DNA of 64,000 bases, from contig JAKSVU010000002.1 in assembly GCA_024413465.1 (NCBI GenBank), forward strand, positions 1 through 64,000. Reading direction: 5' to 3'. The notes below the pieces were generated by a model. It worked only from the letters and a program-made list of their open reading frames with translations, searched no databases and was not told the origin of the DNA. Below, in pieces: positions 1-64,000 of this stretch. The DNA comes from Alphaproteobacteria bacterium (lineage in GTDB: Bacteria > Pseudomonadota > Alphaproteobacteria > CAAGCB01 > CAG-977). Within the stretch, counting starts at the first letter, position 1. Each line of letters starts with the position of its first letter. Made by a program: the position numbers and the translations under genes.

Positions 1-251
1 TAAGATTTTAATATCTGTAATAAAGAACGTCATCATAGCGTTCATCTGCAGATATAGGTGTGTATTTGTCATCCGCAGATCAATGTACTAATTTCTTAGC
101 CATTAGCTATTTTATAATATGATCTTAGAGTACTTTTGTTTTTTTTAACAAAATTCGGGGGCTAATTATTGTAAAAATTTTATCCTTGACCTTTATGGTT
201 AGAGATTGTATTTTACGCGCAAAAGCTTTTTTAATATTATTCGAGAATAAA

Positions 252-1115
252 ATGTCAAATGATTTTCAATCTTTAATTATGAAGTTACAGTCCTTTTGGG
301 CTGATAAAGGATGCTTGATTCTGCAACCTTACGATATGGAAGTAGGGGCAGGCACATTCCATCCTGCAACGATTTTACGTGCTTTGGGACCAGAAAAGTG
401 GAAGGCTGCTTACGTTCAACCTTCTCGTCGTCCTGTAGATGGTAGATATGGTGATAATCCAAACAGATTACAGCACTATTATCAATATCAAGTGATTATG
501 AAACCATCTCCTGAAAACGTTCAAGAATTGTATTTGGACAGCTTGAAATGTTTAGGAATCGATTCTAATCATCATGATATTCGTTTCGTAGAAGATGATT
601 GGGAATCTCCAACGTTAGGAGCTTGGGGATTAGGTTGGGAAGTTTGGTGTGATGGTATGGAAGTTTCTCAATTTACCTATTTCCAACAAGTTGGTGGTTT
701 CGAATGTTCTCCAGTTCCTTCTGAATTAACGTATGGTTTGGAACGCTTGGCGATGTATATTCAAGGTGTTGAAAACGTATATGATTTAGCTTTCAATAGT
801 GAAGGTGTTAAATATGGTGAAGTTTTTCACCAAAATGAAGTTGAATATTCAAAATACAATTTTGAATGTGCTAATACAGAAAAATTATTACAACATTTCA
901 AAGATGCAGAAGCTGAATGTCAAGCTTTGTTAGCTGCAGGTATTCCTTTGCCAGCATACGATCAATGCATAAAAGCATCACATTTGTTTAATTTGCTTGA
1001 TGCAAGAGGTGTTATTTCCGTAACAGAACGCGCTGCTTATATTGGTCGAGTTCGTGCTTTGGCAAAAGGTTGCTGTGAAGGTTGGTTAAAGAGCCGTGGA
1101 CATTTGGAAGGTTAA
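252..1115 (+). CDS. glyQ: Glycyl-tRNA synthetase alpha subunit
   Basis: This is the catalytic alpha subunit of the bacterial alpha2beta2 glycyl-tRNA synthetase, which charges tRNA-Gly in the cytoplasm. The protein is 287 aa and follows the family closely throughout: '[15 protein letters not shown]', '[17 protein letters not shown]', '[10 protein letters not shown]' and '[13 protein letters not shown]' are the class II synthetase core. The open frame extends 22 codons upstream, but the ATG at 252 (MSNDFQSL) matches where GlyQ proteins normally begin. The ribosome site in front of it is weak. glyS starts 2 nt after the stop, so the two subunits are surely co-translated. Confidence 0.97.
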
Positions 1116-1117
1116 AG

Positions 1118-3271
1118 ATGAGCGAATTTTTTATTGAATTATTTAGTGAAGAAATTCCTGCACGTATGCAAGCTGATGCTGCAGAACACGTAAAAAAGTA
1201 TATTACGGATGCTTTAACTAAACATGAGTTGAAATATGATGAGGTTTATAGCTTTGTTGCTAGTCGTCGCGTAGGATTGGTTGTAAAGGGGTTGCCAGTT
1301 AGCCAAGCTGATTTGGTTGAAGAACGTAAAGGTCCATCTGTAACATCTCCTGAACAGGCTTTAAATGGCTTTTTAAAGTCCACAGGTCTGACAAAAGACC
1401 AATTAGTGACGAAAGAAACTCCGAAGGGAACGTTCTATTTTGCAAACGTTTCTCATAAAGGTCGTCCTACAACGGAAGTGTTACAGGAAACAGTTTCAAC
1501 CATGTTGACAACTTTCCCATGGCCAAAGTCAATGCGTTGGGCAAGTCATGCAGAACATTGGGTTCGTCCACTTCATTCAATGATTTGTTTGTTTGATAGC
1601 GAAGTTATTTCCGTTGAATTTGCAGGTGTTAAATCGTCAAATAAAACTTCAGGTCACAGATTTTTGGCTCCAGCTTCATTTGAAGTTAAAAATTTTGAGG
1701 ATTATGCTCAAAAAATACGCAATGCATTTGTTATTATTGATCCTGAAGAACGGAAAAAGATTATTTCTGAAAAAGCTCATGAATTAGCAAAATCAGCTGG
1801 TTACAAATTATTAGAAGATGCTGGTTTGTTAAATGAAGTTGCTGGATTGGCAGAATATCCAGTTTGTTTAATGGGTAAAATTGACGATGAATTTATGTCT
1901 GTTCCACAAGAAGTTTTGATTACCTCTATGAGAACAAATCAAAAATATTTTTGTATGACAGATGATAATGGCAAAATGGCTCCGCGTTTTGTTGTTGTTT
2001 CAAATATGAAAACAGATGATAACGGGGCTCAAATTATTGCCGGTAACGAACGCGTTTTGCGTGCTAGATTGTCAGATGCTCGTTTCTTTTGGGATGAAGA
2101 CAGAAAACAAAAATTAATTGATAAAGCTGACAGATTATCAGCACGCGTATTCCATGCTAAATTAGGATCAGTTCAAGATAAAATTGAGCGTATGCGTGCT
2201 TTGATGCCTGCTATTGTAAAGTATATTCCTGGTGCAAAAATTGCAGATGCAGATCGTGCTTGTTTGTTATGTAAAGCCGATTTATCAACAGGAATGGTTG
2301 GAGAATTTCCAGAATTACAAGGAATTATGGGCAGATATTATGCTGTACATGATGGGGAAAATGATGCAGTTTGCTCTGCAATTGCAGAACATTATTCACC
2401 ACTTGGTCCAAATGATACGTGTCCATCCAAACCAACAAGTATTGCCGTTGCTTTGGCAGATAAAATTGATACATTAGTTGGTTTCTGGTTGATTGATTTA
2501 AAACCAACAGGATCAAAAGATCCTTTCGCATTAAGACGAGCAGCATTGGGTGTTATTCGTTTAATCGTTGAAAATAAGATTAATTTGCCTTTGATGCAAG
2601 TTTTTGACGAAGCTCGTGCCGTTTATGGCGATTCGATTCAAAGTTCGGTTCAAGAAGCCATGACAAAATCAGAAAAACGTGATGAAAATGGTGAACCAAC
2701 AGTATTAGTCAATTGGTCTGTACGCCAAATGTATTCTTTGATGTCCTTTATTGCAGAAAGATTGAAAGTTGCAATGAAAGATAAAGGTGTACGCCATGAT
2801 TATATTTCTGCTGTTTATAATTTAGGTCGTCAGGATGATTTCCAAACAGTTGATTTAGTTAAAGTTTTAACAAGAGTTGATGCTTTGACTGAATTGTTGG
2901 ATTCAGCTGATGGGGCTGATTTATTAACGGCATATCGTCGTGCTGGAAATATTTTGCGTATTGAAAGTGCTAAAGATAAGCAAGGATATGACGAAACAGC
3001 AGATAAGACGAAATTTATTTTACCAGAAGAGACAACTTTATTTGACGCTTTGGGTAAAATTATGTTAAATAGTTCTTCGAAGATTGCTTCGAATGATTTT
3101 AAAGGGGCTATGGCTGTATTAGCTGAATTACGCGAACCAGTTGATGCTTTCTTTGATAAAGTTCAAGTAAACTGCGAAGATGTTGGACTACGTGCAAATC
3201 GTTTGCGTTTATTATCTATGATTGTAAAAGCAATGAATGCCGTAGCCGATTTTTCAGTAATAGAAGGTTAA
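1118..3271 (+). CDS. glyS: Glycyl-tRNA synthetase beta subunit
   Basis: This is the beta subunit of the tetrameric glycyl-tRNA synthetase, which binds tRNA. It is 717 aa, slightly longer than the E. coli protein (about 690 aa). The N-terminus 'MSEFFIELFSEEIPARMQ' is the hallmark of GlyS, and the middle carries 'LADKIDTLVGFW' and 'GSKDPFALRRAALGVIRL', also diagnostic. The ATG at 1118 is preferred over an upstream in-frame ATG at 1082 that would overlap glyQ; a GGAAGG sequence at the end of glyQ lies 6 nt upstream. It is followed after 18 nt by ppdK, which has its own strong ribosome site. Confidence 0.97.
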   Translation: MSEFFIELFSEEIPARMQADAAEHVKKYITDALTKHELKYDEVYSFVASRRVGLVVKGLPVSQADLVEERKGPSVTSPEQALNGFLKSTGLTKDQLVTKETPKGTFYFANVSHKGRPTTEVLQETVSTMLTTFPWPKSMRWASHAEHWVRPLHSMICLFDSEVISVEFAGVKSSNKTSGHRFLAPASFEVKNFEDYAQKIRNAFVIIDPEERKKIISEKAHELAKSAGYKLLEDAGLLNEVAGLAEYPVCLMGKIDDEFMSVPQEVLITSMRTNQKYFCMTDDNGKMAPRFVVVSNMKTDDNGAQIIAGNERVLRARLSDARFFWDEDRKQKLIDKADRLSARVFHAKLGSVQDKIERMRALMPAIVKYIPGAKIADADRACLLCKADLSTGMVGEFPELQGIMGRYYAVHDGENDAVCSAIAEHYSPLGPNDTCPSKPTSIAVALADKIDTLVGFWLIDLKPTGSKDPFALRRAALGVIRLIVENKINLPLMQVFDEARAVYGDSIQSSVQEAMTKSEKRDENGEPTVLVNWSVRQMYSLMSFIAERLKVAMKDKGVRHDYISAVYNLGRQDDFQTVDLVKVLTRVDALTELLDSADGADLLTAYRRAGNILRIESAKDKQGYDETADKTKFILPEETTLFDALGKIMLNSSSKIASNDFKGAMAVLAELREPVDAFFDKVQVNCEDVGLRANRLRLLSMIVKAMNAVADFSVIEG

Positions 3272-3289
3272 GAGGAGACAACTTACCAA

Positions 3290-5965
3290 ATGACAAAGTG
3301 GGTTTATAAATTCGGCGACGGAAAAGCTGAAGGCCGCGCATCCGACAGAAACTTGTTGGGTGGTAAAGGTGCTAACTTAGCAGAAATGAGTTCTATTGGA
3401 ATTCCAGTTCCTCCAGGATTCACAATTTCTACAGAAGTTTGCACATACTATTATGCAAACAATAAATCATTCCCAAATGATTTGAAAGAACAAGTCGAAG
3501 AAGGGATTAAACATTGTGAAAGTATCGTTGGACGCAAATTTGCAGATCCAGCAAATCCATTGTTATTCTCCGTTCGTTCAGGCGCTCGTATTTCTATGCC
3601 AGGGATGATGGATACAGTTTTGAACCTTGGTTTAAACGATGAAACAGTAAAAGGTTTGGCAAAAGCATCAGGTGATGAACGTTTTGCTTATGACTCATAT
3701 CGTCGTTTCCTCCAAATGTATTCAGACGTTGTTTTAGGCGTAAAACATGAAAACTTTGAACACGTTTTAACAGCTGCTAAAGAAGCAAAAGGCTATAAAT
3801 CTGATACAGATATGAACGTTGACGATTTGAAAGCTTTGATTGTTGAATACAAGAAAATTGGCGAAAAATTCGGCAAACCAGTTCCACAAGATCCAATTGA
3901 ACAATTATGGGGTGGTATTGGCGCTGTGTTCATGAGCTGGATGGTTGATCGTGCTATTTACTATCGTAAGCTGAACGATATTCCTGAAGATTGGGGTACA
4001 GCTGTAAACGTTCAAACAATGGTGTTCGGTAACGCTGGTGATGATTCTGCAACAGGTGTTTGCTTCTCTCGTGACCCTTCAACAGGTAAAAACGCATTCT
4101 ACGGCGAATTCTTGATTAAAGCTCAAGGTGAAGACGTTGTTGCTGGTATTCGTACACCACAACAAATTTCCAAAGAAGGTAAGAAAGAACGTGGTTCTAC
4201 ATTACCTTGCATGGAAGAAGCTATGCCAGATTTGTACAAACAATTGTGCGATATTCGTGAAAAGTTGGAAAAACACTATCACGATATGCAAGATATGGAA
4301 TTCACCATTCAAAATGGTAAATTGTACATGTTACAAACACGTAATGGTAAACGTACAGCAGCTGCTGCAGTTAAGATGGCTGTTGATATGGTTAACGAAG
4401 GCTTGATTGATAAGAAGACAGCTTTATTGCGTGTTGAACCAAAACAATTAGACGATTTATTACACCCAACATTAGATCCAAAAGCTAAAAAAGAAGCTAT
4501 TAAAGACGGTCGTTTGTTGACACAAGCTTTGAATGCTTCTCCAGGTGCTGCTGTAGGTCAGGTTGTATTCTCAGCTGATGATGCAGAAAAATGGGCAGCT
4601 GCAGGTAAAAAGGTTGTTCTCGTTCGTGTTGAAACATCTCCAGAAGACATTCACGGAATGCATTCTTCTCAAGGTATCTTGACAGCACGCGGTGGTATGA
4701 CATCTCACGCAGCAGTTGTTGCTCGTGGTATGGGCACACCAGCTGTTTGCGGTGCTTCTGACGTTAAAGTTGATTACGCTGCAAAAACAATGAATATCAA
4801 AGGTGTCACAGTTAAGGAAGGTGACGTTATCACATTAGACGGTACAACCGGTGAAGTGATTAACGGTGCTATTGCATTGAAAGATGCTGAATTAACAGGT
4901 GATTTCGGTTTGTTCATGGGTTGGGCTGACGAAGTACGTAAATTGAAAGTTCGTACAAATGCAGATACACCTCGTGATGCTGCAAAAGCTATGGAATTCG
5001 GTGCACAAGGTATTGGTTTGTGCCGTACAGAACATATGTTCTTTGATCCAATGCGTATTAAACACATGCGCGAAATGATTTTGGCAGAAACAGAAGAAGC
5101 ACGTCGTGCTGCTTTGGCTAAGTTGTTGCCATATCAACGTGAAGACTTCAAAGAATTGTATGTTGCATTGCAAGGTCAACCAGTAAACATTCGTTTATTG
5201 GATCCACCATTACATGAATTCTTACCACAAAACGAAGCTGACCAAGCAGAAATTGCTCGTGAATTAGGTATTTCTGTTGATGCTGTTAAAGCTCGTGTAA
5301 ATCAATTACACGAAGCAAACCCAATGTTAGGTTTGCGTGGTTGCCGTTTAGGTATCACATACCCAGAAATTACAGAAATGCAAGCTCAAGCTATTTTTGA
5401 AGCTGCAGTTGAAGCAACAAAAGTTTTGGGTAAACAAGTAGAACCAGAAATTATGGTTCCATTAATTGATACAAAGAAAGAATTGGATTTAGTTAAAGCT
5501 TCTATCGATAAGATGGCCGCTTTAGTTATGGATAAAGCTGGTAAGTTCCCTTACCACGTTGGTACAATGATTGAAATGCCACGTGCTGCTTTGACAGCTG
5601 ATAAAGTTGCTGAAACAGCAGAATACTTCTCATTCGGTACAAACGATTTGACACAAACAACATTAGGTATGAGCCGCGATGACGCTGGTGCTTTCTTACC
5701 TGATTACGTTGCTAAAGGTATCTTTGCAAAAGATCCATTCAAATCAATCGATGAAGAAGGTGTTGGTCAATTAGTCGAAATGGCTGCTGAAAAAGGCCGT
5801 AAGACACGTCCAAACATCAAATTGGGTATTTGTGGTGAACACGGTGGTGATCCTGCTACAATTGACTTCTGTCATCGTGTAGGATTGACATACGTTTCTT
5901 GTTCTCCATTCCGCGTACCAATCGCACGCTTGGCAGCAGCTCAAGCAGCAGTACGTAATGCTTAA
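3290..5965 (+). CDS. ppdK: Pyruvate phosphate dikinase
   Basis: PPDK interconverts pyruvate, ATP and phosphate with phosphoenolpyruvate, AMP and pyrophosphate. At 891 aa it is full length. The N-terminal ATP-grasp domain shows 'LLGGKGANLAEMSSIGIPVPPGFTI', the phosphohistidine swivel domain shows 'GGMTSHAAVVARGMG' with the phospho-accepting His, and the C-terminal PEP-binding barrel ends with 'LGICGEHGGDP', carrying the catalytic Cys. A GAGGAG ribosome site lies upstream of the ATG. It sits just after glyQS, an arrangement common in Alphaproteobacteria, and is closed by a strong terminator. A phosphofructokinase with a mixed ATP/PPi signature lies at 45.7 kb, so PPi may matter in this organism's glycolysis. 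Confidence 0.97.
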   Translation: MTKWVYKFGDGKAEGRASDRNLLGGKGANLAEMSSIGIPVPPGFTISTEVCTYYYANNKSFPNDLKEQVEEGIKHCESIVGRKFADPANPLLFSVRSGARISMPGMMDTVLNLGLNDETVKGLAKASGDERFAYDSYRRFLQMYSDVVLGVKHENFEHVLTAAKEAKGYKSDTDMNVDDLKALIVEYKKIGEKFGKPVPQDPIEQLWGGIGAVFMSWMVDRAIYYRKLNDIPEDWGTAVNVQTMVFGNAGDDSATGVCFSRDPSTGKNAFYGEFLIKAQGEDVVAGIRTPQQISKEGKKERGSTLPCMEEAMPDLYKQLCDIREKLEKHYHDMQDMEFTIQNGKLYMLQTRNGKRTAAAAVKMAVDMVNEGLIDKKTALLRVEPKQLDDLLHPTLDPKAKKEAIKDGRLLTQALNASPGAAVGQVVFSADDAEKWAAAGKKVVLVRVETSPEDIHGMHSSQGILTARGGMTSHAAVVARGMGTPAVCGASDVKVDYAAKTMNIKGVTVKEGDVITLDGTTGEVINGAIALKDAELTGDFGLFMGWADEVRKLKVRTNADTPRDAAKAMEFGAQGIGLCRTEHMFFDPMRIKHMREMILAETEEARRAALAKLLPYQREDFKELYVALQGQPVNIRLLDPPLHEFLPQNEADQAEIARELGISVDAVKARVNQLHEANPMLGLRGCRLGITYPEITEMQAQAIFEAAVEATKVLGKQVEPEIMVPLIDTKKELDLVKASIDKMAALVMDKAGKFPYHVGTMIEMPRAALTADKVAETAEYFSFGTNDLTQTTLGMSRDDAGAFLPDYVAKGIFAKDPFKSIDEEGVGQLVEMAAEKGRKTRPNIKLGICGEHGGDPATIDFCHRVGLTYVSCSPFRVPIARLAAAQAAVRNA

Positions 5966-5989
5966 TTGAGAATTTAATTCGAAAAAAGA

Positions 5990-6018
5990 CGCCCTGGATT
6001 TTCCAGGGCGTTTTTTTT
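5990..6018 (+). terminator. Rho-independent terminator after ppdK
   Basis: A perfect 9-bp stem (CGCCCTGGA / TCCAGGGCG, 5990-5998 with 6002-6010) with a 3-nt loop is followed directly by eight T. It begins 25 nt after the ppdK stop and closes the glyQS-ppdK unit. Confidence 0.93.
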
Positions 6019-6127
6019 AGCTAATTATTTCTTTGAAAAACAATAAAAATAAGTTTATATTGCACTCTTAAATCAAATGTTCTTTTGAACAATTTTCTCT
6101 TCCTAAAAATGCTAAAAAAGGTTTTGT

Positions 6128-7579
6128 ATGTTATTTAATTCGCTTGTATATATATTTGTATTTTTACCGCTAGTATTTATTTTGTACTATTATGTTATTT
6201 CAAAAAGATTGATTGTTTTTTCAAAAGCAATTCTTGTTATAGCATCTTTGCTTTTTTATGCATGGTGGAATATTGATTATTTATCACTTATTTTAATATC
6301 AATTTGTGTAAATTATGCAATAGGTTCAGAGATATCAAAAGTAAATGAAGGACAAAATAATAGAATAAAAAATAAATCGCTTTTAATTTTTGGAATTGTT
6401 TTTGACATATCTGCATTGGCTTATTTTAAGTATTTCAATTTTATTTTGGATAATATAAATCTAATTTTTTCATCACAATATTCTTTTCAAAAAATTGCAT
6501 TGCCATTAGCAATTTCATTTTTTACATTTCAACAAATTGCCTATTTGGTAGATAGTTATCATGGTATAACAAAAGAATATGATTTTTTGACATATGCTTT
6601 ATTTGTTTGTTTTTTTCCTCAATTGATAGCAGGTCCTATTGTGACACATGGAGAAATGATTCCTCAATTTAAAAATACAAAAAATTTAGCAAAAAATTAT
6701 AGAAATTATAGCTATGGAATTATTATATTTTTGATAGGGTTATTTAAAAAAGTAGTAATTGCAGATCATTTTGCACAATTTGCGACGCTTGGTTTTGATG
6801 AAATTAAAGAGCTAACTATTTTTGGAGGGTGGTTCACATCATTATCCTATACAATACAAATTTATTTTGATTTTAGTGGTTATTGCGATATGGCAATGGG
6901 AAGTGCTTTGTTTTTCAATATCAATCTTCCAATTAACTTTAATAGTCCATATAAAGCCTTAAATATAGCAGATTTTTGGCGTAGATGGCATATGACATTG
7001 ACTCGCTTTTTAAAGAATTACGTATATATACCTTTAGGTGGAAATCGAGTTTCAGAATTAAGAACTTATTTGAATATATTTATAATATATCTTATTAGTG
7101 GTATTTGGCATGGTGCAGCGTGGACGTTCATTGTTTGGGGGATATTACATGGTTTTGCAAATATCATATGTAGATTATGGAGTAAAACAAGTCTGCATTT
7201 ACCAAAATGGATAGCGTGGTTAATAACGTTTAATTTTATCAATTGTGCATGGGTCTTATTCAGAGCAAAAACATTTGGAGATGCAATAAAGATTTTTAAG
7301 TCGATGGTTGATTTTTCATCGATTGCAAAGTTAACCTCTTTTCATGCAAAAGATTTATTTCCAATGTTTAATATTCATTCAAAAGATTACATATATTTAA
7401 TTTTTATTTTGATAATGTGTGTTACATTGCCAAACTCTATAGAATTATTGAAAAAAATAAAATTTAAATCAGAAAAAATGAGCATCATTTATGGTAGCAT
7501 ACTAGGATTTGTAATGTTGGGTATACTCATAAAAATGATAGTTATTCCATATTCTGAATTTATATATTTCAATTTTTAG
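6128..7579 (+). CDS. MBOAT-family membrane O-acyltransferase (AlgI-like)
   Basis: A polytopic membrane protein (483 aa) of the membrane-bound O-acyltransferase family, the AlgI/PatA branch that moves acyl (usually acetyl) groups across the inner membrane to exported polymers. Family signatures are clear: 'LFYAWWNIDYLSLI' near residue 40, 'DFWRRWHMTLTRFLKNYVYI' and 'PLGGNRVS' in the centre, and 'GIWHGAAWTFIVWGILHG' containing the catalytic His. An AAGG ribosome site precedes the ATG. The next gene starts 13 nt downstream and encodes an SGNH-like partner, so the two probably form one acyl-transfer machine. The polymer acylated cannot be read from the sequence. A second such pair lies at 36.2-38.9 kb on the other strand. 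Confidence 0.93.
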   Translation: MLFNSLVYIFVFLPLVFILYYYVISKRLIVFSKAILVIASLLFYAWWNIDYLSLILISICVNYAIGSEISKVNEGQNNRIKNKSLLIFGIVFDISALAYFKYFNFILDNINLIFSSQYSFQKIALPLAISFFTFQQIAYLVDSYHGITKEYDFLTYALFVCFFPQLIAGPIVTHGEMIPQFKNTKNLAKNYRNYSYGIIIFLIGLFKKVVIADHFAQFATLGFDEIKELTIFGGWFTSLSYTIQIYFDFSGYCDMAMGSALFFNINLPINFNSPYKALNIADFWRRWHMTLTRFLKNYVYIPLGGNRVSELRTYLNIFIIYLISGIWHGAAWTFIVWGILHGFANIICRLWSKTSLHLPKWIAWLITFNFINCAWVLFRAKTFGDAIKIFKSMVDFSSIAKLTSFHAKDLFPMFNIHSKDYIYLIFILIMCVTLPNSIELLKKIKFKSEKMSIIYGSILGFVMLGILIKMIVIPYSEFIYFNF

Positions 7580-7592
7580 AAGGAGTAAGCAG

Positions 7593-8675
7593 ATGTACAA
7601 AAAATTTATTTGCTCTTTTATATTAAGTTTTATTTTTGGAATTATTTTTTTGGGAGCGTTTGTTTATTTAAGAGATCCTTATATGATGTTTCATAAACGT
7701 TGGTTTTCCCCAGTAAATAAAATAACTTCAGATGAACGTAAACAAATATATGGTTTATCTAAATTTATGGAGTATGATAGTGTTATTTTAGGAACATCTA
7801 TGTTATTGAACACATCTGCGAAGGATGCTAGTAAGCTTTTGGATGGTACTTTTTTCAATTTATCTTTTTCAGGAGCCAATCCTTTGGAAAAAGCTTTTGT
7901 TTTTAAAAATATTATTAAATCAAAAAAAATTAAAAAGGTTTTAGGTAGTTTGGATTGGTATTTTACGGATAATATAGATTTTTATGAATCAAGTTTCAAT
8001 AAAGAGCTTTACGAAGATAAATTTGTTGGATTTTTAAAAGCCCATTTGGATAAAAATGCTGTAAAATGTCTTTTTTTCTTAAAGAAAAGATGTGATTATA
8101 AAAAAGTTGATTTAGATATGCCTTTTGCTTGGAAAAATGAGTACAAATATAAAAGGCGTTTTGGTGGTTTTGAAAATTGGTTAAGATATAGACATGAAGA
8201 TAAAAGAATTGAGGGTGCTTTAAATTCTATAAAAAAGAATGATGGTTCTACTTTTGATTTTAATTTGTATATTCAAGGAATTCAAAAATGGACATTAGAT
8301 ATTGCAGCAGAAAATCCAAATATCCAATTTTATCTAATAGTTCCTCCATATAGTGCTTTATACTTGTCAACAGTGAAAAATTTAAATGAAGGTATGAAAC
8401 AAGTACAAGATTATTTATATTCTGTTGTCGAAAAATATGAAAATATAAAAATCTTTTGGTTCTATGATAAAGATTTCGTTTTTGATATAGCAAATTATAT
8501 GGATTTAACGCATTATAGCCCGGAAATAAATTCTTATATGCTAGAACAAATAAGTAAAGGTAATGATTTACTTACAAAACAAAATATAAAAAAACGATTT
8601 GATTCATTTTTGAAAAATTTAAAAAGTTCGACAAATCTATTTATATTAATCAAATATAATAGTTTTTTTGTGTAA
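7593..8675 (+). CDS. Membrane-anchored SGNH-like partner of the MBOAT
   Basis: A 360-aa protein with one N-terminal membrane anchor (about residues 5-28) and the rest probably periplasmic. It has the look of an SGNH/GDSL-type acyltransferase or esterase: 'VILGTSMLLNTSAK' near residue 65 would carry the nucleophile Ser, and 'DLTHYSPE' near the C-terminus supplies the Asp-x-x-His pair. Similar proteins accompany MBOAT genes, as AlgJ/AlgX accompany AlgI or PatB accompanies PatA. A strong AAGGAG site lies 7 nt before the ATG. The 3' end converges with the LOG gene, leaving only 3 nt between stops. Function is inferred from fold signature and context; the substrate is unknown. Confidence 0.75.
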   Translation: MYKKFICSFILSFIFGIIFLGAFVYLRDPYMMFHKRWFSPVNKITSDERKQIYGLSKFMEYDSVILGTSMLLNTSAKDASKLLDGTFFNLSFSGANPLEKAFVFKNIIKSKKIKKVLGSLDWYFTDNIDFYESSFNKELYEDKFVGFLKAHLDKNAVKCLFFLKKRCDYKKVDLDMPFAWKNEYKYKRRFGGFENWLRYRHEDKRIEGALNSIKKNDGSTFDFNLYIQGIQKWTLDIAAENPNIQFYLIVPPYSALYLSTVKNLNEGMKQVQDYLYSVVEKYENIKIFWFYDKDFVFDIANYMDLTHYSPEINSYMLEQISKGNDLLTKQNIKKRFDSFLKNLKSSTNLFILIKYNSFFV

Positions 8676-8678
8676 ATT

Positions 8679-9236
8679 TTATTCAGCTAATTCTTTGCAA
8701 ATTGCAGGTAAAATTTCTTCTGGTGTATTGACGTATGTAACTAAGTTACGATGCTTTTCATCTGCGTATCCACAACGGATTAATCCATCAATAATTTCTT
8801 TGAACGGATTCCAAAAGCCATTTATATTGCACAATATAATAGGTTTATTAATTTCATTGATTTGTTTTAATGTAACAACTTCAAAAATTTCATCTAGCGT
8901 TCCAATCCCACCTGGAAAACCAACGAAAGCATCTGCTGTTTGGAACATGACATCTTTTCGTTCATGTAATGACGGATAAACTCGTAAATTCGTTAGGTCG
9001 AAACTTTGTTTTTCAAGGGATTGTAATAAAGAATTGATTACTCCGGTAACAATTCCTCCTTTTGATAAAGCTCCTTTTGCGACAGCCCCCATCATGCCGG
9101 TATGTCCAGCTCCATAGATAAGTTCTATATGTTCTTCGCCGAGTATTTCACCGAATTTTGTAATTGCATTGATGTATTTAGGATCATTTCCGTTTCTTGA
9201 ACCACAAAAAACACCAACAGCGTTTAGTTTAGTCAT
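8679..9236 (-). CDS. LOG-family nucleoside monophosphate phosphoribohydrolase
   Basis: A 185-aa member of the LOG ('lonely guy'/YvdD) family, cytoplasmic enzymes that hydrolyse AMP-type nucleotides, or cytokinin nucleotides, to the free base and ribose 5-phosphate. The family motif 'PGGIGTLDEIFE' is intact, preceded by 'HERKDVMFQTADAF' with the substrate-binding Arg-Lys. 'GAGHTGMMGAVA' is the glycine-rich nucleotide loop near residue 40. Length is typical. It is a single gene on the minus strand, convergent with the MBOAT partner gene and separated from the genes upstream by a terminator hairpin at 9317-9347. Often misannotated as a lysine decarboxylase; no decarboxylase features are present. 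Confidence 0.92.
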   Translation of the reverse strand: MTKLNAVGVFCGSRNGNDPKYINAITKFGEILGEEHIELIYGAGHTGMMGAVAKGALSKGGIVTGVINSLLQSLEKQSFDLTNLRVYPSLHERKDVMFQTADAFVGFPGGIGTLDEIFEVVTLKQINEINKPIILCNINGFWNPFKEIIDGLIRCGYADEKHRNLVTYVNTPEEILPAICKELAE

Positions 9237-9316
9237 ATTTATATTCCTTTATTCAGTTTAATATATTGATATTATTATAAAGCATCGAAAGTTAAAGATT
9301 GTTAAACGATTAAGAA

Positions 9317-9347
9317 AAACGGATGACTGTAATACAATCATCCGTTT
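9317..9347 (-). terminator. Hairpin terminator downstream of the CYTH-like gene
   Basis: A 10-bp stem (9317-9326 with 9338-9347) extended by a further 3 bp after one mismatch, closed by a 3-nt loop. Read on the minus strand the descending arm runs into a T-rich tract, so it fits as terminator of the 10.5-9.4 kb pair. It also isolates that pair from the LOG gene. Confidence 0.7.
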
Positions 9348-9432
9348 GAGTGAGCCTATTTATTTATCTGAATGTACCTCCTGTTACCTATAAGACGATT
9401 CAGAATAAAAATAGTTACAAAAAAATATTTTT

Positions 9433-10131
9433 TTATTTTGGAATAATTACCGACCAGGAACGAGAATCTTTGTCTTTACAATCAAGACCTAAATCTGTAC
9501 AAACTTTTTCCATTATTTGAATAGGATTTTCCCCATTTTTGTCAATATTTTTTTCTCCAACAAATTCACATTCAAGGTAAATGAGACCATTAACAGATAC
9601 AAGTTCAAAATGATAATCTGTAAGTAGAGTTGGAACAAATAACGAAAAAGACATCTTTTGTTTAGAAAAATAAGGAGGATGTCCTAACATTCTAAAAGAT
9701 TCAGCAATCGTATCATAGGTGACATGATTAATTTCTTGTTCGTTTTCATAATTACTTTCATTACCATCGATGATACTTTTATCCTTATTTGTCAGGTAAT
9801 AATGATGAACTTGAGCATATTTTTGTTGTTCATTTGTAGGCAAGTTATCAAACCAAGCTTGATATTCGTCAGTTCCTTTGTGTAAATACTGATAAATCTG
9901 TTCATCAGAAGGGATAATAGATTGGTTGTTTGTTATTTTGTATTCCAACGTTTTTCTTAATCTTGCTATTTTAGAATACCCTGTTTTATTGATGGAATTA
10001 AACATATCATCATATTTAATTGTCATACTTTGGGAAAAACCTGAAATCTTCAATTCCTTTAATTTTTGAATAAAATTAAAAAAATCTTTTTTAGTTTTAA
10101 TTGGAATTTTAAATTCTAATTCTTTTGACAT
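9433..10131 (-). CDS. CYTH-like domain protein
   Basis: A 232-aa protein that resembles the CYTH (CyaB/thiamine triphosphatase) triphosphate-tunnel fold. The N-terminal 'ELEFKIPI' (E4, E6, K8) matches the ExExK signature; 'ARLRKT' near residue 57 fits the Arg-rich strand, 'SKQKMSFSLF' the Lys/Arg strand and 'YLECEFVGE' the acidic Glu-x-Glu strand near the C-terminus. Known members act on organic or inorganic triphosphates or make cAMP. There is an insertion of about 70 residues in the middle. The gene is 2 nt downstream of a deoxyribosyltransferase-like gene, so the two are one operon. The catalytic activity is not known; the assignment rests on motif order only. Confidence 0.6.
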   Translation of the reverse strand: MSKELEFKIPIKTKKDFFNFIQKLKELKISGFSQSMTIKYDDMFNSINKTGYSKIARLRKTLEYKITNNQSIIPSDEQIYQYLHKGTDEYQAWFDNLPTNEQQKYAQVHHYYLTNKDKSIIDGNESNYENEQEINHVTYDTIAESFRMLGHPPYFSKQKMSFSLFVPTLLTDYHFELVSVNGLIYLECEFVGEKNIDKNGENPIQIMEKVCTDLGLDCKDKDSRSWSVIIPK

Positions 10132-10133
10132 AA

Positions 10134-10478
10134 TTACCCTTTCTGTGGTTTTTCAAGATAGTTTACTTTTTTTCCTGTTTTAAGAGCATATTCAATTTCT
10201 GATTTTGTAGAAGATCCGATGTATCCTCCAACGTTAATTACATAAATTTCATCAGCCATATCAATTTTGCGTTTATGCATATCATCTAACATTTCTTTTG
10301 TGCGTGTGAGAGTTCCTTCATCCATATTTTCCCACACTTCTTGATCTCCACTATGTCCAAATAGTCCGACAGAGATGACAATGTATCCTTGGAGAGTCAG
10401 TTCTTTTTGTGTCTCCATAAATTCTTTTTTGAATTTTGTAGAACCACATAACGTAATGACAGGATATTTTCCTTGCAT
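10134..10478 (-). CDS. Nucleoside 2-deoxyribosyltransferase-like small protein
   Basis: A 114-aa protein with a Rossmann-like pattern: 'VITLCGSTKFKKEFMETQ' at the N-terminus, 'IVISVGLFGHSGD' after the second strand, 'MADEIYVINVGGYIGSSTKSE' and 'IEYALKTGKK' at the end. The 'CGS' opening and 'S-x-x-E-I-E-Y-A' ending match the nucleoside 2-deoxyribosyltransferase/DUF4406-type superfamily, in which the Glu is the sugar-attacking residue. It is the first gene of a two-gene unit with the CYTH-like gene (2-nt gap). Both folds handle nucleotides, so a shared nucleotide substrate is likely but unproven. Confidence 0.65.
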   Translation of the reverse strand: MQGKYPVITLCGSTKFKKEFMETQKELTLQGYIVISVGLFGHSGDQEVWENMDEGTLTRTKEMLDDMHKRKIDMADEIYVINVGGYIGSSTKSEIEYALKTGKKVNYLEKPQKG

Positions 10479-10618
10479 AAACAGAGACCTTAGTTATTTT
10501 ACTAGGGAAAAAATATACCCAATTCATTAAATAATCAATTGATTTACAGAAAAAGTTTGCAATCAGAAGTGGTCTATTATATTTTTGTACAGATAGATTT
10601 TCTTAAAAACAGGGTTAT

Positions 10619-11668
10619 ATGAAGAAACTTTTTTTTCTAATTGTTTTATTATTGAGTTGCCCAGTTCAAGCTCAAATGCTTGATTTGTTAGAGGATGATG
10701 ATGCTTCAGAAACAATGCCAGGAATGCCTGTAGCAAAACCTGTCGACGTAAAACCGGCTGCAAAACCAGCTCAACCTTTAAAACCTAAACCAATCAAGAT
10801 GAATCCTGTTCAAATGGTAGAAACGACATCAGCACCATCAAAAGCTGTTTCTACACCCGTTTTGGCTCCTAAAACCTCTGATTCAAAACCTGAAATCGCA
10901 AATGGTGGAACGCCCAATATCGGTGGAGGTGATAAACCATCTATACCGAATTTAGGTGATCAAGGTGCTGTGAAAAAATACCAAAAAAGGACGAATTCAG
11001 AATCACTATTTGAGATGCGTAAAAAGTCAAATAGCCGCCATCGTCGGGGTAAGTCAAAAAAGGTTTTTGATATTGCAGGAATAAGAACGGGAATGACCCC
11101 AAATGAGGTGATAAATATCGCTACAGATAAGGGATTTTCATTGAAATTTTCAAATAAACAAGTGCCGGAATTTGATACTTGGAAATATAAAAGAAAATGT
11201 TTAAATTCTGCGGCATTACCCTTTCATTCTTTGAAAGCGTGTATTGATGAGGCAGCAAAAGAGGAAAAAAGTGAATATATTCAAAAATTAACGTTTGAAA
11301 ACAAACCTCTTAAAGAAACTTTAGTCGTAGATTTTACGAGTAATGCAACGGACAATCAAGCATTTCGAATTCATTATACGGCGAAAGGTGATCATTCTTT
11401 AGGTGTAACAAAAGAAGGTCTTTATTTGAAAAACAAACGTCGGCACGATTTTTATAATGCTTTAAAAAATAAATATGGTGAATCTGATTACGAAGAAAGT
11501 TTCGTTTGGGTAGATAGTGATAGTGGAACAATGTTAATGGCGGATATTTCAGATACTTTTTTAGACGTTTCTATTGAATTAGAATGTTCTAAATTAGAGG
11601 CAGATGATGATAATAAAATATCTGAAAAAGAAGCACAAACAGCCACGACAGGAGTGTTTAATTTTTAA
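10619..11668 (+). CDS. Exported protein of unknown function with Pro/Lys-rich linker
   Basis: A 349-aa protein with a clean signal peptide ('MKKLFFLIVLLLSCPVQA', cleavage likely after residue 18). Residues 35-110 are a Pro/Lys/Ala-rich spacer that could cross the periplasm or peptidoglycan. After a basic stretch ('SRHRRGKSKK') comes a globular part beginning 'DIAGIRTGMTPNEVINIA', reminiscent of the 'GMT..EV' turn in BamE/SmpA-like domains, followed by about 190 residues with alternating strands and four Cys. I do not recognise the family. It stands alone, 26 nt before the HD gene start. Confidence 0.75.
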   Translation: MKKLFFLIVLLLSCPVQAQMLDLLEDDDASETMPGMPVAKPVDVKPAAKPAQPLKPKPIKMNPVQMVETTSAPSKAVSTPVLAPKTSDSKPEIANGGTPNIGGGDKPSIPNLGDQGAVKKYQKRTNSESLFEMRKKSNSRHRRGKSKKVFDIAGIRTGMTPNEVINIATDKGFSLKFSNKQVPEFDTWKYKRKCLNSAALPFHSLKACIDEAAKEEKSEYIQKLTFENKPLKETLVVDFTSNATDNQAFRIHYTAKGDHSLGVTKEGLYLKNKRRHDFYNALKNKYGESDYEESFVWVDSDSGTMLMADISDTFLDVSIELECSKLEADDDNKISEKEAQTATTGVFNF

Positions 11669-11680
11669 TTCAAACGTCTT

Positions 11681-11686
11681 GGGAGG
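11681..11686 (+). promoter_or_regulatory. Strong ribosome binding site that decides a non-standard start
   Basis: GGGAGG lies 8 nt before an in-frame ATT at 11695. There is no ATG, GTG or TTG in that frame between the upstream stop at 11659-11661 and the TTG at 11734, which is too far (47 nt) from this site to use it. Confidence 0.6.
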
Positions 11687-11694
11687 ATAAAAAT

Positions 11695-12264
11695 ATTTTA
11701 ATATCTAAGAATAATATATCTACTTACTCTGGATTGGATTTTAACGTTATCAATCCAAGACCAAGTGATATAAAACTTGAAGATATTGCTCACGCTTTGT
11801 CTATGCAATGCAGGGCAAGTGGACATTTTAATCAATTCTATTCAGTTGCTCAACATTGTATTAGTTGCTGTCGAGAAGCTAAAGCTAGAGGTCTATCAAC
11901 AGAAGTTCAAATATGTTGTTTGTTGCATGATGCTTCTGAAGCTTATTTGTGTGATATTCCTCGTCCAATTAAAGAAGATGACTATAAGGAAAAAGAAGAA
12001 CGCATACAGAAAGTTATTTTTTCGGCGTTAGCTCCGCAAGTTTATAATCTCTTTTTTGAAGAAAATGCAGTATGGCAAGAAATAGACGATACGATGTTAT
12101 ATTGGGAATTTGAAACGTATTATAAAACGGAAACAAAACACAATCCTATTCCAGAAAAATCTAAAATCAATATTGAATTGCGGAAGCAATTTATCCCATT
12201 TGAAATCGTCCAAACAGAATTCGTGATGTTGTATAACGAATTGATGAGAAATTTAAAATCGTAA
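11695..12264 (+). CDS. HD-domain phosphohydrolase (phage/YfbR-like), probable ATT start
   Basis: An HD-superfamily metal-dependent phosphohydrolase, the type that hydrolyses nucleotides. 'FYSVAQHCISCC' supplies the first His, 'LLHDASEAYLCDIPRP' the HD pair, and 'EIDDTMLYWEF' the downstream Asp. The obvious start is TTG at 11734, but the residues just upstream in the same frame read 'STYSGLDF', matching the conserved beginning ('TYSG..F....P') of this family, so translation must begin earlier. The only plausible codon next to the GGGAGG site is ATT at 11695, giving 189 aa. That start is inferred, not proven. It lies 26 nt after the exported-protein gene. Confidence 0.8.
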   Translation: MLISKNNISTYSGLDFNVINPRPSDIKLEDIAHALSMQCRASGHFNQFYSVAQHCISCCREAKARGLSTEVQICCLLHDASEAYLCDIPRPIKEDDYKEKEERIQKVIFSALAPQVYNLFFEENAVWQEIDDTMLYWEFETYYKTETKHNPIPEKSKINIELRKQFIPFEIVQTEFVMLYNELMRNLKS

Positions 12265-12279
12265 TTTTTTGTGGGACTT

Positions 12280-12465
12280 TTAGTTCCCCCTAAGAACATA
12301 TTGTAGCAAGTCCTTGAATTGCTTTTTTGCCCACCCCTTTTCGTTTTCCTTCAAAACCTTTATCTCTGAACCAACTGTAATTATTGCTAATTCTTCATCA
12401 TTTAATTCCACGTTTTCTTTGTTTTTTATTTCTTGTTCAGAAATTAATTTGTTTTCTTTTCCCAT
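12280..12465 (-). CDS. Small acidic protein with leader-peptide-like motif
   Basis: A 61-aa protein starting at the ATG at 12465, with GGAAG 6 nt upstream; a 13-codon N-terminal extension is possible but has no ribosome site. The middle reads 'VELNDEELAIITVG', which looks like the 'LSDEEL..VAGG' end of RiPP leader peptides, and is followed by a 28-residue Lys-rich tail without Cys. No modifying enzyme is visible nearby; the next minus-strand gene upstream is a DMT-type transporter. It may equally be an ordinary small cytoplasmic protein. Convergent with the HD gene. Confidence 0.5.
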   Translation of the reverse strand: MGKENKLISEQEIKNKENVELNDEELAIITVGSEIKVLKENEKGWAKKQFKDLLQYVLRGN

Positions 12466-12635
12466 GACAATCTTCCATAAAAATTGAATGCTTTCATATA
12501 ACATAACGAATGAACTTAAAATAAGTTACAATTTTTTTTGAATTTATAAAATTTGCCTTTTTTTATTAAACTTGAAATTTATGTCGTAATCGACTTTGAT
12601 TTCAAATTATACTGACAAAGTACCTTAAAAAGATT

Positions 12636-13517
12636 TTACCCCAATATTGCTAAGGCGACTGTTGAGATAACCAATAATAATACTTTATATGGTGGCAGAT
12701 CATTGTGACGGCATTTTATGCCGAAATGGGTAAGAATATAAGCAATCAGCATAATCCATATAATAGACAGGTATAACAATGCTGTTACATAAGAAGGGTT
12801 CGGTGTGTTATACATTGCAAAATTTTTAAATATGCCTGCCAAAATATTTAAGATAATGATGGGCGAATATTTGACGTTTTTCCATTTGTAAAAATCGGAG
12901 ACTTGTCCGTTATTTTTTTTATAGAGAACTAAATTTACGATGGCAATTATTGTTGATTGAATGATAATGTACAGAATACTGCCTGAAATCAAATCGTCCT
13001 TTGCCGTATAACTCATGCAAAATTTATTCATTGCATCACATAATGCACTTGCTAAAATCAGAGGAAATAGATATTGAAGAGCTTGTTTATTTTTATTTGA
13101 TTTTGAATACGAAAAAACAGAAAAGAAAATTCCTATTAAAGATCCAATAATTCCAATCATACGGAGAGGATCTTCGGAATATTTTGCAATATCTGATGGT
13201 TTTAATATGAGCCAAAATATGAAAACAAAACCAAGGCAGAATGGGTAAATAGAGGAAACTCTTTCTGCTCCCCAAATTCGTATTGCTCGGAATTGTCTGT
13301 AATCAATGAATGAGACGATTATTCCTTGAAAAACACAAGCTAAATAAAATTGCCAAGAAGTTATAAAATTTACCCAAGGTAAAAATAATGAAAGTATTAA
13401 AGCCGGAATAATGCCTCGGTAAAACATAAATACGTTTGGTGTAATTTTGGATATTTGATTGCCAAAGAAATATGCGCAATTAATCCAGCTGGTTAAAATA
13501 GTATAAAATATCCACAT
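12636..13517 (-). CDS. EamA/DMT-superfamily-like membrane transporter
   Basis: A 293-aa integral membrane protein with about ten hydrophobic segments evenly spaced and an internal two-fold layout, as in drug/metabolite transporters. Features include 'NVFMFYRGIIPALILSLFLP' (the 'R-G' after helix 2 is typical of EamA proteins) and 'SSIYPFCLGFVFIFWLI' in the first half, mirrored by 'PSYVTALLYLSIIWIMLIAY' in the second. The substrate cannot be predicted. It is a single minus-strand gene; the upstream region carries the terminator at 13595-13625. Confidence 0.75.
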   Translation of the reverse strand: MWIFYTILTSWINCAYFFGNQISKITPNVFMFYRGIIPALILSLFLPWVNFITSWQFYLACVFQGIIVSFIDYRQFRAIRIWGAERVSSIYPFCLGFVFIFWLILKPSDIAKYSEDPLRMIGIIGSLIGIFFSVFSYSKSNKNKQALQYLFPLILASALCDAMNKFCMSYTAKDDLISGSILYIIIQSTIIAIVNLVLYKKNNGQVSDFYKWKNVKYSPIIILNILAGIFKNFAMYNTPNPSYVTALLYLSIIWIMLIAYILTHFGIKCRHNDLPPYKVLLLVISTVALAILG

Positions 13518-13594
13518 GTTTTATCCGATGTTCTTTAGATTTGTTCAATAGCAATATACTTAATTAAAGGGGATAAATAAAGATTATAATTAAC

Positions 13595-13625
13595 AAAAAA
13601 AGGGAACTAGATAGTTCCCTTTTTT
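13595..13625 (-). terminator. Terminator of the lipoprotein gene (bidirectional form)
   Basis: A 7-bp core stem (GGGAACT / AGTTCCC, 13602-13608 with 13613-13619) with a 4-nt loop is flanked by a run of A on the left and T on the right, so it reads as a terminator on either strand. It lies 17 nt past the stop of the lipoprotein gene at 13642. Confidence 0.88.
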
Positions 13626-13641
13626 CAATGAGTTAAATCAA

Positions 13642-14187
13642 TCAAAATGGTAAGAATGATAAAATACCACCCATACCACCACTAGCTAAAGGTTTTGCTA
13701 TTTCTTTATCTTTGTGATGCATTTGACGATGCTTTACAACATCATCAGACATTTCTTTGATGTTTTTATAAGTGCCTTTGTATCCTTTGACTTTTATTTT
13801 TGCATTATTATAGAAACCAAAGAATTTTGTTTCACCAACTGTTTCATATTGAGGAGCAACGATTACATCTGCACCAGATGCTTTTAGTGCATTGTAAACT
13901 GCTGCACGACTACAATTGTTTCCAGCAAATTCACCACCATCTTCTTGTAATGTTGCACCATAAGCTTGTTTTGTTGGGCTACTTAAAGTTAACCATCCCC
14001 AAAAAGCATTAGAACAATATGCTTCGCCGGATATAGCTTCGCCAACTATAAGGCTTGCTTCCATAGGACGAACTTCAACATCTGTTGTTGCTAAACGAAC
14101 ATCTGTTGTTCCCATATGTGTTGCTGTAGAACATGCTGATAATAAAACTAATGTACTTAATCCAAGTAATTTATTTAATTTCTTCAT
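13642..14187 (-). CDS. Lipoprotein of unknown function
   Basis: A 181-aa lipoprotein: the signal peptide ends in the lipobox 'LLSAC' (Cys19). Notable parts are 'VGEAISGEAYCSNAFWGWLT', an aromatic-rich stretch, 'ASGADVIVAPQYETVGETKF', and a Gly-rich C-terminus ending 'GGMGGILSFLPF'. The middle has the flavour of small TRL-like or DUF-type lipoproteins ('A..A...GAD.I..P.Y') but I do not assign a family. The gene stands alone with its own terminator. Its likely promoter, about 140 nt upstream, has ten consecutive G between the -35 and -10 boxes, suggesting on/off switching by slippage. Confidence 0.8.
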   Translation of the reverse strand: MKKLNKLLGLSTLVLLSACSTATHMGTTDVRLATTDVEVRPMEASLIVGEAISGEAYCSNAFWGWLTLSSPTKQAYGATLQEDGGEFAGNNCSRAAVYNALKASGADVIVAPQYETVGETKFFGFYNNAKIKVKGYKGTYKNIKEMSDDVVKHRQMHHKDKEIAKPLASGGMGGILSFLPF

Positions 14188-14326
14188 CGGTTAATATCCC
14201 TTAAACTCAATAAACTAACGTCTTTGACATTGGTAATGTAAATTTTATTTGCGGAGAAGCTAATCCTCTTTTTTTATAAAATTATCATTTCTTTGTAATG
14301 ACGGAAAAGAAAAAACTTTCTTTTCA

Positions 14327-14358
14327 ATTTTAGTCTACCCCCCCCCCGCATATGTCAA
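14327..14358 (-). promoter_or_regulatory. Putative phase-variable promoter with poly-G spacer
   Basis: On the minus strand a perfect TTGACA (14358-14353) is followed by TATGC, ten G (14347-14338) and then TAGACT (14337-14332) or, overlapping it, TAAAAT (14332-14327). The spacer is 15 nt to the first and 20 nt to the second -10 candidate, both off the optimal 17, so gain or loss of G residues would change promoter strength. It drives toward the lipoprotein gene, leaving a leader of about 140 nt. The rest of 14188-14475 is AT-rich with no gene that I can see. Confidence 0.5.
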
Positions 14359-14475
14359 GTATTTTTTTTATTTTTTATAAAAAGGACAGATTTGAAGGGA
14401 AAAATAAATTAGTTTTTACTAGCAATATAAAAATTTTTTATGCAGTAAAATTTAGATTCTATAAAAAAATTTATC

Positions 14476-14515
14476 CATTTTAAAAAGAGTCTAATATTTG
14501 ACAAAAAATAAAATG
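14476..14515 (+). repeat. 40-bp direct repeat, copy 1
   Basis: First of three copies of an AT-rich 40-bp sequence beginning CATTTTAAAAAGAGTC and ending ATAAAATG. It differs from copy 3 at one position (CT instead of CC at the centre). The ends form a short inverted repeat (CATTTT / AAAATG). A TTGACA hexamer sits inside each copy. Copy 1 lies 31 bp before copy 2 with no gene between. Confidence 0.9.
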
Positions 14516-14546
14516 AAAGTTGATTGTTTGAAAAAATAGTCGTATG

Positions 14547-14585
14547 ATTTTAAAAAGAGTCCAATATTTGACAAAAAATAAAATG
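14547..14585 (+). repeat. 40-bp direct repeat, copy 2
   Basis: Second copy; identical to copy 3 over 39 bp and lacking only the first C. Its last base abuts the ribosome site of the ATPase gene, so the repeat forms the immediate 5' leader of that gene. Confidence 0.92.
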
Positions 14586-14594
14586 GAGATAAAG

Positions 14595-15848
14595 ATGCTG
14601 ATTAAAAGAGACTTGTACTTAAATAAGTTAATTAGTCATAAACACAATACTTTTATCAAGATTATTTCAGGCATCAGACGTTGCGGAAAATCATTTTTAT
14701 TATTTGAATTATTTAAAAATCATTTAATTCAAAATGGAGTTCCATTATCTCATATCATTACAATTGAATTAGATAATTTTAGAGATGAAAAATACCAAAA
14801 TCCAGAGGAATGTTTTAACTATGTTACTTCTTTGATTCAGGACGACCAAATGTATTATTTACTTTTGGATGAAGTACAATTGATGGATAAGTTTGTTAGT
14901 GTTTTAAATGGATTAATGCGGATTAAGAATTTAGATATTTATGTTACGGGAAGTAATTCAAAATTTTTATCAAATGAAGTTGTTACAGAGTTTCGTGGAA
15001 GAGGAGATGAAATTCGTGTTTATCCACTTAGCTTTTCCGAATTTTATTCAATTAAAGATAAAAATTGGGATGATGCTTGGACAGAATATTGCTTGTATGG
15101 AGGAATGCCTGCTGTTTTGAAATTTGAACAACAAAATGAAAAAGCAAAATATTTACAAGATTTATTTAGAGAAACTTATATCAAAGATATTGTTGATCGT
15201 CACAAAATTATAAATACGGAAGAATTGGAAGAATTACTAAATATAATGTCTTCAAATATCAGTTGTTTGATTAATCCAAAAAAAATAGAAGATACCTTTA
15301 AAAGTTTGAAAAAAGTAACTTTAACTTCTCCAACAATAAAACAATATTTGGACTACTTACAAGATGCGTATATCCTTCAAAAAGTTATGCGTTATGATAT
15401 TAAAGGAAAAAAATATATTAATACGCCATCTAAATATTATTTTACAGACGTAGGATTGAGAAATGCTCGATTAAATTTTAGACAATATGAAGAAACACAT
15501 TTAATGGAAAATATCATTTATAATGAATTAAATATTAGAGGATATCAAGTTGACGTAGGTGAGGTTAAGTTATTGGAGAAAAATAATAAAAATACTTACA
15601 CTGAAAAAACTGCAGAAGTTGATTTCGTTGTTAATCAAGCAAGTAAGCGTTATTATATTCAATCTGTTTTTGATTTACCAAATGCTGAGAAAAAAGAACA
15701 AGAGGAACGATCATTATTGGGGATTAAAGATTTTTTCAAAAAAATCATCGTTGTTAAAACAAATACCCCATTATATCAAGATGATAATGGAATTGTCATT
15801 ATGGGATTGAAAGAATTTTTACTTAATGAAGCATCTTTAAATCTGTAA
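14595..15848 (+). CDS. AAA_14/DUF4143-type ATPase
   Basis: A 417-aa protein of the widespread but poorly understood AAA_14 + DUF4143 family of bacterial and archaeal ATPases. The Walker A loop is 'GIRRCGKSFLL' (about residue 30), Walker B 'YYLLLDEVQLMD' (about 95), followed by 'VTGSNSKFLSNEV' (sensor) and 'FRGRGDEIRVYPLSFSEFY'. The C-terminal DUF4143 part includes 'YYFTDVGLRNARL' and ends in a nuclease-like fold pattern ('EVDFVVN') in which the usual catalytic 'E-x-K' appears as 'YIQS', so nuclease activity is doubtful. The ATG at 14595 has GGAG 6 nt upstream. The gene is exactly bracketed by copies 2 and 3 of a 40-bp repeat, suggesting a mobile cassette. Confidence 0.92.
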   Translation: MLIKRDLYLNKLISHKHNTFIKIISGIRRCGKSFLLFELFKNHLIQNGVPLSHIITIELDNFRDEKYQNPEECFNYVTSLIQDDQMYYLLLDEVQLMDKFVSVLNGLMRIKNLDIYVTGSNSKFLSNEVVTEFRGRGDEIRVYPLSFSEFYSIKDKNWDDAWTEYCLYGGMPAVLKFEQQNEKAKYLQDLFRETYIKDIVDRHKIINTEELEELLNIMSSNISCLINPKKIEDTFKSLKKVTLTSPTIKQYLDYLQDAYILQKVMRYDIKGKKYINTPSKYYFTDVGLRNARLNFRQYEETHLMENIIYNELNIRGYQVDVGEVKLLEKNNKNTYTEKTAEVDFVVNQASKRYYIQSVFDLPNAEKKEQEERSLLGIKDFFKKIIVVKTNTPLYQDDNGIVIMGLKEFLLNEASLNL

Positions 15849-15851
15849 TTT

Positions 15852-15891
15852 CATTTTAAAAAGAGTCCAATATTTGACAAAAAATAAAATG
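15852..15891 (+). repeat. 40-bp direct repeat, copy 3
   Basis: Third copy, beginning 3 nt after the stop of the ATPase gene. With copy 2 it brackets the gene and nothing else. The 279 bp from here to the MarC gene hold no gene I can support; only a short CCCTGCAGGG palindrome near 16050 stands out. Confidence 0.92.
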
Positions 15892-16170
15892 GTAAATATT
15901 TTTTATGAAATTTATCCCGAGAAATAAATTGTTATCAAAATAATTCGATGAGGAGCAAGAGGTTTAGAATTTGTGGTATTTAGCCCCCTCACCAATCTTT
16001 TGTAAGTTTCATTTTTTTAAGAAAAATTCACCAACAAAAGATGTCTTCTCCCTGCAGGGTTAGGTATGAAATGGGGTGTTTTTGTAAAAAAATTTTGTTA
16101 TGATTTTCACCTTGTTTTTTCTATGAAAAGTATGTTATCCTTTGTCTCAAAGAAAAAAGGATAGTTTGTT

Positions 16171-16797
16171 ATGGATTTTTTTATTAATTTTTTAAAAATC
16201 AGCACGGTGTTGTTTGTGGTGATAGATCCGATTGGAAATATGCCTGTTTTTATGTCGTTGACTTCAAGTCCTCGTCCTGGATATCGTGCTTTGATGGCAA
16301 AAAGAGCAGTTATAATTGGTTTTATTGTTTTACTTTTCTTTGCTTTTGTTGGTGAGGCGTTTTTAAATTCTTTAGGAATTACACTTCCTGCTTTCAGAAT
16401 TGCTGGTGGAATTATGTTGTTTATGGTCGCTATCAATATGATGAATGATGCTGGTGAGAAAAAAGAAAGTGATGAAAACAAAGATATGCCATATGGGACA
16501 AATGACGTGTCAGTGTTCCCACTGGCTATTCCTTTAATTGCAGGGCCAGGAACGATTGCTTCCATTATTTTGTTGATGTCTGAGCGACATGGTGATTTGA
16601 CAGCACAAGGGATTGTTATTTTAGCTTTAGTTCTTATTTTACTGTTTTCATATATTTTGTTCAGATTGTGTGATTTTTTTGCCAGAATTTTTGGTCAAAC
16701 GGCAAATACCGTTATCACGAAAGTGTTAGGTATTGTTTTAGGAGCGATGGCAGCACAGTTTGTGTTAGATGGAATTAAAGCTTTTATAAACAGCTAA
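16171..16797 (+). CDS. MarC/UPF0056-family inner-membrane protein
   Basis: A 208-aa protein with six predicted membrane helices of the MarC (UPF0056) family. The diagnostic opening 'FVVIDPIGNMPVFMSLT' lies in the first helix and is mirrored in the second half by 'VFPLAIPLIAGPGTIASII'. The biochemical role of the family is unsettled; early claims of multidrug resistance were not upheld. An AAAAGG ribosome site lies upstream. The 3' end converges with ccmI, with 6 nt between. Confidence 0.93.
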   Translation: MDFFINFLKISTVLFVVIDPIGNMPVFMSLTSSPRPGYRALMAKRAVIIGFIVLLFFAFVGEAFLNSLGITLPAFRIAGGIMLFMVAINMMNDAGEKKESDENKDMPYGTNDVSVFPLAIPLIAGPGTIASIILLMSERHGDLTAQGIVILALVLILLFSYILFRLCDFFARIFGQTANTVITKVLGIVLGAMAAQFVLDGIKAFINS

Positions 16798-16803
16798 TCA
16801 TCC

Positions 16804-17541
16804 TTAATTAATAATAACAGGTTCGTACGGCAATACGGTTGCTGGATCAATTTTTGTGCGGTCTTGTAATTCTTTAATTCGTTCATGGATGATAATCAGC
16901 CAAGGATCTTGAGAAGATAATATGCGTTCTAAGTGACGCCATAAAGCCATAGCTTGTTGAGGATCTTTATTTTGCAATCGAGCTAATCCTAAAAAGTAAA
17001 TAGCTTTTGGATCGTTAGGACGATAGCGCAAGACGTTATCAAGTGCCTTTTGTGCTTCAGCAGTTATTCTGCCGTTGTTTGCCCGAATAATGGTTTCTGC
17101 CAAAGCGTGCCAATTTGTAATATCAGCAGTTATTCCCCAACGAATGGCATTTCGATAAGCATTTACGGCTTTATCATACAATTTTGAATCTCGCAAAATT
17201 TCAGCATATTGTTCCCAAACGACAGCATCATCAGGTGTTTTTTCTAAATATCGTTCATATCTGCGAATTTTTGCCATTAATTCAGGATCTTTTTCCATTT
17301 CAACTTTGTCGCGCTGAGCCAGAGGGGCATCAGGAATAAATGAAAATTTTTGTTTTGTGTAAAAGGCAGGAATGATTACTGCAAATAAGATTAAAATTGA
17401 CCAAATGTATGCAATTTTTATTCGTTTAAAGTTTGGAGTGTCTTTTGTCATTTTCAAAACAGGGAAAATGAATAAACTGAGAGCAAGGATTGTCATAATT
17501 AAAATGCAAATTAAAAACAATAGCATGATTTTAATCCTCAT
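16804..17541 (-). CDS. ccmI: Cytochrome c biogenesis protein CcmI (CycH-like)
   Basis: CcmI binds and delivers apocytochrome c to the CcmF/CcmH haem lyase. The 245-aa protein has an N-terminal hairpin of two membrane segments (about residues 5-25 and 45-62) and then a periplasmic TPR domain: 'DDAVVWEQYAEILRDSKLYDKA', 'WHALAETIIRANNGRI' and 'PKAIYFLGLARLQNKDPQQA'. It is the last gene of ccmF-G-H-I. From the first ATG it overlaps ccmH by 11 nt; a second ATG at 17526, with GAGG about 10 nt upstream, is at least as likely. Confidence 0.88.
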   Translation of the reverse strand: MRIKIMLLFLICILIMTILALSLFIFPVLKMTKDTPNFKRIKIAYIWSILILFAVIIPAFYTKQKFSFIPDAPLAQRDKVEMEKDPELMAKIRRYERYLEKTPDDAVVWEQYAEILRDSKLYDKAVNAYRNAIRWGITADITNWHALAETIIRANNGRITAEAQKALDNVLRYRPNDPKAIYFLGLARLQNKDPQQAMALWRHLERILSSQDPWLIIIHERIKELQDRTKIDPATVLPYEPVIIN

Positions 17542-17965
17542 CAGACGTTTGTAAAATTTTTACAGCAGAAGACAACGGAAGATTTGTATCTGGTATTTTG
17601 ATGTGGTGAAGTAAAAAATAAGTAATACTGAATAATGAAAATAAAACCGAAATTAAAATAACGTAAATTTCATTACTTGTATTTGGAACGGTCGCTTCTT
17701 CATCAGAAATCATATCACCGTATTGAGCTTCAATTAAACTTTTGATAAATTCTGCATCTTTTCCTTCAGCCAAATGTTTTCTGATAAATATACGGATATC
17801 ATGAGCGATTTCATCTGTTGCTTTTTCAACGTTTTCATCATTACAAGCTAAACAACGAAATTGCTCGGCAATTTCACGAGCTTCTATTTCTACAGAAGCT
17901 GTATCATCAGCGAATGATGGCGAACAAACAAGGCATAAAAATAAATATATCAATATATTTTTCAT
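17531..17965 (-). CDS. ccmH: Cytochrome c biogenesis protein CcmH (thioredoxin-like)
   Basis: A 144-aa CcmH/CycL protein, which reduces the apocytochrome haem-binding cysteines. It has a signal peptide ending 'SPSFADD', the redox pair in 'EQFRCLACNDENVEKAT' (family consensus LRC..CQ), the conserved 'IRIFIRKHLAEGKDAEFIKS' and 'YGDMIS', and a C-terminal membrane anchor. The usual Gln after the second Cys is replaced by Asn. Its start overlaps the ccmG stop as ATGA, implying translational coupling. Confidence 0.92.
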   Translation of the reverse strand: MKNILIYLFLCLVCSPSFADDTASVEIEAREIAEQFRCLACNDENVEKATDEIAHDIRIFIRKHLAEGKDAEFIKSLIEAQYGDMISDEEATVPNTSNEIYVILISVLFSLFSITYFLLHHIKIPDTNLPLSSAVKILQTSDED

Positions 17966-18486
17966 TTTGAAATCTCTGTTATTTTAGACAAGATGTTTTT
18001 TACAAAAAAGTTTTGATCTAAGACACCTTTCGTTAAAAATACACCGGTTTTGTTTTGATTTACAATAAATACTGTTGGCAAATCTGTTAGTTTAGCAAGT
18101 TTCGAAAATTCATTTTTTTCATCAATTGCTATTTCATTAAAAGGATTTTCTTTTTTTTCAAAGAAAGTTTTTAAATCATCTGAATTTGAATAAACTGCAA
18201 CTCCAATCATTGGTGGTAAATTCGTGTATTTCTTTTTGATTTTATTTAAAGAAATAATTTCAAATTCACAAGCCTTGCATTTTGTTGAAAAAAAGACAAG
18301 TAAATGAGAACGATTTGGTAAAGTAAGAGTTTCTTTTTTTTGATATATCGGAATACGGTGATCTGGAAAAGCAACTTCTGTTTTTGTTAAGGGCGAGGTA
18401 AAATCAATTCGTACAACTTGAAGCATATGTGTTAGAAACATAGCTATAAAGAAAAAGGCAGCAATTCCAAGATATTTTTGAATCAT
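17962..18486 (-). CDS. ccmG: Cytochrome c biogenesis thioredoxin CcmG (DsbE-like)
   Basis: A 174-aa membrane-anchored periplasmic thioredoxin (anchor at about residues 7-25). The active site is 'FFSTKCKACEFEI' (CxxC) and the cis-Pro region 'LTDLPTVFIVNQNKTG' follows. In system I cytochrome c maturation it passes electrons to CcmH and apocytochrome. The ATG at 18486 overlaps the ccmF stop as ATGA; an ATG four codons further upstream would overlap more. The Trp that normally precedes the CxxC is Lys here, a modest departure from the family. Confidence 0.85.
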   Translation of the reverse strand: MIQKYLGIAAFFFIAMFLTHMLQVVRIDFTSPLTKTEVAFPDHRIPIYQKKETLTLPNRSHLLVFFSTKCKACEFEIISLNKIKKKYTNLPPMIGVAVYSNSDDLKTFFEKKENPFNEIAIDEKNEFSKLAKLTDLPTVFIVNQNKTGVFLTKGVLDQNFFVKNILSKITEISK

Positions 18487-20045
18487 TTTCTTTTCCAATA
18501 TAATCCATACAAAGTGAAGAAGATACCATCGAATAATAAATTGATACCTGTAAAGGAAACGTTTTGTGCTAAAATATCAAAAGAAAGAGCACAAGTGAAA
18601 ATACCTGTAAAAATGAAGAAATCGAACATTTTGAAGATATTTTTTATGCGTTCTTTCGTTATTTTTTCTGGAATTTTCCATTCGTATTTTGTTAAAAAAG
18701 CATACCCTGCGATAAAAACTGGAATTGGGAAAAAGCCTAAATGATAATGGATTAAAATTATTTCTGTGCAGAGAACAAACAGCGTGTAAAACAAAATTGT
18801 TTTGAAATTTAATTTTTTATCAAAAAGCTTAATAGCATCCCAGACAACGGCAAATAAAATAAAATGAACGAAACAAATCTTTTGAATGATAGATGGAATT
18901 TCTTTGAAAGCAAAATTAGGGATAAAAATAAATAATGACGGTAGCAAAGAAATCAGACTTAAACACAGAGCGTTTGAATTACAAATTCCAATCAAAAACG
19001 TATAAAGAGTTTGTTTTGAATGAAAATAAAATAATTCTTCTTCTTGTTTTGATTTTATTAAGGTTGTTGTAAATCCAATTGCAAGACAAATAAAAACAGA
19101 GGTGGCAGAAAGAGCAATAATTGGATTTGGGAAATACATTTCCACCGTATTTAAAGTAAATAAGCGATATTCTTTTGCGAAAATGTCACAGACAATAAAA
19201 ATTAAAGTCATAATTGAAAAATTCAAATACGTATTCTTGAATATATTGTATTGAACGATTTTTTTCAAAATAATCAGTTGTGCGAAAATAAAGATTAAAA
19301 TACCTGCTTCCAAAGAATAAGAAGGCATCCATCCTATAAATCCAGCTCCTTTTGTATTCATTGTTTTTAAAGCAACATTACAACAAAGAGATAACATCAT
19401 AAAAATGAACGCGAAGAAAGTTCCTTCATAAATTTTAGGAGCAAAATCATGTTTTTTGGAAATCATACAAACTGCTGCTAAAAATTGATCCATCAGCAAA
19501 CCAAAAGAAATAAACAAAAAGAGCGTCTGACAACAGAATAGTAATTCCAGTGTATTTGATTGCAAACCTAAACCCGTCATTGGAGGATCGATAATTCTTT
19601 CAAAAGGATTAGCAGTCTCTATTAAGAGTAGCAATTCAAGTAAAACGAAAGCTCCATTACAACATAAATATCTGCCTCGTTCCTGATAAGTCGTTAGATT
19701 TTTATTCAAAAATCCCATTAAACAACAAACACACTGAACAAGAACAGCCGTATATAAAAAACCTTCTCGTGAAGATAAAATTGCTGTTAAAATTGAATAA
19801 AAAGGAGTGTCTTGGTTGAAATTTTCAAAAACGATTGCAACTGAATAATCGTGGCGAATATAGCAAAGAATTAAAATAAAATAAGAAATAAAAATCAAAG
19901 CTGAACTAAAAAAAGTTCCTCTGAACCCAAGTTTTATTGCAATTGCATTTCCTTTTGACCACAAGGTTGGCATCAAAAGACTTGTTTGTAATCCAATAAC
20001 AAATAATGAAAAAATCAACATATAATGGGCAAGTTCAATAATCAT
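18483..20045 (-). CDS. ccmF: Highly divergent CcmF-like membrane protein
   Basis: A 520-aa polytopic membrane protein in the position of ccmF, the haem lyase core of cytochrome c maturation. Faint homology to CcmF is visible: 'HDYSVAIVFENFNQDTP', 'SREGFLYTAVLV' (for 'HEGS') and 'ETANPFERI' (for 'SNPF.R'). But the hallmark haem-binding 'WGGWWFWDPVEN' is absent ('IGWMPSYSLEAGIL' stands there), as are 'HPPLLYMGY' (now 'CCQTLFLFIS') and 'FLVRSG..SVH'. It is also over 100 residues shorter than usual. The frame is intact and coupled to ccmG by ATGA, so it is probably expressed. Whether it still attaches haem is doubtful. Confidence 0.65.
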   Translation of the reverse strand: MIIELAHYMLIFSLFVIGLQTSLLMPTLWSKGNAIAIKLGFRGTFFSSALIFISYFILILCYIRHDYSVAIVFENFNQDTPFYSILTAILSSREGFLYTAVLVQCVCCLMGFLNKNLTTYQERGRYLCCNGAFVLLELLLLIETANPFERIIDPPMTGLGLQSNTLELLFCCQTLFLFISFGLLMDQFLAAVCMISKKHDFAPKIYEGTFFAFIFMMLSLCCNVALKTMNTKGAGFIGWMPSYSLEAGILIFIFAQLIILKKIVQYNIFKNTYLNFSIMTLIFIVCDIFAKEYRLFTLNTVEMYFPNPIIALSATSVFICLAIGFTTTLIKSKQEEELFYFHSKQTLYTFLIGICNSNALCLSLISLLPSLFIFIPNFAFKEIPSIIQKICFVHFILFAVVWDAIKLFDKKLNFKTILFYTLFVLCTEIILIHYHLGFFPIPVFIAGYAFLTKYEWKIPEKITKERIKNIFKMFDFFIFTGIFTCALSFDILAQNVSFTGINLLFDGIFFTLYGLYWKRK

Positions 20046-20054
20046 AACAGTTCC

Positions 20055-21563
20055 TTAGTAGCTTGAAATGCCTTTTGCAGATATTTTATATCCGGAATTA
20101 CCTTCAGCCAATCCGTTTGCAAAAGCAAAAGAGGTCGGTTTTGAGGCATAAATACGATACAAGACGTCGCCTTGTTCGACAGTATCCCCTGTTTTTTTCA
20201 ACAAATCCAATCCTGCCCCTTTGTCTAAAGGTGTTCCTGCAGTCATTGAAATTTTATTTAGTTGAGAACAATCGATTTCTGCTACAACGCCAGAGATTGG
20301 GGAAGTTATATCTCGTGTAAGTTGACCTAAAGGTGGAGGTGTTTGTTTGCCTTGTTCATGAATCAATAGCATCATTGTTTCATAAGCTTTTCCAGAATCA
20401 AGAATTTCACGAGCGGTTTGATATCCTTGTCCACCACGAAGTTGAGGATCAAATTCTAAAATACGACCAGCAATGAAAAGAGATTTTTCCCGTAAATCCT
20501 GAGGAGCATCTTCTGTTAATCTTAAAACATTCATAACGTCACGAGCTTCTAAAACAGGGCCTATGCCTCGTCCAACAGGTTCAGAGCCATCTGTGACAAT
20601 AACGTCAACACGGATCCCCATCATGTCACCGACGTATTCAAAAAGTTTGCGTAAGTTCATAGCTTCACTCATGGTATGGACTTTTGCTGTTTTTCCAACG
20701 GGAATATCAACTAAAACGTGATTAATTCCAAGGGCAATTTTGCTTGCAAGTGAAGATGCGACAATTTGTTGAGAAGTGCTTAATCCGAGAGATTTTTCTA
20801 AGCCAAGGAGCATTTCTTCGCCTGCTGACGTGGATAAGCCACCACCGTCAAGCAACATACATCCTCCAATTTTGGAAACAATGCTGACAGCTTGTTCTTC
20901 AGAAAGGGAAACGTTTGCTAAAACTTCCATCGCATCAGCAGCTCCTGAACATGAAGTTACGGAGTGTGTTAGCGTATTTGGCATAAGCATACCATAAGCA
21001 ATGACGATTGGAGCAACAATCATTGAAACACGATTTGCAGGGATACCCCCGATACAATGTTCGTCAACGATTAAATTTCCACCCCAATCGATTGGTTGAC
21101 GATGGCTAGCAAGAGCTTGTGTTAGTGATAACACTTCTTGAGGAGAGTTAAAACTTGCATTTGAAACGAGAAATGCTGCTAATTCCGTAGGGGTGTAACG
21201 ATATGAAGCTAAATCTGAGATAATAGCTTGATATTCTTTTGCACTTAAAATCCCTCCATTAATTTTACGCCGAATAGATTCAATACTTGTTGGTGGAGAT
21301 GACGGAGAAATTGCGACATCTGCCCCTTCGGGAAGATTGATAAAGTAAAAAGGTTGAAGAGATAGTCCAAGTTCATCTGGACCAACTATATTGTTATCAT
21401 CGACGAGATATACGTTAGCATATAAGGGTTGTAATCCTCCGTGAATTTCTACACGGTTTGCTAGGGAATTGATAGTTCCAATTTGAAATTCAGAACAGTG
21501 TCTGTTGATGAAGGCAATGTTTTGGAAACCAGTATCAATAGGGACTTTTCGTAATCGAAGCAT
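20055..21563 (-). CDS. Long-form thymidine/AMP phosphorylase family protein
   Basis: A 502-aa member of the long nucleoside phosphorylase family ('putative thymidine phosphorylase', related to archaeal AMP phosphorylase), which splits a nucleoside or nucleotide with phosphate. The N-terminal 80-residue extra domain is followed by the phosphorylase core: 'VDEHCIGGIPANR' (family DKHxIGG), 'SCSGAADAMEVLANV', 'IDIPVGKTAKVHT' and 'TDGSEPVGRGIGPVLEARDV'. Three canonical positions differ: Lys of DKH is Glu, the 'R-V-E-R' segment is 'LGLEKSL', and 'SILAKK' is 'SSLASK'. It may have altered substrate use or weak activity. It starts divergently from the aldo/keto reductase operon and lies 9 nt before ccmF. 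Confidence 0.85.
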   Translation of the reverse strand: MLRLRKVPIDTGFQNIAFINRHCSEFQIGTINSLANRVEIHGGLQPLYANVYLVDDNNIVGPDELGLSLQPFYFINLPEGADVAISPSSPPTSIESIRRKINGGILSAKEYQAIISDLASYRYTPTELAAFLVSNASFNSPQEVLSLTQALASHRQPIDWGGNLIVDEHCIGGIPANRVSMIVAPIVIAYGMLMPNTLTHSVTSCSGAADAMEVLANVSLSEEQAVSIVSKIGGCMLLDGGGLSTSAGEEMLLGLEKSLGLSTSQQIVASSLASKIALGINHVLVDIPVGKTAKVHTMSEAMNLRKLFEYVGDMMGIRVDVIVTDGSEPVGRGIGPVLEARDVMNVLRLTEDAPQDLREKSLFIAGRILEFDPQLRGGQGYQTAREILDSGKAYETMMLLIHEQGKQTPPPLGQLTRDITSPISGVVAEIDCSQLNKISMTAGTPLDKGAGLDLLKKTGDTVEQGDVLYRIYASKPTSFAFANGLAEGNSGYKISAKGISSY

Positions 21564-21743
21564 TTTAAAACCTTATTCTTTTTTTGATAATCTATCACAT
21601 TGAAGGGGGAGTGTAAAAATAAAAATGTAAAATTTTTTATTTCGTAATTTAACTCCAAATGAAGTGTAAATTTTTTTCAAAATCAGTTTAATTTTTTTTC
21701 AAAACAAGTAAAATACAGAAAAAATAGATGGAGGATATTTTCA

Positions 21744-22958
21744 ATGGACCGTCGTACTTTTTTAAAAATTTCTGGTATCGTTACAGCGATAATTCCAACG
21801 TTAAAACCTAAATTTTCCTTGGCGGAAATGGCTTATCGTGAGCATGTTAAAAATAAGGTTTCTTTGCTTGGTTTTGGATGTATGCGTTTGCCAATGAAGG
21901 ATAAAGAGGTTGATATAGAAAAAACAGCAAGTCTTTTCGATTATGCTATTCAGCATGGTGTGAATTATTTTGATACGGCTTATCCTTATTTAGGGGGTAA
22001 ATCAGAGTTAGCTGTTGGCCAGTTGTTAAAAAAATATCCAAGAAATTCATTTTATTTAGCGGATAAAATGCCTATTTGGATGATAAAAGAGCCGGCAGAT
22101 GCAGATAAAATTTTTGAAGAACAACTGAAAAAATGTCAGGTGGAGTATTTTGATTATTATTTGGTTCATGCAATAGATGACAGCAGATATGAAGGGTGTG
22201 AAAAAAATAAAATTTATGAAACATTGATAAAAAGAAAAAAGGCTGGTCAAATTAAAAATCTTGGTTTTTCATTTCATGGAACTCCAGAACTGTTAGAAAA
22301 AATTTGTAAAAGTCATCAGTGGGATTTTGTTCAGTTGGAAATAAACTACGTTGATTGGGTTTTACAAAAAGCCAAAGAACAATATGAAATTGCCCAAAAA
22401 TATAAGCTACCTGTGATTGTGATGGAACCTTTGCGGGGTGGTAATTTAGCAAAATTAAATGAAAAAGCTGTTCAAGTTTTAAAAAATGTTCATCCAGAGG
22501 CTTCGGTGGCTTCATGGGCTTTCAGATACGTAGGTTCATTGTCAGGTGTATTGACGGTTTTAAGTGGTATGAATGAAATGGAACACGTTCGTGATAACGT
22601 TGCAACAATGTCTGATTTCCATCCTTTGACAAATGAAGAACGACAAGTTTTGGAAACAGCAAGACAAGTTTATTCTTCGTCAGGTACGATTGCTTGTACA
22701 GGTTGCCGTTATTGTAAAGATTGTCCAATGAAAATTAATATTTCAGGTTTGTTTGCTTCATACAACAATTTTATGATGAAAGAAGATAAGGCTTTGGGAA
22801 AATGGGTGTTATCAAGAGATTATAAGTTGGTTACATCAAATTCAGGTACGGCAGATCAATGTATTCATTGTGGTTTATGTGAAGAAAGTTGTCCACAGCA
22901 TTTACCTATTCGTGAATATTTGAAAATGATTGCAAGTAAAATCAAGGAAGTTTCATGA
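21744..22958 (+). CDS. Tat-exported iron-sulfur aldo/keto reductase
   Basis: A 404-aa protein with a twin-arginine signal ('MDRRTFLKISGIVTAIIP'), an aldo/keto reductase barrel and a C-terminal ferredoxin part. Barrel landmarks are 'GFGCMRLPM', 'FDTAYPYLGGKSELAVG' (Asp and Tyr), 'ADKMP' (Lys) and 'YYLVHAID' (His), the catalytic tetrad. The C-terminus has 'CTGCRYCKDCPMKINI' and 'CIHCGLCEESCPQHLPI', two cluster sites. Electrons for the exported enzyme may therefore come through clusters rather than NADPH. Its stop overlaps the next start (ATGA), tying it to a membrane polyferredoxin. The physiological substrate is unknown. Confidence 0.92.
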   Translation: MDRRTFLKISGIVTAIIPTLKPKFSLAEMAYREHVKNKVSLLGFGCMRLPMKDKEVDIEKTASLFDYAIQHGVNYFDTAYPYLGGKSELAVGQLLKKYPRNSFYLADKMPIWMIKEPADADKIFEEQLKKCQVEYFDYYLVHAIDDSRYEGCEKNKIYETLIKRKKAGQIKNLGFSFHGTPELLEKICKSHQWDFVQLEINYVDWVLQKAKEQYEIAQKYKLPVIVMEPLRGGNLAKLNEKAVQVLKNVHPEASVASWAFRYVGSLSGVLTVLSGMNEMEHVRDNVATMSDFHPLTNEERQVLETARQVYSSSGTIACTGCRYCKDCPMKINISGLFASYNNFMMKEDKALGKWVLSRDYKLVTSNSGTADQCIHCGLCEESCPQHLPIREYLKMIASKIKEVS

Positions 22959-24241
22959 GAACATCTTGTTTCCAAAAAAAATATTGGGCTCGTTGGCGGA
23001 ATATTATTGCAGTTCTTGTTTTAGCTGTTACAGGAGCAATTTTTTTTGATTTATTTCCAGCATTTTGTTTGAAATGTCAATTTTATCCAGCAGTGCAACG
23101 GGAAGGGTACATTATTACGGGCTTGATTGTTGTAATTACGATTTTGTTCGGTAGATTATATTGTTCGGTTGTTTGTCCGTTTGGGATTTTACAGGATTTA
23201 ATCAGTAAAATATTCAGAACTAAAAAAGGTATTCATCCGTCGATTGTTCGTTATTTCATTTTAGCACTTTTAATTGGTTTTATTTCAGTAGGTATCATTT
23301 TACCGGTTCGTCTTTTAGATCCATATTCAAATTTTGGAAGACTTGTGAGTAGTTTTAAAAATCCAACTTACTTAAGTATTATGGGGGCTGTTTTCCTACT
23401 CTTAAGTATTTTTAGAAAAAGATTTTTTTGCGGAGTGTTCTGTCCCGTTGGTACAACTTTGAAAATTATTTCAAAGATTGGCATATTCAAAATAAAGTTT
23501 AATGAAAACTGTTTAAATTGCGGGAAATGTGCGAGAGAATGTCCTGTTCAGGCAATAGACGTAAAAAATAAAAAAATAAACAATTCAGAATGTACTAAAT
23601 GTTTTAAATGTATATCAAATTGTCCTAAAAAAGCTCTTGATTTTAATAAGTGTAAAAAGATTAAAATCAAAGAAGAAAGCGAACAAGTAGATTTATCTCG
23701 TAGAAATTTTGTTACAGGTGCTTTTTTTCTGTCAGCGATTGCGGGGACAACAGGTCATTTTGTTGGTAAAGAAATTAAAAAACATCAAGCAAAAGATAAA
23801 TTTATTTGTCCGCCAGGTGCAGGTTCTATTGAACGTTTTTCCGGGAAATGCACGAGTTGCTTATTGTGTGCAAACGTTTGTCCTTCAAAAATAATAAAAC
23901 CACATACTTTTGGGGTTGTTCATTTAGATTATACGGGGGGTTTTTGCGATTATAATTGTACAAAATGTAGTGATGCTTGTCCAACGGGGGCATTGGAGCC
24001 TTTGCATTTTGAAATAAAACAATCAACACGAATTGGAATAGCAAGATTTAATCATGATGAATGTATAGGATGTAAAAAATGTGCAGAAGTCTGTCCTCGT
24101 GGTGCGATAGAAACTTTTGAAGGTAAACCTGTTTTGTCTCCTGCAAAGTGCATTGGTTGTGGTAAATGTTTTTACCATTGTCCAAAGAAAAATAAGGCAA
24201 TAGAGATTATCCCTGTTTTATTGCAAACTCGAGCAATGTGA
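22955..24241 (+). CDS. Membrane polyferredoxin, NapH-NapG-like fusion
   Basis: A 428-aa protein. Residues 1-160 form about four or five membrane helices of the NapH/NosR type, with 'RLYCSVVCPFGILQD' and 'FFCGVFCPVGTTLK' as the two Cys-Pro motifs. Then come cytoplasmic-type cluster sites 'CLNCGKCARECPVQAI' and 'CTKCFKCISNCPKKAL'. An internal 'SRRNFVTGAFFLSAIAG' resembles a Tat signal and starts a second, NapG-like half with four further sites: 'CTSCLLCANVCPSKII', 'CTKCSDACPTGAL', 'CIGCKKCAEVCPRGAI' and 'CIGCGKCFYHCPKK'. It probably moves electrons from the quinol pool or cytoplasm to the exported reductase encoded upstream. Translation is coupled at both ends. Confidence 0.88.
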   Translation: MRTSCFQKKYWARWRNIIAVLVLAVTGAIFFDLFPAFCLKCQFYPAVQREGYIITGLIVVITILFGRLYCSVVCPFGILQDLISKIFRTKKGIHPSIVRYFILALLIGFISVGIILPVRLLDPYSNFGRLVSSFKNPTYLSIMGAVFLLLSIFRKRFFCGVFCPVGTTLKIISKIGIFKIKFNENCLNCGKCARECPVQAIDVKNKKINNSECTKCFKCISNCPKKALDFNKCKKIKIKEESEQVDLSRRNFVTGAFFLSAIAGTTGHFVGKEIKKHQAKDKFICPPGAGSIERFSGKCTSCLLCANVCPSKIIKPHTFGVVHLDYTGGFCDYNCTKCSDACPTGALEPLHFEIKQSTRIGIARFNHDECIGCKKCAEVCPRGAIETFEGKPVLSPAKCIGCGKCFYHCPKKNKAIEIIPVLLQTRAM

Positions 24242-24261
24242 TATTTAGGAAATATAAATAT

Positions 24262-24699
24262 ATGAAAAAAATAATTACCATTTTTTTTCTATTTTTTTGT
24301 GGATGTACGACAGATTACAGTCAGTATAGAGATTTATTAAAAGAACACACTTTGGTGATGGAAAAAGATGGGGTTGTTACAACTTTTGATCAGAGGGGGA
24401 TCAATCCTTTGTTGAAACAATTAGAACAGGGGACTTTTGAAGGTGCTTTCTTGGCAGATCGTATTGTCGGTAAAGCTGCAGCTTTATTATATGTTTATGG
24501 TAAAGTAAAAAAAGTTTACACACTAACAATTTCTAAACCAGCTATTCAAGTGTTTGAAGAATATGGAATAAAATATACAGCTGATCAAGTCATTGAAAAT
24601 ATCAGAAATCGAGAAAAGACAGGATTGTGTCCGATGGAAACAAAAGTTTTGTTTATTTCTGATCCAACGGAAGCTTATAAAGTTTTAAGCAGTCATTAA
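24262..24699 (+). CDS. DUF1893-domain lipoprotein
   Basis: A 145-aa protein with a lipoprotein-like signal ending 'FLFFCGC' and a DUF1893 domain: 'TLVMEKDGVVTTFDQRGINP', 'LADRIVGKAAALLYVYGKV', 'TISKPAIQVFEEYGIKYTAD' and the terminal 'NREKTGLCPMET'. DUF1893 has a cytidine-deaminase-like fold of unknown activity and is usually cytoplasmic, so a lipidated version is unusual. The ATG at 24262 (AGGA upstream) is preferred; an earlier ATG at 24238 overlaps the polyferredoxin stop. It is the third gene of the aldo/keto reductase operon. Its 3' end overlaps the convergent thioesterase by 15 nt. Confidence 0.82.
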   Translation: MKKIITIFFLFFCGCTTDYSQYRDLLKEHTLVMEKDGVVTTFDQRGINPLLKQLEQGTFEGAFLADRIVGKAAALLYVYGKVKKVYTLTISKPAIQVFEEYGIKYTADQVIENIRNREKTGLCPMETKVLFISDPTEAYKVLSSH

Positions 24700-25089
24700 T
24701 TCTTGAATTTTCGAATAAAAATCAGGATAGGTTTTCTTTGCATTTACCAATCGGCCGTCAGCATTTAAAAAACAGTGTTCTGAATACCCTATAAAGACAA
24801 TTTGATCGTTGTTTTTTTTCATAATGTAGGAGACTTCCATCCGTATTCCATTAAATTTTTCAATTTTTATTTCAATTGAAATTGTATCTCCGAAAGTTGA
24901 GGTGTTTTTATATTCTGCCTTTACAGAAACGACAGGTGAAATAATGCCTTGTTTTTCAAAAACGTCATATCCCCAACCAATAGAGGATAAATAGTCAGTT
25001 CTAGCTTCTTCCATCCATCGAATGTAGTTGGAGTGGTGAACAATTCCCATTTTATCAGTTTCGTAGTATTGAACTTTGTGATTATACAT
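24685..25089 (-). CDS. YbgC/FadM-like acyl-CoA thioesterase
   Basis: A 134-aa hotdog-fold thioesterase. The motif 'VQYYETDKMGIVHHSNYIRW' carries the catalytic Asp and the G-x-V-x-H helix start; 'MEEARTDYLSSIGWGYDVFE' follows on the long helix. Such enzymes hydrolyse acyl-CoA, and YbgC is linked to the Tol-Pal system, though no tol genes are near. The ATG at 25089, with AGGA 7 nt upstream, is chosen over an ATG eight codons earlier. Confidence 0.9.
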   Translation of the reverse strand: MYNHKVQYYETDKMGIVHHSNYIRWMEEARTDYLSSIGWGYDVFEKQGIISPVVSVKAEYKNTSTFGDTISIEIKIEKFNGIRMEVSYIMKKNNDQIVFIGYSEHCFLNADGRLVNAKKTYPDFYSKIQELMTA

Positions 25090-25213
25090 TATTATTCCTT
25101 GTTTAAAATGCATGTGATGGATATTATGAATTGAAAAAGCGTTAAATACAATAGTCTCTTTTGCTGTTGTTCAATTTTATTTTGATGTGCCGTCAAAAAA
25201 GGGAAACTGGGTA

Positions 25214-25666
25214 ATGAAAAAATTTTTTCTATTTATTACATTAATCTTGTATTCGGTTAAAATAAATGCCATGTGTATGAAGTTCTATTATGACCAAGAT
25301 GGGCAATCTCATGGAGCTAAGTGTGGAGCAAGATTACCAGAACAGAATTGTCAGGGAAGTACATATTGGGATGGGATAAGCTGTCGTCCAGTTCAAATTA
25401 TCCAATCTTGTCTTGAACAAGGTGGAAAATGGCAACAAGTTCAATTCCGTGTTCCAGGGATGCAAGAAGTATTGAATGATGTTAATAGCGTTTATAAAAA
25501 TCGATATTTTTATAACGTTTGTGTTTGTCCTAATCAAGGTGTTTGGGATGGGACAAAATGTCGAAAAGATATTCCTCAAGAACGTCAATGTACTAATTTT
25601 GCGGGAGATGGAACTATTCGTTATACTGAAGATTTGTATGGTCCGTCAGATTGTCCTAGATTTTAA
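25214..25666 (+). CDS. Small secreted Cys-rich protein
   Basis: A 150-aa exported protein with signal peptide 'MKKFFLFITLILYSVKINA'. The mature part has about a dozen Cys in repeating 'Q-x-x-W-D-G-x-x-C' units ('YWDGISCRPVQ', 'VCPNQGVWDGTKCRKD') and probably forms disulfides. The pattern resembles small extracellular Cys-rich repeats of Alphaproteobacteria, but I do not name a family. The ATG at 25214 directly opens the signal peptide; the longer frame from 25187 adds nine polar residues and is unlikely. Confidence 0.7.
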   Translation: MKKFFLFITLILYSVKINAMCMKFYYDQDGQSHGAKCGARLPEQNCQGSTYWDGISCRPVQIIQSCLEQGGKWQQVQFRVPGMQEVLNDVNSVYKNRYFYNVCVCPNQGVWDGTKCRKDIPQERQCTNFAGDGTIRYTEDLYGPSDCPRF

Positions 25667-25701
25667 AAATCAGCAGATTTCTTTGTAATTAATGAAATAA
25701 T

Positions 25702-25718
25702 AGGTCCGAAAATGACCT
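25702..25718. promoter_or_regulatory. Inverted repeat, possible operator
   Basis: AGGTC and GACCT are separated by 7 nt, about 50 nt before the start at 25768. A related 'AAAATGGACCT' element occurs at about 26147-26157, in front of the WYL regulator. The shared half-site suggests both genes could be controlled by that regulator. Confidence 0.35.
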
Positions 25719-25767
25719 GTATATATGCTTAATATATGAGTATAGTATATTAAGAAAGGAATACGTT

Positions 25768-26142
25768 ATGACTGAAAATGAAATGCTTGATTTGGTTGTT
25801 AAAGTAAAATGGAGATATTCTGTTCGCTATAAATCTTCCCCACATGAATATCATTTATTGTCCGATTGTCCAGAATTAGAAGATCAATTTAGAGATTTTG
25901 CTCGACAAATAAAAAAGCAAGGTGTGATAGAAAAGTATCTTTCAAAAAACTACGTTTGTTTTTATTTAGGAGAATATAAATACTGGTTGATGAGTGATCC
26001 AGAAGAACTGATTTTAATCAATAGAACTTTTGCTGATGATAATCGTTGTAAAAAAATTATCCCATATATTTTGTCTGAAAATTTTAAAATCGTTTACAGA
26101 ATGTCTTTAAAAGATATCGAAGATCAAATGAGTAATAAATAA
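25768..26142 (+). CDS. Hypothetical protein
   Basis: A 124-aa soluble protein with a good ribosome site (AAGGA) and no signal peptide. The sequence is charged and aromatic: 'VVKVKWRYSVRYKSSPHEYH', 'YVCFYLGEYKYWLMSDPEEL', 'KDIEDQMSNK'. I do not recognise it. It is followed by a WYL-type regulator in the same direction, 92 nt downstream, with similar short elements in front of both. Confidence 0.65.
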   Translation: MTENEMLDLVVKVKWRYSVRYKSSPHEYHLLSDCPELEDQFRDFARQIKKQGVIEKYLSKNYVCFYLGEYKYWLMSDPEELILINRTFADDNRCKKIIPYILSENFKIVYRMSLKDIEDQMSNK

Positions 26143-26234
26143 GACAAAAATGGACCTCTAATTTAATAAAAAGGTAATGTTTTAGCTATATTCTCATGAT
26201 TATAATAAAAATGATTGAAATGGGAAATAAAATA

Positions 26235-27212
26235 ATGCGGATGGATAAGGCTAAAAATTTATTGTTGCTGTTAAAAATGCTTCAAACGTCATCACTGGGA
26301 ATCACATTAAATGATGTTGTCGAAAAATTTGGGGTGAGTTATCGGACTGCTAGACGAATGATGGCAACTTTAAAAGATTCTTATCAAGATTTTGGAATTG
26401 AAGAAGTTGAATCTTGGGATCGTGAAAAACATTGGCATATCCCTCGTTCTGTAGTTAAAAAACAAAACACGACTGATTTTACAGCTGAAGATTTAGCAAC
26501 TTTAAATCAAGTATCAAAGAAAATTAAGACCGTAAATAGCAGTGGTTTAACGAAAAAATTGCAAGAACTAGATATTAAAATTAAATCTTGCATAGATCAA
26601 AGCAAATTAAAAGTTATGGAAAATGACGTGTCTGATATGGCAGAAGTTGAAGTTCCTTTGTTTTATCCATACCGAAAAACAAACGTCAATGAGGACGTTT
26701 TAAAAATTATAAAAAATGCGGTCAGTTCTTTTCATAAAGTAAAGTTTTTTTATAAAGGAAAGTGGGTGACAGCAGAACCTTATGGAATTTTATTTGGTCA
26801 AAAATCGTATATGGTTGCAAAAATCAATCCTAAGTTTAATTTAATGACATACTTGATTTCTGAAATTGAAACTATAGATCAGTGTAACGAAACTTTTATT
26901 CGTGATGAAAATTTTTCATTGGAAGATTTTGCACATCAATCCATAGGCATTTATCATGGTAAAAACTATGATATTGAATTACGATTTGAACCATCTGTTT
27001 TCAAAGAAGTATATCAATATCAATTTAGTCCAGATCAAAAATTTAGTTTTGATAATAATTGGTTTGCTACCGTTAAATTTCAAACAAGTAGTTTAGTTGA
27101 ATTATGTCATCACTTGTTTACTTGGGAAGACAAAGTGAAAATTATTGCGCCAAAAGAATTAAAAGAAACGATGAAAGATATGCTTAATCGTGCAAATAAG
27201 CAGATAAAATAA
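26235..27212 (+). CDS. WYL-domain transcriptional regulator
   Basis: A 325-aa regulator with an N-terminal helix-turn-helix ('ITLNDVVEKFGVSYRTARRM') and a C-terminal WYL-type ligand domain: 'VSSFHKVKFFYKGKWVTAEP', then 'GILFGQKSYMVAKINPKFN'. The W-Y-L triplet itself is replaced by 'SYMVA'. WYL proteins sense nucleic acids or nucleotides in several known cases and often repress their own locus. Five in-frame ATGs lie near the start; 26235 (MRMDKAKN) with a GGGA site 9 nt upstream fits the family best. No defence genes are adjacent, only a hypothetical gene and the convergent exported gene. Confidence 0.8.
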   Translation: MRMDKAKNLLLLLKMLQTSSLGITLNDVVEKFGVSYRTARRMMATLKDSYQDFGIEEVESWDREKHWHIPRSVVKKQNTTDFTAEDLATLNQVSKKIKTVNSSGLTKKLQELDIKIKSCIDQSKLKVMENDVSDMAEVEVPLFYPYRKTNVNEDVLKIIKNAVSSFHKVKFFYKGKWVTAEPYGILFGQKSYMVAKINPKFNLMTYLISEIETIDQCNETFIRDENFSLEDFAHQSIGIYHGKNYDIELRFEPSVFKEVYQYQFSPDQKFSFDNNWFATVKFQTSSLVELCHHLFTWEDKVKIIAPKELKETMKDMLNRANKQIK

Positions 27213-27215
27213 CTT

Positions 27216-29623
<2,408 letters not shown>

Positions 29624-31294
29624 TTACGTCCTGTTTTTTAGCAAATCAATTGCTGCCAATTTTGAAGATTCTGTGATTGTTGCTCCAGAAAGCATTCTAG
29701 CAATTTCATTTATTCTGTTTTCATCAGATAATAAAGTCACATTTGTTAAAACTTTTTCTTCAGATACTTCACCTTTTTCAACTCGGAAATGATGACGACC
29801 AAATGAAGCAACTTGAGGAGAGTGGGTAATAACTAAAACTTGGCAATCTTCTTTTGCAAGGCGAGCTAAGCGTTCTCCGACGGCAAAAGCAGTTGCCCCA
29901 CCAATAGCAGCATCTACTTCATCAAACACAAGCGTAGGTGTTTGTTCTACTGTTGCAAGATTGACTTTTAAAGCTAACATAAAACGAGCTAATTCACCCC
30001 CGGATGCTATTTTGTGAATAGTAGCAGTTGGAGTACCCGCATTTGTAGATGCTGTAAATTCAACTTTATCAAATCCATATTCAGACCAGTTTTCTTCGTT
30101 AGTTTGTTCTATTTTTGTAGTGAAAGTTGCACTTCCTAATTTTAAAGGAGCTAATTCATTTTTTACAGCACAATCAAGTTTTGAAGCAACTTTATGTCTT
30201 TCCATTGAAAGTTGAGTAGCTGATTTGACGTATTCTTGTTTTGCTTGTTCTACTTCTTTTTCTAATTTTGAAACGTTGTGTTCGCTTTGATCAAGATTTT
30301 TTAATTTTAATTGAAAATCTTCTAACAAGCTTGGTAAATCGTCTGCGGATACTTGATGTTTGCGAAGTAAAGCATGTAACGCATACAAACGCTCTTCTAT
30401 CTGTTCTTGTTCAGCAGGATTAAAATCAATACCTTGAGCTTGAATTTCAATCATATTTTCAGCTTCGGATAAATTAGTCATTGCTTGGTCAATTAAGTCA
30501 ATGATTTCATTGTACTTATCTGAGAGCTGAACTAAGTTTGATAGTTGTCTTTGAGCAATTCTCAAAGAATGGCTGATTTCTTCATTGGAGAGAGCTTGTC
30601 TGGAAATGTTTAAATTTTCAGCAATTTTTTCACTGTTCATCATAAGGGTACGACGATCCTGCAAAGCAGTTTCTTCTCCAACTTGTGGCTTAAAAGCTGA
30701 TAATTCTTCTACGGAATGTCTTAAAAAATCTTCTTCTTTTTTTGCTCGTTCTATTTGTTCAATACATTGAGATAATTCATTTTTTTTAGATTTCCAATAT
30801 TGGTAATCTGTTTTTGTTTTATCTGTAAGAGATGAAAGTTGTCCATAACTGTCCAAAATAGAACGATGTGTTACAGGATTTAGAAGGCGATGTGTTGCAA
30901 ATTGTCCATGTATTTCAACTAATTCTTCACCAATTTGACGCAATAATCCCGCACTAACAGGTTGATCATTTATGTAAGCTTTACTTTTCCCATCAATTGT
31001 TACTTGACGGCGTAAATAGAGAGGTTCCGATAAGTCGAAATCTATGCTTGCTTCAGATAAGATATTTTGAACTGACTGTGAAATAGGGAAAAATTCTGCT
31101 GTAACTGATAGTTGTTTTGCTCCTGAACGAATAAGTCCCGTATCAGAGCGTGCTCCTAAAACGAGAGAAAGGGAATCAAGTAAAATAGATTTACCAGCAC
31201 CTGTTTCTCCTGTAAAAACACATAATCCATCAGCAAAATCAAGATCGCATTTTTCAATTAAAACAACGTCTTTTACGGAAAGTTTTGTTAGCAT
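29624..31294 (-). CDS. recN: DNA repair protein RecN
   Basis: An SMC-like ATPase for double-strand break repair, 556 aa. Walker A is 'FTGETGAGKSILLDSLSLVL' at residues 28-47; two coiled-coil arms occupy about 150-360; the signature 'IASGGELARFMLALKV' and Walker B 'TLVFDEVDAAIGG' follow, then the D-loop region 'VLVITHSPQVASFGRHHF'. It lies between bamD and ligA on the minus strand. Confidence 0.97.
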   Translation of the reverse strand: MLTKLSVKDVVLIEKCDLDFADGLCVFTGETGAGKSILLDSLSLVLGARSDTGLIRSGAKQLSVTAEFFPISQSVQNILSEASIDFDLSEPLYLRRQVTIDGKSKAYINDQPVSAGLLRQIGEELVEIHGQFATHRLLNPVTHRSILDSYGQLSSLTDKTKTDYQYWKSKKNELSQCIEQIERAKKEEDFLRHSVEELSAFKPQVGEETALQDRRTLMMNSEKIAENLNISRQALSNEEISHSLRIAQRQLSNLVQLSDKYNEIIDLIDQAMTNLSEAENMIEIQAQGIDFNPAEQEQIEERLYALHALLRKHQVSADDLPSLLEDFQLKLKNLDQSEHNVSKLEKEVEQAKQEYVKSATQLSMERHKVASKLDCAVKNELAPLKLGSATFTTKIEQTNEENWSEYGFDKVEFTASTNAGTPTATIHKIASGGELARFMLALKVNLATVEQTPTLVFDEVDAAIGGATAFAVGERLARLAKEDCQVLVITHSPQVASFGRHHFRVEKGEVSEEKVLTNVTLLSDENRINEIARMLSGATITESSKLAAIDLLKNRT

Positions 31295-31302
31295 CTTTTT
31301 GT

Positions 31303-32061
31303 TTATTCTTTATACAAAGTTTTTGCTTTTTTATACCAATCGTTGTCTGGATAATTATATCCTAAAACAGCAATACTTTTTTTTGCCTCAGTATCATGTC
31401 CTAGTGTATATAAAACTTCAGCAACACGATATAAGGCTTCTGGAACAACCAATGAAGATTGATATTCACGAATTACGTTTTCATATCTAGATAAAGCTGC
31501 ACCGTAATTATAATTTTTTTGATAAAATCTGCCAACAATCATTTCTTGTCCAGCAATATAATCATTTGTAAGTTGCAATTTTCGTTCAGCATCTTCTGCA
31601 TATTTATTTCCAATATCTGAACCTTTATACATATCAACAACTTGTTTCAGAGCTTCTGCTGCATCTTTTGTCTTTTGTTGTCCACGAGAAGGATCTCGAA
31701 TTTGAGCATAAGAACACATTGCTTTTAAATAATAAGCATAAGGTGTGTAGGTTTGATCTGCTGGATATAATTCCAAAAATCTGACTAATCCAAGTTCAGC
31801 TTCATCATATTCGCGTTTTATATAACGAGTGAATGCAAGCATAACTTGAGCTTTTTTAGCCCATTTTGATGAGGGAAATTCTTTTTCAACCTCATCAAAA
31901 GCAACGATAGCTTTGCTATATTCTCTGTCGTTGATTAGCAATTTTCGTGCGAAGTTATACATTGTTTCAGGATTTTCTCGTGCTTCTGATGGAATAATGG
32001 ATCGATCATAAGCACACGCAGTTGCTAGAAAACAAAAAATTAAAGCAAATAAATAACGCAT
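31303..32061 (-). CDS. bamD: Outer membrane assembly lipoprotein BamD (ComL-like)
   Basis: An essential lipoprotein of the BAM complex that inserts beta-barrel proteins into the outer membrane. The 252-aa protein has the lipobox 'FLATAC' (Cys16) and five TPR units, including 'FDEVEKEFPSSKWAKKAQVM', 'LVRFLELYPADQTYTPYAYY' and 'YENVIREYQSSLVVPEALYR', the standard BamD arrangement. It is followed by recN and ligA, and preceded by an inactive aldehyde dehydrogenase homologue 2 nt upstream. Confidence 0.95.
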   Translation of the reverse strand: MRYLFALIFCFLATACAYDRSIIPSEARENPETMYNFARKLLINDREYSKAIVAFDEVEKEFPSSKWAKKAQVMLAFTRYIKREYDEAELGLVRFLELYPADQTYTPYAYYLKAMCSYAQIRDPSRGQQKTKDAAEALKQVVDMYKGSDIGNKYAEDAERKLQLTNDYIAGQEMIVGRFYQKNYNYGAALSRYENVIREYQSSLVVPEALYRVAEVLYTLGHDTEAKKSIAVLGYNYPDNDWYKKAKTLYKE

Positions 32062-32063
32062 TT

Positions 32064-33608
32064 CTAATCCGCACAGTTATAGTTTATTAAACAGTTCTTC
32101 ACTTGCATAAAGGTTTGCCATGAATTATCGAAAGTAGAAAACATCGTTCCATTTTTGCCAGCATTAAACATTGCAGCAACGTCAAAACCTATTGATCCAA
32201 TTCCAACTGAACAGATATTTTTGTGTTCAAAAGATAAACCATTTTTTGTGATTGAGCCAATTGATCCAGCATTGATTGTAACAGCATCACTTTTTACACC
32301 AGATGTGGACATAAAGTGCCCTGCGGCTACAATATTGTTTGTAAATAAGCAAGAAACAAGAGTTTCCTCGTACTTGTTAATTTCGGCAATAGCTTCATCA
32401 AAATCATCATATTTAACTACGTATAATATTGGTGCCAATGTGCTAGATAACATTGTCTGTGTTTGTTTTTCCAACTCAATAATACATGGTGAAACGTAGT
32501 AAGCTTTATCAAATTTTCCGACAGGTAATCTATTACCACCGGTTATGACGCCATTATCAACTCTTGCTTGATCTAGCGTCATATTCATGACATCAAAAGA
32601 TTCTCTATTTAATAATGGTCCAATGACAGCAAGATGTTCAAATGGGGAATCTACGTACAGCTCTGACGCTTTTTGTTTTAATTTGCTGACAAAAGTGTCG
32701 TAAATAGAGCTATGGCAGAAAATACGCTTAAGTGATACAGGCCGTTGTCCCGCGTCCCCATAAGCTGAAAAAACAATTTCCCTAACAGCTAGGTCAATAT
32801 CAGCTGTTTTTTCAACTAAAGCAGCACTATTTTCTCCAACGGATAATAACGTTCTCCCTAAGCGTTGACCTACAATGCTTTGTAGTCTGCGAACAATAGA
32901 TGGTGCTCCGGTTGCACACATAATCGCAATTTGTTTACTTTGAGCAAGTAAAATTGCTTCTGGGTGATCACAAACTAAAACTTGTGTCAAATATTCAGGA
33001 GTATAAAATGAGCATTGTGCTTTTGCACGGCGAAATAGAGTATCTATCGCATAAGCAATTAAGGTTGCAGATCTCGAAGGTCTCCAAATGACAGAATTTC
33101 CACAGGCCAGTGCCATCAAACCATTTAATGCCCAAACACGGATCGGAAGGGTAAAAGATGTAATTACAGCAACGGGACCTACAGGTAACCATTTTTGAGA
33201 TACTGCAAATTTTTCATATTCTCCCTGAGAAATAACACCAGCTAATTTTTTTGGAACTGCAGAAATTCCTCTTGCCAAATATAAAGCTTGTTCAAATTCC
33301 CATTCAGCACATAAGCGAACTTTTCCAGTCTCTATCATAATTAATTCAACAAGATCTTCTTTGTGAAGAGTAAGTTCATTGATAAATTTTTGGATAAGTT
33401 CAGCACGATTTGAAGGAGGAACTTTTTGCCATTCTTCAAAAGCTGAACATGATCTATTGATGATAGTTTGTACTTTTTCGCTATCTGATAACGGAACTGC
33501 AGCTATTTGATTTCCATCGATAGGAGAATAATCAACACAATTTCCGCTGGATAAAAACTCTTCATCCAGACGGAGATTGTCCATAATTTTTTTAATGCGT
33601 TGGAACAT
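32064..33608 (-). CDS. Aldehyde dehydrogenase-fold protein lacking catalytic residues
   Basis: A 514-aa protein that follows the ALDH (ALDH7-like) fold along its whole length: 'AFEEWQKVPPSNRAELIQKF', 'WLPVGPVAVITSFTLPIRVW', 'LACGNSVIWRPSRSATLIAY' and 'SAYGDAGQRPVSLKRIFCHS'. Every key residue is changed: the catalytic Cys of 'GQRC' is Pro290, the general-base Glu of 'LELGGN' is Ser256 in 'LLSVGENSA', the oxyanion Asn is Thr153 in 'SFTLP', and the coenzyme-binding Lys is Arg176. The frame is intact and sits 2 nt before bamD, so it is kept and expressed but cannot be a normal dehydrogenase. It may be structural or regulatory. Confidence 0.88.
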   Translation of the reverse strand: MFQRIKKIMDNLRLDEEFLSSGNCVDYSPIDGNQIAAVPLSDSEKVQTIINRSCSAFEEWQKVPPSNRAELIQKFINELTLHKEDLVELIMIETGKVRLCAEWEFEQALYLARGISAVPKKLAGVISQGEYEKFAVSQKWLPVGPVAVITSFTLPIRVWALNGLMALACGNSVIWRPSRSATLIAYAIDTLFRRAKAQCSFYTPEYLTQVLVCDHPEAILLAQSKQIAIMCATGAPSIVRRLQSIVGQRLGRTLLSVGENSAALVEKTADIDLAVREIVFSAYGDAGQRPVSLKRIFCHSSIYDTFVSKLKQKASELYVDSPFEHLAVIGPLLNRESFDVMNMTLDQARVDNGVITGGNRLPVGKFDKAYYVSPCIIELEKQTQTMLSSTLAPILYVVKYDDFDEAIAEINKYEETLVSCLFTNNIVAAGHFMSTSGVKSDAVTINAGSIGSITKNGLSFEHKNICSVGIGSIGFDVAAMFNAGKNGTMFSTFDNSWQTFMQVKNCLINYNCAD

Positions 33609-33618
33609 AAAAAGAAAA

Positions 33619-34314
33619 TTATTCTAAGAAAATTGGGCGAATAGGTAAGCCTTCACCAAGTTTTTCTTCGCCAAGAATTTCAATAAATCCATCTGCTTTT
33701 ACGTCAATGTCTGCACGGAATACAGCATCACCATAAAGCATAATGCAATCTAATTTAAATCCATCTGCAGTTTTTGTGACTTTTGCAGGACGAATCATAT
33801 GTGTAACATCTCTTCTTTGTTCTGGTGTTGGTGTTGAAGTAAATGTTTCTTCATCAACTTTTTCAACTAAACGTAAGGAACCATTTTCGGTCATAACAGC
33901 ATCTAAAACAAACGTTGCATAAGCAACAACTGTTTGTTCATTTAATATCAAACCACCTTTTGCGTTGTTTTCAAAAATCGGTTCACGAGTGCCATCCATT
34001 TTAATGACAGTTCCATCATTTGCTAGCAAGTAGTGCATTGTTACAGGTGGAATCGTTGAAAACGTAGTTGCTTTTACAAATTTGAAGTTTTTGTAGAAAG
34101 GTAAAGCTGAAACTTGTAAATGTGTTTTTTCTGCTTTGAAAATAGAATATGTGCTGAGAGCATTGATTTTACCAATTAATTCTTCGGTAGCAGATGCTTC
34201 AACGTCAACCCAATCGTAATGCGGCATATTTTTAGTTCTCCATAAAATTATAACAACAAGCAGGAGTATGAATCCCACAACTGTCGAAAATAGTTTAGAC
34301 TTTCTAATCGTCAT
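33619..34314 (-). CDS. Membrane-anchored protein of unknown function
   Basis: A 231-aa protein with one N-terminal membrane segment ('LFSTVVGFILLLVVIILW', about residues 8-25) and a periplasmic remainder rich in beta strands: 'LQVSALPFYKNFKFVKATTF', 'PVTMHYLLANDGTVIKMDG', 'LRLVEKVDEETFTS' and a last 'FIEILGEEKLGEGLPIRPIF'. I do not recognise a family. It is 10 nt before the ALDH-like gene and 41 nt after the TPR-methyltransferase in the same minus-strand run toward bamD. Confidence 0.7.
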   Translation of the reverse strand: MTIRKSKLFSTVVGFILLLVVIILWRTKNMPHYDWVDVEASATEELIGKINALSTYSIFKAEKTHLQVSALPFYKNFKFVKATTFSTIPPVTMHYLLANDGTVIKMDGTREPIFENNAKGGLILNEQTVVAYATFVLDAVMTENGSLRLVEKVDEETFTSTPTPEQRRDVTHMIRPAKVTKTADGFKLDCIMLYGDAVFRADIDVKADGFIEILGEEKLGEGLPIRPIFLE

Positions 34315-34355
34315 TGTCTAGTTTTCTATTTAAAAAATTAAAAAATTCAAGCGGA

Positions 34356-36152
34356 TTATATCTTTTTTTGAGCTTTAATCAAGCATCCAATCACATCTTT
34401 ATTATTTTCTTTGCGTAAAATTGTTTCGATATTTTCAATTTTTTCAAAACCAATGTCTTTTAGCAAATTGAGAATAGAATTAGGATTATGTTTATATCTT
34501 CCAGTTGTATCAAGCAAATAATCATCATCAGAAGAATTTTTTTCAATCGTAAATAAAATCCATCCTTCATCAGTTAAGCTGTTAAAAATAGAATTAAATA
34601 ATGAGGCAGTTTGTCCATAATAACAAACGACGTCTGCTAAACAAACTAAGTCATAGGTTGATTTGTTTTCCGATAAATAGGAAATTATATCTGTTGTTAT
34701 TAGGTTCGAATAAGCATTTTTTTCTTTTGCTTTTTCAATCATTTTTTCTGATAAATCAATTCCATCTAAAACGTTTGAAATGGGCTTTAAAATCGGAGCA
34801 AGCCAACCAGTCCCACAACCAGCGTCTAAAACTTTAAGATTTGTTTTTTTAGGTAAATGATTTTTGATTAATTCTGGGACTTTATAATCGAGTTTTGAAA
34901 GTGTCTTTTCAAAATTTTCGGCAAAATTATCAAATAAATTTTTGATGTATTCGGTAGAACTTTCTTCGGGAGAGATTTTATCAAAAGCATTACAAATATG
35001 GTTGGCGATGGCATTGTTTGGAAACCAAGTTTTCCACTTGTGAGTCAGTTTTACGGCAGTATCAGCATCAATAGTGTAAAGTTGATGTAAAGATTCAGCA
35101 ATCATAATATGGGCTTCTTCTAAATTAGGATCAAGACGTAGAGTGTTAAAGTATAATCCGATAGCTTCTCCATATTCGCCAGATTGACGGACGATGTTTG
35201 CTAAATTAAAACATGTTTTTGCTGAATTTGGATTGATAATAAAAGCTTTTCTAAAACACTCCAATGCTTCTTCTAATCTATCCATATTCATTAATAAGGT
35301 ACCTAAATTATGAAAAGCTGAATCAAATTTAGGATCAAGTTTTACTGCGTGTTTAAAATCGTCTTCAGCTTTGAAGAAATCTTTATTTTTTACCTCAATA
35401 TTTGCTTTGTTAGCAAAAGGATCCGGGTATAAAGGATTAATAGCTATAGCATGATTGTACGCATCAAGAGCTTCATTGTTTTGTCCCAAATTTTCGTAAA
35501 TAATGCCGATTCCATTCCAATATTTTTCTGTTTGTGGGGATAAATCAACGGCTGTAGCCATTGCGGTTAAAGCTTCATTGTATTTTCCCATCATTCGTAA
35601 AGTTGCTCCTTTTTGAAACCATGCTTCAGGTTCTTTTTCATCATCAATTAGGGCAGAATTGAGTAATTCAATGGCTTTATTTAAATCATTTTCATCTCGT
35701 AAAATGAGAGCTTGATTGACTTTTACTAATGCAAAATGAGGATTTTTTTGTAAAGCTATTTCAAAATATTTTTTTGCATTTTCAGTATCTTTTAGAGATC
35801 TGTAAATAACACCGATATTGTTATAGGTGTCTGGAAAGTCAGGATTTAATTTTTCGACAAGCATGTAATGTTCCAGAGCTTCTTTTGGGCGTCCAGATTC
35901 ATTTAAAGCTTGAGCAAGAGTGAATTCAAATTGATATGAATTAGGACAAAAACGGACCGCTTTATATAAAAATCCTAAGGCAGAATCAAATGCACCTCGT
36001 TGACATGCTATTAAGCCAATTAGATGAAGTAAATCACCATTTTCTGGAGAGATTTCTAATAATTGACGATAGATTTGTTCAGCACCATCTAAATCACCAG
36101 ATTGATGCATATCTACAGCTTTTTGAAACATTAAATCACAAGAGGCCATCAT
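34356..36152 (-). CDS. TPR-repeat protein with C-terminal methyltransferase
   Basis: A 598-aa protein. Residues 1-360 are about ten TPR repeats ('AVDMHQSGDLDGAEQIYRQL', 'ALEHYMLVEKLNPDFPDTYN', 'GIGIIYENLGQNNEALDAYN'). Residues about 440-598 are a class I SAM-dependent methyltransferase: motif I 'LKVLDAGCGTGWLAPILK', motif II 'GIDLSEKMIEKAKEK', and 'DLVCLADVVCYY' in place of motif IV. The nearby MBOAT/AlgX-like pair suggests a role in glycan or envelope modification, but the methyl acceptor is unknown. The start is one of two adjacent ATGs. Confidence 0.88.
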   Translation of the reverse strand: MMASCDLMFQKAVDMHQSGDLDGAEQIYRQLLEISPENGDLLHLIGLIACQRGAFDSALGFLYKAVRFCPNSYQFEFTLAQALNESGRPKEALEHYMLVEKLNPDFPDTYNNIGVIYRSLKDTENAKKYFEIALQKNPHFALVKVNQALILRDENDLNKAIELLNSALIDDEKEPEAWFQKGATLRMMGKYNEALTAMATAVDLSPQTEKYWNGIGIIYENLGQNNEALDAYNHAIAINPLYPDPFANKANIEVKNKDFFKAEDDFKHAVKLDPKFDSAFHNLGTLLMNMDRLEEALECFRKAFIINPNSAKTCFNLANIVRQSGEYGEAIGLYFNTLRLDPNLEEAHIMIAESLHQLYTIDADTAVKLTHKWKTWFPNNAIANHICNAFDKISPEESSTEYIKNLFDNFAENFEKTLSKLDYKVPELIKNHLPKKTNLKVLDAGCGTGWLAPILKPISNVLDGIDLSEKMIEKAKEKNAYSNLITTDIISYLSENKSTYDLVCLADVVCYYGQTASLFNSIFNSLTDEGWILFTIEKNSSDDDYLLDTTGRYKHNPNSILNLLKDIGFEKIENIETILRKENNKDVIGCLIKAQKKI

Positions 36153-36185
36153 TTTTTTATAGTCTTATTTATCCTTATAAACTTA

Positions 36186-37589
36186 TCAAAATCTAAAATA
36201 AATAAAGGGGTTGTAGGTGCTTGCTGCAACGCTGGATATTGACATTACGAGTAAGCATATAAACCAAATATTTATGAGTATTTTAGATATGTTACTTTTT
36301 GTGTTTAAAATGTTTTTAAATAATGGTATAGCACAAATGATTGCACAAGCAAAAACGAATATTTCTACGTAATTTATGAAGTAAGAGAAGTAGAATAGGT
36401 ATTCTTCTTTGCTGTATAAACCAAACATTCTACGAATATATCGCCAAGCGTAGTGGACTGTTGGAGCTCTAAAAATTACCCATCCGATAACAAAAGCAAG
36501 AATAGTATAGATATGTTTAAATAAAGAAAGACCTTTTCCCCCTTCTTTTTTAGCAAAATTTGTTAATCGTTCAATAATGATAAATAAGCCGTGCCACATT
36601 CCCCAAACAACGAATGTCCATTCAGCACCATGCCAAATGCCCGTTGCTAAGAAAACTATCCATAAATTTAATAGATTTCTTTTTTTTGAAACTCGATTAC
36701 CACCTAATGGAATGTATAGATATTCTTTAAACCAAGTAGATAAGGAAATATGCCATCTTCTCCAAAATTCAGTAATTGATTTTGAAATATATGGGTAATT
36801 GAAGTTTTCTAGGAACTTAAATCCAAAAATACTTCCTAAGCCAATTGCCATATCAGAATAACCAGAAAAGTCGTAAAATAATTGGAATGAATAAGCTAAC
36901 GCTCCAATCCAAGCAGTTAAACAATCGAAATTATGAACAGGAAGTGAAAAAACTTTATCAGCTACAGCTCCAAGAGTGTTTGCGATTAACATTTTTTTTG
37001 ATAAACCAATAACAAATCGTTTCATTCCGTAAGAAATCTTGTCTAACTGAATATCGCGATTATCTATTTGTTTTGCAATGTCCTTATATTTTACGATAGG
37101 ACCTGCAATTAACTGAGGAAATAAAGTAATGTATAGAGCTAATTTACAAAAATCAGTCTGAATTTCAACTTCTTTTCGATATACGTCTACGAGATAACTC
37201 ATTGCCTGGAATGTGTAGAAAGAAATACCAATAGGCATGATTACTTTTACGATATCAATTTTTAAATGAAATACGTAATTTATATTTTCAACGATAAAGT
37301 TGAAATATTTAAAATAAAACAAGAAAGATAAATTACCGATGATTGATAATATTAAAATTAATTTGCTAATTTTTTTGTTGTCTTGATAGTGATGAACTCC
37401 AATAGCTCCCCAATAGTTGATAACAATGTTAAGAAGCATAATGATTAAATATCGAGGTTCACCCCAAGCGTAGAAAATTATACTAGCAATTAGTAAAATA
37501 TAATTTTTTAAATTTTTTGGGACAATCAAATGTAGTAAAAAAACAATTGGAAAAAAAACAAATAAGAATGAAACGGATGAAAATAACAT
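36186..37589 (-). CDS. MBOAT-family membrane O-acyltransferase (second copy)
   Basis: A 467-aa AlgI-like membrane-bound O-acyltransferase, better conserved than the copy at 6.1 kb. Signatures include 'SFLFVFFPIVFLLHLIVP', 'FYAWGEPRYLIIMLLNI', 'LFYDFSGYSDMAIGLG', 'EFWRRWHISLSTWFKEYLYI' with 'PLGGNRVS', and 'GIWHGAEWTFVVWGMWHGL' with the catalytic His. It follows an AlgX/AlgJ-like gene by 26 nt and ends 33 nt before the TPR-methyltransferase. It should move acyl groups across the inner membrane for a periplasmic acceptor. Confidence 0.94.
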   Translation of the reverse strand: MLFSSVSFLFVFFPIVFLLHLIVPKNLKNYILLIASIIFYAWGEPRYLIIMLLNIVINYWGAIGVHHYQDNKKISKLILILSIIGNLSFLFYFKYFNFIVENINYVFHLKIDIVKVIMPIGISFYTFQAMSYLVDVYRKEVEIQTDFCKLALYITLFPQLIAGPIVKYKDIAKQIDNRDIQLDKISYGMKRFVIGLSKKMLIANTLGAVADKVFSLPVHNFDCLTAWIGALAYSFQLFYDFSGYSDMAIGLGSIFGFKFLENFNYPYISKSITEFWRRWHISLSTWFKEYLYIPLGGNRVSKKRNLLNLWIVFLATGIWHGAEWTFVVWGMWHGLFIIIERLTNFAKKEGGKGLSLFKHIYTILAFVIGWVIFRAPTVHYAWRYIRRMFGLYSKEEYLFYFSYFINYVEIFVFACAIICAIPLFKNILNTKSNISKILINIWFICLLVMSISSVAASTYNPFIYFRF

Positions 37590-37615
37590 TGTCTACCTTG
37601 CTTAGCTAGTGAATA

Positions 37616-38929
37616 TTAATGATATAATTTCTTTAAATATTTTACAGCATTTCCCTCATTGATAATAATGACAAAAATGTTTGGGTGAAAATCAGATATT
37701 GTATTGTGAAAATCAGATAAATCTCTGTTTTCATCAAGAAATTTATTTAATTGAAGAGTATAAACCTGATCAAAATTGAAAAAGGAATTGAATTTATTGA
37801 CGTATGATGAGCCCATCAGAATGGCTTTGTAAGGACTTCCATTTTTATGATAGTATATTTTTTCAGAAGCTCCTTCTGTATCATCAATGACCTTAACTTT
37901 ATTTAACATTTTAGAAACATCATAGTGTTTATAAGTTTTTGTTAAATATTTTTCTGAATTAACTGTTCGCTGATTCATGTCACCCAGAAAATAGTCAGAT
38001 GTTGCCATTGAGCGTACATATTTATTTTCTTCATACTTAAATTCGTTGAGTTGTGTAATTTTTATGCGAGGAAAATCTTTTTGGATAATATTCATAAGAT
38101 CTGAATATAAAACCCAAGTTCCAAAATCAGTCATGTGCGTATCTGAGTAAAAATGTGTATAATCGATATGCTGTAGCGAAAGTTCTTTAAATTCTTTGAG
38201 AGGGTAAAGTACTTTTAAATTTGAAATGTTGTCGAGTTCTTTTTTGAGTAAATTTGCTACAGTATTCTTATTTAAAAATCTAAATAGTTTTAGTTTGTCA
38301 GCGTAGATACTGCTTTTTTGAGGAGCAAAGACGATGTATAATTTTGTATTTGTCTCACTTAATTGATTTGCTAACTTTTTTACATTGTTTTTAATTTTTT
38401 TTAACGTTGATTTTTCTGGGGCAAAATATGTTCCATAAAGTTGTGGAATATAGATAAATAATTCTTCTTCCTTATCAAAATAAGCATCATCTGCAAGGTA
38501 ATATCGATTTGATTTGTTTATATTTTTTGCAGCGTTGATTAGTTTGTCTCTCAGATAGAAATGATCAGAAAGCCAGCTGTTAAATTGTTCACCGAATTTT
38601 AAATTTAGCCCCGTTTCTGTTGTTAGATTTGGGTGTATAGCAAGATTTCTATTCTCGGTAATAGACTTCGTTTCATTCGATATATTGAAAATGGGGATAC
38701 ATAAAATTGTGAAACAAATAATGACAAAATAAAGGTCAATTTTATTTGTTAAATTAGAAGTAAGATTACAAATGTTCGTAGATATTTTTTTACAGAGTAG
38801 GAATGTTATTAAGAGACAGGATGAAAAAATGGAAATATCGAAGGTCTTGAAATTTTTTACTTCGTAGAAATGTCTTTCAAAATACATTCCCAAAAACAGA
38901 AAAAAGGTAAAAAAAATAATTTTTTTCAT
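37616..38929 (-). CDS. AlgX/AlgJ-like SGNH acetyltransferase partner
   Basis: A 437-aa protein with two N-terminal membrane segments (about residues 3-18 and 28-45, and a further one near 68-86) and a large periplasmic domain. 'HFYSDTHMTDFGTWVLYSDL' provides the Asp-x-His pair and 'AILMGSSYVNKFNSFF' the Gly-x-Ser nucleophile turn, the SGNH arrangement of AlgX/AlgJ. 'DHFYLRDKLINAAKNINKS' near residue 125 also matches the AlgX/DHHW family N-terminus. It precedes the MBOAT gene, so the two make an acylation pair. The acceptor polymer is unknown. Confidence 0.82.
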   Translation of the reverse strand: MKKIIFFTFFLFLGMYFERHFYEVKNFKTFDISIFSSCLLITFLLCKKISTNICNLTSNLTNKIDLYFVIICFTILCIPIFNISNETKSITENRNLAIHPNLTTETGLNLKFGEQFNSWLSDHFYLRDKLINAAKNINKSNRYYLADDAYFDKEEELFIYIPQLYGTYFAPEKSTLKKIKNNVKKLANQLSETNTKLYIVFAPQKSSIYADKLKLFRFLNKNTVANLLKKELDNISNLKVLYPLKEFKELSLQHIDYTHFYSDTHMTDFGTWVLYSDLMNIIQKDFPRIKITQLNEFKYEENKYVRSMATSDYFLGDMNQRTVNSEKYLTKTYKHYDVSKMLNKVKVIDDTEGASEKIYYHKNGSPYKAILMGSSYVNKFNSFFNFDQVYTLQLNKFLDENRDLSDFHNTISDFHPNIFVIIINEGNAVKYLKKLYH

Positions 38930-38970
38930 AGTGACAGCTCTCTTAACCGCCTATTAAAAGGCACTCACTA

Positions 38971-38989
38971 CGATAACACTATGTTATCG
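38971..38989. promoter_or_regulatory. 8-bp inverted repeat upstream of the AlgX-like gene
   Basis: CGATAACA and TGTTATCG flank a 3-nt loop, 42 nt before the AlgX-like start. No T-run follows on either strand, so an operator is more likely than a terminator. Confidence 0.4.
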
Positions 38990-39045
38990 CAATGTTTGTT
39001 TAGATTATAAGTGGACTAGGAAATAAGCAAGAATTTTCTATTGGA

Positions 39046-40227
39046 TTACTTCTTTTTTTGAAGAAGGATTGATAAAACTAAAAATATTCCTAATACAATC
39101 GGATAGTATGTATTTTTTATAATTTCAATTGGGGATTTTGAAGATAAACTTGTAGCAATAAGTATTTGAGCTCCGTAGGGGAGTAGTCCTTGAACCACAC
39201 AACTTGTTATGTCAAGTAAACTTGCAATTCTTTTGGCATCTAAATGATGCTTTTGGCTTATTTCGTATGCAAGGGGCCCTGCAACAATAATGCTAATGGT
39301 ATTGTTTGCGGTGAATAAGTTGATTAATCCAATAAAAATACAAAGGAAAAGTTCCTCATATTTAGATTGAAAACTTAATTTTTCAAAAATATGGATTATT
39401 TTCTTAAAAATTCTTTTTTGGTAAAGTAGTTCGAAAGTGCCCCCTGCAATTAAAGCTATGATGATAATGTTTGACATACTCAGGGCACCCTTGCAAATTA
39501 ATTCTAGAGTATTTCCTATGGGCATTGAGTTACAAAAAATTCCAAGGAGGCAGTTTGCGATGATGCCTAAAATCAGTAAAAGTACAACATTTATGCCATA
39601 AATTCCCAGTCCCAAAAGAAAGAAATATGGAAAAATTTTGAGATAATCATGAAGATCAATCTGTTCTACAGAAATGGATTGAGTGGAAAATTGGACATTT
39701 TTTGTGCAGTATATTGCTATACAAGCGAGAACGGGTAAAATTACAATTTTAAAATTATATTTTGTTTTGTCTTTCAATTCTATGTGTTGCGTTTTTGCTG
39801 CAGCAATTGTCGTGTCTGATATAATAGACAGATTATCTCCAAACATGGCTCCACCAATAATACATCCGAGGATAAGAGTTTCATTTAAGTTTAGGGATTG
39901 AGAAATTGAAATTGCTATTGGAGAAAGGGCAACAATTGTGCCACAAGAGGTTCCAATAGAGAGTGAAATCAAAGAGGATATTAGGAAAAATGCTAAAATG
40001 AGGAAATTATTTGGAATAATGATTTGAATAATTTTTACTACAGAATCAACAGCTCCGATTGAATTGGCTATTGTTGTAAAAATTCCTGCTAATATGAATA
40101 TAAGAACCATAATCATAATGGTAGGATTCCCCATGCCGACAGAAAAAATATTCACTTGTTCAGCAAAAGATTTTTTAGAATTTGAATATGAAGAATTTTT
40201 AGTAAGCATATCTGAATTATCCATCAA
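39046..40227 (-). CDS. NhaC-type Na+/H+ antiporter family protein, N-terminally short
   Basis: A 393-aa membrane transporter of the NhaC family. The core signature 'GGAMFGDNLSIISDTTIAAA' is intact, with 'SLSIGTSCGTIVALSPIAI' before it and 'NLFTANNTISIIVAGPLA' in the second half. Family members usually have about 60 further N-terminal residues (two helices) before the 'KKSFAEQVNIF' segment; here the frame starts just before it and the 200 bp upstream do not encode such helices in any frame. It may be a naturally short form or a truncated gene. The substrate (Na+/H+ or a malate/lactate type exchange) is not certain. Confidence 0.78.
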   Translation of the reverse strand: MMDNSDMLTKNSSYSNSKKSFAEQVNIFSVGMGNPTIMIMVLIFILAGIFTTIANSIGAVDSVVKIIQIIIPNNFLILAFFLISSLISLSIGTSCGTIVALSPIAISISQSLNLNETLILGCIIGGAMFGDNLSIISDTTIAAAKTQHIELKDKTKYNFKIVILPVLACIAIYCTKNVQFSTQSISVEQIDLHDYLKIFPYFFLLGLGIYGINVVLLLILGIIANCLLGIFCNSMPIGNTLELICKGALSMSNIIIIALIAGGTFELLYQKRIFKKIIHIFEKLSFQSKYEELFLCIFIGLINLFTANNTISIIVAGPLAYEISQKHHLDAKRIASLLDITSCVVQGLLPYGAQILIATSLSSKSPIEIIKNTYYPIVLGIFLVLSILLQKKK

Positions 40228-40424
40228 TTTTTTTTCTTTTTTTTATCATATTTCATTTTTTACTTCAAATTTATAGTTCCAATGGACAGAATTTTTTCTA
40301 AAAAATAGAAAATTGTAATGCAAAATTCATAAGTAAAATCACTTTTTTGTTTGAAAGATAAGGAATAAAAGATTATAACGCATAATGATGCCCTTATTAT
40401 ATATATTGAACTGGAATAAAAGAA

Positions 40425-43400
40425 ATGCCTAAAACAGCAAAAAAACAAGAGCCTGGTAAGGAACAAAAAAAAGTTCGTAAACTGAAGGATGAATCCTCTT
40501 TTGCTTTTTTTGTCCATGCGACAATGTTCTTATTTTTCTTGTCGTCTTCAACATTTTTAATGTTTTTATATAAAAACAGATATCCTTTGTTTGTAAATAA
40601 TGAAATTTTACCAGAGGTATTGTATGGTTTTGTTGGACTGCTAGTTGTTTCAGTTGTTTCTTTCTTTTTCTTTTCATTTATAAAATTTTTAGGGCGTTTG
40701 TTCCTGGCTACAGCTGCCGGGGCATGTGCTGCGTACTTACTGGGATTGTGTTTTCCAAATAATGTCGGTCATGAAATAGGGGCATATATTTCATTTATTC
40801 CAAGCGATTTGATGTCGTTGCTGACAGAAAATGGAAATATGTATGTTGGTTGTGTCGTCGGTCTGATGTTCTACCTTTTATTGAATATGTTTAAAGGTGG
40901 AGCTATGGCTGTTTTGACAATTCCGATGATGGGAATTGTATTTTTCTTACTTAATAATTCATCAAAACAACTTCCTGTTGAGGTTCAAAAGAAGCCAGCT
41001 TTTGCTGTAGAAAATTTAGAAGAACAAAAAAAGGATAATTTGATTTATCTGATTTTGTCTGACCATACGAGTTATCGGGGGAGCTTTGAACAGTTCCAAT
41101 CTTTGGATAAAGAAAATCCATTAAGAAAAGACCTTTCTCCAGCATTTATGAATGATTTTTATCAGTCTAATGGATTTACTTTCTATACGACGGCTTTCAC
41201 AAAATATACGGATAGATATCGTAGTGTAGGTGGTGCATTAAATCCAGAAATGGATGACGTAAAATTAGATTTGTTTAATCGAGATGATGCATCATATTTC
41301 ATTAGTTCTGATGAAGCAAAGGCATATCCGACAACGTCATCTTTGTTTAAAAAGTGGCAAGATGATGGATATAAAATTAATGTTTATCAAACGTATCCTT
41401 TGGATTTTTGTAAAACGTCACCAAGCGCTGATATATGTATTTCACATCCGGGGCCATTGGGGGCATTGTATAAGACAAATATCTCTCCAAGCAATAGATT
41501 CTTTTTATTGCTAGGACACTTCTTGCGTTCGTTCCCTGCTGGTAAAAAAGTAGTCAAGATGGCAAAAGAAAAATTCCCGAAAGCAAAGGTTCCCTTTATT
41601 GCAGCTCCATATTCGGCATCATTACCAATTGGTCAAGCTGACGTGTTGTACAGATTGAATCAGGATGTTCAGCAAGCTGAAGGAAAAAACGTGTTTTTTG
41701 CACATTTGTCATTACCTTTAACTCCATATATGTATGATGAAAATTGTCAATTGGAAGATAATCCTATGAAGTGGAGAAATCATCTTTCAGAAAATGGAGT
41801 AAATGAGTTTGAAAAAAATAAAGTAAGCTATATGAAACAGTTAGCTTGCACGTATGGTCAAATTAATTATTTGATTGAAGATTTAAAGAAAAAGGATGTC
41901 TTGAAAAATACCAAGATTATCATTCATGGTGATCGTGGTGAAAATATTAAAATTCAGGAAAATAAAATTACTGACTATTCTAGAATTCAGTTGATGAAGG
42001 AGAATATTCGTCTGAAAAATTTAACAGTATTTGCTGTTTACGATCCAGCTGTTAAAAAGGCGAGTGTTCGTGATGATTTTTGTGACGTGCCAACTTTAGT
42101 GTCTAGATATGCTTTAGGAAATAAAGACGCTAAGTGTCGTGGATTTGATTTCGAATCAACAGCAAGTGAAAGTGAACAAAGAGATATTAATAATTGGCTT
42201 GGCTCTTCGATGTTAGCTGAAGCAAAAAAAGCAGGAGATTACAAAAAGACTTATACGACTTGGTTGGAAAATGGTGGTCAATTGTTGATGGCTAAACTTG
42301 AACAATTGGATCGTAATGTTGGTGGTAGTGTGAAAGTAAACTTTATGGCACCACCATCACCTTCAGTGGATGAAAAAGTGAAAGAAGAGCAAAAAACAGA
42401 TCAAGTTCCTGTTCCAGAAGTTGTAGATGAGAATCCTCCATTTGATGTGAATGCTCTTAGTTCAGAAGAAAAAGCTGAAGTTACTTCAGAAGTAAAAGAG
42501 GAAACTGCAAAGTTAGAAAATTCGCCAGCCGAAAAATTACCAGATTTAGAAATGCCGGCATTACCACCTGTAGTTGAAATTTCTCCAGTTGCTGAATTAC
42601 CTGAAGTTAAATCAGTTGAAATCGAAAAAGTAGTCGTGGAAGAAAAAGTTCAACAACCTGTTGTTGAACAAAAAACAGCTGAAGTTGTCGTCGAGGAAGT
42701 TGAATTGCCTCCTGTTGTTGAGGTTGTAGAGCTACCAAAAGAAATGGGTAAAGAGACAGTTCAACAAATAAAACAAACAAAAACGACGGTTAAGGTTGTT
42801 AAAACGGTTGAACCTCAAACTGCTAAACCTGCAGATACTGAAATTAAAGTTGAGGAAAAAATTTTAGTAGAAGAGGCAGAAAGTAAGCCAAAGCAAATTG
42901 ATGTTCCACAAATAAAATCAGAATACCGTCAAGATAAATGGAAGACAATTGATAATGCAGATTCTAATGCAGTTCCTGTAGTTTCCGAATTACAACAAGA
43001 TTTGGAAGAAAATACAAAGGTTGTTGTCTCTGTTGAGGAGAAGGTCATTGAAAAAACAGATGATGGAAAAACAGTAGAAGAAACATTGGCTGAGGCAAAT
43101 CAATCCGAAGTAATAAAAGCTGAAGAAAAACAAAATGTTCCAGTTACTGAAAATGTTGCTGTAACAACGACGACAACTGTTGTTGAAAAAACAGAAACAG
43201 TTCCTGTTGCTGGGGAAACTTTAGATCAGAAAATTGAACAGGTAAAACAAGAAGAAGTCAAGACAGAGACAAAGAAAACAGTTGTTGTTCAGCAAGTTGC
43301 AGAGCCAAAAGCTGTTGATCAAAAGAGTCAAAGTCAAGTAAGAACTGATAAAGCTAAAATAGTATCAGAAAAGCGTGAACAAGAGAAAAAACGCGTTGCT

Positions 43401-43856
43401 GAAAAGCGAAAAGAGCTGTTCAAAGATTCAAATCAGAAAGATGTTACTCGTGAAGTGATAACGGAACGTGTCAATGAAAATGGCCAACTTGAAACTTTCA
43501 TTTTTATTGAAAGAAAACCAAATCCAAAGCGCAATATTCAGCAAGTAGCTCCGAGTGTTCAAAAAGATTTGACTGATGAATTAAAACATGAATCTGAACA
43601 GCATGAATTAAACTCTACTTTAGAAAAGGAAGTTGTTCCAGTTGAAGAAACAAAGCCCTCTGCTGAGAGAAATAAAACTGTTGAACAAAAACAAGTAGAA
43701 CAACCTGTCCAACAAGATCAAAAACCAGTTGCATCGGAAAAGAATTCTGATATCATGGCTCCAGAAATTGCAGAACCTAGAAAAGAATTGTCTGAAGAAG
43801 GCAAAAAAATGGTAGAGCAGTTGGCTATAGAAGCTTTACAACAGCAAGAAGAATAA
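40425..43856 (+). CDS. Giant membrane sulfatase-like protein with low-complexity tail
   Basis: An 1143-aa protein in three parts. Residues 25-185 hold about five membrane helices. Residues 200-600 look like an alkaline phosphatase/sulfatase-superfamily domain of the LTA-synthase/phosphoethanolamine-transferase kind: 'NLIYLILSDHTSYRGSFEQF' near the start, 'DDGYKINVYQTYP', 'NVFFAHLSLPLTPY' and 'KIIIHGDRGENI', where the usual metal-binding 'GDHG' has Arg for His. Residues about 640-1143 are a Glu/Val/Lys/Pro/Gln-rich disordered tail. No phase break is visible. Which polymer or lipid head group it handles is unknown, and the His change questions catalysis. Confidence 0.72.
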   Translation: MPKTAKKQEPGKEQKKVRKLKDESSFAFFVHATMFLFFLSSSTFLMFLYKNRYPLFVNNEILPEVLYGFVGLLVVSVVSFFFFSFIKFLGRLFLATAAGACAAYLLGLCFPNNVGHEIGAYISFIPSDLMSLLTENGNMYVGCVVGLMFYLLLNMFKGGAMAVLTIPMMGIVFFLLNNSSKQLPVEVQKKPAFAVENLEEQKKDNLIYLILSDHTSYRGSFEQFQSLDKENPLRKDLSPAFMNDFYQSNGFTFYTTAFTKYTDRYRSVGGALNPEMDDVKLDLFNRDDASYFISSDEAKAYPTTSSLFKKWQDDGYKINVYQTYPLDFCKTSPSADICISHPGPLGALYKTNISPSNRFFLLLGHFLRSFPAGKKVVKMAKEKFPKAKVPFIAAPYSASLPIGQADVLYRLNQDVQQAEGKNVFFAHLSLPLTPYMYDENCQLEDNPMKWRNHLSENGVNEFEKNKVSYMKQLACTYGQINYLIEDLKKKDVLKNTKIIIHGDRGENIKIQENKITDYSRIQLMKENIRLKNLTVFAVYDPAVKKASVRDDFCDVPTLVSRYALGNKDAKCRGFDFESTASESEQRDINNWLGSSMLAEAKKAGDYKKTYTTWLENGGQLLMAKLEQLDRNVGGSVKVNFMAPPSPSVDEKVKEEQKTDQVPVPEVVDENPPFDVNALSSEEKAEVTSEVKEETAKLENSPAEKLPDLEMPALPPVVEISPVAELPEVKSVEIEKVVVEEKVQQPVVEQKTAEVVVEEVELPPVVEVVELPKEMGKETVQQIKQTKTTVKVVKTVEPQTAKPADTEIKVEEKILVEEAESKPKQIDVPQIKSEYRQDKWKTIDNADSNAVPVVSELQQDLEENTKVVVSVEEKVIEKTDDGKTVEETLAEANQSEVIKAEEKQNVPVTENVAVTTTTTVVEKTETVPVAGETLDQKIEQVKQEEVKTETKKTVVVQQVAEPKAVDQKSQSQVRTDKAKIVSEKREQEKKRVAEKRKELFKDSNQKDVTREVITERVNENGQLETFIFIERKPNPKRNIQQVAPSVQKDLTDELKHESEQHELNSTLEKEVVPVEETKPSAERNKTVEQKQVEQPVQQDQKPVASEKNSDIMAPEIAEPRKELSEEGKKMVEQLAIEALQQQEE

Positions 43857-43965
43857 TAGTTGGATGGCTTTTAGAAAATGTTATTTATATGTGGTGTTGA
43901 CAAAAAATTAATAATTTTCTGGTTAGAATGTAAGTGTAACTAGAAGGTTAGAAAAGGGTAAAATC

Positions 43966-44112
43966 ATGCAAACAAGAGCAATGCAAGCAAGATTAAAAAG
44001 AAAAAATGTTATATCCACAGAAATGTTGTTAAAGCAAATGGCTAGCTTAACTTTGTCATCTATGTTGTTGATGGCTATAGCCTGTTGGTGGATTGACCTT
44101 TTAGCAAAATAA
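43966..44112 (+). CDS. Small membrane protein
   Basis: A 48-aa reading frame starting 'MQTRAMQARLKRKNVIST' with a basic N-terminus and one hydrophobic segment near the end ('SSMLLMAIACWWIDLLA'). A GAAAAGGG ribosome site lies 6 nt upstream. It sits alone between the sulfatase-like gene and the Y-family polymerase, 39 nt before the latter, in the same direction. Function unknown. Confidence 0.55.
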   Translation: MQTRAMQARLKRKNVISTEMLLKQMASLTLSSMLLMAIACWWIDLLAK

Positions 44113-44151
44113 GATTGATTTTGTTTTACTTTTGTTCTATATATTTTATTT

Positions 44152-45426
44152 ATGGAACAAAAGATTTTTATGTGTATAGATTTAAAAAGTTTTTATGCTT
44201 CGGTTGAGTGTGTCGATCGAAAATTAGATCCTTTTAAGACAAATTTAGTTGTGGCAGATGTTTCAAGAGGACTTGGAGCTATTACACTTGCTATATCTCC
44301 TGCTATGAAAAATTTAGGGATTAAAAATCGTTGTAGATTATTTCAAATTCCTAAAAATATTCAATATATTACGGCGTTACCACATATGAAAAAATATATG
44401 ACAGTTTCTGCCAATATATATAAAACGTATATTCAATATATTTCTCCAGAAGATATTCATCCATATTCAATAGATGAAGTCTTTATTGATGCTACTAATT
44501 ACCTTCATATTTATAAAAAAACACCAAAAGAATTAGCTATTATGTTAATGAAAGCTGTTTTTGATAAGACAGGCATTTGTGCAACAGCTGGAATTGGAAC
44601 AAATTTGTTTTTAGCCAAAGTGGCTCTGGATGTAACGGCAAAGCATGTTTCTGATCATATTGGTTATTTGGATGAAGAATTATATTTTAAAACTTTATCG
44701 CATCATCAGCCGTTAACTGATATATGGAATATTGGTCCGGGAATTACAAAGCGTTTACAAAAGTATGGTATTATTGATTTACAGGGGATTCGCGATTGTG
44801 ATGAAGAACTTCTTTATCAAGAATTTGGGGTAAGAGCTGAATTTATAATAGATCATGCTTGGGGTAGAGAACCTTGTGAAATAAAGCATATAAAAGCATA
44901 TAAATCAAAGACAATGTCATTATCAAATAGTCAGATTCTATTTCATGATTACAATTTCGAAGATGCTTTTGTTTGTTTAAAAGAAATGATAGATGCTTTA
45001 TCTATTGAATTAACAGAAAAAGGACTCGTTGCAACTGGAATATCTATGGAGGTTGGATATTCAAAGGATATTATTCCTCCAACAGGGGGATCAAAAAAAT
45101 TATCCGTTCAAACGAATCTCTATTCAATTCTTGAAAAGGAATTTGAAGAATTGTTTTTTAAAACGACAAATAAAATGAAGCCAATCAGAAAATTATCAGT
45201 TGGAGTGGAAAATTTAATTGATAAAACACAAGTTGTGAAGGCTGCAGATTTGTTTTCGAACGTTCAAAATACTCAACAGGAAGAAAAAAATCAAAAAATT
45301 CAAGATACTGTAGTTCATTTAAAACAAAAATTTGGTAATAATGTGATTCTTCGTGGATTTAGCTATCAGGAACAAGCAACAGCTCGAATCAGAAATAAAT
45401 TGATTGGAGGTCATAATGGAGAATAA
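44152..45426 (+). CDS. Y-family DNA polymerase (UmuC/UvrX-like)
   Basis: A 424-aa translesion DNA polymerase. The catalytic metal motifs are 'CIDLKSFYASVECVDR' near the N-terminus and 'HPYSIDEVFIDAT' (the Asp-Glu pair) near residue 105; 'TAGIGTNLFLAKVALDVTAK' and the helix-hairpin-helix 'IWNIGPGITKRLQKYG' follow, then the little-finger domain. It resembles Firmicute UvrX/YqjW more than proteobacterial DinB or UmuC. No umuD is adjacent; instead a YolD-like gene overlaps its 3' end, the classic Firmicute pairing, suggesting transfer. Confidence 0.92.
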   Translation: MEQKIFMCIDLKSFYASVECVDRKLDPFKTNLVVADVSRGLGAITLAISPAMKNLGIKNRCRLFQIPKNIQYITALPHMKKYMTVSANIYKTYIQYISPEDIHPYSIDEVFIDATNYLHIYKKTPKELAIMLMKAVFDKTGICATAGIGTNLFLAKVALDVTAKHVSDHIGYLDEELYFKTLSHHQPLTDIWNIGPGITKRLQKYGIIDLQGIRDCDEELLYQEFGVRAEFIIDHAWGREPCEIKHIKAYKSKTMSLSNSQILFHDYNFEDAFVCLKEMIDALSIELTEKGLVATGISMEVGYSKDIIPPTGGSKKLSVQTNLYSILEKEFEELFFKTTNKMKPIRKLSVGVENLIDKTQVVKAADLFSNVQNTQQEEKNQKIQDTVVHLKQKFGNNVILRGFSYQEQATARIRNKLIGGHNGE

Positions 45427-45601
45427 AAAGAAAATTCGGCACGTTAAAGCAACAATGGAACAACGAGCTGGACAATTTTTGCCATTTAATGCCCTAGTTG
45501 GATATTATGAAATGATTTTAAAACAAGAAAAAGAATTAAATTTTGAATTGCAACGAGATTCTGAAGCATTGGATTTTTATCCAGATGATGGAAATGAATA
45601 A
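45416..45601 (+). CDS. YolD-like protein
   Basis: A 61-aa protein whose core 'ERAGQFLPFNALVGYYEMI' is restricted here to 'RAGQFLPFNALVGY' plus 'YEMI', matching the 'RA.QF.PF.AL.GY.E' pattern of YolD-like proteins. These accompany UvrX-type Y-family polymerases in Firmicutes and may act like UmuD substitutes. The ATG at 45416 has a perfect GGAGGT site 4-5 nt upstream and overlaps the polymerase stop by 11 nt, so the two are translationally coupled. Confidence 0.85.
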   Translation: MENKKKIRHVKATMEQRAGQFLPFNALVGYYEMILKQEKELNFELQRDSEALDFYPDDGNE

Positions 45602-45747
45602 TACACAAAGATATTGTTACAGAATTAACAAAAGCCACTTATTCATTGAAAAAAGCTTTATCAATATTTGATAAAGTTTTTCTTGTTTAAATTAAAAAAA
45701 AATTGTATAAAAAGCCTCAAAATAGTTTTTGTAAGGAGTTTATAAAA

Positions 45748-46836
45748 ATGCCTCAGATCAAAAGAATTGGTGTGTTAACGAGTGGTGGTGACTGCGCTGG
45801 TTTAAATGCAGTTATTCGTGCTGTTGTTCATCGTGCAATTTGGACTTATGGTTGGGAAGTATACGGGATTATTGATGGAACAGATGGTTTAACTTTCCGT
45901 CCATTACGCTATCGTAAAATGAATGTTTCCGATTTCCATATGCCATATGCTCGCTTGGGTGGAACAATGTTGGGAACAATTAATAAAGGTAGCCCATTTG
46001 CTCATCCAATGCCAGATGGTACAACAAAAGACTTGACCGAAGATTTTGGGGCAGGTTGCCGTGAATTAGGCTTGGATGCTTTGGCTGTTATCGGTGGTGA
46101 TGGCTCTATGGCTATTGTTTCAAAATTATGTCGTGGTGCAGGCATTACAATGGTTGGTATTCCAAAGACGATTGATAATGATACCCCAGTTACAGAACAC
46201 TCTGTTGGATTCTCTACAGCTCGTGACGTTTGTGTTGAAGCTTTAGACAGATTGGATTCGACCGCTTCTTCTCACCATCGTGTTATGATTTGTGAAGTTA
46301 TGGGGCGTGATGCTGGCCATGTTGCATTGCATTCAGCTATTGCTGGTGGCGCAGATGTTTGCTTGATTCCAGAATTACCTTATACATTGGAAGGTGTTGT
46401 TCGTAAATTACACTTGGTTCGTGAACAGGGACGTGATCACTGCTTGGTCGTTGTTGCTGAAGGTGTTAAGACACCAGAAGGACAAAATATTTCAGTGGCT
46501 CAAGTCGATGGCGTTCGCTATGGTGGTATCGGTCAATATTTGAGTGCAAGATTGAATGAAATTGATCCTCGTTTTTCAACACGTGTTACGGTTTTGGGAC
46601 ACGTTCAACGTGGTGGTGTTCCTGCTGCACATGACCGTTTAGCTGCTGCATGCTTTGGTGTTCATGCTGTTGATGTTTTGGCTCAGGGTAAAACAGAAAG
46701 AATGGTTGTTTGGAAATCTGGTACAATTACAGATGTCAGCTTGGATGAAGTTGCTGCTGTTGGTACACAAAAGGTTGATCCAAATGGAATGATTGTCAGA
46801 ACGGCACGTGGTCTTGGCATGTATGTCGGCGAATAA
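45748..46836 (+). CDS. pfkA: 6-phosphofructokinase, group with Gly104/Lys124 signature
   Basis: Phosphorylates fructose 6-phosphate in glycolysis. The 362-aa protein has 'LTSGGDCAGLNAVIRAVV' (phosphoryl donor loop), 'VIGGDGSMAIVSKL' and the catalytic 'IPKTIDNDTPVTEHSVGF'. 'GGDG' is the residue pattern of ATP-dependent enzymes whereas 'PKTIDND' has the Lys found in PPi-dependent ones; this mixed signature is known from one group of mostly ATP-dependent enzymes. The donor should be checked by assay. The ATG at 45748 has AAGGAG 9 nt upstream; the frame extends 15 codons further up without support. A terminator follows. Confidence 0.93.
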   Translation: MPQIKRIGVLTSGGDCAGLNAVIRAVVHRAIWTYGWEVYGIIDGTDGLTFRPLRYRKMNVSDFHMPYARLGGTMLGTINKGSPFAHPMPDGTTKDLTEDFGAGCRELGLDALAVIGGDGSMAIVSKLCRGAGITMVGIPKTIDNDTPVTEHSVGFSTARDVCVEALDRLDSTASSHHRVMICEVMGRDAGHVALHSAIAGGADVCLIPELPYTLEGVVRKLHLVREQGRDHCLVVVAEGVKTPEGQNISVAQVDGVRYGGIGQYLSARLNEIDPRFSTRVTVLGHVQRGGVPAAHDRLAAACFGVHAVDVLAQGKTERMVVWKSGTITDVSLDEVAAVGTQKVDPNGMIVRTARGLGMYVGE

Positions 46837-46864
46837 TTAGTTGTTCTGTTTATAAATTTGAAAA

Positions 46865-46898
46865 AGTGGAATAGAAAAAAATCTATTCCACTTTTTTT
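46865..46898 (+). terminator. Terminator after phosphofructokinase
   Basis: A 10-bp perfect stem (AGTGGAATAG / CTATTCCACT, 46865-46874 with 46883-46892), 8-nt loop of A, then a T-run. A-run on the left makes it able to work on either strand. Confidence 0.93.
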
Positions 46899-46900
46899 CT

Positions 46901-46930
46901 TTGATTTTCAATATGTTTTTGAGTTATACT
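46901..46930 (+). promoter_or_regulatory. Promoter of the DUF465 gene
   Basis: TTGATT and TATACT are separated by 18 nt, ending 37 nt before the ATG at 46968. It lies directly after the phosphofructokinase terminator, as expected for an independent unit. Confidence 0.55.
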
Positions 46931-46967
46931 AACCCTAGGTTTTTTATTTTAAGTGGGAGATCCCGTT

Positions 46968-47129
46968 ATGGCAGATAATCATTTACAGTCTTTAAAACAA
47001 AAACATGCAGCTTTGGATGTTGAAATCGAAAAAGAAATGGCTCGTCCTTTGCCTGATGAAACAAAAATTTCAAGTTTAAAACGTCAGAAGTTGAAATTAA
47101 AAGAAGAAATTGAAGCTTCAGAAGAATAA
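46968..47129 (+). CDS. DUF465 (YdcH-like) small protein
   Basis: A 53-aa helical protein of the DUF465/YdcH family, common in Alphaproteobacteria. 'LQSLKQKHAALDVEIEKEM' and 'ISSLKRQKLKLKEEI' are the two helices of the expected coiled-coil hairpin. A GGGAGA site precedes the ATG. It has its own promoter and terminator. Molecular function is not known. Confidence 0.9.
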   Translation: MADNHLQSLKQKHAALDVEIEKEMARPLPDETKISSLKRQKLKLKEEIEASEE

Positions 47130-47134
47130 TTTAA

Positions 47135-47167
47135 AAAAGGGAGGTTTTTCTCCCTTTTAATTTTTTT
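47135..47167 (+). terminator. Terminator after the DUF465 gene
   Basis: Stem AAAAGGGAG / CTCCCTTTT (47135-47143 with 47150-47158), 6-nt loop, followed by AA and seven T. Begins 6 nt after the DUF465 stop. Confidence 0.9.
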
Positions 47168-47239
47168 GTTAATACAAAAATAGTAAATTACTCATATATT
47201 ATAAATATAGGTTTTTATATTTTTTAGGGAAAGAATATT

Positions 47240-47980
47240 ATGAATAAAGTCGCTGAAAAGAAAGAAGAAATAAAAGAGCGTCCTTTGTTAGTCTTATGTC
47301 CCGCTTTGTTAACGGGTAAAGAATTGTTTTCTAAAACGATTCAAACGTTGAGTAAGACTTATGATATCTTTGTTCCAGAATTATATCATTATCAAGATAT
47401 ACAAGAATGTGCTTCAAAAATTTTGAAAAGTATTCCTCAAACAACATTTTTCTTGGGGGGAATTTCTATGGGGGGATACGTTTCCTTTGAAATATATAGA
47501 CAAGCTCCAGAACGTGTTAAAAAATTGATTTTAATAGATACAAATCCATTCCCTGAAAATTTTCAAACAATAGACCAGCGTAAAAAGTCAATGGAAAAAG
47601 CGCAAAAAAGTGGATTGGAAGCGATTTTTGAAAAATCATTGTATAAAATGTTATCTGCAGAACACCAACAAAATGAAAAAATGAAAAAAACTTTAGCAGA
47701 TATGGCTAATAAAATTGGGGTAAAAGGATATATTAATGAACAGTACATTATTATATCTCGTCCAAGTTCAATTCCAACTTTATCACAAATTGTTTGTCCG
47801 ACGTTGGTTGTTTGTGGAGAATTGGATGCTTTAGCTACACCTTCAATGATGCAAAATCATACACATTATATCCGAGACGTTGAAAACGTTTTGATTCCTG
47901 ATTCTGGACACTTTCCTCCTCTTGAAAATCCAAAAGAATTTACAGCAGTTATCAAGAGTTTTTTGAAAAAGAAAAAATAG
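47240..47980 (+). CDS. Alpha/beta-fold hydrolase
   Basis: A 246-aa alpha/beta hydrolase, probably an esterase. The nucleophile elbow is 'LGGISMGGYVSFE' (Ser), the acid lies in 'VVCGELDALATP' and the His in 'DSGHFPPLENPKEF'. 'LLVLCPALLTGKELF' is the oxyanion region. No signal peptide, so cytoplasmic. The substrate is unknown. It ends 10 nt from the convergent last gene of the nucleoside salvage operon. Confidence 0.88.
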   Translation: MNKVAEKKEEIKERPLLVLCPALLTGKELFSKTIQTLSKTYDIFVPELYHYQDIQECASKILKSIPQTTFFLGGISMGGYVSFEIYRQAPERVKKLILIDTNPFPENFQTIDQRKKSMEKAQKSGLEAIFEKSLYKMLSAEHQQNEKMKKTLADMANKIGVKGYINEQYIIISRPSSIPTLSQIVCPTLVVCGELDALATPSMMQNHTHYIRDVENVLIPDSGHFPPLENPKEFTAVIKSFLKKKK

Positions 47981-47990
47981 AATTTATTGA

Positions 47991-49268
47991 TTATTCTACA
48001 ACAATAGCTCCTTGAAGATGGGCTATGGCTTGGTTTGCTGTTTTTTCATCACAAGCATGAACAAAAGCCATTGGAACTTGTTCTGAAACAAACATTCCTA
48101 ATTTGCAGAAATTTGTATAACCTGCACTATAATCAATTTTCTGTTCACTATACAGACGCCCAGCTCCCATTTCTATCATGGATAAACCAATCCATCGTAA
48201 ATTCATGGATTTAACTGTTCCAGGTTGTTTAGGATAAACTGGTTTTACAACGGGTGCTGTTGGTAAAAATGCTGAAGGATTTGACATAAAAGCTGGAGAA
48301 ACTCCCATTTCATAAAGCATCTTAGAAAATTGTTCAGCTGCTTTTCCTGATGAAATGATATTTTCAATTTTTCTGTTTGCTTCTTCTTCGGTTTTACAAA
48401 TTTCATTATGTAGTAAAACAGTTCCAGCTACTTTTTTTGTTTGAATCATCAATTCTTCATCTCGAGGACCAAAAGCTCCGGTTAAAAAAGCCCAGATTTC
48501 ATATATTTCAAGAGCATTTCCAATGTTTTGTCCCACAATTTGATTCATATCAGAGTAACAAAAAGAAGTTTCAATTCCGAAAATTTGACAGCATTTGTTT
48601 AATAAGGATCTAAATTGCTCTGTTTCTACAGGTGTTTTTGTAAGAGAGCCAGAGCCAACCTTTAAATCAACAGTTAATTTATGTATGCCACTTGCTACTT
48701 TTTTTACTAATATAGAAATAATCATTAAATCTAAACTAGACAAAGTAGCAGTTGTGTCTCGAATGCTCTGTATGCGAACGTCAGCAGGAGCGAATTGTTC
48801 TGTTGACGTCATAAAGGCGCATCCAGCATTTTTTATAGCTTTTTTGAATTTAGAATGTGAAGGATGTGTTGCATAACCGCTAATAGAATTTAATTTATCA
48901 AGTGTTCCACCAGTATGATATTGCATTTTATCTGATAACATAGGGATATACATACCACAGGCAGCTAAAACGATAGCGACTAAAATTTCAGATTTATCTC
49001 CTACACCTGGCATTGAATAAATGGAAGCAACAGGACCGTCAAGCTCCATTGTTTCCCAATCAAAAATCATACCGGTATCTACAATTTCACGAATCATGTT
49101 GGTTAATTCATTTGTTGATAACCCATTGATATACATAGCCATAAGCATGGCAGCTAACTGACCATCAGAAATTGACCAATCTTCAATACCTTCAACTAAT
49201 TGGTGGATTTCATCACTTGTTAGCTGTTCATGATCACGTTTTTTGGAAATAAGATCTATAATTTTCAT
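47991..49268 (-). CDS. Thymidine phosphorylase paralogue lacking the active-site His
   Basis: A 425-aa member of the pyrimidine nucleoside phosphorylase family, aligned end to end with E. coli DeoA (440 aa). Retained are 'HTGGTLDKLNSISGY', 'VDLKVGSGSLTKTP', the Arg of 'SIRDTTATL' and the Ser/Lys of 'IISILVKKVASG'. Lost is the phosphate and base loop 'DKHSTGGVGD', which reads 'SIYSMPGVGD' here (Lys to Ile83, His to Tyr84). It is the last gene of the salvage operon, separated from deoB by a GC-rich hairpin. It may be inactive, altered in specificity, or act with the paralogue at 50.6 kb, whose losses are complementary. Confidence 0.87.
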   Translation of the reverse strand: MKIIDLISKKRDHEQLTSDEIHQLVEGIEDWSISDGQLAAMLMAMYINGLSTNELTNMIREIVDTGMIFDWETMELDGPVASIYSMPGVGDKSEILVAIVLAACGMYIPMLSDKMQYHTGGTLDKLNSISGYATHPSHSKFKKAIKNAGCAFMTSTEQFAPADVRIQSIRDTTATLSSLDLMIISILVKKVASGIHKLTVDLKVGSGSLTKTPVETEQFRSLLNKCCQIFGIETSFCYSDMNQIVGQNIGNALEIYEIWAFLTGAFGPRDEELMIQTKKVAGTVLLHNEICKTEEEANRKIENIISSGKAAEQFSKMLYEMGVSPAFMSNPSAFLPTAPVVKPVYPKQPGTVKSMNLRWIGLSMIEMGAGRLYSEQKIDYSAGYTNFCKLGMFVSEQVPMAFVHACDEKTANQAIAHLQGAIVVE

Positions 49269-49282
49269 TCTAAAAACCTAAA

Positions 49283-49310
49283 TCCCCCTCTTTTATGGGA
49301 AAGAGGGGGA
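49283..49310 (-). terminator. GC-rich hairpin between deoB and the DeoA paralogue
   Basis: An 11-bp perfect stem (TCCCCCTCTTT / AAAGAGGGGGA, 49283-49293 with 49300-49310) with a 6-nt loop lies in the 50-nt gap inside the salvage operon. On the minus strand a broken T-rich stretch follows, so it is a weak terminator/attenuator or a transcript-stabilising hairpin that would lower expression of the last gene. Confidence 0.6.
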
Positions 49311-49318
49311 ATTTTAAT

Positions 49319-50566
49319 TTACTTCTTTAAAAATGATTTGCCATTTTCAAAAGCAGGTAATCCTAAGTATTCAGCGATTGTTTGGCCAATGTCAGAATAC
49401 GTATCACGACATCCCAAATAACGAGGTTCTACACCTTTGCCGAACATGATTACAGGAACATGTTCGCGAGTATGGTCAGAACCTTTATATGTTGGATCAC
49501 AGCCATGATCTGCTGTGATAAAGCATAAATCGCCTTCTTTGATTTCTGCAAATAATTCTGGTAAGCGAGAATCAAAGTATTCCAAACCAGAAGCATAGCC
49601 TGAAACGTTACGGCGATGTCCCCAGTCCATATCAAAGTTCACAAAATTTGGGAAGATGATTGAATTATCTGGAGCTGTACGAACTTCATCTAATGTACGG
49701 TCAAATAATTCTTGCAATCCAACGGCTTTTACAGCTTTTGTAATGCCTTGAGCTGCAAAAATATCGCTGATTTTACCAATGGAAATAACATTACCACCAG
49801 CTTCCTTTAATTTATCCAAGACTGTTTTTGCAGGAGGTAATACAGAATAGTCATGACGACCACCAGTGCGTTTAAAATCAGCTGCGCAAGTTCCATCAAA
49901 TGGACGAGCAATAACACGAGCAATAGCGCCAGGTAATTTACCTTGTTCAAACCATTCATTCAATAAATCACGTGCAATATGACAAATGTCATAAAGGCGT
50001 TCTAATCCGAAAGTTTTTTCATGTGCACAAATTTGGAAAACGCTGTCTGCAGATGTATAAACGATAGGTTTCCCTGTTTTCATACATTCTTCACCTAATT
50101 CTTCCAAAATAACTGTTCCTGAAGCAGCTTTGTTCCCAATGACTCCTGGCAATTTTGCACGTTTACAAAATTCTTCTAATAATTCTTGAGGGAATGAAGG
50201 GTATTCACCTGGGAAGTATCCCCACTTGAATGTTACTGGAACACCAGCCATTTCCCAGTGACCTGATGTTGTATCCTTTCCCTTGCTGACTTCTTTTGAA
50301 AAACCATAAGCAGCTTTAATTTCAGGAAGAGGAATTTGACAATTTGGAGCATATTCACCATTTAATTGTTTGTACAATTCTCCTAATCCTAATTTGAGCA
50401 TATTAGGAATATTCAATGGTCCTGTTCTGCCGTTTTCAGCTTCACCTTTTGCACATTTTTGAGCAATGTGACCAAGTGTATTTGCACCAACGTCATCAAA
50501 TTTATCAGCGTCAGGGGCTTCACCACAACCAAAAGAATCCATCATTAAAATGATTACACGTTTCAT
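49319..50566 (-). CDS. deoB: Phosphopentomutase
   Basis: Converts (deoxy)ribose 1-phosphate to the 5-phosphate, linking the phosphorylases to DeoC and central metabolism. The 415-aa protein belongs to the alkaline phosphatase superfamily: '[18 protein letters not shown]' with the metal Asp, '[10 protein letters not shown]', '[12 protein letters not shown]' and '[20 protein letters not shown]' carry the metal ligands. The ATG at 50566 is the natural start; an upstream TTG adds only three residues. A member of the cdd-punA-deoC-deoA1-deoB-deoA2 run. Confidence 0.96.
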
Positions 50567-50575
50567 TATGTTCAA

Positions 50576-51895
50576 TTACCTCATATTTATTGTTTCAATA
50601 ATTACAGGTGATAGAACTGGTCGTTCTTCACTTGTTTGTATAGCATTTTGCACTATTTTTTGAGCTTTTGCAAAAGAATCTTCATTCCTTGCATGAATTA
50701 TACAGATTGGAGTATCTGAATCGACATAATCTCCAATATGTTTAAATTCAGTTAAACCAACATCGTAGTCTATTTCTTCACCGATTTTCCTTCTTACACC
50801 TCCCAGTTCTACCAAAGCAGAACCTATTTCTCTTGTATTTACAGCAAAAAGATAACCTGGTTTTAAGGTATAAACTGGGCGAATAACAGGCATTTGTGGA
50901 ATATGTTTTTCTGGACAATCCACAAAATCAGGAGCTCCACCTAGAAGGGTAATCATTTTTGCAAAATGTTCTAAGGCAGTTCCTTTTTCCAATGCTGTAG
51001 TAACTTTTAACTTTGCCTCTTCTTCTGTATGAGCTAAATCATTTGAAAGAAGGGCTTGAGAGGCCAAAGTTATAATATGTTGATATAATCGAGCAGAGCA
51101 ATGCTTTCCCTTCAAGAAATTTACAGCTTCAATTAATTCAACAGAATTCCCAACGGTATCACCGATTACTTGATCAAGAGTAGATAAGATTGCTGTTGAT
51201 TTTACCTGATGGTATGAAGCAACTTCTCGAGCGAATAGGGCAATTTGTTCTGCTTTATGTAAAAAATCTTTTTCATTGATTGGACAACGAATGTCGACTA
51301 AGACACCTTGTACTCCAGCAGCAATTTTTTTTGCAAGAATTGATGAAATTGTTAGAGGAAAAGCTTCTAACGTTCCAACTTCTTTGCGAACAGTGTATAA
51401 TCGTTTGTCTGCCATTGTTAAATCATCAACTTGTCCAACGATGGCGCATCCAGCTTCTTTTGTCGTTTTATAAAACATATCTAGGCTAGGAGATATGTTG
51501 TACCCAAATATACTGTCAATTTTATCAGCTGTGGATGTGTAATAGCTACTTCCTCGTTCAGAAACCATTGGAATATATGCTCCGCATGCTGCTAAAAGAG
51601 GGGCAAAAATTAATCCTGTCTTGTCGCCAATTGATCCTGTAGAGTGAATATCAATAATAGGTCCATTAAGATTTTGAGTGGACCAATCCATTTTTTTTCC
51701 AGAACGAACAATAGCGCGGGTTAAATCAGCAGTTTCTCTGCTGTTTAACCCGCGTAAATATATTGCCATTGTAAGGGCTGCTATTTGTCCTTCGGTAACA
51801 GACCAATCACAAACACCATCCATCAAAAAATCGATTTCTTCGGATGATAATTCCTGTTGATCTCGTTTGTGCCGAATGATTTCAGTGATTAACAC
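50576..51895 (-). CDS. deoA: Thymidine phosphorylase paralogue with altered phosphate site
   Basis: A 439-aa DeoA family protein with the normal length and fold. 'IDIHSTGSIGD' keeps the active-site His (His84) and Ser but replaces the phosphate-binding Lys by Ile83; 'ERGSSYYTSTADKIDSI' replaces 'GRGLGHTGGTLDKL', and 'VDIRCPINEKDFL' replaces 'VKVGSGAF'. The base-binding Arg/Ser/Lys set in 'LYTVRKEVGTLEAFPL' and 'SSILAKKIAAG' remains. It should recognise a pyrimidine nucleoside, but phosphate handling looks changed. Start is a GTG 3 nt after the deoC stop; deoB follows after 9 nt. This is the less degenerate of the two paralogues by the His criterion, hence the tentative symbol. Confidence 0.85.
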   Translation of the reverse strand: MLITEIIRHKRDQQELSSEEIDFLMDGVCDWSVTEGQIAALTMAIYLRGLNSRETADLTRAIVRSGKKMDWSTQNLNGPIIDIHSTGSIGDKTGLIFAPLLAACGAYIPMVSERGSSYYTSTADKIDSIFGYNISPSLDMFYKTTKEAGCAIVGQVDDLTMADKRLYTVRKEVGTLEAFPLTISSILAKKIAAGVQGVLVDIRCPINEKDFLHKAEQIALFAREVASYHQVKSTAILSTLDQVIGDTVGNSVELIEAVNFLKGKHCSARLYQHIITLASQALLSNDLAHTEEEAKLKVTTALEKGTALEHFAKMITLLGGAPDFVDCPEKHIPQMPVIRPVYTLKPGYLFAVNTREIGSALVELGGVRRKIGEEIDYDVGLTEFKHIGDYVDSDTPICIIHARNEDSFAKAQKIVQNAIQTSEERPVLSPVIIETINMR

Positions 51896-51898
51896 CGA

Positions 51899-52660
51899 TT
51901 AATAGCCTTTTGATTCAGTTGGTTTTGAACCATATCCCATAGAAGCTAATAAACTGTCGCGCAAACCTGAAGCCCCAAAACGGAAGGTCATTTTCCCAGC
52001 CCATTTTGGTCCCATAATTTTATCAGCTAATGTCATGTAAGAATCTGCTTGTTCTGTTGTACGAACACCACCAGAAGCTTTAAAGCCAACTGGTTTGTTT
52101 GAATCACGAATAACTTCTAACATTGCATTTGCTGCTTCTAACGTAGCAGAAACAGGTGTTTTTCCTGTAGATGTTTTAATGAAATTTGCGCCACATTCAA
52201 TAGATAATTTGGATGCTTCTGTAATCAATTGAGCATGTGTTAAAACACCACTTTCGATAATTACTTTCATAACCTTTCCAGCACAAGCTTTGCGTGTAGC
52301 AACTAATAAAGCTTTTGCAGATTCAACATCACCATCCATGAATGCTTTATATGGTAAAACAACGTCAATTTCATCAGCACCGTCAGCAATAGCTTGTGTT
52401 GTTTCTGCAACTGTAGCTGCGACATCAGTGCTGCCATGAGGGAAATTTACAACTGTTGCAACGTCAACACCTGTACCCTGTAATTCAGCTTTTGCTAACT
52501 TTACAAAGCGAGGCCATACACAAACGGCAGCTGTATGTCCAAATTCACCATGAGCTTTTTTGCATAATGCAATGATTTTTTCATCTGTATCGTCATCGTT
52601 TAAGCTTGTTAAATCTAACAATGCGAGAGCACGTGCAGCGACTTCGGATTCATTCATCAT
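51899..52660 (-). CDS. deoC: Deoxyribose-phosphate aldolase
   Basis: Splits 2-deoxyribose 5-phosphate to acetaldehyde and glyceraldehyde 3-phosphate. The 253-aa TIM-barrel protein has the Schiff-base Lys in 'FIKTSTGKTPVSATLEA', the second Lys in 'VGFKASGGVRTTEQA', and 'EIDVVLPYKAFMDGD'. The start is one of two adjacent ATGs with an AGGAAAT site upstream, 2 nt past the purine nucleoside phosphorylase stop. Confidence 0.97.
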   Translation of the reverse strand: MMNESEVAARALALLDLTSLNDDDTDEKIIALCKKAHGEFGHTAAVCVWPRFVKLAKAELQGTGVDVATVVNFPHGSTDVAATVAETTQAIADGADEIDVVLPYKAFMDGDVESAKALLVATRKACAGKVMKVIIESGVLTHAQLITEASKLSIECGANFIKTSTGKTPVSATLEAANAMLEVIRDSNKPVGFKASGGVRTTEQADSYMTLADKIMGPKWAGKMTFRFGASGLRDSLLASMGYGSKPTESKGY

Positions 52661-52662
52661 AA

Positions 52663-53478
52663 TTAAATTTCCTTTACAAATTCTGTTAATACGCGTTGTA
52701 ATTTTTTACCAGCTTCGTTAGCTTGGCTGATTGTTTCTTCGTGTGTCATCTTGTATGGAACCATGCCCGCTCCATAGTTTGTTACAACGGATACGCCAAC
52801 AACACGCATACCGCAATGAACTGCACATAATGTTTCAGAAACAGTTGACATACCAACAGCATCAGCACCCAATAATTTGAACATGCGAATTTCAGCTGGG
52901 GTTTCAAAGTTAGGACCAGAAGTCATCAAATAAACACCAGAACGCATGTTAATACCTGTTTTTTCTGCAGTTTCAATTAATTTTTTACGCAAATCTTTAT
53001 CATAAGCGTATGTCATATCTGGGAAACGAGGTCCGATACTATCATCATTTGGTCCAATTAATGGATTGCAACCAGACAAATTGATGTGGTCTGAAATAAC
53101 CATCAAACTACCTGGTCCCATATCGATATTTAAAGAACCAGAAGCATTCGTCAAAATCATGGTTTCAATTCCCAATTTCTTGTAAGAACGAATAACCAAA
53201 GCTAAAGCTGATGGACTATGTCCTTCATAGAAATGAACGCGACCTTGCATACACAAAACATCAACGCCGTTTAATTTCCCAATTACTAAACGTCCAGCAT
53301 GTCCGGAAACAGTAGAATGTGGAAAACCATCAATTTCTTCGTATGGAATAATAACGGGATCAACAATGGCCTCAGCCATTCCACCCAAACCACTGCCTAA
53401 AATGAGACCAATCTTTGGTTCGTGTTTGCCGATTTTAGACTTAATCTGCAATGCAACCTGATCGATGATATCTTTCAT
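52663..53478 (-). CDS. punA: Purine nucleoside phosphorylase (PunA/XapA-like)
   Basis: Cleaves purine (deoxy)nucleosides with phosphate. The 271-aa trimeric-type PNP has 'IGLILGSGLGGMAE' (phosphate loop), 'GRVHFYEGHS', 'TNASGSLNIDMGPGSLMVIS', 'DHINLSGCNPLIGPND', and the base-binding 'VGMSTVSETLCAVHCGM' and 'VVTNYGAG'. The Asn of the last segment indicates 6-oxopurine substrates such as inosine and guanosine. A GAGGAAT site precedes the ATG. It lies between cdd and deoC. Confidence 0.95.
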   Translation of the reverse strand: MKDIIDQVALQIKSKIGKHEPKIGLILGSGLGGMAEAIVDPVIIPYEEIDGFPHSTVSGHAGRLVIGKLNGVDVLCMQGRVHFYEGHSPSALALVIRSYKKLGIETMILTNASGSLNIDMGPGSLMVISDHINLSGCNPLIGPNDDSIGPRFPDMTYAYDKDLRKKLIETAEKTGINMRSGVYLMTSGPNFETPAEIRMFKLLGADAVGMSTVSETLCAVHCGMRVVGVSVVTNYGAGMVPYKMTHEETISQANEAGKKLQRVLTEFVKEI

Positions 53479-53504
53479 AATAATTCCTCTTTAAGTTTTC
53501 CGAT

Positions 53505-53903
53505 TTATAACAAATTTTCTGGACCGAATGAAATCGGTAAGATTTCGGCCAGCGTTAATGATTTGCGAACACCATTACGATCGCAAATATGTACAATTGT
53601 TTCTGGTGTAGAAAATTCTCGGATTCGTTGACGACAAGCACCACATGGAGAAACTAAAGCATCTCCATTCCCCATAACAACAATTTCTGCAATTTTTTTA
53701 TCACCACCTAAAATCATAGCAGAAATAGCCCCCTGTTCAGCACAAGAACCAACAGGATAGGAAGCATTTTCAACATTACATCCGCTATAAAAATGGCCAG
53801 TATCTGTCTTGATCACAGCACCGACCGAAAACTTTGAATACGGGCAATAAGCGTTTTCCATTGCCTTTCGTGCTAAATCTAGCATTTTTTCAATATCGTT
53901 CAT
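53505..53903 (-). CDS. cdd: Cytidine deaminase
   Basis: Deaminates cytidine and deoxycytidine to uridine forms, the first step of the salvage run. The 132-aa homotetrameric-type enzyme has 'FSVGAVIKTDTGHFYSGCNV', 'ENASYPVGSCAEQGAIS' with the zinc Cys and catalytic Glu, and 'SPCGACRQRIREF' with the other two zinc Cys. It opens the operon: PNP follows after 26 nt. Confidence 0.97.
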   Translation of the reverse strand: MNDIEKMLDLARKAMENAYCPYSKFSVGAVIKTDTGHFYSGCNVENASYPVGSCAEQGAISAMILGGDKKIAEIVVMGNGDALVSPCGACRQRIREFSTPETIVHICDRNGVRKSLTLAEILPISFGPENLL

Positions 53904-54029
53904 AGTATGTTGTCCTTAATTTAGACAAATTCGTTGAATATAAAGATTAAAATATTTTTTTTGCAAAGGCAAGTTTTTTCAAATAAAGTGGAGTAAATGA
54001 AAAAAAATCAACGATTCGTTGTAATAATG

Positions 54030-54058
54030 TTGACAAAATATACTATATATTATAGAAT
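54030..54058 (+). promoter_or_regulatory. Sigma70-type promoter for the HExxH gene pair
   Basis: TTGACA and TAGAAT with an ideal 17-nt spacer, ending 39 nt before the ATG at 54098. It lies in the divergent region between cdd and the metallopeptidase-like pair. Confidence 0.72.
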
Positions 54059-54097
54059 TTATCGAAAATTTTGTCTAAAATCAGGAAAAAAGATACA

Positions 54098-55120
54098 ATG
54101 TCCAGTGAATTAAATGAAGTATTTCAAAGTGATCCATTGAAAGGTCAAAAGAATCCAATTTTTTACACGATGAAAGCACCTGAAGTGCCTTTGCAAATCA
54201 AAAAAATGAAGGTTGTAGAAATTCCACGATTAGTAAATATAATTGATACAATTGCAAATAATTCTGAATTTGGTCGTGCTGTTTTGGAAGATGCAGCAAA
54301 TGCAGGATATGGAATAACATTTGAATATATGTCAGCCTGTGGATATTGTGAAAAAGAAAGCAAAATGATAGCTTTAAATCCTACTTTGAGTGATGATTTG
54401 TTGATTGCAACTTTGGCTCATGAATCTCGTCATGCTCAACAATTTGTTCATGGGGCAAATGATGATTTTGGAATGATGAATCTAAAAAGTGAAATTATGA
54501 ATACACGTGCTGAGGAGGCTGATGCAGAAACAGCAGCGGCAGCAACTTGTTTTGAGATGAAGAAAAATGGAGTTGATGGGCCTTGGAAGGCTTTTGCATC
54601 AGATTCTCCAGAAATATCTTCCGAATTTCTAAAAGCATCTGACGGAAAAAATGATCAAGTAACGGATAAGATGTTGCAAGCTGCTTTCAATGGGTGGTTT
54701 AAGGATATTAAAACGGTAGATGCATATGAGCAGTCCTATTATCAAGACGTGATGGATACGGCGATGGATAAAGGAAAAGAATTCAAGTATCCGTACGACA
54801 AAGAAGTATCTTCAAAGGAAATTGTGACAATGTTTTGTCATAATGTAAAAGGCGAGTGTTATTGGAAAGACAATTTAGATGTTATGAATGAACCTGAGAA
54901 GTTATCGGTGTGTGCAAAAACAATTAATATTGCTGATGAATTTTTCAGAACGCGTGAAGAAAAAAATGGAACAGCAATGGATGATTCCTATTTGCAGCTT
55001 CCTGTTCGTGATCCTAAATTCTTGAATAAGGATACTCGTCATCAAGAAGTAAAATCAGAAGTTAATAGAAATGCACAATTCGTAAGAAATGTTTTACAAG
55101 CAAAAAAATTACAGAGATAA
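54098..55120 (+). CDS. HExxH-containing metallopeptidase-like protein A
   Basis: A 340-aa cytoplasmic-looking protein (no signal peptide). 'LIATLAHESRHAQQFVHGA' is an HExxH zinc-binding helix, and 'RAEEADAETAAAATCFEM' about 35 residues later provides a candidate third ligand in 'EADA', the gluzincin-like arrangement seen in the DUF6782-type putative metallopeptidases. The rest has no recognisable domain. The tandem gene 12 nt downstream is a clear paralogue with the same helix and the same 'EADA'. The ATG at 54098 has AGGA upstream; a TTG nine codons earlier is less likely. The substrate is unknown. Confidence 0.75.
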   Translation: MSSELNEVFQSDPLKGQKNPIFYTMKAPEVPLQIKKMKVVEIPRLVNIIDTIANNSEFGRAVLEDAANAGYGITFEYMSACGYCEKESKMIALNPTLSDDLLIATLAHESRHAQQFVHGANDDFGMMNLKSEIMNTRAEEADAETAAAATCFEMKKNGVDGPWKAFASDSPEISSEFLKASDGKNDQVTDKMLQAAFNGWFKDIKTVDAYEQSYYQDVMDTAMDKGKEFKYPYDKEVSSKEIVTMFCHNVKGECYWKDNLDVMNEPEKLSVCAKTINIADEFFRTREEKNGTAMDDSYLQLPVRDPKFLNKDTRHQEVKSEVNRNAQFVRNVLQAKKLQR

Positions 55121-55132
55121 AAGAGGTTGAAA

Positions 55133-56209
55133 ATGGCATTACAATCAATTTTTGAAAAAGAAGAACTTCAGGCTGTAGAATATGAAAATGAAAAGCCTGC
55201 TGTTGACGTAGATTTACGTTATTGTCCTAAAAAGGATAGACCTCGGATGATTTCAATGATTAATCGTTTATCAAAAAGTAAATTGGGATTTGAAACACTA
55301 CAAATTGCTGCTGATAATGGATATCACTTCAACTTTATTCGTGGAGAAAATCGGGCTTTTGGTTTTGCAGATCCAGAATCTAAGAGAATAGCTTTAAATC
55401 CTAATTGGCCAGATGATAAATTAATTGGAACAATGTGCCATGAATGTCGTCATGCAGGACAATTTGTTCGTGCAAGCAATTTAAATGAAGCAAATTGGGA
55501 CGTAAAAACGAATTTGATTTATATGCGTGCTATGGAAGCAGATGCTCAAGCGTATGCTTCATCTGCTTGTGAAGAATTATTCCGTATGGGAGATAAAGGT
55601 CCTAAAGAACAATTCTATAAATATTATCCCGAGATTGCTGTCGGTTTCTCGAAGGCTCTTATCAAGAATGATGCTCAATTAGGTCATAGTTTGTTAACAG
55701 ATACGTTTGAGGCTTGGTATGATCAACTTGGAACGAAGTCTGTTTATGAGGAAGGGTATTTAATTGAACCTATGCAACAGGAATTACGTGATATCGCAAA
55801 TGGTAAAGGTGTGTCTATGACTTTTGATCAATCTTTAACAGCAGAGCATACAATTTCTGAAATTTGCTGGACAAAGGATGGTAATTATTTCCAAGATGAT
55901 CCTAAGGTCTTAAACGGTGGTAAATACTTAAATGTTTCTGAATTTAATATGGAACAAATGAAGAAATTCTTTGAATTTAGAAAAGAATTAACAGGATTGG
56001 ACGATTCTAAGACATTAGAGGAAATTCCAACTCGTCCGAATACGATTACTCCGCGTGTTTCTGAAATGAAAAAGCCACCAGTAAAGAAGGCTAAAAAAGA
56101 GAAAGAAACTTCTCGTCGAAAAATCATGGAAAATAAACAAAAAACACAAAAAAATACTTTAGCTGCTAAGTTTGTTGCTGTTCAAAAACATTTGGCTGGC
56201 AGAGTTTAA
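55133..56209 (+). CDS. HExxH-containing metallopeptidase-like protein B
   Basis: A 358-aa paralogue of the gene just upstream. 'LIGTMCHECRHAGQFVRAS' carries HExxH and 'RAMEADAQAYASSACEEL' the matching Glu. 'KRIALNPNWPDDKLIGTM' parallels 'MIALNPTLSDDLLIATL' in protein A, which shows common descent along the whole domain. A basic C-terminal tail ('KKPPVKKAKKEKETSRRK') is unique to this copy. AGAGG lies 6 nt before the ATG. The pair is transcribed together and closed by a terminator. Confidence 0.75.
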   Translation: MALQSIFEKEELQAVEYENEKPAVDVDLRYCPKKDRPRMISMINRLSKSKLGFETLQIAADNGYHFNFIRGENRAFGFADPESKRIALNPNWPDDKLIGTMCHECRHAGQFVRASNLNEANWDVKTNLIYMRAMEADAQAYASSACEELFRMGDKGPKEQFYKYYPEIAVGFSKALIKNDAQLGHSLLTDTFEAWYDQLGTKSVYEEGYLIEPMQQELRDIANGKGVSMTFDQSLTAEHTISEICWTKDGNYFQDDPKVLNGGKYLNVSEFNMEQMKKFFEFRKELTGLDDSKTLEEIPTRPNTITPRVSEMKKPPVKKAKKEKETSRRKIMENKQKTQKNTLAAKFVAVQKHLAGRV

Positions 56210-56230
56210 ATGAATTTTTTATAACTTAAA

Positions 56231-56268
56231 AATACTCAATTGAAATTTTTCCATTGAGTATTTTTTTT
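56231..56268 (+). terminator. Terminator after the HExxH pair
   Basis: Stem AATACTCAAT / ATTGAGTATT (56231-56240 with 56253-56262), 12-nt loop, then a T-run. It lies 21 nt past the stop at 56209. Confidence 0.88.
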
Positions 56269-56361
56269 CTAAGAATGAATAAAAGATTAAAAAAGTGTTG
56301 TCGTTTATAGAGGATGTGTATATAAACTTGTGATAATATAATTTTATAAGTGGGGGCTAAA

Positions 56362-57021
56362 ATGACAGAACTTTCAAAAATGTATCCTAATTTACACGTT
56401 GTGGAACATCCTTTGATTAAACACAAGTTATCAAAGATGCGTGATCAAGAAACGTCAACGAAGACATTTAGAACTTTACTAAGAGAAATTGCCTTGTTGA
56501 TGGGATATGAGATTACACGTGATTTGCCGTTAGTTTATGAAGAAATACAAACTCCGATTTGTAAGACAATGGCTCCATTGATTGCTGGCAAAAAATTAGC
56601 AGTTGTTCCTATTTTGCGTGCTGGTTTGGGAATGGCAGACGGATTAACAGAATTAGTTCCTTCTGCTCGTATTGGTCATATTGGATTGTATCGTGATCCT
56701 CAGACTTTAAAACCTGTGGAATATTTGGTAAAATTACCTCCAATTGATGATCGTTTATTTATTTTGGTTGATCCAATGTTAGCTACAGGGAATTCTGCAA
56801 TTTCAGCAACGGAAACTTTGTTAAAACGTGGTGTGGATAAAGATAAAATTGTTTTTATGGCTTTGGTTGGTTGTCCAGAAGGTGTTAAAACATATTGCAG
56901 TCGTTTTCCTGAAATTCCATTATATGTGGCTGCAGTTGATGAAAAATTGAATGAACATGGATATATTGTTCCAGGATTAGGTGATGCTGGAGATAGATTG
57001 TTCGGAACAAAAACAATATAA
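56362..57021 (+). CDS. upp: Uracil phosphoribosyltransferase
   Basis: Converts uracil and PRPP to UMP, completing pyrimidine salvage. The 219-aa protein has '[20 protein letters not shown]', '[15 protein letters not shown]', the PRPP loop '[15 protein letters not shown]' and the uracil-binding C-terminus '[16 protein letters not shown]'. Start at the ATG at 56362 behind a GGGGG-rich site; a GTG four codons earlier is possible. It is transcribed opposite to the deo run but clearly belongs to the same pathway: uracil made by pyrimidine phosphorylases would be reused here. Confidence 0.97.
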
Positions 57022-57043
57022 TAACTAAAGGCGGAGAATTCCT

Positions 57044-59119
57044 TTGAAAAAACTTATTCTTTTAATTCTAGCTGTTGTTTGTGCAATTGGTACGGGTGTT
57101 TACTTTATTATGCCTTCTAATAACGATTGGAATGCGTATATCAAAGAAGCCTGTGATACGGTTAAAAAAGAAACGGGATTAGAGTTAAAAATAGAAGGAG
57201 TTCCCACTTATGTAAAAACTTCTACAACTTTAAAACTGGGGAGAGTGACTTTATCTAACGTTCAAGGAGGAACGTTTGAAAAGATGATTGTTGCTCAAGC
57301 CGGAGAAATTCATTTCGATCCTAAAGTTATTTTAAAACGCCAATATTTAATCGAAAAAATTTTATTGAAGAATGCAGAGGTGTTCGTTGAAAGATTGCCT
57401 TCTGGTAAATGGAATTGGCAAACTGCATTTTTAGATCGTGAAACTGATGGGGCAAAAGTTGGTTTTGATAGTTTGTTATTAAATGATGGTGTTATCCATA
57501 TGCGTCAAAACAGATACGCCGAAGAAGTCGTTTGGAAAGATTTTAATGGTGAATTAGCTGCTGATGGTTTATATGGTCCATTTAATTTTGAAGGTAGCTT
57601 TAAAGTAAAAGATGCTACTTTTATTTTTTCATTTAAGACAAGTAGCTTTTCAAAATTCCAGTCTCCAGATGTTACTTTCACAGTTGCTAATTCAGATGCT
57701 GAAGCTAGAATTTTATTTTCCGGTAAATACGGGATGACGGATAAGGATAAGGGCAATGTAAATGGAACGTTGACTTTTGAATTCCAAAAATCAAAAGGTT
57801 TGTTCAATTTGTTGTTTGATGGTGAATTACCGGATGAATTGTTTTTGCCTATCAAAGGATCTGCAACAATTGATGATAATTTAGAAACGCGTGTTAATAC
57901 AATTACAGATTTAGTCTTTAAATACGGAAGTGATACTGCAGCTTCTGGTAAAATGAAAATTACGACGTTGACGCAAGAAGAAGCTGTTTTATTGCGTCGA
58001 AAAGACGAACAGAAAAAAGCAGAAGAACAAAATGATGGAGATAAAATTTATATCCGTGATCCTGCTAACCCAAGTGTTCAAGTAGATATCGATGAAGATA
58101 CAGGTATTTTGGTTAAAGTTTCTGAAAACTTTTTACCTAAAAACTATGAAGGAACTATTGTCTTTTCTAAATTTGCGATGGATCCTGTTGTCAAAAATAT
58201 AGTTAAGATATTTAATGTTTTCGGACAACAAAAAGGATTGCGAGATTCTGCAAATCGTGTTGATTTTGATATAATGTTTGATCAAGCCAACTATGGCGAA
58301 GATAAGATTAAACAAATGAGATTGACAGCCAAGTCTGGAAAATTGAATGAAGTTGATGTTACTTATAAAGCTCAATTGCCTGGTGATACACGTGTCGAAG
58401 GTGTTGGTAAAGTAAAATTGGCAGATATACCTTCTTTTGATACAGATTTAAAAATTAAAGGAGAGACCTTTGGCTCAACTTTGAAATGGGCTGGGGTGCA
58501 ATTATCAGATGAACTGCCTCCAAACGCCTATAGAAATATAGATGTTGATGCCAAATTATCAATTAACCAAAAGCTTTTAAATTTATCAAGCCTTTCACTC
58601 GAATTGGATAAAATTAAAACAAAATCAAATGCATACGTTTTGTTTGGAGATAATGCGAACGTTTCTGTTGAAGTAAATGGAATTGATTTTTCAATGTATG
58701 CTCCCGAAACGAATCAGAAGTTTAATGAAGCTTGGGTCGGCATAAAGAAAAAAGATTTATATGATAAATTAAAAATTTTATCTGATTACCTACAGCCATT
58801 TACAGATCAAAAAGTCAATATGCAACTTTATGCAGAACAGATTAATTGGTCAGATATAAAAGCGAAAAATATTGAACTTTCTTTTGCATTAGATCATGGA
58901 AAAACAATTATTGAAACGTTTAAAGCTCAAGATGTTTGGGGAGTGGATTTAGATTTATCAGGTGAAATTTCTCGTTTCGGAGCAAATCCAGAGTTTTCAG
59001 ATCTAAATGTTTCTGTTGCTGCTAAAAAACTTTCAGTTGCAGTTGATCAATTGGGAATATCTGTTCCTGCAGATTTGATGAAAAACGATTTGATGAAAAT
59101 GACCGGAGAATTTTCGTGA
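57044..59119 (+). CDS. AsmA-family protein, N-terminal part before an in-frame TGA
   Basis: The first 691 codons of an AsmA-like protein: signal-anchor 'MKKLILLILAVVCAIGTGVY', then the repeated beta-rich groove typical of AsmA/TamB-related lipid transport proteins in the envelope, with 'LILKNAEVFVERLPSGKWNW' matching the AsmA 'N-W' motif near residue 125. TTG start with GGCGGAG 7 nt upstream. The frame stops at a TGA (59117-59119) after 'MTGEFS', and the homologous sequence continues in the same frame directly after it to 61342. So this is half of an interrupted 1432-aa protein unless the TGA is read through. Confidence 0.82.
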   Translation: MKKLILLILAVVCAIGTGVYFIMPSNNDWNAYIKEACDTVKKETGLELKIEGVPTYVKTSTTLKLGRVTLSNVQGGTFEKMIVAQAGEIHFDPKVILKRQYLIEKILLKNAEVFVERLPSGKWNWQTAFLDRETDGAKVGFDSLLLNDGVIHMRQNRYAEEVVWKDFNGELAADGLYGPFNFEGSFKVKDATFIFSFKTSSFSKFQSPDVTFTVANSDAEARILFSGKYGMTDKDKGNVNGTLTFEFQKSKGLFNLLFDGELPDELFLPIKGSATIDDNLETRVNTITDLVFKYGSDTAASGKMKITTLTQEEAVLLRRKDEQKKAEEQNDGDKIYIRDPANPSVQVDIDEDTGILVKVSENFLPKNYEGTIVFSKFAMDPVVKNIVKIFNVFGQQKGLRDSANRVDFDIMFDQANYGEDKIKQMRLTAKSGKLNEVDVTYKAQLPGDTRVEGVGKVKLADIPSFDTDLKIKGETFGSTLKWAGVQLSDELPPNAYRNIDVDAKLSINQKLLNLSSLSLELDKIKTKSNAYVLFGDNANVSVEVNGIDFSMYAPETNQKFNEAWVGIKKKDLYDKLKILSDYLQPFTDQKVNMQLYAEQINWSDIKAKNIELSFALDHGKTIIETFKAQDVWGVDLDLSGEISRFGANPEFSDLNVSVAAKKLSVAVDQLGISVPADLMKNDLMKMTGEFS

Positions 59120-59164
59120 AATATTGATTTATTCGATTTCGAAACAAGATTTTCAAATGATGTT

Positions 59165-61342
59165 TTGAAAATTAGTGCCAAGGGAAAAGCAAAAAGAGTT
59201 GGAACTGAATATTTGTCAACGTTGGATATCGATGCTTCTCATGAAAATTTTAGGCGTTTTGTAGCTTTGTTTACAAATAAGTATAGACCAGTTTCTGCAA
59301 ATCCTGGAAATTTATCATTGCATGGGACAATGATGATTGAGGCAAAACAAATTAAAATGCCAAATTTTGTTGCAGAAATCGCAAAGCAACCCTTTACTGG
59401 ATCTTTGCTGATTGATCAAACAGGGCAATTGCCAGTTTTAAATCTTGATTTGTCAACAAATGGTCAATTCCCATTATTAAGTTTAGCTCCTCGTTTGAAT
59501 CTGTTTAATGTTACGGGAAATGAAGTTACAGATTTAAATAAGAAGTTTTTTGAAAAAGATGGTCTGTTTGAAGGTCTAGATAATCTTGTTTTCCCAAGAA
59601 CGGTTATTGATACAAGTTTTTTGAGTGGATATGAATCTAAGATTAATATTCATGCTGACAGAGTTTTGTTAGGTGGCGGCTTCTTGAAAAATGCAGATTT
59701 TTCTTTTTTGACAAATCCGAATGGGATGAAGCTTGAAATTCAAAAGGCTGTATTAGATGAAAGTCCATTAGTAGGTTCAATCGTAATGGGGTATGGAAAT
59801 GGAATACATAGATTGGCAACTGATTTATCTTTGTCGAGTGTGTCTATAAATACACCATTTTTCAATAATGATAGAATGGATTTATTCTTTATGTCTCAAG
59901 GGGCGATAAAGATAAAAACAGAAGGATTTGGAAGTAGTCTTTATGATATTATTCAAACAATGACAGGAAAAACAGAAATTACGTTTGATTCTGTTGTCTT
60001 AAAAGGTTTCCAATATACAGATTTATCCAATAAATCAAAATATTTAAAACCAGAAAATAAGGACGAATTTATTAAAACAAGTAGTCTTGGAAGAACAAAT
60101 TTAAGTAAAGTTTCTGCTAAGTTTAACGTTCATAAAGGGGGATGGATTTCTACAGAATTGCAGGGAATTTATAATAAGGATAAAATAACTTTAGGTTCTA
60201 TCAAGTTTAATATGCCAACAGGAACTTTTTCATCATCTTTAAATTTTATTTTTAATAACGATAAGTTGCCTATTTACATTATTTCATTGGACAAAACATC
60301 AAAGCAAAATTTAACAGTTAAAGATAATATGGGAGAATTTTTGAAGGCTGTTTTTGCTGAAAATTCGGAACGTATCGCAAAAGAAGAAAAGCAAAAAGAG
60401 GATTTGCGTAAAGCTGAAGAAGAAAAGATAGCTAAAGAATTAAATGATAGACGCGAAAAAATCATGGCGATTGATACAGTTGTGTCAAATGCAGCTCAAG
60501 ATGCCTCTGTAAAATTAGCAGAATTGGAAGATTATAAGGATGCTTATCGTGTTCAAGTTTATTATAAGGATTTGACATCGATGGCAAAGGATATTGCTGA
60601 TTTACAGATTATGATTCGTGAAATTTTGGGGCAAGAAAAAATAGATAATGGTCACGTATCTAGTTTAGAAAGACGCAAAAATTCTGTGGTTGTTAATCGT
60701 GAGCAAAAGATAAATGAAACCTTTGATACTGCTTTGGGATTAGGAATAAAAGATAAGATTTATACAAAATACATTTTGGAATCAAATGAAGTTTTGCAAA
60801 AATTGAATACTTATAAAGTTAAATATTCAGATAATAAAGTTATTGAAGGTGAAGTAGAAAACGTTGGAAAAAATTTAACTGATTTAAGAAAGTTAAATGA
60901 TAGTCTTAAAAAAGTAACGGACGTCGTTGCTTTGAAAATTAAGTTAACAGATGCTGATTTCATTTATCAAAAAATAAAAGCAAGTGAAGCTGTTGTCGAT
61001 AAGATTTTAGACGATATGAAACAAGCACAAGAAGCTGAAAAAACGCGTTTGGAAGAAGAAGCTCGTCTGAAAGCTGAAGAGGAAGCTCGTTTAAAAGCCG
61101 AAGAAGCTGCTCGTCTAAAAGCTGAAGCCGAACAAAAAGCGATAGAAGAAGAAAACAGAAAATCAACAATTTTTAAAAAGAATTCTATTGGTGAAAATGT
61201 CATTGAAGAAAGTGAAGAAAATTTGAATGGTGAAGAACAAAATGAATCTACAGGAATTTTGCATGATTTATCTGAAGATAACGAAAGTTCTGAATCTTCA
61301 AATGAAGAAGATACTTCAGAAATTATCATTCGTCGTAGATAA
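59165..61342 (+). pseudogene. AsmA-family protein, C-terminal part after the in-frame TGA
   Basis: Continuation of the AsmA-like gene in the same frame; the open frame really begins at 59120 ('NIDLFDFETRFSNDVLKI'), right after the TGA. The first possible start in frame is a TTG at 59165 without a ribosome site, so this is not an independent gene. It has the AsmA C-terminal core ('LSSVSINTPFFNNDRMDLFF', 'IIQTMTGKTEITFDSVVLKG'), then a charged coiled-coil region with 'ARLKAEEEARLKAEE' repeats and an acidic tail ending 'IIIRRR'. Coding quality stays normal on both sides of the stop, so the break is recent, a sequencing error, or a recoding event. Confidence 0.72.
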
Positions 61343-61345
61343 AAT

Positions 61346-61819
61346 ATGAAAAAAGGATTGTTTTTTTTCTTACTATCAATGTTTTTTTCTTGGTCTTGCT
61401 TTGCAGATAATCAAGAAAATGGAAATAGTTTGGAGAATACAATTGTTTACTCAAGTTCTGATTACAAGAGAGCGGGTAAAAGTATTACAGATCAAATTCT
61501 ACAATCTGGTGTCTTGGAAAATGTTTCAGAGAAGAAATATAATTTGATGTTTGGCCGAATCATAAATGAAAGTTTTTATAATTTTGATGTCGATGCTTTT
61601 GTAAAAAATATACGTTCATCTCTTAAATCAAAGGTGAATATTGTAAAAGGAAACAAAAAGGATATCGATTTTGTTTTAGCGGGAAGATTAACTGAAAGAA
61701 CAGCTACCTTGTTGAATAAGACAAAGCGGAAAGAATATTATATCGAACTAAAATTGACAGATTTTCAAACAAATACAGAATTAAAGGTTATAAAAATACC
61801 GTTTGTTCATAAGAACTAA
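61346..61819 (+). CDS. LpoB-like exported protein
   Basis: A 157-aa exported protein with signal peptide 'MKKGLFFFLLSMFFSWSCFA'. The mature part ('YKRAGKSITDQILQSGVLEN', 'FVLAGRLTERTATLLNKTK', 'YYIELKLTDFQTNTELKVI') resembles LpoB, the outer-membrane activator of a penicillin-binding protein, or related CsgG-like domains. The Cys in the signal lies at an unusual place for a lipobox, so lipidation is unclear. It starts 3 nt after the AsmA-like gene, so they are one unit. Confidence 0.6.
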   Translation: MKKGLFFFLLSMFFSWSCFADNQENGNSLENTIVYSSSDYKRAGKSITDQILQSGVLENVSEKKYNLMFGRIINESFYNFDVDAFVKNIRSSLKSKVNIVKGNKKDIDFVLAGRLTERTATLLNKTKRKEYYIELKLTDFQTNTELKVIKIPFVHKN

Positions 61820-62481
61820 AGAGAATATTCCCAACGAATATCAGCACCTTTAACAGTTGTCGAAGTGCAGGTTGAAAATAACGTATCATATTCGACAGGA
61901 AGGTAGTGTTGGTTTTCACTTAACGTTTTTAAACTTCCATCCGCATTGTAGAGTTGATATTTCCAAACGTATTCAGCGAGCGTTGTTGCTGCATATCCAT
62001 CTTGAACAACAATCTTTGTTAATCCGGAGGAGGAGTCATCACCCCAATCAATTTTTAAAACGTCTGTACATGGTTTTTTAGGCATATCTTGGAACGTAAT
62101 GACTAATCTTTTTTCTTGAGAGGTGGCATCAACGTAATATCCAATTTTTATAGGTCCACCATAAGGAGAAGCAACGCTATCCCCATTTACGTCCGTTGGA
62201 TCAACAATCTCTAATTTTACGAGTTGGTCTGATTTAAAAAAATTCACCCCATCAACAGTTTCGTAAGTAGAACTTGCAACATCATCAATAACCGTTAAAA
62301 CATTGCGTGCATTTTTTACAATTCTAGTTATTTGAGTTCTAGTTAAAGAAACTTTTACTTGGCTATACATTGCATTGATGCCAGACATTAATCCAACGCT
62401 AATCATTCCAACAACGGAAAGAACGCCTAGAACTTCAATCATTGATGCACCACGTTGGGCAGAAGATTTTTTACTAAACAT
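61816..62481 (-). CDS. Type IV pilin/pseudopilin-like protein
   Basis: A 221-aa protein with a type III (prepilin) signal: 'SAQRG|ASMIEVLGVLSVVG' has the Gly cleavage site, Glu at +5 and a hydrophobic helix. Prepilin peptidase would cleave and methylate it. The remainder is a globular head with a possible disulfide ('KKPCTDVL' and 'FSTCTSTT'). No other pilus gene is in the window. It is co-directional with a 73-aa gene starting upstream, with 3 nt between. Confidence 0.82.
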   Translation of the reverse strand: MFSKKSSAQRGASMIEVLGVLSVVGMISVGLMSGINAMYSQVKVSLTRTQITRIVKNARNVLTVIDDVASSTYETVDGVNFFKSDQLVKLEIVDPTDVNGDSVASPYGGPIKIGYYVDATSQEKRLVITFQDMPKKPCTDVLKIDWGDDSSSGLTKIVVQDGYAATTLAEYVWKYQLYNADGSLKTLSENQHYLPVEYDTLFSTCTSTTVKGADIRWEYSL

Positions 62482-62484
62482 TTT

Positions 62485-62706
62485 TTATACCCATATATCT
62501 AAGTATGTGCCACGAGGGGCGCTAAAAAATAATTTTCGACCATCTATTTCCACATATTCATCTGTAGAAAGCCCAGCAAAAGGAGCCTCTACACGGTGAG
62601 TGTTTTGTTGTGGTTGTTTTTCTACTTCCCTTGTAGAAGGACGGATAACAAGCTGTTTCGATGGTGTCGAAACAAGTCCATTTGAAACACTTGTAATATT
62701 CGCCAT
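62485..62706 (-). CDS. Small hypothetical protein upstream of the pilin-like gene
   Basis: A 73-aa protein, 'MANITSVSNGLVSTPSKQL' to 'RKLFFSAPRGTYLDIWV', without signal peptide. It lies 3 nt before the pilin-like gene, in the same direction, and has a GGGA site. No family recognised; perhaps a pilus accessory or just coupled. Confidence 0.55.
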   Translation of the reverse strand: MANITSVSNGLVSTPSKQLVIRPSTREVEKQPQQNTHRVEAPFAGLSTDEYVEIDGRKLFFSAPRGTYLDIWV

Positions 62707-62795
62707 AAAATAGTTCCCGTTATAAAGTTTTGTTTAACTATCTTATAATATAACATTTAAATAGATATTGAAATTATTTAAAAGGATTTTTTTTC

Positions 62796-63410
62796 GTGAT
62801 TGATAATGATTTAAGTTTTTCAAAATCAGCTGTAACTCGTTTTAGTCATGATTTGGCAGGAGTGATTGGAGCAGTTGCAAATAGTTTAAGTTTGTTGGGA
62901 GAATTAGGGGGATGTGACGAAGAAACCTTGAATCTTGCAACAAATAACGCTGAAATTTTATTAGCAAGATTGCGTTTTTTTAGAGCTGCATTTGGAAATG
63001 ATGGTCCTTTATCAGACTTGTTGGGAACGAAGCAACTTGCAGAAAATTACGTCCATTCAATAGAGAATAAATCATCTACATTTAAATTAAATTGGAAAGT
63101 AGATGAAGATTTGCCTTTGTTCAATTTTAGAATCATTTTAATAGCCATTCAAATCGTTGCCGAGTCGATGATGTTTGGGGGAGAAATAACAATTGAAGCA
63201 ACTGCGGGAATGAAAAATATAATTCTTCGCGGAGTTGGAAAGAAAATCAAAACAGAAGATGGTTTGGAAAATGTTTTCGCGGGAAAAGATGTAGAATTGA
63301 CGCCAAGATTGACGGGAGCTTATTTCGTAAAAGCGATTTTGGACCAATACCATTGGTATTCTCAAATCGATAAAACGGAAACAGAAATTCAAATTTGTTT
63401 TAAAGGATAA
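62796..63410 (+). CDS. chpT: ChpT-like histidine phosphotransferase
   Basis: A 204-aa member of the alphaproteobacterial ChpT family. It shuttles phosphate from the hybrid kinase CckA to CtrA and CpdR, controlling the cell cycle. The phospho-accepting His lies in 'AVTRFSHDLAGVIGAVANSL' at about residue 18 (H-D-L-x-G), on a four-helix bundle that dimerises; the C-terminal half is a degenerate ATPase-like fold ('RLTGAYFVKAILDQY'). Start is GTG behind AAAAGG. It is followed 3 nt later by a coiled-coil gene that runs out of the window. Confidence 0.87.
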   Translation: MIDNDLSFSKSAVTRFSHDLAGVIGAVANSLSLLGELGGCDEETLNLATNNAEILLARLRFFRAAFGNDGPLSDLLGTKQLAENYVHSIENKSSTFKLNWKVDEDLPLFNFRIILIAIQIVAESMMFGGEITIEATAGMKNIILRGVGKKIKTEDGLENVFAGKDVELTPRLTGAYFVKAILDQYHWYSQIDKTETEIQICFKG

Positions 63411-63413
63411 CTT

Positions 63414-64000
63414 ATGAACGAACTTGTTGAACCTTTTTTGGAGGAAATGAAAAAAAAGTTTTCTGAATTAGATAAACATTTAGAGACTTTAACTGTCGAT
63501 CCTACGAATAAAGATTCCTGGGAAATGTTGTTTTCGTTCTTTTCTTTTGTTCGATCAATTTCTCATTTTGCAGATTTCCAAAGAACGTATCGATTGTCAA
63601 CAGTTGCATTAGATGAAATAAAACAATATCAAAATAAAACGAAGCAAATTGACGTATTGCCTCGTATTTTAATGAAGTTGCAACGCATCAGAAAAATTTA
63701 TACGTCAGCTCTTAATTTGAAAAGAGAGCCACGAGAAACAGATGATGATTTAATTGAAAAAAAAGAGATCAAAGAGCAAGTTTCTTCTGGAAACGTGATG
63801 CAAACTGTTCAAATGTTAACAGCAAAAGAGAAAAAAATTGTACAACAAGAAAAATCTTTAGATGACAGAGAAGAACAATTAGTTCATTGGTCGCAAATTT
63901 TATTTGAACAAGAAGAAAGTTTAAGAAAACGGGAAAATAAAATTTTTGAAGGTGAAAAACATAATGTCACAATACAAGCTGATCTTAGCGAAAAAATGTC
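63414..64000 (+). CDS. Partial coiled-coil gene downstream of chpT
   Basis: A gene beginning at the ATG at 63414 with no stop before the window ends (195 codons seen). The first ~100 residues are helical ('MLFSFFSFVRSISHFADFQR' and 'LSTVALDEIKQY'), loosely like a histidine-phosphotransfer helix bundle but without an obvious phospho-His, and the rest is a charged coiled coil ('EEQLVHWSQILFEQEESLRK'). It directly follows chpT, so it may belong to the same signalling unit, possibly a CheA/CheB-type or receiver-linked protein. The missing C-terminus prevents a firm call. Confidence 0.6.
   Translation, partial: MNELVEPFLEEMKKKFSELDKHLETLTVDPTNKDSWEMLFSFFSFVRSISHFADFQRTYRLSTVALDEIKQYQNKTKQIDVLPRILMKLQRIRKIYTSALNLKREPRETDDDLIEKKEIKEQVSSGNVMQTVQMLTAKEKKIVQQEKSLDDREEQLVHWSQILFEQEESLRKRENKIFEGEKHNVTIQADLSEKM

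Follow-up and report, generated by a model that had tools for sequence, protein, structure and literature searches.

Gene-specific repeats around the promoter of an AAA_14/DUF4143 ATPase gene: candidate operators on a compact unit that probably spreads horizontally

Three near-identical 40-bp repeats accompany a single ATPase gene in a 64,000-nucleotide stretch of alphaproteobacterial DNA (the window), two of them in front of the gene and one behind it. The arrangement raises the question of whether the repeats delimit a gene cassette that moves by recombination at its ends, as originally predicted from the sequence, or whether they control the gene beside them. Here we report the sites themselves, the recurrence of their geometry across phyla, the specificity of each repeat for its locus, and near-identical copies of the unit in unrelated flanks. 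For DUF4143, AAA_14 and PDC-S01, a literature search with most subscription journals outside its reach retrieved no study of control, sensing or spread, and earlier descriptions may exist.

The ATPase and the repeats at its locus

The gene (14595..15848, + strand) encodes 417 aa; its start codon (ATG, 14595) was chosen by alignment of homologues, and its stop codon ends at 15848. The predicted family identity was confirmed by Pfam matches above cut-off for both AAA_14 (E 1.4e-31) and DUF4143 (E 3.3e-20), and residues 2-412 give a full-length match to PADLOC PDLC04787 (PDC-S01; E 5.3e-117). Seven strong AAA_14 genes are present in the same genome, five of which, the window gene itself counted, match the window protein; elsewhere the number of copies per genome reaches ten. 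Reported to rank fourth in frequency among prokaryotic defence systems (PMC12988326), PDC-S01 was also the individual locus met most often in a survey of rumen genomes (PMC13356809); for most such defence candidates, experimental validation is still pending (PMC12988326). Judged by its sequence, the window ATPase may have a role in phage defence.

A structure model built from 49 aligned sequences (mean pLDDT 90, pTM 0.90) appears, as read from secondary structure and family, to consist of an AAA+ core (residues ~1-150), a winged-helix-like region (~208-283) and a C-terminal PD-(D/E)xK-like fold (300-390). The modelled architecture is that of an ORC/STAND-like AAA+ protein with a winged helix, and ORC/Cdc6 and Apaf-1/CED-4 are among the closest solved structures, at low Foldseek TM-scores (~0.2-0.45), so that a DNA-binding function is deduced from the general architecture; sequence searches of the PDB with the protein gave nothing of use. 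The Walker motifs, E305, D343 and Q356 are among the invariant residues, and position 358 is nearly always A and K in none of the rows examined. The missing catalytic lysine, with E305, D343 and Q356 kept, does not fit an active PD-(D/E)xK nuclease; the occupation of the lysine position by other residues suggests that the domain binds rather than cuts.

The first repeat, P1 (14476..14515, + strand), lies 5' of the -35 element and has the outer ends CATTTTA/TAAAATG and the inner sequence GTC..GAC. The second, P2 (14546..14585, +), lies at the predicted transcription start, and the third, P3 (15852..15891, +), 3 nt 3' of the stop codon. The original description of these sites was accurate: the three copies are real, P2 stops at the ribosome site (GGAGA) and P3 begins just past the stop codon, P1 and P2 are separated by 30-31 bp (31 bp had been given), and the repeat does have the ends CATTTT/AAAATG. 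A search for a 39-bp pattern, allowing at most three mismatches, gave three matches in the window and none in 100 dinucleotide shuffles. P2 begins with G instead of C and is identical to P3 over 40 bp when counted from 14547 and 15853, with the next G included, while P1 differs from P3 at one base; as a palindrome the repeat is weak. The P1-P2 gap is filled by a feature absent from the original prediction, a putative sigma-70 promoter read from the sequence (TTGATT-17-TATGAT; 14520..14548, +), which places the start of the predicted transcript inside P2.

No further copy of the repeat was found in the 2.03-Mb genome, no exact match to the 40-mer in a collection of 85,000 species, and no copy in 11 other genomes of the family save one 3-mismatch match to a 28-bp core. 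The original prediction had named such absence, together with a gene fixed at its locus, as evidence against a mobile cassette; the 40-mer was indeed found nowhere else, yet homologues share the layout with other sequences.

Outside the unit, the window also contains a palindromic repeat, R (15983..16066; CCCCCTCACCAATCTTTTGTAAG...CTCCCTRCAGGG), one of 33 copies in the genome. Seven of these lie within ~1 kb of five of the seven AAA_14/DUF4143 genes (~0.4 expected, an estimate), and the left half of R abuts P1 and P3 of a 67% identical paralogue in this genome (L017), whose P1 and P3 share ~24 extra bp of the interspersed repeat. R may be a preferred landing or recombination site, or may share with the AAA_14 genes a taste for intergenic DNA.

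A repeat pair of conserved spacing among homologues

The comparison drew on 80 relatives with 52-65% identity, taken from genomes of Alphaproteobacteria, Clostridia, Bacteroidota, Spirochaetes, Akkermansia and others; pair statistics were calculated over 84 usable loci and the palindrome test over 85. With the spacing left free, 37 of the 84 loci had an upstream pair scoring above 99% of shuffles (0.84 expected), and the spacing of the pairs was concentrated at 73-77 bp with a mode of 75 bp. P1 holds the same position in homologues, and a perfect TATAAT was found between the copies in 26 of the 40 homologues with a pair at a spacing of 66-80 bp. Such a repeated site over the promoter at conserved spacing, present in 40/84 homologues vs 3/249 neighbouring genes, is best read as a cognate operator pair, a reading drawn from comparison of the loci.

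Homologues with the pair span Alphaproteobacteria, Clostridia, Bacteroidota, Spirochaetes and others, and the pair was also found on Prevotella replicons and a gut phage contig. The sequence of the repeat differs by locus: three loci of the present genome (L003, L017, L024) and one of a congener (L025) each have their own, different repeat, and L017, L024 and L025 all have two upstream copies. The sites are often palindromes of 40-42 bp, and upstream palindromes above 99% of the null were detected at 19/85 loci, typically at ~-55 to -15. Roughly half of the homologues show no detectable pair, among them a branch with P2 only, and distant AAA_14 genes have other upstream geometries (copies 40 bp apart in L032 and L007, a 23-bp tandem in L012). 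Similarity between sites tracks similarity between proteins (r 0.67), as shared descent likewise predicts; testing each column of the protein alignment for co-variation with the site revealed neither a DNA-reading region nor an enrichment in the winged helix.

At the fetched loci with a pair, all extra copies elsewhere are P3s. This third copy is a minority feature, found in 5/84 homologues (L003, L017, L025, L048 and L073, four of them alphaproteobacterial), and no remnant of a right-end half-site was detected in those without it. The proposed repeat-gene-repeat unit is therefore not general. Two further loci have direct repeats of 30-52 bp, not of P sequence, that flank the gene (L118 at -145 and +10; L099 at -177 and +27).

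Movement of the unit in relatives

In an all-against-all comparison of loci, pairs with 80-98% identity mostly shared only the DNA from ~-134 or less to ~+12, with unrelated flanks; L057/L065 formed a syntenic exception, and a few other pairs shared somewhat longer flanks. With a Butyrivibrio unit (L062) as query, copies with 96-99% identity were recovered from further genomes of Lachnospiraceae in at least four unrelated flanks, the left flanks falling into unrelated classes (G063, G326, G064, G406 and a G062-like group). The shared DNA of this group stops 0-11 nt outside P1 on the left and, in four classes, 6-15 nt past the stop codon on the right, ranges which indicate that the ends of the unit are compact without being exact to the nucleotide. 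Some copies are truncated or internally deleted (G408, G490, G491, G241), and one copy (L076/G064) has lost its promoter and retains a single chimeric site made of the left half of P1 and the right half of P2.

The junctions of the L062 group showed neither terminal inverted repeats nor a target duplication, and the neighbours of the window gene that were matched in Pfam are not transposases, as had been predicted; a transposon or insertion sequence was therefore rejected. A search of 79 congeners yielded no clean empty site for L062: in G477 and G478 the two flanks are separated by 814 bp of unrelated filler, so that the left junction is not clean. Copies of L063 (39 relatives) and of the P3-type locus L073 (397 relatives) included none identical enough for the junctions to be read. 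Among three congeners of the window genome there was no empty site, MarC being present without the ATPase in synteny too poor for a comparison, and no excised circle was found.

The idea of a moving gene cassette thus stands in the form of compact single-gene units that extend in relatives from the edge of P1 to just past the stop codon within unrelated flanks, and fails with respect to a unit bounded by repeats. Recombination at the repeat, the route originally proposed, is seen between P1 and P2 in L076, but no excision was found. The case for a mobile unit comes from aligned relatives and not from the window copy, which may itself have arrived by such horizontal movement.

Several loci have unusual surroundings. 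Besides its chimeric site, L076 carries a lone P1-like copy (L076:735-850) 2.2 kb 5' of the ATPase, which precedes the promoter of another gene; its distance to the -10 element equals that of P1 in the ATPase unit. The gene behind it (L076:844-1431) resembles an AbiEi antitoxin by eye, and shared control of a second defence gene is possible. At L263:895-1088 (G530:C454), a P1-promoter-P2 unit stands head to head with its own inverse and shares P2 with it, either a real inverted duplication or an assembly artefact. A circular Prevotella nigrescens record of 2,630 bp (L128; NZ_CP133466.1) consists of a homologue and a TaqI-like specificity gene and matches a larger replicon (L129), in which the ATPase is flanked by two restriction-modification genes, with a serine invertase nearby; the circle was rejected as a case of excision at P, as it appears to have been excised from an invertible restriction-modification locus. 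On an Acinetobacter plasmid, a distant homologue (L152) immediately follows a Qat anti-phage system, with a tyrosine recombinase nearby, and relatives are present in 173 Acinetobacter plasmid records.

Function of the sites and comparison with known systems

We consider it reasonably probable that the gene-specific sites are operators for their own ATPase and that gene and operators together form a compact unit of ~1.4 kb that spreads horizontally. A conserved pair around the promoter points to gene control, and binding of the ATPase to its own P sites would be the simplest source of locus specificity, given that specificity and the winged-helix-like region. The protein would bind P1 5' of the -35 element and P2 at the transcription start, via the winged-helix domain, the nuclease-like domain or both. 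As the two sites are ~seven helical turns apart, the bound protein could bridge them; such autoregulation by looping may keep the promoter closed, to be freed by ATP or a phage-derived signal. P3 would be an additional binding site, and the gene would spread with its operators by itself.

If the repeats were instead recombination sites, a recombinase of the host or a phage, or the ATPase itself, would excise and insert a repeat-gene-repeat element at the 40-bp sites. The third copy just past the stop codon in five loci is in keeping with this, as are the near-identical units whose left end coincides with P1 in unrelated flanks, the P1/P2 chimera and the predicted nuclease-like fold of the ATPase. 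Yet 79/84 homologues have neither P3 nor a half-site in its place, no solo 40-mer was found in the genome or family, and the nuclease-like domain is without its lysine. The repeats also differ between paralogues of one genome, so that a recombinase common to them would fail to recognise some, and the P1-P2 spacing and the position of the promoter suit control sites; we therefore regard such recombination sites as unlikely. A combination of both functions, in which the ATPase recognises its private P sites, regulates its gene and also inserts or excises the 1.4-kb unit without a known transposase, is rather improbable; if true, a very common candidate defence gene would be a new kind of self-spreading single-gene element.

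The repeats might also act as RNA, since the transcript would start with P2 and end with P3, and hairpins could govern its stability or translation or be bound by the protein as a ligand. P2, at the predicted +1, is next to the ribosome site, and many P2 copies could form hairpins; the window copy, however, is a poor palindrome, and Rfam returned no family at gathering score. Moreover, P1 closely matches P2 although it lies 5' of the promoter, and a repeated sequence with one copy that the predicted transcript does not cover must exert at least some of its effect as DNA. There is accordingly little to expect from a purely RNA-level role, whereas conserved spacing, locus specificity and the location of P1 argue for DNA operators. 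Lastly, the repeats could be products of local duplication or slippage that have no role, next to a gene that was simply transferred horizontally. Direct repeats are common in AT-rich DNA, and the extra ~24 bp at P1 and P3 of L017 indicate that larger duplications do occur there, but the recurrence of one geometry in several phyla with sequences that differ, its rarity in neighbouring control genes and the narrow range of spacings already disfavour this origin, which we hold to be very improbable.

Operators, the reading preferred here, give binding and reporter assays a ready DNA target in the form of a locus-specific site pair at the promoter. The pair assigns each site to its protein and marks out the smallest unit that travels, and locus-specific sites would help to explain how up to ten copies coexist in a genome without cross-talk.

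The products of toxin-antitoxin and plasmid partition genes bind repeated or palindromic sites around their own promoters. The ATPase locus resembles these operators in the arrangement of its sites, which its product would bind, and differs in having a single, partnerless protein, 40-bp sites spaced by ~seven turns and, in some loci, a third site 3' of the gene. Integron cassettes likewise combine a single gene with a palindromic site; attC occurs once, behind the gene, and a promoter is usually absent, whereas the ATPase unit has two sites and a promoter in front of the gene. No GTTRRRY core was read in the 40-bp repeat. With PDC-S01 the locus shares its full-length match, the single gene and an ATPase with a PD-(D/E)xK-like domain; the accessible text of the papers that report this system as common, both among rumen genomes and across prokaryotes, describes no operator pair or unit boundaries (PMC12988326, PMC13356809). 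The nearest transposase-less units are the dif modules of Acinetobacter plasmids, in which accessory genes move as small units that lie between short repeats and contain no transposase (PMC6449649, PMC13141974). A dif (Xer) module was ruled out for the ATPase gene because the 40-bp sites differ between paralogues of one genome: dif modules have a common Xer site, and the ATPase units have gene-specific sites that bracket the promoter.
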